Source: a virus
Virus record (IMG/VR): IMGVR_UViG_3300009544_000019
Location: 1 to 34,163 of that record
Length of the DNA: 34,163 nt
Reading direction: 5' to 3' (one strand)
Below, one piece after another: positions 1 to 34,163 of the stretch. The position numbers were made by a program, and so were the translations under genes. Within the stretch, counting starts at the first letter, position 1. The number at the start of each line of letters is the position of its first letter. A model generated the notes under the pieces. That model made no database searches. It saw only the letters and a program-made list of their open reading frames with translations, and was not told the origin of the DNA.

Positions 1-57
1 AAATTCAGATGCGTACTGCCCGATCTCAAAGTGACTAACGACAGTTGTTAGTTGCAT
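1..57 (-). CDS. Small hypothetical protein, N-terminal fragment cut by the window edge
   Basis: Start codon at 57-55, read leftward off the window edge. The 19 visible residues (MQLTTVVSHFEIGQYASEF) match the N-terminus of the complete 48-aa ORF at 33653-33799, with one L-to-F difference at the very edge. It lies 17 bp beyond the stop of the 155-aa membrane protein, exactly as the complete copy lies beyond the second copy of that gene. If the genome is circular, this is the same gene seen twice in two variants. Function unknown. Confidence 0.6.
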   Translation of the reverse strand, partial: MQLTTVVSHFEIGQYASEF

Positions 58-421
58 CCAAACCAGAATCCACATCACCATTTCTCCATGTATCTGCCAA
101 GAAAAAACAACAACGCACCAACGCCGCCAAGACTAGCCAGCCCACTAAGGGACCAAGCTATAGCCTGCATTAACTCTGCGCGTTCTTTTTCTTTTTGCTT
201 TTGTGCTGCACGTCGAGCCTTACGCGCTTCGGCTTGCCAAGAAATCCAACGGTCCCAAGTGCCAGAAGGCGCATACAATCTGCACCAAGACTCGAGCTCA
301 CGTCGCTTTTCTTTAATGTCTTCAAGGGCTTGGAACTCTTCCCAATCACCCTCGGCCCCACCCGTTATAGCTGTAAGGGGACTTTTCTTCTTACGTTCTA
401 CTGCGTCTTTCAGATCGGCTT
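1..421. repeat. Imperfect terminal direct repeat, left copy
   Basis: Bases 1-421 align without gaps to 33743-34163 at a constant offset of 33,742. By hand count there are about 56 mismatches (about 87 % identity). Positions 1-98 and 181-421 are nearly identical, while about 99-180 falls to roughly half identity. The repeat reaches both ends of the window, which suggests overlapping ends of a circular or permuted genome of about 33.74 kb assembled from two variants. A real diverged tandem duplication is also possible. An ordinary phage direct terminal repeat would be identical. Confidence 0.85.
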
Positions 422-542
422 CGGCATTGAGGAACTTTCCAACGTGACCAACCATGCCTTTGACCTCGCGGCCATTCGCTAAGCATGTCTTAATCACACC
501 ATACGCTGCGTTGGCTGCCATGATTGTTTCAAGCACAGCCAT
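75..542 (-). CDS. Conserved phage protein with C-terminal membrane anchor (155 aa)
   Basis: The N-terminus (MAVLETIMAANAAYGVIKTC) is followed by a charged, probably helical region with many K/E/R residues (about 60-120). A single hydrophobic segment (about 128-150) then ends in RYMEKW. Similar small proteins are common in marine phages near lysis genes, but I know of no established function. The gene sits between an XhlA-like gene and two tiny ORFs in the leftward late operon. A second, incomplete copy at 33817-34163 has nearly the same cytoplasmic part but a differently coded membrane anchor, so the anchor tolerates change while staying hydrophobic. A role in lysis or at the membrane is inferred from context only. 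Confidence 0.75.
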   Translation of the reverse strand: MAVLETIMAANAAYGVIKTCLANGREVKGMVGHVGKFLNAEADLKDAVERKKKSPLTAITGGAEGDWEEFQALEDIKEKRRELESWCRLYAPSGTWDRWISWQAEARKARRAAQKQKEKERAELMQAIAWSLSGLASLGGVGALLFFLGRYMEKW

Positions 543-551
543 AGCTATTCC

Positions 552-746
552 CTAACCCATCTTAATTAAGACTGTGAATAAAAGTCCAATGATAGAAGCA
601 GCGGCAGCAATCATGGTGCTTTCCATGCGCTTAACGCGGCTGAACAAATCCTTGAACTGGATTTTCATCTCAGTCTGGATAGCGATCACCTCCTTTTCGA
701 GTCCATCAATGCGCTCATGCGCGGAAGCTACTGTTCGTTTATCCAT
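552..746 (-). CDS. XhlA/holin-like coiled-coil membrane protein (64 aa)
   Basis: The N-terminal two thirds is a charged heptad-like helix with spaced L/I/V (residues about 8-42). One hydrophobic C-terminal segment follows (AAAASIIGLLFTVLIKMG, about 47-64). This layout matches the haemolysin XhlA family of small phage lysis accessory proteins: soluble coiled coil, then a single C-terminal transmembrane helix. A strong AGAGG ribosome site precedes the ATG, and the gene lies 13 bp after the fibre-chaperone gene in the late operon. It may be a holin, an antiholin or a membrane tether for lysis. The family call rests on architecture, not on a search. Confidence 0.65.
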   Translation of the reverse strand: MDKRTVASAHERIDGLEKEVIAIQTEMKIQFKDLFSRVKRMESTMIAAAASIIGLLFTVLIKMG

Positions 747-759
747 TGCTTGACCTCTG

Positions 760-1173
760 TTACGGCTTCGTCGGCCATGTAATGTTGTTAGGAAACCCAG
801 CTTGCTGTGGTACGCCCAATAAATCTGTACGGTACTGTGACCACTCAGCTTGTTTGTCAGACGTGAGGTCAGCCCAGCGAAGTGGGTTAGACACTAGAGG
901 ATCAACGACTGTCATTAGGATGTTGTTACGTTCACCTCGAACCTGTGCTGCTGTCTCTGCGTCTAGCTCTGCTTGAGTAGGTGCAACGTAAGCTGCGAAG
1001 TCTGTACCAATAAGGGCTATGACAGCATCGTTGTCGATGGTTGTATCAGTGTCGGCATGGTCTACTGTGTAAGGTATCCAGCTGTGCTCTGGATGGTTAA
1101 TCTCTACGTCCATACGAAGGTTGTCAGACTGTAGTGACGCCGCATTGCGGACTTCTGTAATTGTAATGCTCAT
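760..1173 (-). CDS. Tail fibre assembly / phage_tail_APC-like protein (137 aa)
   Basis: The C-terminal half carries the pattern of the phage tail assembly chaperone-like family: an R..RN.iL start at about residues 79-84, then W..YR..L at about 110-118, and the ending GFPNNITWPTKP. In relatives this small protein follows the fibre genes and is thought to help fibre folding or attachment. The start codon overlaps the upstream fibre stop (TAATG), with a GAGGA ribosome site just before it, which indicates translational coupling. N-terminal residues 1-70 are acidic and not recognised. Confidence 0.7.
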   Translation of the reverse strand: MSITITEVRNAASLQSDNLRMDVEINHPEHSWIPYTVDHADTDTTIDNDAVIALIGTDFAAYVAPTQAELDAETAAQVRGERNNILMTVVDPLVSNPLRWADLTSDKQAEWSQYRTDLLGVPQQAGFPNNITWPTKP

Positions 1174-1724
1174 TAGGAAATCCTCACGAATAGTGTGGCT
1201 GGCATTTCGTCAAGAGATGGCGGTGGAGTTTGACCCACACATCGCCAAGTTCCCGAACTAGCCGGTGCGGTACTAAGCCCTATCCCAGTATTCGTGCTAT
1301 AATAGTAAGCACTACCTGAAAGAACAACGCTACTGCCAGCAAGACCTGCTGGATGCAAACCCGAACCTGCATAAGTGCTGCCAAAGTTAAATGATGGTTG
1401 GGCACCGACTGAATTTGGTGCTCTACCAAACATGTAAGTCCCAACAGCACCTGCGGTTAGTCCTGCTGTAGCTGTCAAAACCTGTGCAGTTGTTGGTGCG
1501 CTAGAGATACCCGTAAGAGAAGAACCATCAATAGCTGGTAAAGCCCCCGTAAGGTTGGCTGATGCAAGGCTATCAGTGGGTTGCACTGCACTGTCTGCAA
1601 GGGCACCCTGTGCTGCGGTTGCTAATCCAGTTAAAGGGGAGCCGTTGACTGTAATCCCATTGGGGAAGTCAGGTGAGCCTGTGCCAAGTTCGTCTGTAAT
1701 TGCATCTACTTTGATTGTACTCAT
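1173..1724 (-). CDS. Tail fibre / receptor-binding-like structural protein (183 aa)
   Basis: Starts MSTIKVDAITDELGTGSPDF, an N-terminus typical of short marine phage fibre proteins that attach to a tail fibre scaffold. It continues with a low-complexity A/G/S/T-rich stretch (about 30-85) and a small-residue, probably beta-rich C-terminal domain containing YYYSTNTG and ending in FVRIS. The start codon overlaps the stop of the upstream repeat adhesin (CTAATGAG). Gene order (gp17-like fibre, two repeat adhesins, this gene, chaperone) suggests a receptor-facing tip. No enzymatic motif is seen. Confidence 0.6.
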   Translation of the reverse strand: MSTIKVDAITDELGTGSPDFPNGITVNGSPLTGLATAAQGALADSAVQPTDSLASANLTGALPAIDGSSLTGISSAPTTAQVLTATAGLTAGAVGTYMFGRAPNSVGAQPSFNFGSTYAGSGLHPAGLAGSSVVLSGSAYYYSTNTGIGLSTAPASSGTWRCVGQTPPPSLDEMPATLFVRIS

Positions 1725-2941
1725 TAGACTATCTCCTCTCCGATAAGGGTTACGGTTACACCTGCGTCGGCTGTTATGAACTCATAGGTTACTCTTGTAC
1801 CGCCTCTAAGTATCTGTGTAGGATTATTCTCAAGAGCCGCTGGAAGGGTAATTGTTGAAGTAGTGCCTAAGTCGTACTCATAAACACTATCTCCACCACT
1901 GCCTACAATATACATCTTTAGACCATCAGGTTTGAAGAATATTCCTTCGGGGGCTGTGTCTTGAACAGAGAACAACTGTAAGAAGACTGCTGTAGAGATA
2001 TCCCAAGCTGTGCTCAAGTCGTACTCGTTAACATCCTTTCCACTAGCCCCTACAACATACATCTTTGTACCATCAGGCTTAAAGGAGACACCTCTAGGGG
2101 CTGTTTCTTGAGCAGCTACAGAGAACAACCGTAAGTAAGAGGCTGTAGTCACATTCCAAGCAGTGCTTAGGTCGTACTCATAAACACTATCATTAGTCTG
2201 ACCTACCAGATATAGCTTTGTACCGTCGGGCTTAAAGAAGATACCACGAGGTGTTGTTTCTTGAGCAGCTACAGAGAAGAACTGTAAGTAAGAGGCTGTA
2301 GTCACATTCCAAGCAGTGCCTAGGTTATACTCATGAACCTTATCTCCATTAGAACCTACAACATACATCTTTGTACCATCAGGCTTGAAGAAGACACCTT
2401 GAGGTGTATTCTCTTTAGCAGCTACATCGAATGACTGTAAGAAAAAAGCTGTAGTCACATCCCAAGCTGTGTCTAGGTCATACTCATAAACGTCATCTCC
2501 ATCACTGCCTATAATATACATCTTTAGACCATCAGGCTTAAAGAAGACACTAGTAGGGTCTGAGTCTTGAGTACTTACATAGTATCTATGTAAGTGAGAA
2601 GCTGTAGAGACATCCCATGTTCCACCGAGTAGAGCGGGTTCAAAGCTATAACGCCAATTAGCATTAGTAGGGACACTAGCAAAACTAACAGTAGTGTTAG
2701 CAGTAAGCGCCTCTTGTTTAAAGAAGTTGTATGACCCTACATTAAGTGAAGGTGTAGTACCCGTGACAGCTACAGGGTTGAATGAGACAACCCCTGTAAG
2801 CCCAGAACCATCGCCTGTAGTTGTAAGCAACTCACCAGCACTATCAGGCAAGGTGATTGTACGGTTAGTGTTAGAATTAGGTGACGCAATGGAAAACGTA
2901 CCCGTTCCTGATGCGTTTGGCGTTAATGAAATCTTGCTCAT
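1724..2941 (-). CDS. Tail adhesin with five 51-residue beta-propeller-like repeats (405 aa)
   Basis: Residues about 1-110 contain a fibre-type N-terminal segment and a block shared with the next gene (SLNVGSYNFFKQ, TANTTVSFASVP). About five repeats follow, each W[DN]V.TA..LQ.FSVA.QdT.P.G.FFKPDG.KMY..G...D.VYEYDL.TA, about 51 residues long (DNA about 1859-2617). The FKPDG.KMY and YEYDL strands resemble NHL/beta-propeller blades. The fifth repeat lacks two residues after FSV. A shared C-terminal domain (about 355-405) ends in TVTLIGEEIV. The protein is paralogous along its whole length to 2941-4107. Receptor binding is inferred from its place next to the tail fibre. Confidence 0.7.
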   Translation of the reverse strand: MSKISLTPNASGTGTFSIASPNSNTNRTITLPDSAGELLTTTGDGSGLTGVVSFNPVAVTGTTPSLNVGSYNFFKQEALTANTTVSFASVPTNANWRYSFEPALLGGTWDVSTASHLHRYYVSTQDSDPTSVFFKPDGLKMYIIGSDGDDVYEYDLDTAWDVTTAFFLQSFDVAAKENTPQGVFFKPDGTKMYVVGSNGDKVHEYNLGTAWNVTTASYLQFFSVAAQETTPRGIFFKPDGTKLYLVGQTNDSVYEYDLSTAWNVTTASYLRLFSVAAQETAPRGVSFKPDGTKMYVVGASGKDVNEYDLSTAWDISTAVFLQLFSVQDTAPEGIFFKPDGLKMYIVGSGGDSVYEYDLGTTSTITLPAALENNPTQILRGGTRVTYEFITADAGVTVTLIGEEIV

Positions 2942-4107
2942 TAGACTGCCTCCTCCCCAATAAGGGTTACGGTTGTTCCACCATCTAAGGTAATGAACTC
3001 ATAGGTTACTTGTGTGCTGCTTCTAAGTCTCTGTGCGGGGGTGTTCTCAACAGCCGCTGGAAGGGTCATGGTTGAAACATTTCCTACTTCGTACTCATAA
3101 ACATTATCATTAGTAGACCCTGCAAAATACATCCTCGTGCCATCAGGTTTGAAGAATAAGCCTACGGGGATTATATCTTCAAAACCTACATGCAAGTTCT
3201 GTAAGTAGACTGCTGTAGTGACATCCCAAGCTGTGCTTAAGTCATACTCATAAACACTGTCTGCATTAGAACCTGAAACATACATCTTTAAGCCATCAGG
3301 TTTGAAGAATAAGCCTAGGGGGGCTGTATCTTGACCAGCTACAGAGAACAACTGTAAGAAGACTGCTGTAGAAATATCCCAAGCTGTGCTTAAGTCATAC
3401 TCGTTAACATCATCTCCAGAAGAACCTGTAACATACATCTTTAGACCATCAGGCTTGAAGGAGACAGAGTAAGGGTTTATCTCTTGAGTAGATACAGAGA
3501 ATGACTGCAAGAAAGAGGCTGTAGTGACATCCCAAGCTGTGCTTAAATCGTACTCATAAACATTATCATTATTAGCCCCTGCAACATACATCTTTAAGCC
3601 ATCAGGTTTGAAGAAGATACCAGTAGAGATTGCGTCTTGAGCAACTACAGAGAACAACTGTAAGAAGACTGCTGTAGAAATATCCCAAGCTACACGGAGG
3701 TCATACTCATTAACATCATCTCCAAAGTTTCCTACAACGTACATCTTTAGACCATCAGGTTTGAAGAAAATACCAGACGGGGCTGTATCTTGAGCAGCTA
3801 CAGAGAATGACTGTGAGTAATAGGCTGAAGATACGTCCCATGCTCCAGAGTATACAGCGGGTTCAAAGCTATAGCTCCACCTAGACTCAGTAGGCACTGA
3901 AGCAAAAGATACGGTTGTGTTAGCAGTTAGAGCACCTTGCTTAAAGAAGTTATAGGTTCCTACATTAAGTGAAGGTGTAGTACCTGACACAGCTACTGGT
4001 TTGAATGGGGCAATACCTGTCAGATTTGAGCCGTCAAAGTCAGGTGCTGCTACACTATCAATGTCAGGCGTCGTAATGCCTGTTGTTCCGTTTAATGTAA
4101 TACTCAT
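2941..4107 (-). CDS. Tail adhesin with five 51-residue beta-propeller-like repeats, paralogue (388 aa)
   Basis: I chose the ATG at 4107 because it overlaps the upstream fibre stop as ATGA and gives the fibre-type N-terminus MSITLNGTTGITTPD. An in-frame GTG 12 bases upstream is less likely. Five repeats run over DNA about 3076-3840 with the core FFKPDGLKMYV.G...D.VYEYDLSTAWD[IV].TA..LQ. The flanking N-terminal block and the C-terminal block (V.YEFIT.D.G.TVTLIGEEAV) match the downstream neighbour, so the two genes arose by duplication. Ten closely related repeats in tandem genes invite recombination. A role in host recognition is inferred. Confidence 0.7.
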   Translation of the reverse strand: MSITLNGTTGITTPDIDSVAAPDFDGSNLTGIAPFKPVAVSGTTPSLNVGTYNFFKQGALTANTTVSFASVPTESRWSYSFEPAVYSGAWDVSSAYYSQSFSVAAQDTAPSGIFFKPDGLKMYVVGNFGDDVNEYDLRVAWDISTAVFLQLFSVVAQDAISTGIFFKPDGLKMYVAGANNDNVYEYDLSTAWDVTTASFLQSFSVSTQEINPYSVSFKPDGLKMYVTGSSGDDVNEYDLSTAWDISTAVFLQLFSVAGQDTAPLGLFFKPDGLKMYVSGSNADSVYEYDLSTAWDVTTAVYLQNLHVGFEDIIPVGLFFKPDGTRMYFAGSTNDNVYEYEVGNVSTMTLPAAVENTPAQRLRSSTQVTYEFITLDGGTTVTLIGEEAV

Positions 4108-5741
4108 AGGACGACCCACCTTCCACCCGTTTCAATTGTAACAGTGACCCCTGCGTTGACCGTAATAGGTCCAGCAGTCATTGCGTTCTTGGTGGCTACG
4201 ATTGTGTAATCAGCCGCCACTGTTTGTTCATTCTCGTAGAAGATACCGTCTGCTGCACCACCGCCAATGCTGCCCCACTCAGTACCGTTGTATCCCTCAA
4301 AGGATGTGTCGGTTGAGTTGAATCTCAAAGCACCTGTGGCTGGGGTTCCTGTGCGCTGTGCTGTTGTACCTGTTGGTAGATTAGCTTGGCCTGTCGTAGC
4401 TGTGGTCTGTACTGACGCATCAGCCTTAACACCCTGTGCTGCTGTGGCGTAGTCTGTGGCTGCTGTAGTAGCTGCTGTGCCTAAACCTAAGTTAGTCCTT
4501 GCTGTGGCTGCATTAGTCAAGTCAGACAGGTTGTCAGCAGCAATCAGAGCGCCAGACAATGATGCATAAGCGGCAACCCATGCACTGCCCGTATAAACTT
4601 TCATCACATCGTCGGTTGTGTTGAAGTAGAGCATTCCAGCCTGGAGCGGATCACCATCATTGTCGGTTGTCGGGTCTGTTGCAAAGTCACCCAAGTATTG
4701 ATCTTGGAAATTATCAAGTGCAGAAAGCGCCGCATCCTTTGCAGCTTCCGATGCAGTTGCAGATGTTGCACTAGCCGAGGCAGACGCAGCAGCCTCACTG
4801 GCTTTTGTCGTAGCAGTTGCGGCATTTGCTGAAGCGCCTTGAATTGCAGCAATGTTGGTTGCGTTTGTATTTACAGATGTAATGTTTGTTGCAACGGTAT
4901 TAACATTTGCTATTGAACCGGAGACATTGCCGATGTCCGCACCATCAGCCGCAACCGTATTAACATTAGAAATAGATCCAGCAACAGTGTTTACGTTTGA
5001 TATAGACCCACCAACATTATTCACATTGCTGATTGATCCAGCAACCGCTCCAATGTCCGTACCATCAGCCGCGACTGTAGTAACGGCAGAGCTAATACCC
5101 GCAACCGTAGTTACATTGCCCGACACACCGGATACCGTAGTTACATTTGCGCGGATCGTGTTGACGTTTGTAATGGCGTCAGTAGCAACCGTACCGTCTT
5201 GGATCTCAGCAAGTGTCTTAATGTCAGCAGAGATTGCTACGATAGTATCAACATCAGCGATCTCTGGGCCTGGCTCTGGATCACCTGTCGTAGCGTTAAA
5301 GCCAAGAACCGTACCCTTACGAGCATCCTTCAGAGGCAACTCAAGGTCTGTGTAAACATCACCAGGATTAACGTACAGCCCACGGTTCAGCTTTTCATCA
5401 AGCTGTTGTGTCATAATCACGTTACTGTCTAGCTGTTCATTCAAGCTAGAAGCTAGGAGATCACCGGCCGTAACGAAGTCTGTTGTACGGGAAAGCTCAC
5501 GTCCACCAATGATCGTAAGAATATCAGATGCTATGAGAGCAGCAACCAAGGTAATAGATCCGGTCCCGTTTGCGTTAATACTTACCGAGTAATCCGTTGT
5601 CAGCGTTAGCTCCGTAGTCCCCTTGAAGACTGCGATATCACCACTGACTAAGATGTTGAATGTAAAGGCGTATGGCCCTGTTCCAGTATTACCTGTGAAC
5701 TGGACGCGGCGCGTTACTGGATTAATTGCAATATCACTCAT
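4104..5741 (-). CDS. Tail fibre protein with T7 gp17-like N-terminus (545 aa)
   Basis: Residues 1-130 follow the pattern of the T7 gp17 N-terminal domain that docks the fibre to the tail: VTRRVQFTGNTGTGPYAFTF, then dY.V..NA.GtGsItL, the GGRELSRTTDF region, then a helix ending LDEKLNRGLYV. Residues about 180-300 are a repetitive N-x-x-V shaft with recurrent SISNVNTVA units. An alanine/serine-rich coiled coil (about 300-340) and two small strand-rich modules (YFNTTDDVMKVYTGSAW; LRFNSTDTSFEGYNGTEW) follow. The C-terminus is short and has no recognised chaperone or enzyme domain. It probably supports the adhesins encoded just downstream. Confidence 0.8.
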   Translation of the reverse strand: MSDIAINPVTRRVQFTGNTGTGPYAFTFNILVSGDIAVFKGTTELTLTTDYSVSINANGTGSITLVAALIASDILTIIGGRELSRTTDFVTAGDLLASSLNEQLDSNVIMTQQLDEKLNRGLYVNPGDVYTDLELPLKDARKGTVLGFNATTGDPEPGPEIADVDTIVAISADIKTLAEIQDGTVATDAITNVNTIRANVTTVSGVSGNVTTVAGISSAVTTVAADGTDIGAVAGSISNVNNVGGSISNVNTVAGSISNVNTVAADGADIGNVSGSIANVNTVATNITSVNTNATNIAAIQGASANAATATTKASEAAASASASATSATASEAAKDAALSALDNFQDQYLGDFATDPTTDNDGDPLQAGMLYFNTTDDVMKVYTGSAWVAAYASLSGALIAADNLSDLTNAATARTNLGLGTAATTAATDYATAAQGVKADASVQTTATTGQANLPTGTTAQRTGTPATGALRFNSTDTSFEGYNGTEWGSIGGGAADGIFYENEQTVAADYTIVATKNAMTAGPITVNAGVTVTIETGGRWVVL

Positions 5742-5781
5742 GTCGTTTTCCCGTTCATTTGTTCACTCTATACCAGATTTT

Positions 5782-8253
5782 TCAATTTGACTCAAACATG
5801 TTCGACAAGTCTGGGCCTCTTCTTGGCGATGTTTCACCTTTTTTCCACCAGTGGTTCTGACCATACTCGCGGCGATACCTGGATTCTAAGCGTCGAGCCT
5901 TAGAACTAAAGTCTGGATCTGCCCACTTCTTTCCCTGATCAAGTACAAGGCGCTCAAGGGCTAGGCGAGAATACCAAAGGGACGAACCTGGAGTGTAGCG
6001 ACCGGCGAAGCCCAAGAACTCAGACGCAAAATTTGTATCTTCACTCTTTCCCGCTTCGATTAAATTACCAACTGTTAGTTTTCTTGCGTCATTGACAAAT
6101 CCGACGACAGGACCGGCAATAGTTTCCGCCAGCCCTCTGTCATATCTATTAACATCAGAGAATAGGAAGTCACCAAAGATACCAAGGCCACCGCCCTGCA
6201 TCAACGCAGCACCCCAGAACTCCAGCCCCTCCATTGGTCGTGGATCTCTGCCCTTACTCATCTCTTTAAGTTGCAATGCCAGTGCGCCCATGAGCGTAGT
6301 GCTTATCAATAGATCTGCATAGTAAGCACTTTTTGCCTTTGGACCTGGCTGATTGAGACCGCGCATTATGTGCGTATTGACCAGCGTAACCCCAAAGCCC
6401 TTATACATGGCAAACGATCGCGTAAGCTCACCGGAAATAGTGCCTGGCCTAGTCTCGTCAATTAAGGCGGCACGTCCTCTGATCGAGCTACTGGGGACCG
6501 CATAGTTGGTTTCTGTCTCTACCATCACCAGCAAGCTAGTGGCTAGATCCTGGGCTAGATCCGATCGTATGTCTGTACGCATCTCGATATCTTCAGCCCG
6601 AAGAAACGAAGCACCCTCGTATTCATAGAGAGGTGTGGCTCTTACGATCTCCCACTTGTCAGCGCCTATGTTGTAATGATCCAACGTCTTGCGCATCATT
6701 GGGTCTAACTGGTCAAATGTCTTGCCAGCGTTATCAGCGAGATTGCCAAGGAACTCCATTCCAAATGCCCACTTCCCCGCGTTAGTCCAGGGGGAAAGCA
6801 GTGACGCTCTCATTACGAAGTCAGCTACACGCCGTGTAACTTCTGGGCCAGACAGATCCCCAACGTAGCGCATTTGAGCAGACGCCAAAGTTGACCATGC
6901 TTCCGCAGTCAAGCCAAGCCGAACAGCAAGCTTGCCCTTCTCCTCAAGCGAGAGCGGGTTCATAAACTTGAGATAGTTTTGAATCATTTTAGTCTGAGGT
7001 AAACCGACCATCGTTCTTGCTATGCGGCCAAAATTCGTATCGGTTATAGCAGCTAGTGACGCAGCGCCTAGCTGTGCTGACTGAAGAACTTGTCGAAGAC
7101 CCGCGAAGCTGTAAGCATACTTGCTATCGACGGGAGCGTTGATGCTTCCATTCACATTAGAATAAAGAGTATCTATAGTTGCGCTTGCTTTACGCGCTGC
7201 ATTTGCAGCAACCGCATCACCACCAGCTTCTTTTTGCAATGTCTGCTTAACGAAGTTGACAGTAGAACTTGGATTAGGGCCGAGAACTTCGAGCATAGCA
7301 ATGTCACGCGACATCATGTCGATATGCCCCATCATTGCATCAAACGGGTTTGGATTGCCAAACTTCTGCTGGTACTCCATCCAGGCGTCTGCATTTCTAA
7401 ACACAAAGAACCGATGATCTTGGTTTCGGAGCGCCAGTGATTTGTTGCCGGTCATTGTACCAGGTTTAAGCTTATTGAACCCATCAGTGGTAATTGACTT
7501 ATGGGAATCTTTGAGCGCGATCTCCAACTTCTCTGGGGAAAATGACAATCCGGTTTGCTCATCGACCATTTTCTTTAGGTCTAGCCTTGGCGTGATGAAC
7601 TCTTTCCATTCGCCATAGCTAACCTGGCGAACCCTCATGGTGTCGTGGATCTGAGGTAAACCCCAATCTAAACGCTTTACAATAGCACCACCCGCAGCGT
7701 TGAATCTCGCACGAAGATACTCAGATGAAGCCTTCCAGGCTTGAGCCATTTCTCTAGCAGACGTGCTTGTTGTTGAGCCTTCAGAAAAGACCTCGCGAAC
7801 CATATCTTTAAGATCCGCTTTGTTTCTAGTTTCACCAACTATGTTACGCTTAAAGGTGGCTAAGAACTCGTCTAGCTTCCGTGTGGCACTTCTTGTAACC
7901 GCTTGCTGGACCTGGGCAACGCTGTTGAACTTAGACGTTTGGTCTTGCTCGAACAGAGCCTTTGCTGCCTCGCCCTTGTTGGCATTGCCTAAGACGGTTC
8001 TGTAGTTGTTAAGATCGTTGTTAATGCGCTTCCAGGTGACGGCCTGTAGTGCAGCGCGGCGCTTCCGCTCCACAGCAATCTTTCTAGCCGCGATCGACGT
8101 ATCGGCAGCAGCCTTTGACGTTGCCGCAGCAGAACCCATTTGCTTGTTGTACTGAACTTCTAGCTCATCGAACAAACCGTTAATTTCATTTGCCTGGGCC
8201 TGAGTGATATCACCAGCCTGGACGCCATCGTCTATGCAGCCTTTAAAAGTCAT
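5782..8253 (-). CDS. Large internal virion / DNA ejection protein, last of the set (823 aa)
   Basis: Long, mostly helical-looking protein directly after the 1137-aa ejection protein (ATGA overlap, translationally coupled) and before the tail fibre. In podoviruses this position holds the largest internal core protein that forms the ejection conduit. The N-terminal 150 residues are charged and coiled-coil-like. The C-terminal half has hydrophobic patches (ADLLISTTLMGALALQL; AALMQGGGLGIFGDF) that could insert in membranes. The C-terminus is basic and aromatic (YRREYGQNHWWKKGE). I see no lytic transglycosylase motif. The assignment rests on position and composition. Confidence 0.65.
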   Translation of the reverse strand: MTFKGCIDDGVQAGDITQAQANEINGLFDELEVQYNKQMGSAAATSKAAADTSIAARKIAVERKRRAALQAVTWKRINNDLNNYRTVLGNANKGEAAKALFEQDQTSKFNSVAQVQQAVTRSATRKLDEFLATFKRNIVGETRNKADLKDMVREVFSEGSTTSTSAREMAQAWKASSEYLRARFNAAGGAIVKRLDWGLPQIHDTMRVRQVSYGEWKEFITPRLDLKKMVDEQTGLSFSPEKLEIALKDSHKSITTDGFNKLKPGTMTGNKSLALRNQDHRFFVFRNADAWMEYQQKFGNPNPFDAMMGHIDMMSRDIAMLEVLGPNPSSTVNFVKQTLQKEAGGDAVAANAARKASATIDTLYSNVNGSINAPVDSKYAYSFAGLRQVLQSAQLGAASLAAITDTNFGRIARTMVGLPQTKMIQNYLKFMNPLSLEEKGKLAVRLGLTAEAWSTLASAQMRYVGDLSGPEVTRRVADFVMRASLLSPWTNAGKWAFGMEFLGNLADNAGKTFDQLDPMMRKTLDHYNIGADKWEIVRATPLYEYEGASFLRAEDIEMRTDIRSDLAQDLATSLLVMVETETNYAVPSSSIRGRAALIDETRPGTISGELTRSFAMYKGFGVTLVNTHIMRGLNQPGPKAKSAYYADLLISTTLMGALALQLKEMSKGRDPRPMEGLEFWGAALMQGGGLGIFGDFLFSDVNRYDRGLAETIAGPVVGFVNDARKLTVGNLIEAGKSEDTNFASEFLGFAGRYTPGSSLWYSRLALERLVLDQGKKWADPDFSSKARRLESRYRREYGQNHWWKKGETSPRRGPDLSNMFESN

Positions 8254-11200
8254 ACTGTGCAGAACTCCAAACGGGTTATCATTGAATCTTCGGCGTCCAG
8301 TTGAGCCTTGAGATCTCTCATCGTCATAGTAGTAGACTCTACCAAGCCTGTTTCCTCATTAAACCTTTGACCGACAGGCACCTCAAGGTCCATATCATCA
8401 AATATATCTCCGGACTTGACATCAGGCAAAGTGATATCTAAATTGGCATCGGAGGTATCATCAATGATATTTGTTAATTGGGACGGTCGTCCTGCTATTT
8501 CCACTTCACCGACAGAGGCCGTGGCTATACTTGAGCCAGGCGGCGCTTGGACACCGGTAGACGGACCAGACGTTTTCAACACAGGCCGCGTAATACCAGA
8601 CGAAGCAGCGTTTATGTCTGCATTCGAAGCTAATTTCGGCAAGTTGTCTATGCCTGACAGTGATCTAAAAGATTGATCTTCGCTTTTTAGCGCATTCGCA
8701 TAAAGCTCTCTCATTTGCAGGGATAAAGTTTCTGCCTCTGCCGGATCTTTTGCGTTCCGCATCTTATCATAAAGCTTGTGGCCGGTTTCTTGTTTTGCAG
8801 CAAGAAGCTTTGGAGACCATATCTGTATCTCTGAGACAATACCGTTTGGTGTTCTGACCAAAAGCTTGCGATCGAAATATCCCGCTGGTGTGAAATTCCA
8901 ACCTTCATCCAATACTTCCGCATCCCGACCAAATCTGGCAACAATAGCGTCAGCGTCTTCTGCTTTATTGATTACAAATCCACCGCGGGAGATATCAGTC
9001 ATTTGGTTTGATGAGGCATAACTCTTGCGCTTCATCTTTTCTCTGGCAGTTTCTATTGCTTTCAAGCCTGGGTTCTTAAAAGAAACACCTAAACTTGTTT
9101 CAATCTCAGAGCCGATTGCAGCAATGTAAGCTTGGGATTCATCCGCAAGCGCATATATATCGTCAACAGTTTCTACTGGTTGCCTAGCCTTTAGATCAGC
9201 CTCTATGTCATCAGGGCTTCTTACAGTAGCAACAGGTGTAACCTCATCAGCACCGAACATATCTTGCACTAGCTGGTTTGCCTGGCGCTCTGCTGCTATG
9301 CCTGTTGGCTCGTCGAATCCTTCAAGGGCTGGTTCTGCTGTAGCTTCAGATCTAGTGATCTCCGGCGGACCATCGACAGCGCGTCCAACATCGCCAGTTG
9401 ATAAGCGGTCGAAGTCGCCCGATTTAATTGATCCTCTGACAGCATCGAGGAATCCGCTAGTTGCTGCGACATAGCTGTTTGTGTTTCTGGCTGTTTTTGC
9501 TGCGTCATTGAGGGCGTCTGAGAGCGGCCCTTTGCGGTTTGCAAGCGTTTGGAGGAGCGCGATCGTTTGGGCATCTGTACTAGCCTTTCTTTCGTTTGCG
9601 TCTTTTACAAGAATATTACCTTCGGCCTCTAGACGCTCAGAGTTTCGGACCAGGGTTTCGAATGCAGCCTTATCACGGCGCAACTCTTTATATGCTCGAT
9701 CCAGTATCTTGGATCTTTCGACAAAGAAACTTTCGGTTACTACCTCCTCACCGAACAGGGAGATTTGCTCAACTTGCTCAGAACCGGATTCACGAACCTG
9801 TCGGACGATCGACTCAGCCTGGAACGCATTGCTTGGATCTGCCTTGGCTAAAACCTCGATAGCTGCACCCTGGAGATCTTGATCATCAATTAGTCTGCCA
9901 ACGATTGCCCCGTAGTTTGGAGGGATCACGCCATTAACCACTGCACCAAATGCTGTATCGCTTAGACCCATCATGTCACGCGCCTGGCGAACAAGCTCTG
10001 AACGAGGTGGCAACTCTGAAATGCGACTAGGATCTACTCGAAGAACCTTTGCTGCGTCTATTGATGTACCGGTGCCTTCTGCAATGTTTTTCATTGCCGC
10101 GATAACACGCGCTTCCTCTGGTGTTATACCATCTGTTTCGCGCAGCTTATAAGCATACACTCGAACATCCTGAGAGGGATCTTGTGAACGTATGCGCTTG
10201 GCTAACCCAAGTCGCTGGTGGCCATCTGCAATCGCCATACGACCATCTGCATACTCATAAACAGTTACCGTACCAGACTTATACTTGTCCCAAGTTGTGA
10301 CCCCCTGTAGGCGCTCTGTAACGCCAAACTCATCGCCACCCTCTTTGAACTGGAATGTCTTGGCATCCACCTCAATATCCATAGGGTCTATATTGTAAAT
10401 CACGCCATCAATATTATCTGCACCATTATCAATAAGCGCAAGCTTCTGTTCCTGCGCTTCTAAAATCTTTACACGCTGTCCGCCCAATCCATCTTGTATA
10501 GATCTGAACTCATCAACTTCAGATTGGTTGAGTTTGTTTTCATCCATTAAATCTTTTACTATCTTACTGTCCTTTGTAAGATTTGGATCAACGTCAAAAG
10601 CATCATTTAACCGATCTTGGATTTTAAGACCTTCGGCTTCAGCCGCTTTTAATTTGGCATTGTTTGCTAACCACTTCTCGTCTAGTGCGTTTAGCTCATC
10701 CTGTAATGGAATTGTTCCCTTTATCGGAGAAGAAGGCTCATCTGGCATCCTGGGAGCCGTATCTCCCGCCAAAGCAGCAGTAGCATCAGACAGTCTAGCC
10801 TCATGCTCAGACTCAGCCTCAATGCCGTTCTCTGACTGTAGGGGATTTGATTCCTCAATATCAGCTTGGCTTTCCAACTTGTCCACTAACGCCTGATCTT
10901 CTGCACTCAAAGGCTTCTTCATTTTGCCCTTTAGAACATCCCAGCCCTTCAGAGCCTGGTTGGCAGTCATTCTTATACCAGCACCCGCCGCTGGCATGGC
11001 CGCACCAAATGCAGCTTGCATCGCTACGTTCTGGAGAAATTCCTCATAACCGTACTCAAGACCTAACTCGTCATACCAATCTTTAACATCAAGCTCACTT
11101 ATAGCACCGGCACCAGCGTTTACGGCAGCACTTTGAGCGATATTCTTCCAAAGGGTTTTGGACCAGCCACCAAACGGCATTGTAGCAGCAGTGACGGGAT

Positions 11201-11663
11201 CGCCCCCTCCAGCACCCATGCCGCCAACAAATCTAGCTGCGGCAGGGAAAAAGCCTGGATTGCTGCGGGAAAGCTCTGCAAACTCAGATTCCTTTTGCTG
11301 AACAAAGCTCCTCATCATTTCGTCTACTGACGCAGGGTTAATTTCGGATAAGCTTTCTGGAAGGCTCTCCTTATTGTTCTGTATGTACGAATATATTTCG
11401 TCGGCTTTCCCGTCATATCGAGAAGACATAGAATCAAATAGCCAAATGGCAGGGTTCTCAAAGTCTGCGCCGGTCTCGTTTAGCTCGTCAATAATTGGAG
11501 TCCAAACATCAAGTAGAGTGTACCCCCTGCTGTTAGCACCAGCGCCACCAGTGTACTTCATTGCATCGAAAGCACCGGTCAAGTTTTCCATTAGCGACCC
11601 AGGCGCTTCTGAAGCTCCATTCTGAGGCAAGAAGTCTAACATTTCTGGTTTGTCAAAATTCAT
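8250..11663 (-). CDS. Internal virion protein with ParB-like and RelA/SpoT-like domains (1137 aa)
   Basis: Part of the internal/ejection protein set. Residues about 140-240 contain glycine/alanine-rich, possibly membrane-active helices. Around residue 480 lies ADGHQRLGLAKR followed by AAMKNIAEGTGTSIDAAKVL (about 523-542), typical of ParB-like domains of phage polyvalent proteins. Residues about 865-970 read like a RelA/SpoT-type nucleotidyltransferase: basic K/R patch at 876-880, MTDISRGGFVI with D890, GYFDRKLLVRTPNG, then EIQIW with E945 and GHKLY with H962. The catalytic Asp and Glu of the (p)ppGpp synthetase fold appear present. These domains suggest an effector delivered with the DNA. Activity is untested and the domain calls are by eye. 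Confidence 0.7.
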   Translation of the reverse strand: MNFDKPEMLDFLPQNGASEAPGSLMENLTGAFDAMKYTGGAGANSRGYTLLDVWTPIIDELNETGADFENPAIWLFDSMSSRYDGKADEIYSYIQNNKESLPESLSEINPASVDEMMRSFVQQKESEFAELSRSNPGFFPAAARFVGGMGAGGGDPVTAATMPFGGWSKTLWKNIAQSAAVNAGAGAISELDVKDWYDELGLEYGYEEFLQNVAMQAAFGAAMPAAGAGIRMTANQALKGWDVLKGKMKKPLSAEDQALVDKLESQADIEESNPLQSENGIEAESEHEARLSDATAALAGDTAPRMPDEPSSPIKGTIPLQDELNALDEKWLANNAKLKAAEAEGLKIQDRLNDAFDVDPNLTKDSKIVKDLMDENKLNQSEVDEFRSIQDGLGGQRVKILEAQEQKLALIDNGADNIDGVIYNIDPMDIEVDAKTFQFKEGGDEFGVTERLQGVTTWDKYKSGTVTVYEYADGRMAIADGHQRLGLAKRIRSQDPSQDVRVYAYKLRETDGITPEEARVIAAMKNIAEGTGTSIDAAKVLRVDPSRISELPPRSELVRQARDMMGLSDTAFGAVVNGVIPPNYGAIVGRLIDDQDLQGAAIEVLAKADPSNAFQAESIVRQVRESGSEQVEQISLFGEEVVTESFFVERSKILDRAYKELRRDKAAFETLVRNSERLEAEGNILVKDANERKASTDAQTIALLQTLANRKGPLSDALNDAAKTARNTNSYVAATSGFLDAVRGSIKSGDFDRLSTGDVGRAVDGPPEITRSEATAEPALEGFDEPTGIAAERQANQLVQDMFGADEVTPVATVRSPDDIEADLKARQPVETVDDIYALADESQAYIAAIGSEIETSLGVSFKNPGLKAIETAREKMKRKSYASSNQMTDISRGGFVINKAEDADAIVARFGRDAEVLDEGWNFTPAGYFDRKLLVRTPNGIVSEIQIWSPKLLAAKQETGHKLYDKMRNAKDPAEAETLSLQMRELYANALKSEDQSFRSLSGIDNLPKLASNADINAASSGITRPVLKTSGPSTGVQAPPGSSIATASVGEVEIAGRPSQLTNIIDDTSDANLDITLPDVKSGDIFDDMDLEVPVGQRFNEETGLVESTTMTMRDLKAQLDAEDSMITRLEFCTV

Positions 11664-11664
11664 A

Positions 11665-14196
11665 TTAATTACCTGACGTTTTGCTTAGATCTACCAGCTT
11701 AGAGATATCAAAGAAGAATGGATTGCCATCACTATCCTTAACGTATGTCGGGTTTCCATATGCGTCGACATCAAAGGTAATCGCAGCCTTATCGCCACCA
11801 GCACTAACAACCTTAAAGTAATTTCTCTTAGATATAGCATTCACCATGCCACTAGATAAGTTTATCCCCGAAATTTCAAACGCCATTTCGCTGGTAAGAC
11901 TTGATAGCGCATCCTCAAGATCATCTGGAGTTACCTCAGGTGGAAGCAATGTCATTTGGCCTCTAACTTCTTGAATGCCGCCATATGATTTGTTGCCAAC
12001 GGTTTTCATACCAGAAGCCATTTCTATCGCGCTAACCCATTTGTCAGCATTAAAGTCGGTCTCGGTCCGCGCAATATCTGCATAAATTAACTCAGCATTT
12101 TCACGGATTACGTTGAGTGTTTTTGGAGAGTATCGCAACGCTTGACCAGTGCGACCCACGAACTCTGGCTCTGTATATATAGCAGATAATCCAGCAGGTT
12201 TATTGCCAGCCTTTATAAACTCCATTCCGCGCAAAGCATGGTTAGCAGCAGTTGGTCTGTTCTCACTAATTAACGCGCCAATTCCAGCAAACCCAGGAGC
12301 GGTATCTGATATCTCGGCAAGCATATCAGGTGTGGAAGAACCACCGCCGTCTACCATTGCGCCAAGAAATCCCATGATCTGAAGTCTGTCAGTGCTTTCA
12401 GATTGAAGAAACTCTGTAAGTAAATCTCGCTCTTGAGCGGTAAAGAACTTAGGCTCAATACCGTATTTAGATGCAATGATTTGTGCGTCAGCCACACGCT
12501 TCTTCACATTGGCAGTGACATCAGGATTTTCTGGAGTAGCAGTTATTCCAGATATTTGCACCGTGTTGTTGTTCGAGTCCTTAACGCCAACATTCATTGC
12601 ATACGTCAAAGGATCATCAGCAAGCTGGGTCTCCATGTTCTTTAGCATTTTCTCAGCAAGGTTTAATTGCTTTAGCTCAAGAGCGGTATCGACACCCTCC
12701 TCCCGCAATCCGGAAAGGTATCCAGCAACTTGGCTTGGAGTGTACTCTCGAAGAGTGTTTCCAAGATCACCGGTGGCGATCAAGGTATTTAATTCGTCTT
12801 GAAGACCATCAGTTAAAGAATCTGGTATATCGTTAATATCAGAAAGAAGATCTGTTAAAGCGTTTATGTCTACAGCTATTCCCTCGTCAACAACATCTTG
12901 AAGGGTTTTGAGCTGTGCGTTTGCAGCATCTATTTTAGGTTGAAACTCCGCTTTTTGCTCAGTTGCTGCGTTTTTGATACTCTTGTTTGCAGCAGTTAAA
13001 TAAGCTTGTGCGACTTGCAGGGTTTCAGCTTCTAGAAGCGTATCAATACCAGAACCGCCCATTCCAGTGATGCCTGATTTAAGATCATTAACCTCTGAAG
13101 CTAAATCTTCAACACTCATCTTCCGATAAGTCGCAGCGTTTTCAGCATTGAACTCTAATTCAGCTATAGCCGCACTAGCACCAGCGCCCTGATCTCCCAG
13201 GTTATCAGCACGATCTTGGAGAACTTTTATTTCTTTTGTTGATGGGGTTCCGCCCTTGGCAATCAGTATCTCCAATTCGTTTACAGACGAAACTATTGAA
13301 TTGCTCTCACCTCTAGTGACCTGCAAAGCCGAATTATAATCAGCGTTCAAAGATTTACGAACACTTTGAGTTTGAGTTAGGGACATACCAGGGAGAGCGG
13401 TAGTCTCCATTGCCGTGAGAAGCCTTTGCTTTTCTTCTAACGGTGCAGTGTTGAAATCATAAGTTAGCTTCTCTCGATAAGCCGCATTAAATGTTTTCTC
13501 ATAAAAAGCGTCTGCTTTCTTTTCAGAAGCGCCCATGCCGCGAAGCAAATCTGCTTCAGCCGCAATGCTTTCGCCCAGCTTCTCTACAGTCATTCCTGGC
13601 AAGATTGCATCTGACAAAGCGGAATTAAACGAACGGTCAGCAGCTTCCGCTCTCTTAGCAGCTTGTCGTTGGGCTTGCAGCTTAACGTAGTAGTTTGAAT
13701 ACCTCTCAGTCGCCTTACCAGTAGCTCCCTCTAGGTTTACTTTTAGGACAGAGGAAGCGGCAGGATCTATCACCCGCAGCGATTCCGAATAGCCATCGGT
13801 AACATCTGCTAGTTGAGATTGAACGGTAGAGAAAGCCGTACCGTTCTTTTCAGCTTCAGTTAAAATTCTACTGATTTCTATTTCAGCAGCGTTCTGAACT
13901 TCAGCAACAGCAACACGGCTACCCAAAGCATATGCTGCCTTGTCAGCAATGGTACGTGGGCCACCTTTTTTATCAATATCACCAAGTGTAGCAATCGCGC
14001 CCTCTTCTTGAACACGCTCTTCACCACGCTCAACAGCCCTTTCACCGGCCTTCTGAAACGCAAAGTTAGACATCCGGTTTAGTTGCTGAGAAAGGTTCTG
14101 AGAAAGAGCAGCCTGTTCTCTCGTATCTGCAAAATCAAGGTTTTGCGGTTGACGGGTTGTTACACCAAGTCTTTGATATCGTGGAAGCTGTGCCAT
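11665..14196 (-). CDS. Internal virion protein, gp15-like position (843 aa)
   Basis: Large, almost wholly helical protein rich in A, E, K, Q and L, with long stretches of coiled-coil character (about 25-230 and 360-480) and no cysteine-rich, enzymatic or membrane motif. It begins MAQLPRYQRLGVTTRQPQNL, a common start for podovirus core proteins of this class. It lies between the small 148-aa internal protein and the 1137-aa protein, where T7 encodes gp15. It probably forms the middle of the ejection channel. The start has an AAGGTAAG ribosome site. Assignment is by position, size and composition. Confidence 0.7.
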   Translation of the reverse strand: MAQLPRYQRLGVTTRQPQNLDFADTREQAALSQNLSQQLNRMSNFAFQKAGERAVERGEERVQEEGAIATLGDIDKKGGPRTIADKAAYALGSRVAVAEVQNAAEIEISRILTEAEKNGTAFSTVQSQLADVTDGYSESLRVIDPAASSVLKVNLEGATGKATERYSNYYVKLQAQRQAAKRAEAADRSFNSALSDAILPGMTVEKLGESIAAEADLLRGMGASEKKADAFYEKTFNAAYREKLTYDFNTAPLEEKQRLLTAMETTALPGMSLTQTQSVRKSLNADYNSALQVTRGESNSIVSSVNELEILIAKGGTPSTKEIKVLQDRADNLGDQGAGASAAIAELEFNAENAATYRKMSVEDLASEVNDLKSGITGMGGSGIDTLLEAETLQVAQAYLTAANKSIKNAATEQKAEFQPKIDAANAQLKTLQDVVDEGIAVDINALTDLLSDINDIPDSLTDGLQDELNTLIATGDLGNTLREYTPSQVAGYLSGLREEGVDTALELKQLNLAEKMLKNMETQLADDPLTYAMNVGVKDSNNNTVQISGITATPENPDVTANVKKRVADAQIIASKYGIEPKFFTAQERDLLTEFLQSESTDRLQIMGFLGAMVDGGGSSTPDMLAEISDTAPGFAGIGALISENRPTAANHALRGMEFIKAGNKPAGLSAIYTEPEFVGRTGQALRYSPKTLNVIRENAELIYADIARTETDFNADKWVSAIEMASGMKTVGNKSYGGIQEVRGQMTLLPPEVTPDDLEDALSSLTSEMAFEISGINLSSGMVNAISKRNYFKVVSAGGDKAAITFDVDAYGNPTYVKDSDGNPFFFDISKLVDLSKTSGN

Positions 14197-14205
14197 ATTC
14201 TAACC

Positions 14206-14652
14206 TTACCTTAATTGTCCGACAGAGTAAGCAGCAGAGCCAAGAGTGGCAGCGGCACTAACATTGGCACTTAATCGAGCGGTTCGCCCTGCGGATCTGT
14301 AAATGCCAGCTTGCTGAGTAGCTTGCCCGACAGCAAGAGCCGCGTTATCTTCCGAAATCTGAGCTTCCGTTACGCCTTGTGACATCGCATACATTGCGAC
14401 CGTCTGGGCAGATCCCGATGTAGGATCAACACCACCGGCACCGGCCCTTGCTATAATTGCTGCAAGCGTTTGATTTAGGTTTGCAAGAGCATCTGCACCC
14501 TGCTGTTTGTAAGCAATAGCCTCTGCCCGACCCCTTAGATCTGCCTGTTGTGCTTGTTGCTCATAACCAGCTTGTTGCGCTTTTCCCGCTTTAACCTGAC
14601 TTGCCGCACCAGCGACCGAGGTTACTGCACCAACTACTGCCATTGCTTCCAT
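14206..14652 (-). CDS. Small internal virion protein, gp14-like position (148 aa)
   Basis: Alanine/glutamine-rich and helical, with a glycine/alanine/valine N-terminal segment (about 3-18) that could touch membranes. Several Q-rich helices (GYEQQAQQADLRGRAEAIAY) and an A-rich C-terminus follow. Small proteins of this form directly follow the tail nozzle gene in many podoviruses and correspond to T7 gp14, which enters the outer membrane during ejection. It lies 3 bp after the tail nozzle stop and 9 bp before the 843-aa gene. Function is inferred from composition and position. Confidence 0.7.
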   Translation of the reverse strand: MEAMAVVGAVTSVAGAASQVKAGKAQQAGYEQQAQQADLRGRAEAIAYKQQGADALANLNQTLAAIIARAGAGGVDPTSGSAQTVAMYAMSQGVTEAQISEDNAALAVGQATQQAGIYRSAGRTARLSANVSAAATLGSAAYSVGQLR

Positions 14653-14655
14653 ATC

Positions 14656-16851
14656 TTAACTCCCCACGCTCAAACGGTACTCAAGACCTAGAACAATCAT
14701 TTCCAATGGAACATTCTGGCTGATCGTAATCTGCCCCGTCCCGCTATAACCCAGCAATCCGTGCATTGTTTTAATGCCAGTGAACGGTTCAACCGGTGAA
14801 TCAAGAACATTCTCGCCAAAGTTTCTGAATGAAACCTGCTTGCCATTAATGGTCATATCCTTGGTGCTGTTTACAATCGCATCAACCTGGATAATCCGCT
14901 TCTTAAATCCCTGCACAGATCCAGACGACAGCACTGGCTCCGCTGGCATTGTCCTAGCAGTAACCGTGTAATTCAATCCGACCTGATAACTTGACGTAGC
15001 AGCGGACGCAAAGGTGATTGTGTATGGCGAAGCGGGAACCGTCTGTGCTGGCTCCAGAATGCCGTCTCTAATGATCTGGACCGTTTCCCCTTGAAGCTGG
15101 CTCATGTTCACTGAGGAGGCCGCTCCTCCGCTCTTAACGCTATCCAGAGTCAAATCAGGCTCAAACTTCTCTAGCATGTAGTTGGCAGTGCCATTTATCG
15201 TGCGCTTAACGATTGCATAAACGTCTGCAACCTCTACGCCGACAGCTATGTACTCGCCATCAGTTACGAACCGGCTGGGCGCAATAACATTTTGCCCGAC
15301 TAGGATGGAGTAAACCGCCATCGTGCCATCGTCACCGTTGACCACGAACAAGCGATCGGACTCATCTGTAGACGCAGCCCTACGCGCAGCCATATCAACA
15401 GGGTTCTTGAGCAAGTGAGAGCTAAGAGCGGATATGTTCTGAACCTGGTAAGACGCTGTGGTATCGCCAAACTGGAACACGTTGATTGATTTACCCTGAC
15501 GCTGAATAAAGATTGACGCGCCGTTTAGCTCTTCGATTGGGATACCAGCCTTTGATCCCAACCTTGTCTGGGGCCGAACAAAAAAGCTTGACGGGGTGAT
15601 CGGATCACCAGAAGTCTGCAATATCACGAACTCACCGCCGGTTGTAAAGATCCGGAAGTCATTGCCTGAGAATAGATTAACGATCGTGTTAAGCTGGTTG
15701 GTGTTAATAGTGGCCTCAACGCTCTCATCAGCAAGGCCAGTACCAGGGTTGAAATCAAAGTAGTTGATTACACCGGAACCCCAGATTGTGTTGGGTCTGG
15801 ACTTAGATCCACCAAAGTACAACCGGCCCTCATGGAATGCAGCAGAGCGTGGCCAGCCGCGAGTATTAGACCACACGTCCTCATAGCCATGTTCGCTTTC
15901 CCATTCACCGGCAAGAATCGCACCATCGTCAAAGAACGGAACTTCCACTACAGCCTTCATAACTGTCGGAGATACATACTCAACATATCTAGCGCGACCA
16001 AATGTGCTGGTTACTTGCAGATACTCATTAACAGCAGAAGGAGCAAAAGGCTCGACCTTATACCCTGTGGTTGCATCTGGCGCTGTGGTCCAAGCGGGAT
16101 AGACAGTCAGAACCTTTGTAGAAGCAACGAAGTCTTCAACATGGCGCGTCTGACCTGATCCAGTACCGGAAGTTAAAGTAATGAACATCCCGTTGGGCTG
16201 GTCATCAGCATAGGGACTAGAGGCTTTAACTGTAATTGTGTTTGTAGATCCAGCCTGTCCCGTACCTGTTTCGGTTGTTGCAGCAGAAGCAGTGATCGTA
16301 ATATTGCCCGAAGTGGCGCTGGGCGTAACCGTGAAGTCTGGCTGGTGCGTATCGAAGGCGTAAGGATACTGAGGAATGTTAGTTATAGGCAGGTTTTCCA
16401 ACGTCCAGTTTGTGTCTGCATTGCGCACCAGGCGCTTGGTCTGGAGATCTTGGTGGCAGAGAATGAGCGTATCAACAGCCTGAGTATAGTTAATCTCATC
16501 CAGCATAGCAGTCGTGATATCTGTAGCAGCCAGATAATCGTTGCCGCTTCCGTTTATGTTGGTTTGTAGAACGCCAGCCTTAAAGATATAGATGCGCTGA
16601 GTAACAAGCACGAGAAAATAGCTATCATCCACGCTGAACTCAAACGGGATAACCTTAAAGTCTGTAAAGCTAGAGCCGAAGTCATGGATAAACTTAGACC
16701 CATCACGGCGACGAAACCCGCCCTGTGGCTGGATAATGACGTTAGTAGCTTCCTCAAGACCATTCTTATATTGCTGTAGGTCAGTACGAGCGCGAATGAG
16801 AGGATCAAGCTCACCAACCGAGAAGTTGGTCTGGAACTGCATAATCCGCAT
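14656..16851 (-). CDS. Tail tubular protein B / tail nozzle (731 aa)
   Basis: The N-terminus has the family signature of podovirus tail nozzle (T7 gp12-like) proteins: FSVGELDPLIRARTDLQQYK followed by N.iiqPqGGFRRRDGSKFI. The rest is strand-rich, with a characteristic W..SRGWPR-like segment (VWSNTRGWPRSAAFHEGRLY, about 335-355) and a late GFKKRI motif (about 650). Length fits the 700-800-aa norm. It directly follows the gp11-like adaptor gene with one base between stop and start, as in T7. The protein forms the distal tail tube through which DNA leaves. Confidence 0.9.
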   Translation of the reverse strand: MRIMQFQTNFSVGELDPLIRARTDLQQYKNGLEEATNVIIQPQGGFRRRDGSKFIHDFGSSFTDFKVIPFEFSVDDSYFLVLVTQRIYIFKAGVLQTNINGSGNDYLAATDITTAMLDEINYTQAVDTLILCHQDLQTKRLVRNADTNWTLENLPITNIPQYPYAFDTHQPDFTVTPSATSGNITITASAATTETGTGQAGSTNTITVKASSPYADDQPNGMFITLTSGTGSGQTRHVEDFVASTKVLTVYPAWTTAPDATTGYKVEPFAPSAVNEYLQVTSTFGRARYVEYVSPTVMKAVVEVPFFDDGAILAGEWESEHGYEDVWSNTRGWPRSAAFHEGRLYFGGSKSRPNTIWGSGVINYFDFNPGTGLADESVEATINTNQLNTIVNLFSGNDFRIFTTGGEFVILQTSGDPITPSSFFVRPQTRLGSKAGIPIEELNGASIFIQRQGKSINVFQFGDTTASYQVQNISALSSHLLKNPVDMAARRAASTDESDRLFVVNGDDGTMAVYSILVGQNVIAPSRFVTDGEYIAVGVEVADVYAIVKRTINGTANYMLEKFEPDLTLDSVKSGGAASSVNMSQLQGETVQIIRDGILEPAQTVPASPYTITFASAATSSYQVGLNYTVTARTMPAEPVLSSGSVQGFKKRIIQVDAIVNSTKDMTINGKQVSFRNFGENVLDSPVEPFTGIKTMHGLLGYSGTGQITISQNVPLEMIVLGLEYRLSVGS

Positions 16852-16852
16852 T

Positions 16853-17470
16853 TTAGTATCTCACATCAATAAGGGCGTAGTCCTCAATAATCTCCGGTGG
16901 CTTGCCACGACCATCTATGTTCATCGCCTCACGCATCAATCCACCACGATTTGACTCGCCTGGAGATCCGTAAGCCAAAGCGCGGAAATAGTCTGACTTG
17001 CTGATTTGGTCTGTGATTGTAAACGCCAACTCCGCTGCCAGCGCAGAGCGCAACAGTCTCACAAAGTAATTAGGCATTTTGCTCTCATCAACTGTGCCTT
17101 GATAGTCGATGAAGATCTTTTCAAAATTAGTATAAAGCTGATCCCCGTAGATCTCCCAGCCATAACGAGTGGGTTTTTCGGATAGACCAGCACTTCTGAA
17201 TACAGCCAGAACACCGGAGAGTAGATCGCCAGGTAGCTGATAGGCATACTTCCACTCATCAATCGGGGCCGTAGACAGTCGGTTAAGCTGAACCTTCTTA
17301 ACGCTCCAACTCCATTGGTAGACTGAGAGGATTGAATCTCTGAGATCTGGATAAAGACGATCACAAGCCTGAGCCGAATCAGACCCCTCCGTAAACGAAG
17401 AAATGGGCGAAGCGCCCAGCAGGATTAAAGCATCAGAACATATTGAAAGTGAAGTGTCGCCAGCAGCCAT
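16853..17470 (-). CDS. Tail tubular protein A / head-tail adaptor (205 aa)
   Basis: Matches T7 gp11-like adaptors: N-terminal ICSDALILLGASPISSFTEG and A..CDRLYPDLRDSILSVYQW, then a strand region with YAYQLPGDLL and a short C-terminal helix region (RSALAAELAFTITDQ). Length is typical (190-210 aa). The protein sits between portal and nozzle and serves as the platform for tail assembly. The gene lies just after a hairpin that follows the capsid/decoration genes, which is where T7 places its main terminator. Confidence 0.88.
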   Translation of the reverse strand: MAAGDTSLSICSDALILLGASPISSFTEGSDSAQACDRLYPDLRDSILSVYQWSWSVKKVQLNRLSTAPIDEWKYAYQLPGDLLSGVLAVFRSAGLSEKPTRYGWEIYGDQLYTNFEKIFIDYQGTVDESKMPNYFVRLLRSALAAELAFTITDQISKSDYFRALAYGSPGESNRGGLMREAMNIDGRGKPPEIIEDYALIDVRY

Positions 17471-17493
17471 AACGGTTCTCCGTAAGAGGTGGA

Positions 17494-17517
17494 GATGGCC
17501 AGTGCGAACCAGCCATC
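17494..17517 (-). terminator. Hairpin between decoration and tail tube A genes
   Basis: On the transcribed minus strand, GATGGCTGG-TTCGCA-CTGGCCATC can form a 9-bp stem with two G-U pairs and a six-base loop. It lies between the stop at 17525 and the start at 17470. No U-tract follows, so a complete intrinsic terminator is not shown. It may be a partial terminator or an mRNA 3' end stabiliser separating highly expressed capsid genes from tail genes. Confidence 0.55.
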
Positions 17518-17524
17518 CCTTTCT

Positions 17525-17764
17525 TTAGATTACTGCCGCTGTAATAACGCCAGCAGTGTTGGTTGCTACGAGCGTTTGACCGCCATCGCTACCGTATGTG
17601 TAGATCCAATCACCAGTAGTGATAAGAGCCTCAACTGTGTTGAAGTAACCGGAACCGGCAATAGTAGCTTTGTTGTCACCAGAGGACTTGTAGCTATAGA
17701 TTGCAGGAGCATTGCCGCTTTTAGAAGCGCCAACGGTTGACCAGTTTGCTGTTGCGAATGCCAT
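17525..17764 (-). CDS. Probable capsid decoration / head-associated protein (79 aa)
   Basis: Small, S/G/A/T-rich protein with the pattern Y.Y.S..D..ATI..SGYFN..e.li..GDwIy...SDGg.tL.V, ending in a strand-like VITAAVI. Short proteins of this form often lie beside major capsid genes in podoviruses and are thought to decorate the head. It follows the capsid gene by 13 bp with a good AAGGAG ribosome site and precedes the hairpin at 17494-17517, so it probably shares the capsid's high expression. A minor structural role elsewhere is possible. Confidence 0.55.
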   Translation of the reverse strand: MAFATANWSTVGASKSGNAPAIYSYKSSGDNKATIAGSGYFNTVEALITTGDWIYTYGSDGGQTLVATNTAGVITAAVI

Positions 17765-17777
17765 GTTTCAGATCTCC

Positions 17778-18611
17778 TTATTCAGTACAAGAAATTTTAA
17801 CGATGCCAGCACCGTCGATTGAAACAGAACCAGCAGAGAACATTGAGCTAACCAAGAACGATGTCTTTTCTGGGACATAGTTAACTTCGGTTTTCTGAGC
17901 CATTGACTCAGCATAGCCCATTGCGTCTTTGTGCCAGGCGAAGCAAGTACGAGTTGAAGGTTTAGGAAGACCACCCTCATCACGATCGCCAACTGTCAAG
18001 ATGTTGAAGCCCATGAATGTGTTGATTTCACCTTGGACAAGAGCCTTTACAGAAGCAAAGTCTTGGCTTGTGATTTCAGTTTCACCGAGCAAAGAATCTA
18101 ACTGAGAAGCGTGCATAAGCAAGTTACGACCCTCAGAAGGTACGTTCTTCTCGTTCATTGCCTTCGCAGTAGCGCGAAGCTTTTCGATGTTCATGTTTGT
18201 GGTTGCACCACCAATGCTTGTTGCAACGGCTGTTGTGCCGGTAGCAGCATTCAGAGCATCAATCATAATCTGGTCCATGCGACGAGCAATAGACTTAGAT
18301 ACAACTTGAACCAACTCAGAACGCTCATCGAAGTTGATGTGTGACTGTTGGAAAATGTCTGAGTATTCCGCAGCAATGTAATCTTCCATTGTCGCAGTTA
18401 CTTGGCCATATGTTACGTTAAGCGGTGTAACATCGGTTTGCGGTACGCGCAAAGTTGCTACGCCCTTACCGATTGTTGGGAACTTAACTGTGTTACCGGC
18501 TACGCCAGTACGAGTCCGCATTGTGCCGCGAAGCACAGATTCGGCTTGATACGCTTGCTTGACCTCAGAATCGAAGAGATCAACAAAAGCTGTTGATACG
18601 TTAATCGCCAT
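17778..18611 (-). CDS. Major capsid protein (277 aa)
   Basis: I set the start at the ATG at 18611 (MAINVSTAFVDLF), preceded by GAGG. A TTG six bases upstream is less likely. The sequence has HK97-fold capsid character of the T7 gp10-like type: an N-terminal helix (FVDLFDSEVKQAYQAES), a strand segment VKFPTIGKGVATLRVPQTDV, the long helix around RSELVQVVSKSIARRMDQIM, then QGEINTFMGFNILTV and FAWHKDAMGYA. It is shorter than T7 gp10A (345 aa) but within the range for small podoviruses. It lies downstream of scaffold, with a long structured leader in between. Confidence 0.9.
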   Translation of the reverse strand: MAINVSTAFVDLFDSEVKQAYQAESVLRGTMRTRTGVAGNTVKFPTIGKGVATLRVPQTDVTPLNVTYGQVTATMEDYIAAEYSDIFQQSHINFDERSELVQVVSKSIARRMDQIMIDALNAATGTTAVATSIGGATTNMNIEKLRATAKAMNEKNVPSEGRNLLMHASQLDSLLGETEITSQDFASVKALVQGEINTFMGFNILTVGDRDEGGLPKPSTRTCFAWHKDAMGYAESMAQKTEVNYVPEKTSFLVSSMFSAGSVSIDGAGIVKISCTE

Positions 18612-18779
18612 TAGCAAAACCTCATTTTGCGTTTCTATTAAACGCTTCCGTTATCCGAGGTTTCGGGCGGTCGCTTGCGCGTTATGGCCGCGCCAACCAG
18701 TAGATTACTACATCTAACGGGCCGAGCGCGGTTAGCCGTTAAGGGCAAAATACACGCAAGCGATACTTATTGCAAGACT
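18612..18779 (-). promoter_or_regulatory. Structured capsid leader with candidate promoter and hairpins
   Basis: This 168-bp gap is the longest in the structural region and has no ORF. On the minus strand I see a possible promoter at its start, TTGCAA-17-TATTTT (four of six matches at each box). A 9-bp inverted repeat follows (18671-18679 with 18755-18763). A GC-rich hairpin has stem arms at 18677-18681 and 18689-18693. A perfect 6-bp hairpin GCGTTT-AATAG-AAACGC (18629-18645) sits just before the capsid ribosome site. This looks like a leader that raises or insulates capsid expression. Confidence 0.55.
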
Positions 18780-19544
18780 TTAAGAGTTTTGCTGTGACTG
18801 AAACCATTTCTGTTCCATCTGGGTGCGCCATGCAGCATCGCTTTGCCAGCGTGGATCAGAGATAGCAGTGTTAAGATCTTGCTTTGTCATGCTGGACTGC
18901 TGAACTGTAGGCTTGATAGGGATGTTTTCATTCGTAATCGCCTGGTGATACTTCAAAAATGCGTTGATAGCATCGGCATTATTCAGAGAATACGCTATAG
19001 CTTCACGCTCAGAGGGATTTAGAGGAGCCTTCATAAGCACCCGCTCTGTCATCTGGATCTTCTCAGAGGCATTTGCCCCAAGCTTTTCCATCTCCGCACG
19101 TTGATCGTACTGTACGCTTTCTTGCTCATCCTTAGATAGAGCTAAGACACGACCCGCCAGATCCTCGAAAGCACCCTGGCTAATCCCATTCTCTTTAGCC
19201 CAATCCTGATATACGGCGACAGTCGGATCTTCAGAGTCCAAACCCTGATCCGCAAGTGCAGATACATCATACTCTTCCGGTGCTTTATGTTTGCCGGACT
19301 TAAACTTCTTTTCAAGCTCCGCATAGCTTTTTGCAAGTTTTTCAACATCAGGTCCGTCCTCGTCCCAAAACTTCTCAGGGTAATACTCTGGACGCTCTAA
19401 CGGTCCATCATCGCTTGCAGCCTTCTCTTCACCTGGAGGCTGTTCGTGAACTGCAACAGGTGCGTCCTCTTGAGGAGCCTCCGGTTCTAGCACGTTAATC
19501 ATTGGGCCATCAGCCGCTACTTCTTCTGCCATTGCTTCAGCCAT
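18780..19544 (-). CDS. Capsid scaffolding / assembly protein (254 aa)
   Basis: Very acidic N-terminal half (about 1-60: repeated E, D, P and A), then PEYYPEKFWDEDGPDVEKLA, a motif seen in T7 gp9-type scaffolds, then a charged helical body and a Q-rich C-terminus (WRTQMEQKWFQSQQNS). Scaffolds guide procapsid assembly and are released before packaging. The gene lies between portal and capsid, as in T7. The start has an AGGAAGG ribosome site and overlaps the upstream 85-aa gene by 8 bases. Confidence 0.85.
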   Translation of the reverse strand: MAEAMAEEVAADGPMINVLEPEAPQEDAPVAVHEQPPGEEKAASDDGPLERPEYYPEKFWDEDGPDVEKLAKSYAELEKKFKSGKHKAPEEYDVSALADQGLDSEDPTVAVYQDWAKENGISQGAFEDLAGRVLALSKDEQESVQYDQRAEMEKLGANASEKIQMTERVLMKAPLNPSEREAIAYSLNNADAINAFLKYHQAITNENIPIKPTVQQSSMTKQDLNTAISDPRWQSDAAWRTQMEQKWFQSQQNS

Positions 19545-19794
19545 TGTTTGACCTTCCTATTCTTTTTTCAATCATGCGAACCATTTCAGCCATGCCTGTT
19601 CTGACATAACCAAAACTCGCATCTTCACCTGGAATCCAAGTCGGCTGCTCAATCGTAACACTTCGCAAGTGACTCAGCACACGTTGCCCCTCAGTGCTTT
19701 TAAAGACCTTCCCATACAGGATATCTATATCAGCAGCCTTTGGGGCTTCGCTTGTCGCTTGGGTTAAACCTTCCCACCCATCGGGTGAACTCAT
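19537..19794 (-). CDS. Bbp19-like small phage protein (85 aa)
   Basis: The pattern F.S..GQRVLSHLRS..i.QPTWIPGEDA.FGYVRTGMAEMV..IEKRIGR resembles the small Bbp19 family found between portal and scaffold genes in podoviruses. Its function is not established; a virion assembly role is usually assumed. The start overlaps the portal stop by four bases (ATGA), which implies coupling, and its 3' end overlaps the scaffold start. The family call is by recollection of the motif. Confidence 0.65.
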   Translation of the reverse strand: MSSPDGWEGLTQATSEAPKAADIDILYGKVFKSTEGQRVLSHLRSVTIEQPTWIPGEDASFGYVRTGMAEMVRMIEKRIGRSNNG

Positions 19795-21353
19795 TGCATC
19801 GCCTCCATTGTTGCTCCACCATCGTTAGCAGCAGGTGGCCCTTCTTCGGCCATTGCTTGTTCCTGCATCTGTTGCATCATCATTTCTTGCTCTTCCGGTG
19901 TGGTGAGCAATTCTTGTTTGATGTTCATTTTTTGCGCAATAAAAGCGGTAATCCTTGGGATCGACAGAGCCATCTGGCCTTGTGGACCTAGAGAGTTAGC
20001 GATCTGCATGAACTGCACAATGTCATTAACCTCTTGAAGCTTTTGTGCTTGCGCGAGAGGCGCGACCGGTGTGACCTTAACCTCAACTCCGTTTACCTTG
20101 AGCGGTAGGTCGATGTAGCCAGCCTGATCCATCACGTAGAGAACGCGAGAAACCAAAGGAACCATCGTTTCGTCAATCAATCGACCGAACGCAGAACCAA
20201 GATTAGACGCCAATTCGCGTGACCTTTCCGCAATCTCAGTAGCAGAACGAGCAGACATGTTGTCAGGCGGCAGCGTATCATCCATCAGGATCTTCTTGAT
20301 GCTCATACGCAGATCATTCATTACGATCTGGCTTGTGTTGAAGTCACCGGCACGGGGCAATGGTGCCAAGGATGGACCTTGTGCGCCACCGTTACGAGCA
20401 ACACCAATGATTGCACCTGGCTGGATCTTGACGTTCTGAGGGTTCAGAACCCCGTCATCAGCAGCAGTATAGACGCCAGAGATAGACAGTGATGCGTTCT
20501 TCAACACTAGCTCGACAGTCTTGTTTAGCGTCTTGATGTCCGCGATCGCAGTAACCAGTGGGCCACGACCGTAGATCTCACCGGCAACCTTCATGTAACG
20601 CGCCACGATAAATGGCGAAGACTTCATGTTGCGGTAAACAAGCTCTTGTTTCTTGCCAGGCCAGATAACGTGGTAACAATAGATTGCACGTTCGTAGTCG
20701 TAGATCACCGCGTCCATCAGATCTATCTCTTTAGATGGTGAACGTGATATCGCCTCTGCTAATTCTGGCGTGATTGTAGCGTCTGGATACTCTTGTGGTA
20801 TTGCTTCGGCCTTCATGCGGATCTTGCGATACACATTATCGACGTTACCGAACGAGCCTTCTTCGATCGACACAAGGTACTGAGGGATCGGCGTAAAGCG
20901 AATAGGAGTAGCTTCATCACCTGCCGTAACCATCATAACAGCCGTACCAACACATAGGTCCAGCAAGAACTCACCCATTGCCAGGTCGAAGTTAGTCTGG
21001 CGCATAACCTCAAACATACGTGTAGTGTATGCGTCTAACGCAGCTTGAGCCTGTGCAGTATTGGCTTCCGGAATACCGCTACCAGTTTCCAAACGACACC
21101 ACTGCTTTTGTGGCGGGAACAAACCGGCCTGGATACGGTTGGCAAAACGCTGCGTTGCAGAGATAGCTGTGGAATCAAACACGCGACCCATCTTGCGTTG
21201 ACCAGCAGTGCCGCCATCATAGTTGCCATCATACATGTTACGCTGTGGTAGAGCGAACTCATAGCAATCCTCATAGATAGAGCGCCACTGATCCTTGCGG
21301 GATTGGGCCTTGGCCTCACGCTCCATGATATCTCTTACGTCTAGCCGAGCCAT
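19791..21353 (-). CDS. Portal (head-to-tail connector) protein (520 aa)
   Basis: Recognisable as a T7 gp8-like head-to-tail joining protein: MEREAKAQSRKDQWRSIYED near the N-terminus, FDSTAISATQRFANRIQAGL (about 59-78), FPPQKQWCRLE, the central ARYMKVAGEIYGRGPL (about 248-263), DIKTLNK, and MSARSATEIAERSRE (about 362-376). The C-terminus is M/Q/E-rich (EQEMMMQQMQEQAMAEEG). Twelve copies form the ring at the capsid vertex through which DNA enters and leaves. Length is typical. An AAAGGATA ribosome site precedes the start. Confidence 0.93.
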   Translation of the reverse strand: MARLDVRDIMEREAKAQSRKDQWRSIYEDCYEFALPQRNMYDGNYDGGTAGQRKMGRVFDSTAISATQRFANRIQAGLFPPQKQWCRLETGSGIPEANTAQAQAALDAYTTRMFEVMRQTNFDLAMGEFLLDLCVGTAVMMVTAGDEATPIRFTPIPQYLVSIEEGSFGNVDNVYRKIRMKAEAIPQEYPDATITPELAEAISRSPSKEIDLMDAVIYDYERAIYCYHVIWPGKKQELVYRNMKSSPFIVARYMKVAGEIYGRGPLVTAIADIKTLNKTVELVLKNASLSISGVYTAADDGVLNPQNVKIQPGAIIGVARNGGAQGPSLAPLPRAGDFNTSQIVMNDLRMSIKKILMDDTLPPDNMSARSATEIAERSRELASNLGSAFGRLIDETMVPLVSRVLYVMDQAGYIDLPLKVNGVEVKVTPVAPLAQAQKLQEVNDIVQFMQIANSLGPQGQMALSIPRITAFIAQKMNIKQELLTTPEEQEMMMQQMQEQAMAEEGPPAANDGGATMEAMQ

Positions 21354-21392
21354 TTACTTATCCTTTTTTGAAACGCTTTCTTAACCATGATA

Positions 21393-21515
21393 TTACTTCT
21401 TGGCTTTAGGCTTCGGTGTTTTCTTAGGTGCAACAGCCTTAACTGGTGCAGCCTCTTTTACCGTTACTGGCTTGGGACGGTTGTGAATGCGGGTATCAGA
21501 TTTAATTTGAGTCAT
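21393..21515 (-). CDS. Very small basic K/P-rich protein (40 aa)
   Basis: ATG at 21515 preceded by a strong AGGAAGG ribosome site. The product begins MTQIKSDTRIHNRPKPVTVK and ends in a P-K-A repeat (TPKPKAKK). It has nine or more lysines and no acidic cluster, so it is strongly cationic and probably unfolded, and it may bind nucleic acid. It lies between the 112-aa basic protein and the portal gene in the packaging region. No family is recognised. Coding is supported by the ribosome site, gene spacing and composition. Confidence 0.6.
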   Translation of the reverse strand: MTQIKSDTRIHNRPKPVTVKEAAPVKAVAPKKTPKPKAKK

Positions 21516-21526
21516 GTTGCGCCTTC

Positions 21527-21865
21527 CTAAGTAAATAAAAGTTTCATTTTCTTGGCCATAGTCCCAGCAGCTTCATACTTTTTGCGCTGGGCCTGACCTT
21601 TCTTTTTACGAGCAGCAAGCTTTGCAGCCTTCTTAGCAGCAGCCTTCTCAGCAGCAGTTGGAACGCGCGGGGCGGGGGGCCGGTTAACTAGGTTGGCGGG
21701 AATATCAACATTGAAGCTGTCCATCATCGCTTTATTAGCAGCCATTCCACTTGAACTCCGATTGACACTAACAGGCTTAATGGGGCTGTATGCCGATCCA
21801 TCATTGTTATATTTTCTTTTGGTCTGCGCGGTGTTCATCGCCAACTTTATCATATCAAGAAGCAT
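21527..21865 (-). CDS. Basic, lysine/alanine-rich small protein (112 aa)
   Basis: The N-terminal half is polar (AQTKRKYNNDGSAYSPIKPV). The C-terminal half (about 72-108) is dense in K, A and R (AAEKAAAKKAAKLAARKKKG), probably a basic helix able to bind nucleic acid. The start overlaps the upstream stop as TAATG, so it is coupled to the 82-aa gene. Position between TerL and portal suggests a head or packaging accessory role. No family is recognised. Confidence 0.65.
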   Translation of the reverse strand: MLLDMIKLAMNTAQTKRKYNNDGSAYSPIKPVSVNRSSSGMAANKAMMDSFNVDIPANLVNRPPAPRVPTAAEKAAAKKAAKLAARKKKGQAQRKKYEAAGTMAKKMKLLFT

Positions 21866-22113
21866 TACTTGCCACCCCCAAGCTTATTAGTAGTCGCCTG
21901 ATCTGGCCCTTCCAAACGAGCAGGAGAGAACAGCAAGCGCAAGCCACCGGTACGGCGCAAACGGCGGCGCTTCTGTGCGCCCTTCATCTCTGCCCTCTCC
22001 GAAGACTCAGCACGTTCCTCAGAACGAGCCGTTGCCGCAGAGGCAGCATTGGTAGACTCGACTTGAGCTACCGTCTTGGCTGGAGCCGATCCACCACCAA
22101 AAATACCTGACAT
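21865..22113 (-). CDS. Small conserved protein upstream of portal (82 aa)
   Basis: Begins MSGIFGGGSAPAKTVAQVES, then an A/E/R-rich helical middle and a basic stretch (KGAQKRRRLRRTGGLRLLFS), ending NKLGGGK. Similar short proteins with an MSxIFGGG start and a basic RRR.GG.R.LLF segment are frequent just upstream of podovirus portal genes. Their function is unknown; association with the virion is plausible. It starts one base after the GNAT-like gene ends. Confidence 0.65.
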   Translation of the reverse strand: MSGIFGGGSAPAKTVAQVESTNAASAATARSEERAESSERAEMKGAQKRRRLRRTGGLRLLFSPARLEGPDQATTNKLGGGK

Positions 22114-22114
22114 A

Positions 22115-22594
22115 TCAAAACCTCACCATCATGTAGTAGTCGGCCCCATCCGGACCATACTTTCTCATAACACTTTCTACCTCAAAACGCAGTGCTTTGG
22201 CAAACCTAAATGCGGTATCGTTATTGACGTTTACGCACATCTGTAACCTTTTTATGCTATAATCTCCGATTGCAGCATCACTTAACTGACGCGCAGCCCT
22301 TATAACCGATATCGCATGACGGTCTATCTCTTGTCCAGGGATCAACCACATCTCCGATACGCCATCCCAGAACGGTCTAATGCCAAAAGCTGCTATGACC
22401 TTGCCTCTACCGATACCAGCCCAGCTTGTTCCAACTGCTGCATGGTCCCAGACATAATCAATATAGTTTGGAATCACGTCTACGAAGTCGCTGTTTTCTT
22501 TTTTAAGCTTTATCCTGGTAAGGTGATCGTAAGTTAGCGGAACGATATGCTCATCGTGACCCATTCGCACCTGTGGAAGTTGAACAAGTGCCAT
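22115..22594 (-). CDS. GNAT-fold acyltransferase-like phage protein (159 aa)
   Basis: The layout suits an N-acetyltransferase (GNAT) fold: an AAFGIRPFWDGVSEMWLIPG strand pair with the W.GV.E.W signature (about 69-88), a helix with RHAISVIRAARQLSD, then KRLQMCVNVNNDTAFRFAKA and LRFEVESVMRKYGPDG near the C-terminus. Proteins of this kind sit between terminase and portal genes in T7-like phages, where they may be minor core proteins rather than enzymes. The start overlaps the TerL stop by one base (TGATG). Confidence 0.7.
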   Translation of the reverse strand: MALVQLPQVRMGHDEHIVPLTYDHLTRIKLKKENSDFVDVIPNYIDYVWDHAAVGTSWAGIGRGKVIAAFGIRPFWDGVSEMWLIPGQEIDRHAISVIRAARQLSDAAIGDYSIKRLQMCVNVNNDTAFRFAKALRFEVESVMRKYGPDGADYYMMVRF

Positions 22595-24117
22595 CAGAAT
22601 ACATCAAAATCTGTGCTGGCATTGAAGGTCTGGCCGCCGGCAAAGCTATTTCCGTATGTTCCACGCCGCAATCGACGCTGCTCACCACCACCAAGCATCA
22701 AATATCCGAACGCATCCCCACAGTGGGAGTGTTCATTCTTCACCGGCGCGTCCTTAAAGCGATCCTGCCCAGCGCCCATAGAGATACGCTTGAAGAAATA
22801 GCCACCGCTCAGAGATTTCCGCAACCGCAAGCACTTCTTGCTCACAAGCAAACCTGGCTTACCACCGACCAGCCGGTTCATAGGCGCAGCAGCAGCTTCA
22901 CGCCTTACATTGAAAGCGTTGCTATCTGTTGGTTGCGCCCGAAACCCAATAGATTGTAAGTGATCGAACGCTGTAACCTCATAGATCTCATCGCGCTTGT
23001 TACCAGCAGGATCTCCCCAGATCTGGACTTCAGCCTTATTAAAGCTGGCCGCGATCTTGGCTATTAACTCCTGCCCGAAACGCTCAAGGCCCATATCAAA
23101 CGTGACCAACTCATCTAGGATCTTCCAGGCACCACCGGATGTTCTCTGGCCAAAGATAGCAGCAGGGGTCAAACCAAAGTCAACGCCGATCTGTAGCGGG
23201 TATTGTGGGTCATACGTCACATCAGTAGACATCATTTCGTCGTCATACTCAGGCCACACCGGTCTGCCCTCTTGTACAAACGTGTACTTGCCTTCAGCAT
23301 AACATCTAATCCAATCGGCATTCTTGCCGCCCAGCATCTGTTGGTAATAGCCATCTGGTAAATGTGTCTTGTTCTCAGCAGACGGATTAACCATCCACCA
23401 CTTGCCACCGGAAAATATAAAATCATTTGCCTCTGGGTTCTCAGGAAGATCCTTTGCCGCCACCTCCAGCACACCACCAGGCTGTCTATGAAACGTCCAC
23501 GGGAAGCGACCCCCGATCTGATTCTTCTCAGCAAGCTCATGCCACCAGTGATCCGCATCTGGCGGGTTGGTGTCCATGATAATGCCGTACCATGACGCAC
23601 CACCGTCTGATTTCGTAGGGTAACGGCCCACGCGGTGAGTCAATCCGTCGATCACAGCCTTCGGAAGCTCCCTGGCTTCGTTCACCCATGCGCCGGTAAG
23701 CTCAAGTGACAACAGCTTTCGCACATCTTGCGGCGTAGAAAGAGCCATGAATATAACTTCGCAGTCGATTCCAGGCGCGTTATCGCGTGTTGGCAGCTTT
23801 AAGTGGTGAGTAATAGGAGGTTGCCAGCGCATTGGCCCCCATACATCCTCCGGAAACAACTCCTGCCACGTCTTGATCGTCGTTGTTCGTAGCTCTGGAT
23901 AGGTATTGCGGACAATAACAAACCGAGAATATCGGATACCGTCACGCGGGGATGGCTTTTGCTGCACAGCTTTGAGCATTATCTCAGCAGCACAGCCGTA
24001 AGACTTCCCAGATCCAACTGGACCCATCAGGCCACGAACAAAAGACTTGTCATGCAGAAACTTCCAGACCGTAGCAGACTTAGAAAAGTCCAGGTTCATG
24101 CTGGGAATGCTACTCAT
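22594..24117 (-). CDS. terL: Terminase large subunit (507 aa)
   Basis: ATP-driven DNA packaging motor with nuclease. With the start at 24117 (ATG with GAGG six bases upstream; another in-frame ATG lies at 24129), Walker A is GPVGSGKS at 32-39. A Walker B-type strand ending GAWVNEA has the catalytic Glu at about 147. The RNase H-like nuclease domain shows QIGVDFGLTPAA (D313) and VQIWGDPAGN (D369), with a further acidic residue expected near HSHCGDAFGY (about 480). Length is typical for podovirus TerL. The gene overlaps TerS by 8 bases. The packaging strategy cannot be read from the sequence alone. Confidence 0.95.
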   Translation of the reverse strand: MSSIPSMNLDFSKSATVWKFLHDKSFVRGLMGPVGSGKSYGCAAEIMLKAVQQKPSPRDGIRYSRFVIVRNTYPELRTTTIKTWQELFPEDVWGPMRWQPPITHHLKLPTRDNAPGIDCEVIFMALSTPQDVRKLLSLELTGAWVNEARELPKAVIDGLTHRVGRYPTKSDGGASWYGIIMDTNPPDADHWWHELAEKNQIGGRFPWTFHRQPGGVLEVAAKDLPENPEANDFIFSGGKWWMVNPSAENKTHLPDGYYQQMLGGKNADWIRCYAEGKYTFVQEGRPVWPEYDDEMMSTDVTYDPQYPLQIGVDFGLTPAAIFGQRTSGGAWKILDELVTFDMGLERFGQELIAKIAASFNKAEVQIWGDPAGNKRDEIYEVTAFDHLQSIGFRAQPTDSNAFNVRREAAAAPMNRLVGGKPGLLVSKKCLRLRKSLSGGYFFKRISMGAGQDRFKDAPVKNEHSHCGDAFGYLMLGGGEQRRLRRGTYGNSFAGGQTFNASTDFDVF

Positions 24118-24529
24118 CGTCAACCTCATAGCCCGTAGACATATCCGGACCCTTCATATTGATCCCAATGATCGAAGGCTTGTCCACGTTGCTCTCAACA
24201 TCCAGCAATCCACTCGCCTTGGCTAAGACACGCAGAACACTAACCTTGTCGAATAGCTCAATGGTTGTGCCGTACTGACCGACCGTAACCTTCTTAATCG
24301 CAGCCAGAGCCTCATCAGGGATTTCCTCAATAGGCTTAACAGCACCAGTATGGAGATCTATGATATCAGTAATACGGGCCGTACCCATCGCAATCAATTC
24401 AGTCGCAACAGCTTCCTTGTTCTGAGCCAAGGTCTCCGATCGACCGATCCGGCGCTGCAACACTCGCGCACCGCCGAACCGACCAACAGGCGGGATAGGT
24501 TTTATCTTATCCTCTTTTTTTCTGGCCAT
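24110..24529 (-). CDS. terS: Terminase small subunit (139 aa)
   Basis: Position directly before TerL with overlap, and a helical composition typical of small terminases. The N-terminus is basic (MARKKEDKIKPIPPVGRFGG). A central helix segment has EALAAIKKVTVGQYGTTIEL and FDKVSVLRVLAKASGLLDVE, resembling the oligomerisation region of small terminases, and the tail is acidic (GYEVDDE). It recognises phage DNA and recruits TerL. The start overlaps the upstream stop as TAATG. Confidence 0.82.
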   Translation of the reverse strand: MARKKEDKIKPIPPVGRFGGARVLQRRIGRSETLAQNKEAVATELIAMGTARITDIIDLHTGAVKPIEEIPDEALAAIKKVTVGQYGTTIELFDKVSVLRVLAKASGLLDVESNVDKPSIIGINMKGPDMSTGYEVDDE

Positions 24530-24765
24530 TAGAACGGAATTGTATCGTCTAGCGGAGCAGCAGCCGGTGCAGATTGCTGGGGACGTGAACCATCATCCTC
24601 AAACAATTTGAGCCAAACCTCACCATCCTTATTAGGAAGCGGTAAGCTCTCAAGCTTAATGCTAATTCCCTTATCGCCCTGGAAGGCAATACCATGACGC
24701 AACCAGACAGGCTTATCCCGACCAGGTACTTCTTTGGCTTGCACAACACTAAATCGCTTGCTCAT
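24529..24765 (-). CDS. SSB-like small protein with acidic DDTIPF tip (78 aa)
   Basis: The C-terminus ends PLDDTIPF, the acidic tip ending in I/L-P-F that bacterial and phage SSB proteins use to recruit partner enzymes. It is preceded by a flexible A/P/Q linker (about 60-70). The first 55 residues are strand-rich (VWLRHGIAFQGDKGISIKLE, then LPLPNKDGEVWLKLFE) and could be a reduced OB-type fold, but classical SSB is about twice as long. A strong AGGAG precedes the ATG. It lies immediately upstream of TerS in the late operon, an unusual place for a replication protein. Function inferred from the tip only. Confidence 0.6.
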   Translation of the reverse strand: MSKRFSVVQAKEVPGRDKPVWLRHGIAFQGDKGISIKLESLPLPNKDGEVWLKLFEDDGSRPQQSAPAAAPLDDTIPF

Positions 24766-24820
24766 GTTTATCTCCTATATCATGTTGCAGTGGGATAACG
24801 ATATCGCCTAGCAAACGATA

Positions 24821-24994
24821 TTACAATAGATATTCACCGCGAGACTTCATCAAAAGACCACCAGCTAGATCTTCTATGAGATAGGGAAACTTATCGTGAG
24901 GGATCAACCCGACAAGCTTCCCATCCACATAAACACGCAGACCATCAGGAAACACCTCCCAGATAGTCACAGCATCAGTAGGCCCATCAACCAT
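24821..24994 (-). CDS. Small hypothetical protein (57 aa)
   Basis: I chose the ATG at 24994 (MVDGPTDAVTIWEVFPDGLR), which overlaps the upstream stop by 8 bases; a longer frame upstream would run through the basic gene before it. The sequence is strand-rich (VYVDGKLVGLIPHDKFPYLI) and ends KSRGEYLL. No family is recognised. It is the second gene of the late operon, before the SSB-like gene. Confidence 0.6.
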   Translation of the reverse strand: MVDGPTDAVTIWEVFPDGLRVYVDGKLVGLIPHDKFPYLIEDLAGGLLMKSRGEYLL

Positions 24995-25151
24995 AAGACT
25001 TACGCATACGCTTCTTAGCAGCCTGTTTAAACGCAGACGCAGTAGGAGCGCCCTTAGAACCAGGCTTGCGCATCTTCTCATCAGAGCCAGCAGCTATCCG
25101 CTTCTTCTTCGCATGTATGTTAGCATATAATCCAGTTTTCGTTTTAGGCAT
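24987..25151 (-). CDS. Small basic conserved phage protein (54 aa)
   Basis: Start ATG at 25151 with AAAGGA seven bases upstream. The sequence MPKTKTGLYANIHAKKKRIA followed by KMRKPGSKGAPTASAF belongs to a very widespread small phage protein type with the same LYANI.AK..RI..GS.EKMR.PG.KGAPT core. Its function is unknown. It is strongly basic, so nucleic-acid or ribosome contact is possible. It is the first gene after the late promoter region. Confidence 0.75.
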   Translation of the reverse strand: MPKTKTGLYANIHAKKKRIAAGSDEKMRKPGSKGAPTASAFKQAAKKRMRKSYG

Positions 25152-25194
25152 TGGGGTTCCTTTCACGGTTTTTCCAAAAATAGTTCTGTGGGGG

Positions 25195-25233
25195 ACTGTA
25201 CAGTAAGGTGGCGGGGGTGGGGGGGAAGGGGTG
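25195..25233 (+). other. Palindrome plus G-rich, G-quadruplex-capable tract
   Basis: ACTGTACAGT (25195-25204) is a perfect 10-bp palindrome. Right beside it, 25207-25233 on the plus strand has G runs of 5, 7 and 4 separated by one or two bases, enough for four G-tracts. The plus strand is the template for late transcription, about 70-100 bases after the predicted start. A template-strand quadruplex could slow RNA polymerase. The seven-G run is also a place where sequencing could err. Confidence 0.45.
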
Positions 25234-25270
25234 TCCTTTCTCAAAATCGAACAAAGCAGCAACAGAAGTG

Positions 25271-25301
25271 AACATAATGGCACAGTTATTTAACATAATG
25301 G
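25271..25301 (-). promoter_or_regulatory. Putative operator: two AACATAATGG repeats 21 bp apart
   Basis: AACATAATGG occurs at 25271-25280 and 25292-25301 on the plus strand (CCATTATGTT in the transcribed direction). The 21-bp period is two helical turns, so both copies face the same side of the DNA. The second copy ends three bases from the TATAAT box of the late promoter, covering the likely start site. This suits binding of a dimeric repressor or activator. The partner protein is not known; the RHH regulator and the HTH proteins are candidates. Confidence 0.5.
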
Positions 25302-25303
25302 GC

Positions 25304-25331
25304 ATTATAGGTCACTCGTTTGTACTGTTAT
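25304..25331 (-). promoter_or_regulatory. Sigma70-like late promoter
   Basis: On the minus strand ATAACA (25331-25326), a 16-bp spacer, then a perfect TATAAT (25309-25304). The -35 box matches four of six consensus bases. It points into the terminase-to-lysis operon beginning at 25151. This suits a phage without its own RNA polymerase. Confidence 0.6.
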
Positions 25332-25381
25332 CATATGAGGGCCTCTCATTGCGTCTAGGTTCGTTTGGCTATGTCGGGTCA

Positions 25382-25987
25382 TCAAGCTGCATCACCGTGG
25401 CTGTGTGGCTCTGTCAGTAGCTCTACGGCCTGATTAGCCAGCATTATCGAGGCAGACTGCACAATATCAGGTTTGATCCTCCATCCAGCACCTAATGCCC
25501 TGGTGAAATAGTCTGCTGTGAGACACTGAAATTCAGCCCTTAACATAGAAAGCCCTAGTTCAGCATCCGTGTTAGTGCCCGATTCATTGATCTCCTCCTG
25601 CATTCTAGCCATTGTTTCGGCTTCATTAAGTTCCATCTGCTGCTTTGCTGACAGTCTGGATCGTATTGTTTCCTCCAGTTTAACCTGTGGATCGAATACA
25701 ATCCTGTTGCTTGTTGATCTCTGGCCTCGCCAGAGTGGTTTTGCATATACCATATAGCCGTAATCTCTGAGCTTCCTAACGTGGTTGCTGACTGCACTGC
25801 GTGAGCTTCCGATGTCCTGTCCTACTCGCTGTTGTGATACGAAGGTTCTGCCGATGTGATCGCAGTAGCTGCAATATGCTATGAGAACACGAAGGGTTTT
25901 CGGTGTGATCCTTGCGTCTTTGATTGCCCTGATTGGTACGACTGCGAACGCTCTGAGGTCTTTGGCTTTAAGTTGCTTGGGTCTCAA
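25382..25987 (-). CDS. Winged-helix DNA-binding protein, replication or control (201 aa)
   Basis: Residues about 18-85 form a winged-helix domain: ITPKTLRVLIAYCSYCDHIG, then VSQQRVGQDIGSSRSAVSNH with the recognition helix, VRKLRDYGYMVYAKPLW for the wing. The rest is charged and helical (KLEETIRSRLSAKQQMELNE), with no enzyme motif. The domain resembles phage replication-initiator and helix-turn-helix_36 proteins and is a distant parallel to 26514-27203 in the same operon. The start overlaps the previous gene by four bases. It may bind an origin or regulate the adjacent late promoter; the sequence does not decide. Confidence 0.65.
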   Translation of the reverse strand: MRPKQLKAKDLRAFAVVPIRAIKDARITPKTLRVLIAYCSYCDHIGRTFVSQQRVGQDIGSSRSAVSNHVRKLRDYGYMVYAKPLWRGQRSTSNRIVFDPQVKLEETIRSRLSAKQQMELNEAETMARMQEEINESGTNTDAELGLSMLRAEFQCLTADYFTRALGAGWRIKPDIVQSASIMLANQAVELLTEPHSHGDAA

Positions 25988-26517
25988 AACGGATTATCCA
26001 GTGCTGGATCTGGGTCGTTAATCTCTGGAACTGCATATGATTCCATGCGTTGCTGTTCGATGCCCTGGCGGTAGCTTTCTATCACACTGAGTGTGACGAG
26101 GTTTTTTTCTAGCAGTCTGTCAGCAGCTACTCCGTTCACATATGACTCTGCCACTGGTTCACCGGCGTTCATTCGCTTGGCTGCGATGTTGTCACTGTCA
26201 AACTTGAAGGGCTGAGAAGATCCGATCTTGTCGGGTTCGAAGCTGGCGCTGCATTTCTTTGCTGCTTTGGTGAGGTTGTAGATGGTTGGCCATGCTCTTG
26301 ATCGGTTGTTCTTGCGGATGTCCTTGCTCATCTTTGCTAAGATAGATTGCAGGTTGTCTGCGCTGATGCCACTAATGATGTCTGAATTGATATCCTCGAC
26401 CATTGCGGACATTTCTTTAGCTGCTCGGTCTGTGGTGTGATTAGCCGGTACATCATACGATTGTAGATCTTCCTGCAACCATGCGCCAATGATGCGGGTT
26501 CTGTCGCTGTAGTTCAT
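25984..26517 (-). CDS. Hypothetical protein of the replication operon (177 aa)
   Basis: Mostly helical, polar protein. N-terminal MNYSDRTRIIGAWLQEDLQS, then a segment with KNNRSRAWPTIYNLTKAAKK (about 70-89) and a disordered, acidic C-terminus ending NDPDPALDNPF. The P-F ending recalls an SSB-like tail but lacks the full motif. It is coupled by overlapping start/stop codons between two winged-helix genes. In comparable operons this place is often taken by a helicase loader, but no AAA+ motif is visible, so I assign no function. Confidence 0.6.
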   Translation of the reverse strand: MNYSDRTRIIGAWLQEDLQSYDVPANHTTDRAAKEMSAMVEDINSDIISGISADNLQSILAKMSKDIRKNNRSRAWPTIYNLTKAAKKCSASFEPDKIGSSQPFKFDSDNIAAKRMNAGEPVAESYVNGVAADRLLEKNLVTLSVIESYRQGIEQQRMESYAVPEINDPDPALDNPF

Positions 26518-27203
26518 TGCAATAGCTTTCTGTCGTTTGTGAGTGATCCGAGGATTGCTTGCATTTGCTGATCGCTGCTCATGTCCTGCAATGAAGCTTC
26601 TTGAATTTCATCGTCCCATCGTTCGCCGTTTAGCCAGGTTGCTAGATGCGGCATGAATTTCTTGTCTTGGTTGCCCCATGCTCTGACAAAGACTGCAAGC
26701 GAATGCTGGATCTGATCGGCTGTTGCCTTGGTCATTGCCTTTGCGAATGCTTTCTTTGCTGTGCCTTTGCCTACCTTCTTGGGATAGATTTGCCAAAGAT
26801 TATCAAAAATGGACATATTCTTAGAGGTTATATTTCCAAGGTTATTAGTTCCAAGGTTAAGGGCTGGCAGATTCTGCATGGGGGGCCTAGCAGATTCTGC
26901 TATGGGGGGTGGCAGATTCTGCCATGCCTGTTTTGTTAGGTTTAATCGGTACCCGTTGCTTGTTCTTGACCCGTTTCCGCGCTTTCGCTCGACCCTTTCG
27001 ATCAACCCTGCATAGCTCAGAGTGTCAATATGCGCTTGAACGGCACGTTTTGACATCTCGCATTCGTCTGAAAGTGTTGCCAAGCTGGGGAAACAAGCAT
27101 CTGTTTCACTGTTGTGGTGGTCCGCGATCCAATACAGCACGATCTTCGTTGCCGGTTTGATTCCCTTTTGCTGCATTGCTAGTGCTGTCATATAGTGCGA
27201 CAT
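26514..27203 (-). CDS. Winged-helix replication initiator-like protein (229 aa)
   Basis: The N-terminal winged helix (about 1-90) contains GIKPATKIVLYWIADHHNSE, then CFPSLATLSDECEMSKRAVQ as the turn and recognition helix, and AGLIERVERKRGNGSRTSNG as the wing. The C-terminal domain (about 132-205) has FDNLWQIYPKKVGKGTAKKA and a later KFMPHLATWLNGERWDDEI, the signature of phage O-like replication proteins. Such proteins bind the origin and bring in host helicase. A promoter-like sequence (27271-27299) lies upstream. No phage helicase or polymerase is present, so host replisome recruitment is likely. Confidence 0.75.
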   Translation of the reverse strand: MSHYMTALAMQQKGIKPATKIVLYWIADHHNSETDACFPSLATLSDECEMSKRAVQAHIDTLSYAGLIERVERKRGNGSRTSNGYRLNLTKQAWQNLPPPIAESARPPMQNLPALNLGTNNLGNITSKNMSIFDNLWQIYPKKVGKGTAKKAFAKAMTKATADQIQHSLAVFVRAWGNQDKKFMPHLATWLNGERWDDEIQEASLQDMSSDQQMQAILGSLTNDRKLLQ

Positions 27204-27270
27204 AGTTTAAGCCTTTTCTTTTGGGCAGGATCGTTCTATCTTGACCCTACATTGATAACTTAACATTCTC

Positions 27271-27299
27271 ATTGTATCCCACAGCGTCGGCCCTTGCAA
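27271..27299 (-). promoter_or_regulatory. Sigma70-like promoter for the winged-helix genes
   Basis: Minus strand TTGCAA (27299-27294), 17-bp spacer, TACAAT (27276-27271). The -10 box matches five of six bases, the -35 four of six. It lies 68 bases before the start at 27203 and after the rusA stop, so it would let the replication genes be expressed apart from the regulator and rusA. Confidence 0.5.
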
Positions 27300-27318
27300 G
27301 ATTTGCCGCTTGCAGGGG
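27291..27318 (+). terminator. Hairpin with T-rich tail in plus orientation
   Basis: CCCTTGCAAG-ATTTGCCG-CTTGCAGGGG is a 10-bp stem with one mismatch, followed on the plus strand by TCTTTTCTTT. In that orientation it resembles an intrinsic terminator, although flanking genes run leftward. It could stop antisense transcription coming from late or convergent promoters. The left arm overlaps the -35 region of the promoter above. Confidence 0.4.
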
Positions 27319-27326
27319 TCTTTTCT

Positions 27327-27737
27327 TTACCAGGAGACCGTGATCATTAAATGAGGTTCTAAGCTGTAACGCTTATCCACGAATAAATCATACACCTGGT
27401 CGTCATCCTCAAAGACAACACCATTCAACGAATCAAGAGCAATCTTTGCCACGTTGTCGATATCTGGACGGCCTGGGAAAATCTCATCGCGTTCCGCTGC
27501 AAGCCTCTTTTTCTTAGCCCATGATTTAGGTATCTCAAACCGCGCCTCGATAACCATTGAACAAGGCCGGTCCGTTGGTTCAAGCTTGTGCAGCATCATA
27601 TAGTTCGACGCGATCGCAGCCAGCTTATGCTCAAACTTGCGCGTTTTCTCAGGAGTGTAGACCCTACCGATTCGCGTGAACCTTGGCCGGCCCTTCCCGA
27701 TCGGCTGACCGTCCATGAAAATGGTTGCGCTTTTCAT
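27327..27737 (-). CDS. rusA: RusA-family Holliday junction resolvase (136 aa)
   Basis: Cuts four-way DNA junctions formed during recombination or replication, clearing branched DNA before packaging. The sequence shows the family pattern: GQPIGKGRPRFTRIGRVYTP (10-29), then the acidic catalytic cluster GRPDIDNVAKIALDSLNGVV (89-108) with D92, D94 and K98, and DDDQV (111-115) with the further Asp. Length and order match E. coli RusA (120 aa). The start overlaps the stop of the regulator gene (ATGA). Together with the ERF recombinase on the other strand it forms a recombination set. Confidence 0.92.
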   Translation of the reverse strand: MKSATIFMDGQPIGKGRPRFTRIGRVYTPEKTRKFEHKLAAIASNYMMLHKLEPTDRPCSMVIEARFEIPKSWAKKKRLAAERDEIFPGRPDIDNVAKIALDSLNGVVFEDDDQVYDLFVDKRYSLEPHLMITVSW

Positions 27738-27979
27738 ATGCGGTTCAACCAGGTTTCGATGTCTGTCTGATCTGCATCATCATCAGCAATCACGCCCACG
27801 TCATCTAAGATAGCTTCCAGGCTTACCGACTGATTCAATCCTTCCGCTATCAGATCCACAGCCAACCGGCTTTGCGATATCCCCTGCATATGGGAAGCAG
27901 CATCTAAACGGGACTTGAGGCCGACCGGCAAACGCACGACTAGCGCCTGTTTGGGTTCACCCTTGCTCTGGTACTTCAT
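27734..27979 (-). CDS. Ribbon-helix-helix DNA-binding regulator (81 aa)
   Basis: I chose the ATG at 27979, preceded by AAGGA; a TTG 21 bases upstream is less likely. Residues about 9-45 read like an Arc/MetJ-type RHH domain: strand QALVVRLPVGLKSRLDAASH followed by helix SQSRLAVDLIAEGL. The C-terminal tail is acidic (DDVGVIADDDADQTDIETW). It is the first gene of the leftward operon and faces the divergent promoter region, so it probably represses itself and the rightward early operon by binding repeats there. This is inference from fold and position. Confidence 0.7.
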   Translation of the reverse strand: MKYQSKGEPKQALVVRLPVGLKSRLDAASHMQGISQSRLAVDLIAEGLNQSVSLEAILDDVGVIADDDADQTDIETWLNRI

Positions 27980-28112
27980 TTTCTTTTCCTTTGTTTTCAA
28001 CGGTTTGTAACTATATTCACCTAGTCTGTTAAATAATTGTTAATAACCTATTGACCTATTTGTGATATCACCTTATCTATTAGGAGTAAGTTAATCAAGA
28101 GAGGAATCAGAA
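27980..28112. promoter_or_regulatory. Divergent early control region (133 bp)
   Basis: AT-rich gap between the divergent RHH and early genes. Rightward, TTGACC (28051-28056, five of six) lies 17 bp before TATCTA (28074-28079, weak). Leftward, TTAACA-17-TACAAA gives five and four matches. Possible operators are a perfect palindrome GTGATATCAC (28062-28071) inside the rightward spacer, a tandem ACCTATTG/ACCTATTT (period 8), and repeated GTTAAT-type words. The ribosome site of the first early gene is AGAGGA. Confidence 0.6.
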
Positions 28113-28367
28113 ATGAAATTCAGTAAATCAGGTCGTGCGTTCGAGGCATTGGAAAAGATCGGCGCACCTGTGTTCGTAAATGAGGACGGGATGTTCATCA
28201 GCGGTGAAGACAACGGTGCCGTTTGCTGGGCTGACTACTACTGCGAGTTTCCAGGCGGTGCCTTGGATGACTTCGGAGTGAACAACAAGATCAACGCGAT
28301 ATTGGAGAAATTCGGATTGTTTGCTGAATGGAAGAACCCAGGCGTGTTGGGTGTTTACGGAGATTGA
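28113..28367 (+). CDS. First early protein, hypothetical (84 aa)
   Basis: ATG with AGAGGA seven bases upstream. The product begins MKFSKSGRAFEALEKIGAPV, has an aromatic centre (CWADYYCEFPGG) and ends PGVLGVYGD. It is acidic, has two cysteines near the middle and no membrane segment. No family is recognised. As the first gene of the early operon it is a candidate host-takeover or anti-defence protein, but only position supports this. Confidence 0.65.
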   Translation: MKFSKSGRAFEALEKIGAPVFVNEDGMFISGEDNGAVCWADYYCEFPGGALDDFGVNNKINAILEKFGLFAEWKNPGVLGVYGD

Positions 28368-28370
28368 GTT

Positions 28371-28400
28371 AGCAGTGCGCCTTCCGAGGCGCATCACTAA
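28371..28400 (+). ncRNA. Intergenic RNA hairpin element, copy A
   Basis: AGCAGTGC...GCATCACTAA surrounds a perfect 7-bp stem TGCGCCT (28376-28382) and AGGCGCA (28387-28393) with tetraloop TCCG. It lies between the first and second early genes, 20 bases before the second start. Copy B at 28915-28944 keeps the flanks and the stem while changing paired bases together, which argues for a functional RNA structure. Confidence 0.7.
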
Positions 28401-28419
28401 ACCAAGCAAGGAGACTACA

Positions 28420-28620
28420 ATGGCTAAAATGCAAAAAGACGCTGCGATGTTGGACTTGTTCGACAATGGTGCAGCAAGCCAGGTTGGTGAGCGTCAGGCT
28501 GACATCGAGGATATCATCTTCGAGAAAAGCTTGTTGGCTATGGTTCAGTCTGGCGATCAGGCTGGACAGGAAGCCTGGAGCAATGCGGCGAAAGCCGGTC
28601 AAGTAATGCGTATCTGTTAA
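28420..28620 (+). CDS. Early hypothetical protein (66 aa)
   Basis: ATG at 28420 preceded by AAGGAG. Begins MAKMQKDAAMLDLFDNGAAS, then an acidic helix (ERQADIEDIIFEKSLLAMVQ) and a short C-terminus QVMRIC. Probably helical; no family recognised. It follows hairpin element A and is separated by 12 bases from the next small gene. Confidence 0.6.
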   Translation: MAKMQKDAAMLDLFDNGAASQVGERQADIEDIIFEKSLLAMVQSGDQAGQEAWSNAAKAGQVMRIC

Positions 28621-28632
28621 GGAGAGAAAACA

Positions 28633-28911
28633 ATGGCGAAATCAATACAAGCACAAGCAGCGGCCCAGATCAAAGCTAAGATGAAGGCGGCAGGGTTCAG
28701 CCCTCAAGTTAGCAGCTTTAGCGCGTCGATGTGCAATGGAGTGCGTATTTACTGCAAAGAGGCTGACTTGCCTAACAAGGATCAAATCAACAAGATCTGT
28801 ATGCCCTACCAGCAAGGCCACTTTAATTCGATGGAAGATATCTACGAATACAGCAACATGAATGAGCAAGTCCCCCAGGTTAAGTTCGTTCAGATTGACT
28901 ATTTCGGTTGA
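28633..28911 (+). CDS. Early small protein, possibly LPD29-like (92 aa)
   Basis: ATG preceded by AAGGAGA. The N-terminal helix is A/K/Q-rich (IQAQAAAQIKAKMKAAGFSP), followed by strands with VRIYCKEADLPNKDQINKIC. The C-terminal part GHFNSMEDIYEYSN and VPQVKFVQIDY resembles small phage proteins carrying the LPD29-type domain also found fused in large polyvalent proteins. That call is tentative. Function unknown; it lies between the two RNA hairpin elements in the early operon. Confidence 0.65.
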   Translation: MAKSIQAQAAAQIKAKMKAAGFSPQVSSFSASMCNGVRIYCKEADLPNKDQINKICMPYQQGHFNSMEDIYEYSNMNEQVPQVKFVQIDYFG

Positions 28912-28914
28912 TTA

Positions 28915-28944
28915 AGCAGTGCAGCTTTCGGGCTGCATCACTAA
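28915..28944 (+). ncRNA. Intergenic RNA hairpin element, copy B
   Basis: AGCAGTGC...GCATCACTAA again surrounds a 7-bp stem, here TGCAGCT (28920-28926) and GGCTGCA (28931-28937, one G-U pair) with tetraloop TTCG. Compared with copy A, two pairs differ on both sides of the stem (G-C to A-U, C-G to G-C) and a third becomes G-U, so pairing is kept. It sits 18 bases before the next start. Confidence 0.7.
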
Positions 28945-28961
28945 GTCAAAAGGAGAATGCA

Positions 28962-29177
28962 ATGAATATGGCAGAACGTATGGCCGAGGCTAGAAAGATC
29001 TTGAGTGTAAGCCTGGAACAAAAAACAAATGAGTTCGGTGAGATCTATTACCGTGCCGAGTTTAATAACGGCGCTGATCTTGAACAGTTTTTCATTGACA
29101 CCTTGATGAACGTCAAAGGTTTCAGCAGCAAAGTAATCGGCAACACGTTGTTGGTTTTCGATAAAAACTACAGTTAG
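28962..29177 (+). CDS. Early hypothetical protein (71 aa)
   Basis: I chose the ATG at 28962 with AAGGAGAA just upstream; an earlier in-frame start would run through the hairpin. Begins MNMAERMAEARKILSVSLEQ, with strands FGEIYYRAEF and NTLLVFDKNYS at the end. Small alpha/beta protein, no family recognised. Followed after 10 bases by a 28-aa membrane peptide gene. Confidence 0.6.
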   Translation: MNMAERMAEARKILSVSLEQKTNEFGEIYYRAEFNNGADLEQFFIDTLMNVKGFSSKVIGNTLLVFDKNYS

Positions 29178-29187
29178 GAGAAAAACC

Positions 29188-29274
29188 ATGAAGGACTTTA
29201 TTAAAGATTCGATCGGCGCATTTTCATTGGTTGCCATCATTTACATGGCGCTAGTTTTCACGGGGGCGATGTGA
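29188..29274 (+). CDS. Single-span membrane peptide (28 aa)
   Basis: ATG with TTAGGAG upstream. The sequence MKDFIKDSIGAFSLVAIIYM continues ALVFTGAM, giving one hydrophobic segment (about 9-27) after a charged start. The stop overlaps the next start as TGATG. Coding is supported by the ribosome site and coupling. It could act on the host membrane or a membrane protein early in infection; that is speculation. Confidence 0.55.
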   Translation: MKDFIKDSIGAFSLVAIIYMALVFTGAM

Positions 29275-29489
29275 TGGGCAAGGTGAATGCGCTATTCCAG
29301 GACGCGATCGAAAAGCTTTCGGAGATCTGCCCAGAATGTGACGGGGACGGGTTGGTTGTTGTGGAGATCTACAGACCTCAAAGCTTTGATCGTGATGTCG
29401 GGTTCATAGATTGCGAAGATCCAACGCCGTGCGAACGATGCGCCGGCGAAGGTGTGATATTTAAGGAGGAAGACGACGATGAATATTAA
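29274..29489 (+). CDS. DnaJ-type zinc finger-like early protein (71 aa)
   Basis: I chose the ATG at 29274, which overlaps the previous stop. Two CxxCxGxG motifs are present, CPECDGDG (19-26) and CERCAGEG (53-60), matching the zinc-binding repeats of DnaJ. Together they can bind one Zn ion. There is no J domain. The C-terminus is a run of acidic residues (KEEDDDEY). Similar short DnaJ-finger proteins occur in phages, with roles unknown; protein or nucleic-acid binding is likely. The 3' end overlaps the next gene. Confidence 0.7.
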   Translation: MGKVNALFQDAIEKLSEICPECDGDGLVVVEIYRPQSFDRDVGFIDCEDPTPCERCAGEGVIFKEEDDDEY

Positions 29490-29805
29490 TAGCGTAAACG
29501 TAAAAAAGATGCACCACCGCAACGCAGGAGACACCGAAGTTGCAGCGGCGCATCAGGTGTCCAAGCGGGTCGCAGGGAAGAGACTGCAAACCTTGCAAAC
29601 GCTGTTTACCCTGAAGGGAGGCACAGGGGAGCAGGTCGCGCTTGCCGCTAAGATGCCTATCACTAGCACAAGACCACGTTTAACGGAACTGCTAGAGATG
29701 GGCCTGATCGAAGACACAGGGCGCAGAGCAAAGAACGAATATCAAAACAATGAGATCGTCTGGGCAGTCACAGCAAAGGGGGAGCAATATGTACATCAAG
29801 TTTGA
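29479..29805 (+). CDS. Winged-helix early regulator-like protein (108 aa)
   Basis: ATG preceded by AAGGAGG. The central winged helix includes RLQTLQTLFTLKGGTGEQVA, MPITSTRPRLTELLEMGLIE as turn plus recognition helix, then a wing with DTGRRAKNEYQNNEIVW. Small phage proteins with the same RPR..EL...GLI..tG.R pattern are probably DNA-binding regulators. Overlaps both neighbours (11 bases upstream, 17 downstream), so translation is closely coupled. Target unknown. Confidence 0.65.
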   Translation: MNINSVNVKKMHHRNAGDTEVAAAHQVSKRVAGKRLQTLQTLFTLKGGTGEQVALAAKMPITSTRPRLTELLEMGLIEDTGRRAKNEYQNNEIVWAVTAKGEQYVHQV

Positions 29806-30274
29806 AGAGATCAAAGCCATGAGCGATCAGATCCGGTTGCTTGTTGACGACGATCAAGACACCTTCCTCGACACGCTAGACGGCGAGACCAACGCGATGG
29901 ACATCCTGGGCCTGTTGGTTCAAGAGCGCACCGAATGCAAGGCGAATGAAATTGCCATGAAAGATCTGGCCAAAACCTACTCGCAGCGGTCGCAGCGCCT
30001 GGCATCAAAACAAGATGCGATATCAATCACGATTGGCCACTTGCTAGACGCAATGGGTGAGACCAAGATTCAGCACCCGATCGCCACAGTGAGCCGCACA
30101 AAGCCACGGGCCAAGCTTGTGGTAGTAGACGAGGCTGAGATACCTAGCCAGCTTGGTACATTCACTTTTAAGCCAGATCTAAAGGCAATCAAAAATCAAA
30201 TGGACGATGGCGAACTTGTGCCAGGCTGTAAAATGATAATAGGCGATGCCTCAATAAGCGTAAGGATAAAATAA
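29789..30274 (+). CDS. Gp157-family protein (161 aa)
   Basis: I chose the ATG at 29789, preceded by GGGGGAG. The sequence fits the siphovirus Gp157 family: an N-terminal acidic helix with TFLDTLDGETNAMDILGLLV, a long central coiled coil (RSQRLASKQDAISITIGHLL), then strands KIQHPIATVSRTKPRAKLVV and a C-terminal domain with LKAIKNQMDDGELVPGCKMI. Members usually lie next to recombinase or SSB genes; Gp157 has been linked to phage resistance in Streptococcus, but the molecular role is unclear. Here it precedes the ERF recombinase with TAATG overlap. Confidence 0.8.
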   Translation: MYIKFEEIKAMSDQIRLLVDDDQDTFLDTLDGETNAMDILGLLVQERTECKANEIAMKDLAKTYSQRSQRLASKQDAISITIGHLLDAMGETKIQHPIATVSRTKPRAKLVVVDEAEIPSQLGTFTFKPDLKAIKNQMDDGELVPGCKMIIGDASISVRIK

Positions 30275-31005
30275 TGAGCGAACTAATCAAAGCAATGGCA
30301 GAGGTAAACGACCTCAACAGATCCCACGGGGTCGTGCAACGAGGCGGCAAGAAATACACAGAAGTATTTGTCCGCGTCGAAGCATTCCGCAAAGCATTCG
30401 GAACGGATCACGGCATTAACACGGATGTGGTGGCCGACGATGGCAAGCGCGTAGTAATCAAGGCAGTGATTACCAACAGCACCGGCATGATTGTAGGCTC
30501 TGGCATGGCTGAAGAGATCCGAGGTCAAGGCACTGTAAACAAGACAAGCGCACTAGAAAACGCAGAGACCAGCGCGATCGGTCGGGCATTGGCCTCACTT
30601 GGTCTACATGGTGGCACATACGCCAGCCTAAACGAGATCGACGCAGTGCCACGCAAGGCAGCAGCGCAACAACAGGCTAGGTCTACGCAGCCGGCACCAA
30701 CACCGCCACCAGCACCGGCAGCAGATCTTGTTCCACTCAAGACGCACCTGGGCAAAGAGCTACGCCAGACAGAGCATCAGGATTTCGCTGTCAGCCTGAT
30801 TAAAATGTTCCAGGTCTACGCAAACACCACGCAGGACAAAGATGGCAATGAAGTGGAGCCACGCAAGCGCATGACATTAATGCGTGAGCTAAAGGAACAC
30901 AACGCAGACGCGATAGCTGCAATCAGTGAGGGTTTGCAGGATCAAGTCGAGAAGGCTTACCTCAAGAACATTAAATCTCTAGGAGCGCAGCTAAAAAATG
31001 ACTGA
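30274..31005 (+). CDS. ERF-family single-strand annealing recombinase (243 aa)
   Basis: Residues about 3-128 form the ERF domain: MAEVNDLNRSHGVVQRGGKK, the strand region VVIKAVITNSTGMIVGSGMA, and the family signature ENAETSAIGRALASLG (about 92-107) followed by GGTYASLNEIDAV. ERF proteins anneal complementary single strands and can circularise or repair phage DNA. A P/A/Q linker (about 132-158) leads to a helical C-terminal domain (about 165-243). With RusA, Gp157 and the SSB-like protein it forms a complete recombination set. Length agrees with typical ERF proteins. Confidence 0.88.
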   Translation: MSELIKAMAEVNDLNRSHGVVQRGGKKYTEVFVRVEAFRKAFGTDHGINTDVVADDGKRVVIKAVITNSTGMIVGSGMAEEIRGQGTVNKTSALENAETSAIGRALASLGLHGGTYASLNEIDAVPRKAAAQQQARSTQPAPTPPPAPAADLVPLKTHLGKELRQTEHQDFAVSLIKMFQVYANTTQDKDGNEVEPRKRMTLMRELKEHNADAIAAISEGLQDQVEKAYLKNIKSLGAQLKND

Positions 31006-31204
31006 AGCATGGGGTGAAATGACGGAGCGTCACAAGCAGGAACGTATTGATCTTGTAAAAGTCTGGGCCTTGACTAAGACCCAATCGGAAACAGCAGATA
31101 TATTGGGCGTCAGTAGGCAGAACTTAAATATGTTTGGCGCTCGAAGCGGAATAACTTGGGCAATCAGAGGGAAGAAAAAGAAAAATGAATCAACATCTAA
31201 GTAA
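30998..31204 (+). CDS. Small HTH protein (68 aa)
   Basis: Helix-turn-helix segment TKTQSETADILGVSRQNLNM (about 28-47), followed by FGARSGITWAIRGKKKKN, a basic tail. It overlaps the recombinase gene by 8 bases and the next gene by 20. The segment aligns with the N-terminus of the next protein (TQAQTATLLDIPRSAVRELA), which suggests an old duplication of a small DNA-binding module. Regulator or DNA-targeting partner; target unknown. Confidence 0.65.
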   Translation: MTEAWGEMTERHKQERIDLVKVWALTKTQSETADILGVSRQNLNMFGARSGITWAIRGKKKKNESTSK

Positions 31205-31892
31205 GTGTATTAACGCGGCTGAAATGGGCCTGACGCAAGCGCAAACAGCAACCCTTTTAGATATTCCCCGCAGTGCGGTCAGAGAACTAGCACAGAAATA
31301 CGGACTAAAATTCTTAAATCCAAACAGAAGTTTGAGCAGGAGACAAAATGAAAACAGAGCCACAGATAGCGATCGAGCGCTGCCAGAGACTGATAAAGAT
31401 AATGCTCTCGAAGCCAAGCAACACAAGCAGGTACAATCTAAGGCAGGAGCTAGAAGAAATACTTTCGTTGCTGGAGATAGCACAAAGACAGTAGCGGAGA
31501 TCTTATCAAGTAAAATCCCAGAGCATGAAAAGTTTGAACTTATCTACGCAAAGAAAATCATGCTGTTCGAGCAGGGTCGCATGAGTAAAATCAACCGGAA
31601 AACGCTGCGAGAGGAGAGGCTGTACACCATAGATACCGCAGAAAGCCGCAGAATAATTAGGGACCGTGAGGAAAGCTTACACAAGCGCAACTTAATCTTA
31701 AACTCACTGAGATACGATCAGCACCGATTTGCATCACACATAGCGGTGAAGGCAGATCTGCCCGTCAAGTCGTGCGCCCAAATGCTAGATGTAATGTTTA
31801 GAGAAAACCTAATCGACCGCATCCAGGTTAGAGATGGCATAGGACAAACAAGAACCAAGATGGTTTACAAGTATAGGAGGCTACCAAAGTAA
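31185..31892 (+). CDS. HTH protein with unknown C-terminal domain (235 aa)
   Basis: The N-terminal HTH (about 15-42) is related to the preceding 68-aa protein. Residues about 48-105 are low-complexity and polar (ETDKDNALEAKQHKQ), and in this stretch another frame carries a better-looking 48-aa ORF. The C-terminal half is charged: SKIPEHEKFELIYAKKIMLF, then RTLREERL-like helices, and a possible second HTH (FASHIAVKADLPVKSCAQML) with a wing ending KMVYKYRRLPK. Two DNA-binding ends suggest a regulator or replication accessory. It may be a fusion of two genes across an overlapping third. Confidence 0.6.
   Translation: MNQHLSKCINAAEMGLTQAQTATLLDIPRSAVRELAQKYGLKFLNPNRSLSRRQNENRATDSDRALPETDKDNALEAKQHKQVQSKAGARRNTFVAGDSTKTVAEILSSKIPEHEKFELIYAKKIMLFEQGRMSKINRKTLREERLYTIDTAESRRIIRDREESLHKRNLILNSLRYDQHRFASHIAVKADLPVKSCAQMLDVMFRENLIDRIQVRDGIGQTRTKMVYKYRRLPK
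31348..31494 (+). CDS. Overprinted small helical protein (48 aa)
   Basis: Lies wholly inside the 235-aa ORF in another frame. ATG at 31348 with GCAGGAG seven bases upstream, stop TAG at 31492-31494. The product MKTEPQIAIERCQRLIKIML continues SKPSNTSRYNLRQELEEILS and ends LLEIAQRQ. It reads as two amphipathic helices, more protein-like than the polar residues encoded by the host frame here. A candidate overlapping gene; comparison with relatives would decide. Confidence 0.5.
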   Translation: MKTEPQIAIERCQRLIKIMLSKPSNTSRYNLRQELEEILSLLEIAQRQ

Positions 31893-32104
31893 TGACTTAC
31901 TGGTATGTTTTACTAATAACTTACGTGATCGAGGGAGATCTGAAGAACTTCCAAATCAGATATCAAGATTACCATTCCTGTGCGGTAGCTATGGACGAGA
32001 TCTATGATGCAATCTATGCGAAGTACAGAGACAGCACATCGCATTGCATAGAAACGGACGTGCCGTTTAGCTCAATGAGACCAAGAGCAAGACCTAAGAA
32101 ATGA
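31892..32104 (+). CDS. Small conserved marine phage protein (70 aa)
   Basis: The N-terminus is hydrophobic (MTYWYVLLITYVIEGDLKNF), then RYQDYHSCAVAMDEIYDAIY, and the end DSTSHCIETDVPFSSMRPRA. Two cysteines (about 30 and 52) and the CIETD.PF.S.RP motif match a small protein type I recall in several marine phages, without known function. The start overlaps the previous stop (TAATG) with TAGGAGG upstream. Last gene of the rightward early operon. Confidence 0.65.
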   Translation: MTYWYVLLITYVIEGDLKNFQIRYQDYHSCAVAMDEIYDAIYAKYRDSTSHCIETDVPFSSMRPRARPKK

Positions 32105-32244
32105 GATCGTGTGGGTGGCCAGTTATATCAAACTGTGGCGCAATCTGGTAAACGCTTCAACCAACATAAACAAACCAATACCATTCCCGTGATACGATGT
32201 GAAAACAAATGTTGTTGTTAAGGTTAAGCCACCCACTCAGATCT
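32104..32244. repeat. Long dyad in the convergent early/late gap
   Basis: GTGGGTGGC (32111-32119) and GCCACCCAC (32228-32236) are perfect inverted copies. After a short mismatch, AGATC (32104-32108) and GATCT (32240-32244) extend the dyad outward. A smaller hairpin CAGTT-ATATCA-AACTG (32120-32135) sits inside. The gap of 156 bp between convergent operons has no gene or clear T-tract terminator. The dyad may be a bidirectional terminator, an RNA fold or a protein-binding site. Confidence 0.5.
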
Positions 32245-32260
32245 TATGCCACTCAAGACA

Positions 32261-32875
32261 TTAGTCTGCAAGCCATTTGTATATCATGTGAGTTTGTTTC
32301 TCACGATCTGATAACCCATGCGTACCGCCATTCACTCGCTTAGTAACCTTGCGGATAACCTCATCAGTCACACCCTGGTCAGCTATGTCGAACAGTTTGT
32401 TTGCCTTGAAGAACCAAACGGCAGTGTCGAATGCGTACTCTTCTTCAACTAGATCTGGATTATCTAGAACAATATTTAGATCCATTTCATTGGCAAAGCG
32501 CGAGTAGTTATCCTTGCCGGTGAGTTGTAGAAAGCCACGGCCACGCCACTTGTATCCCTCACCATCATTGCCCATACGCCCGCCGTATACCTTATCTGCA
32601 AGCCCCTTGGGGTTCTTTGCGTATGGTTCTGCGTCAGCTACAGTTTTAAACCGTGACGGCCAAACAGCTTGGATGCGATCCGGCGTCGAATAATACAGCC
32701 CTTCGCTTACACGTTTAAATCCTGCGCTTTCGTGGTGAGACTGTCCCAAAATATGTGACGCTTTTTTTGCTGAAAGCCCGTAATGATTAGAGATTGCTCT
32801 AGCTGTGTTTGGACCGAAGGCTCCGTCAGCACCAACGCCGATCTTCTCTTGCAGCCGCTTCATTGCGTTGCTCAT
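32261..32875 (-). CDS. Endolysin, GH19 chitinase/lysozyme-like (204 aa)
   Basis: Degrades peptidoglycan at the end of infection. A short N-terminal segment (LQEKIGVGADGAFGPNTARA, 8-27) looks like a reduced peptidoglycan-binding domain. The GH19 domain follows: GQSHHESAGFKRVSEGLYYS with the probable catalytic Glu at 49 and a second Glu at 58, VYGGRMGNDGEGYKWRGRGF (about 96-115), LQLTGKDNY (116-124), and the tail VTKRVNGGTHGLSDR. No signal peptide, so a holin is needed. The start overlaps the holin gene by four bases. Confidence 0.9.
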   Translation of the reverse strand: MSNAMKRLQEKIGVGADGAFGPNTARAISNHYGLSAKKASHILGQSHHESAGFKRVSEGLYYSTPDRIQAVWPSRFKTVADAEPYAKNPKGLADKVYGGRMGNDGEGYKWRGRGFLQLTGKDNYSRFANEMDLNIVLDNPDLVEEEYAFDTAVWFFKANKLFDIADQGVTDEVIRKVTKRVNGGTHGLSDREKQTHMIYKWLAD

Positions 32876-33216
32876 TTCTTAAACCCCTTCATGGTTCTAA
32901 TACCAAAGCTTGCAGCTATGCTTGCGTACATGGCCCACTGAAACCAGCTTGGTGCTTTCTCTAGGTTAGCAAAGCCTTCAGCCATGTACGGTTGCAGTGG
33001 TGGAAAAAAACTGCCAGCAACAATTCCAATAAAACAAACTGTCCACGCCTCATCTTTCCAGCTATCCTTGCTTGCTTCGATAGCAGACTGCTCCCAGGAG
33101 ATCTCACCGGTGGCGATCTTCATCTTGGTCTCAGCTTCAGCTTTCTTAACAGCAGTCTTGCCGTCGATCACGCTGGTTGCCAGGCCGACAACGCTAGTTA
33201 CTATTGCACCAATCAT
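32872..33216 (-). CDS. 3TM-type holin (114 aa)
   Basis: Three hydrophobic segments: residues about 1-17 (MIGAIVTSVVGLATSV), about 57-77 (AWTVCFIGIVAGSFFPP) and about 90-106 (WFQWAMYASIAASFGI). Between the first two lies a charged helix (KKAEAETKMKIATGEISWEQ) and the motif SWKDEAWT. This matches the 3TM holin family also found in gene transfer agents. It would permeabilise the inner membrane to release the endolysin encoded just downstream (ATGA overlap). Confidence 0.75.
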   Translation of the reverse strand: MIGAIVTSVVGLATSVIDGKTAVKKAEAETKMKIATGEISWEQSAIEASKDSWKDEAWTVCFIGIVAGSFFPPLQPYMAEGFANLEKAPSWFQWAMYASIAASFGIRTMKGFKK

Positions 33217-33524
33217 TTCTTAGCCTCCATTGCATTGAACCCAAAGTAAGCAGCGACAACACCTGACGCAGCAACAACATACACAGTAGCAATATCAGCG
33301 ATCAATTTAGCAGCACTGTCTAGGCCAAGCGCAGAGGCCGCTACGATAGCAAAGGGGTACAACAGCATACCAGCAGCACAAGCTGTGGTCAGGCGGCGCT
33401 GTGTGTCGCGCTTAGCGTCATTGTCATTCATCTCTCGCCAACGATCTTCGAGCGCCAGCTTTTGCCACTCAACCTCGTCGATCTTTCCGTCTTTGTTTAA
33501 GTCAGCTTTCTCGAACTGTGTCAT
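33213..33524 (-). CDS. EF-hand membrane protein of the lysis cluster (103 aa)
   Basis: The N-terminus carries a canonical 12-residue EF-hand loop, DLNKDGKIDEVE (8-19), with D8, N10, D12, K14, D16 and E19. A charged helix (RWREMNDNDAKRDTQRRL) and two hydrophobic segments follow (ACAAGMLLYPFAIVAASALG; TVYVVAASGVVAAYFGF). Small EF-hand plus two-TM proteins are common beside marine phage endolysins and are often annotated as holin-like. Calcium or magnesium binding could adjust lysis timing. It overlaps the holin gene by four bases. Confidence 0.7.
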   Translation of the reverse strand: MTQFEKADLNKDGKIDEVEWQKLALEDRWREMNDNDAKRDTQRRLTTACAAGMLLYPFAIVAASALGLDSAAKLIADIATVYVVAASGVVAAYFGFNAMEAKK

Positions 33525-33525
33525 A

Positions 33526-33651
33526 TCAATTCCTTTTCGATTGTAAGAGTTTTAAAACCTCTGCAAAATTGCGACCCGACTTGGCAGCCAGCCCTTCAAT
33601 GACAACTTCTAGGTTCTTATCAAACAGACTAATAATTTCTGCATCTTTCAT
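33526..33651 (-). CDS. Very small hypothetical protein (41 aa)
   Basis: ATG at 33651 one base after the upstream stop, TGA one base before the next start. The product MKDAEIISLFDKNLEVVIEG continues LAAKSGRNFAEVLKLLQSKRN, amphipathic helices without membrane character. Tight spacing within a cluster of lysis genes and the sensible composition support coding. Function unknown. Confidence 0.6.
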   Translation of the reverse strand: MKDAEIISLFDKNLEVVIEGLAAKSGRNFAEVLKLLQSKRN

Positions 33652-33652
33652 A

Positions 33653-33799
33653 TTAGCCCTCAACCTTAATCCTAAAGCAATGAAGGTACTCGTTGTTCTT
33701 GGTTACAAGTACAGATGCTTTCTCTCTATGGTTAAGGCAATCAAGCTCAGATGCGTACTGCCCGATCTCAAAGTGACTAACGACAGTTGTTAGTTGCAT
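33653..33799 (-). CDS. Very small hypothetical protein (48 aa)
   Basis: Start ATG at 33799, 17 bp beyond the stop of the membrane-anchored gene. The product MQLTTVVSHFEIGQYASELD continues with a basic, strand-rich segment and ends CFRIKVEG. Two cysteines. Its first 19 codons are repeated at 1-57 with mostly silent changes at the edge, which supports coding in this frame. Function unknown. Confidence 0.6.
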   Translation of the reverse strand: MQLTTVVSHFEIGQYASELDCLNHREKASVLVTKNNEYLHCFRIKVEG

Positions 33800-34163
33800 C
33801 CAAACCAGAATCCACATCACCATTTTTCCATGTATTTGCCTATGAAATAAATAACCGCGCCGCCGCCGCCCAAAGCAATTAAGCCAGTAAACGTATTCAT
33901 GATTGCTTCCATCATTTCTTCACGCTCTTTTTCTTTTTGCTTTTCTGCTGCGCGTCGAGCTTTACGCGCTTCGGCTTGCCAAGAAATCCAGCGGTCCCAA
34001 GTTCCAGGGGGGCCGTACAATCTGCACCAAGACTCAAGCTCACGGCGCTTTTCTTTAATGTCTTCAAGGGCTTGGAACTCTTCCCAATCACCCTCGGCCC
34101 CACCCGTTATAGCTGTAAGGGGACTTTTCTTCTTACGTTCTACTGCGTCTTTCAGATCGGCTT
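33743..34163. repeat. Imperfect terminal direct repeat, right copy
   Basis: Partner of bases 1-421, ungapped, about 87 % identical by hand count, ending exactly at the last base of the window. It holds the start of the 48-aa gene and most of the membrane-anchored gene. The divergent block (about 33841-33922) covers the C-terminal hydrophobic anchor. Confidence 0.85.
33817..34163 (-). CDS. Second copy of the membrane-anchored protein, N-terminus cut by the window
   Basis: The frame is open from the window edge (first visible residues ADLKDAVERKKKSPLTAITG) to the stop at 33817, giving about 115 residues. Up to the ARKARRAA segment it is nearly identical to the 155-aa protein at 75-542. After that, the anchor differs (MNTFTGLIALGGGGAVIYFI against IAWSLSGLASLGGVGALLFF), yet both end Y-M-E-K-W. 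It is either the same gene in another strain variant across a circular join, or a true paralogue. Confidence 0.65.
   Translation of the reverse strand, partial: ADLKDAVERKKKSPLTAITGGAEGDWEEFQALEDIKEKRRELESWCRLYGPPGTWDRWISWQAEARKARRAAEKQKEKEREEMMEAIMNTFTGLIALGGGGAVIYFIGKYMEKW

Follow-up and report, generated by a model that had tools for sequence, protein, structure and literature searches.

A conserved UNCG-capped RNA hairpin at the 3' ends of selected early genes in a group of uncultured marine phages

Results

The early region and its two hairpins

This study focused on a 34-kb virus record (34,163 nt, referred to as the window) that carries capsid, portal and tail genes of podovirus type and shows distant similarity to the OM43 phage MEP301. 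From position 28113 onward there is a run of small genes, followed by a Mu Gam-like gene, and from this gene layout we infer that the two elements described here belong to an early operon. The features of the region are given in Table 1. The slot held by gene D is filled by many other families in relatives of the window. Gene C matches the Pfam family LPD29 below the cut-off (E 4e-5, 24.7 bits, cut-off 27).

A sequence-only reading of the window had described two hairpin copies of 30 nt each, AGCAGTGCGCCTTCCGAGGCGCATCACTAA at 28371-28400 and AGCAGTGCAGCTTTCGGGCTGCATCACTAA at 28915-28944, and both were found exactly there. They are the sole matches to each other in the window at up to three mismatches (dinucleotide shuffles, 0 of 100), and the only hairpins on either strand that combine a stem of at least 7 bp with a UNCG loop. 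The ATG of the next gene lies 19 nt past the first unit (28420) and 17 nt past the second (28962). The changes reported within the inner stem, G-C to A-U and C-G to G-C on both sides and U-A to U-G, with pairing kept, are likewise correct. The 30-nt extent was placed rightly but is too short: UUGA, the strand in which the upstream gene stops, is base-paired to CCAA or UCAA right before the Shine-Dalgarno (SD) sequence. The UGA stop codons of gene A (28365-28367) and gene C (28909-28911) thus lie inside the UUGA of elements 1 and 2, respectively. A covariance model places element 1 at 28362-28412 (69.4 bits) and element 2 at 28906-28956 (73.4 bits).

Table 1. Genes, hairpin elements and Shine-Dalgarno sequences in the early region of the window
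Feature	Position	Strand	Remarks
Gene A	28113..28367	+	84 aa; 3' end carries element 1
Element 1, full bipartite hairpin	28364..28405	+	UUGA to CCAA before SD; covariance model, fold, pair counts
Element 1 inner helix	28375..28394	+	GUGCGCCU-UCCG-AGGCGCAU; 7 Watson-Crick pairs and basal G-U
Gene B Shine-Dalgarno AAGGAG	28408-28413	+	3 nt past base of element 1; read from sequence
Gene B	28420..28620	+	66 aa; downstream of element 1 in the window
Gene C	28633..28911	+	92 aa; carries element 2
Element 2, full bipartite hairpin	28908..28949	+	UUGA to UCAA before SD; covariance model, fold
Element 2 inner helix	28919..28938	+	GUGCAGCU-UUCG-GGCUGCAU
Gene D Shine-Dalgarno AAGGAG	28950-28955	+	directly past base of element 2; read from sequence
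Gene D	28962..29177	+	71 aa, family D8; downstream of element 2

Structure and covariation

Minimum free energy folds of single copies give one long hairpin that takes up nearly the whole span from the upstream stop codon to the next SD. It consists of an outer helix (UUGANUUAR/YUAANUCAA), a 2x2 internal loop of constant CA/CA, and an inner helix capped by a UNCG tetraloop (GUGCNNNY-UNCG-RNNNGCAU), so that the duplex comprises 8 pairs, the 2x2 loop and up to 9 further pairs. The CA/CA loop, the basal G-U, the GUGC/GCAU pairs and the flanks are near-invariant, and only the middle stem pairs vary. That the loop and the outer strands hardly vary suggests that the sequence is recognised and is more than a plain barrier, or else that it spread recently.

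The inner helix is fully paired in all 12 gap-free distinct copies, without a single unpaired cell. Two-sided changes occur at alignment columns 18-29 (GC/AU) and 19-28 (GC/CG/UG) and at columns 11-36 of the outer helix (GC/AU), while those at 21-26 are one-sided. The covariation score of 0.222 was reached by none of 500 shuffled alignments (0.123 +/- 0.017), which bears out the claim of an RNA hairpin with retained pairing and extends it to a family of about 50 copies. The switches at 11-36 and 18-29 appear in all four combinations in the alignments and therefore do not represent a single event. Covariation is solid for the inner helix, and thin as a count of events, the independent changes being few. 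The outer helix is less certain than the inner one: mismatches are frequent at columns 6-41 and 10-37, and those of its pairs that never vary are uninformative on their own. All copies are oriented in sense with their genes, and the UNCG loop and the G-U pairs exist on the sense strand only, which argues for RNA and against a DNA palindrome. UNCG was built into the search patterns, yet the copies reached through genes C and E alone all have it. An inner helix that is paired in every distinct gap-free copy, with two-sided changes and sense-only G-U pairs, therefore points to an element that acts as RNA.

Distribution of the element

Copies were gathered by pattern scans of IMG/VR and by a homologue search with gene C, and after removal of duplicate loci they number about 50 in 40 IMG/VR contigs, forming one family. 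The covariance model, built from 11 distinct copies, recovers family copies on the sense strand and gave one or two strong matches in each of nine larger virus records that were scanned whole. A diverged third form, UUGAUCUUGUUCAGCGCCCUACGGGGCGCAUUGCUGGUUCAAC, follows gene C in four contigs (20.9-24.6 bits).

Elsewhere the searches were negative. The covariance model had no match in MEP301, CRP-13 or CRP-207, and blastn of the element against isolate phages returned chance matches to Streptomyces phages only. The pattern TTGATTNNGCAGN{10,30}ATCACTRA gave chance matches, and among the matches listed there was no new locus with the element as judged by stem pairing. A bacterial origin was rejected, as the strict pattern is unmatched in 84,980 bacterial and archaeal species genomes. 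Across everything searched, the element is confined to one phage group. The sequence-only reading knew of no named element of this kind, and Rfam searches agree: no family reached its gathering threshold, and the best match (E 0.3), to an unrelated miRNA model, scored 20.9 bits where 50 are required.

Association with the upstream gene

In 46 of 50 copies the UGA of the upstream gene lies in the 5' foot of the hairpin; in the other four, behind families E and G, the stop is a TAA 5 nt further on. UUGAUUU is kept in these four despite the shifted stop, and this strand is therefore not conserved merely as a stop codon. The SD follows the 3' foot immediately or within a few bases, and the distance from stop to start codon is 44-56 nt in nearly all copies.

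Four gene families are followed by the element in 47 of their 48 gene ends in these phages: A in 12/12, C in 12/13, E in 20/20 and F in 3/3, counted over all contigs. It was never found after 17 other early-gene families (e.g., B 0/29, D8 0/20, D11 0/16), and family G provides one case (L149). Most contigs were reached through the element itself; the gene-based searches are free of that bias, and they found it behind C in 11 of 12 contigs and behind in-group E in all 10 that were readable. Genes A, C, E and F have no profile similarity to one another, which rules out a common ancestry of the tagged genes, and the link to the element is therefore not due to their common descent. The downstream genes, on the other hand, vary freely, with at least 12 different families. 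The element belongs to the upstream gene and not to the downstream one, which corrects the framing, proposed from the sequence alone, of the hairpin as a leader of a small downstream gene. A distinction between a gene tag and a slot boundary cannot be fully drawn, since C, E and F share one slot.

Among about 45 listed relatives of gene E in other phages, up to 58% identical, none has such an element, and the same is true of the relatives of gene A in CRP-13, CRP-207 and five other contigs. With E and most A homologues elsewhere lacking the hairpin, it is therefore not essential to those genes. What the sequence-only reading expected of homologous phages held for the stem, in that no homologous element breaks the inner helix, but not for presence, in that homologues of the neighbouring genes occur in other phage groups without the element. 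The tag is therefore peculiar to this group of phages and sits at the 3' ends of certain genes. In the phage DSS3_MAL1, a relative of gene A has an unrelated GC-rich, GNRA-capped hairpin, GGGCAGGG-GAAA-CCCTGCCC, between stop and SD (L126, 316-365); this single case hints that there the hairpin as such, rather than the present sequence, may matter.

The only in-group C gene that lacks the element occurs in the L008/L140 contig. Its neighbour starts 9 nt past the stop and has no clear SD, which looks like a joint loss of hairpin and SD. Gene E is a member of a very large gene family in marine phages (at least 446 confirmed loci, including one in the Pelagibacter phage Mosig).

Gene exchange at the element

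Contig L009, 94% identical to the window, lacks gene A together with element 1, and the gap is cleanly bounded by the start codons of A and B. Its D is diverged and C is replaced by other genes, yet all 58 nt of element 2 between UUGA and the start codon are identical; the same 58-nt element thus stands behind C in the window and behind the non-homologous E in L009. Identical elements are shared across families in 50 pairs (C/E 23, E/F 15, C/F 12), and in none between A and any of C, E or F. The unit of A plus element changes position or is absent among relatives. A podovirus contig (L014) shares only the A-element and B-C-element modules with the window, at about 80%, and its structural genes have no blastn similarity to the window. 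Since identical copies follow C, E and F, and L009 has the same element behind a different gene, the element also marks swap boundaries. Exchange is also seen at junctions without it, as with the accessory genes g24, g34 and g36, and it is therefore not required for shuffling.

The same early modules were seen in a second podovirus architecture (L014, L012, L021, L003, L006 and L008), where they adjoin terminase genes (L012, L014, L021) and/or lie beside minus-strand genes, with a RuvC-like resolvase in L003.

Discussion

Possible roles of the hairpin

The element represents a previously undescribed structured RNA family in uncultured marine phages. Its genetic signature is clean, as it occurs at the 3' end of a few non-homologous genes and is absent from the same genes in other phages, which provides a natural experiment on the function of intercistronic hairpins and shows, in a concrete instance, one RNA element serving also as a boundary for gene exchange. 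Several readings were rejected. A Rho-independent terminator lacks its U-tract, the stem being followed by UCAAAAGGAG, and the sole terminator-like site in 27950-29300, at 29232, is separate from the element. No promoter-like sites were found in the same interval. Translational bypass or a frameshift fusion of the T4 gene 60 type does not agree with frame relations of 15/12/10 or with a downstream frame that is blocked in 19 of 37 cases. Insofar as sequence can decide, a terminator, a promoter and a bypass or frameshift signal are thus excluded, which leaves a role as RNA where the upstream cistron ends.

Tentatively, and with slightly less than even confidence, we favour a 3'-end stabilising or processing hairpin for the tagged early cistrons. 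The element would be a conserved RNA hairpin in the polycistronic early mRNA, closing the 3' end of gene A and of whichever of C, E and F fills the next slot. Its UNCG-capped helix may serve as a barrier, a processing point or both, so that the tagged cistron would gain a defined, stable 3' end of its own and be insulated from its neighbour downstream, whose SD is separate. The early RNase III sites of T7 play this role, as do other stabilising hairpins between cistrons. Since a patch of 45-58 nt is kept nearly constant at a gene boundary, homologous recombination there would swap the gene in front, probably as a side effect.

Cleavage by RNase III could be the means by which such a 3'-end hairpin works. 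As an explanation in itself, with the host enzyme cutting in or near the CA/CA loop and separating the cistrons as in T7 early mRNA, it is unlikely. The place between early genes and the build are similar (about 42 nt, with lower helix, internal loop, upper helix and tetraloop); the R1.1 site of T7, an early intergenic RNA of 60 nt, has a 4/5 internal loop (PMC6121014), and E. coli RNase III needs no more than a 12-bp stem and a tetraloop (PMC8708148). The loop of the present element is, however, 2x2 symmetric with just 8 continuous pairs above it, the alphaproteobacterial enzyme (S. meliloti) wants longer duplexes than that of E. coli, which would matter for an alphaproteobacterial host, and the near-invariant sequence would be left unexplained. 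The near-invariant positions, with only the middle pairs free to vary, together with the restriction to one phage group in everything searched, would fit an operator through which an RNA-binding protein of the phage or host regulates how the tagged cistrons are translated or degraded. Yet no candidate partner was found, limited divergence could equally account for the invariance, and the SD and start codon lie outside the hairpin, so that we regard an operator as quite unlikely. The hairpin might also bridge stop and SD by looping out about 40 nt, which would bring the stop beside the downstream SD for re-initiation by terminating ribosomes. The stop in one foot and the SD just past the other agree with this, as do the ordinary junctions of these operons, where stop and SD are adjacent (e.g., TAAGGAG), and T4 genes 25 and 38 close an SD-AUG gap with hairpins (PMC3014915). 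But the T4 hairpin lies between SD and AUG rather than ahead of the SD, ribosomes that terminate at the stop would open the outer helix, and the linkage is to the upstream gene and not to stop-start pairs, all of which makes a bridge very improbable.

Two further readings concern the exchange of genes. The patch could be mainly a site of DNA recombination, PeSL-like or a cassette site, whose conservation is shared homology without an RNA function. Gene exchange with clean borders at the element, identical copies behind C, E and F, the mobile or absent A-element unit, and modules shared at about 80% with a podovirus contig that is otherwise dissimilar by blastn are all consistent with this; against it, the compensatory changes, sense-only G-U pairs and UNCG loops point to RNA, and g24, g34 and g36 shuffle without any element. 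We consider it improbable that recombination alone accounts for the patch. Slightly more doubtful is a dedicated RNA 3' tag, by which unrelated accessory genes would join the early operon through gaining one standard hairpin that a specific factor of the phage or its host recognises; gene and hairpin would then form an exchangeable cassette, integron-like in logic but read as RNA.

Comparison with known elements

The 3'-end hairpin favoured here resembles T7 R1.1-type RNase III sites in being an irregular hairpin with an internal loop between early cistrons, but it is shorter and near-invariant, has a 2x2 symmetric loop and a UNCG cap, and is tied to particular upstream genes. T4 has UUCG-capped intercistronic hairpins. 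These share the capped intercistronic stem, whereas the present element is bipartite, with a constant internal loop and flanks, and linked to certain gene families. Stop codons and initiation regions have hairpins at them or close by in T4 genes 25 and 38 and in the gene 60 bypass stem-loop as well, the latter with a stabilising tetraloop (PMC3014915); unlike these, the element is not between SD and AUG and has no fixed reading-frame relation. The promoter early stem-loops (PeSLs) of T4 are described as lying at gene boundaries and associated with gene shuffling (PMC4503421). An association with modular gene exchange is common to both, but here no promoter is in or near the element, there is no U-tract, and the phage is not T4-like. 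The extended start-associated sequences (ESAS) of cluster K mycobacteriophages are inverted repeats a short way ahead of the SD in small non-structural genes, limited to one phage group, linked to gene families, and present in 11-19 copies per genome (PMC3203893). In position, restriction and gene-family link they are alike, but ESAS goes with the downstream gene and the present element with the upstream one, at one or two copies per genome, and the 13-bp SAS GGGATAGGAGCCC at the start site is absent, with AAAAGGAGA and the like in its place.

The early-operon leader

A weak recurrent match to the covariance model (17.3 bits, 70 nt) was seen at L005 4619-4688, with equivalents in many contigs, in the AT-rich leader upstream of the first early gene; it may be an inverted repeat of the promoter region. 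In the window, the leader at 28051-28079 contains a perfect palindrome, GTGATATCAC, flanked by the boxes TTGACC and TATCTA, which are 17 nt apart. The palindrome is also present in L009. A divergent 88-aa gene lies opposite, and the arrangement resembles an early promoter under the control of a repressor.
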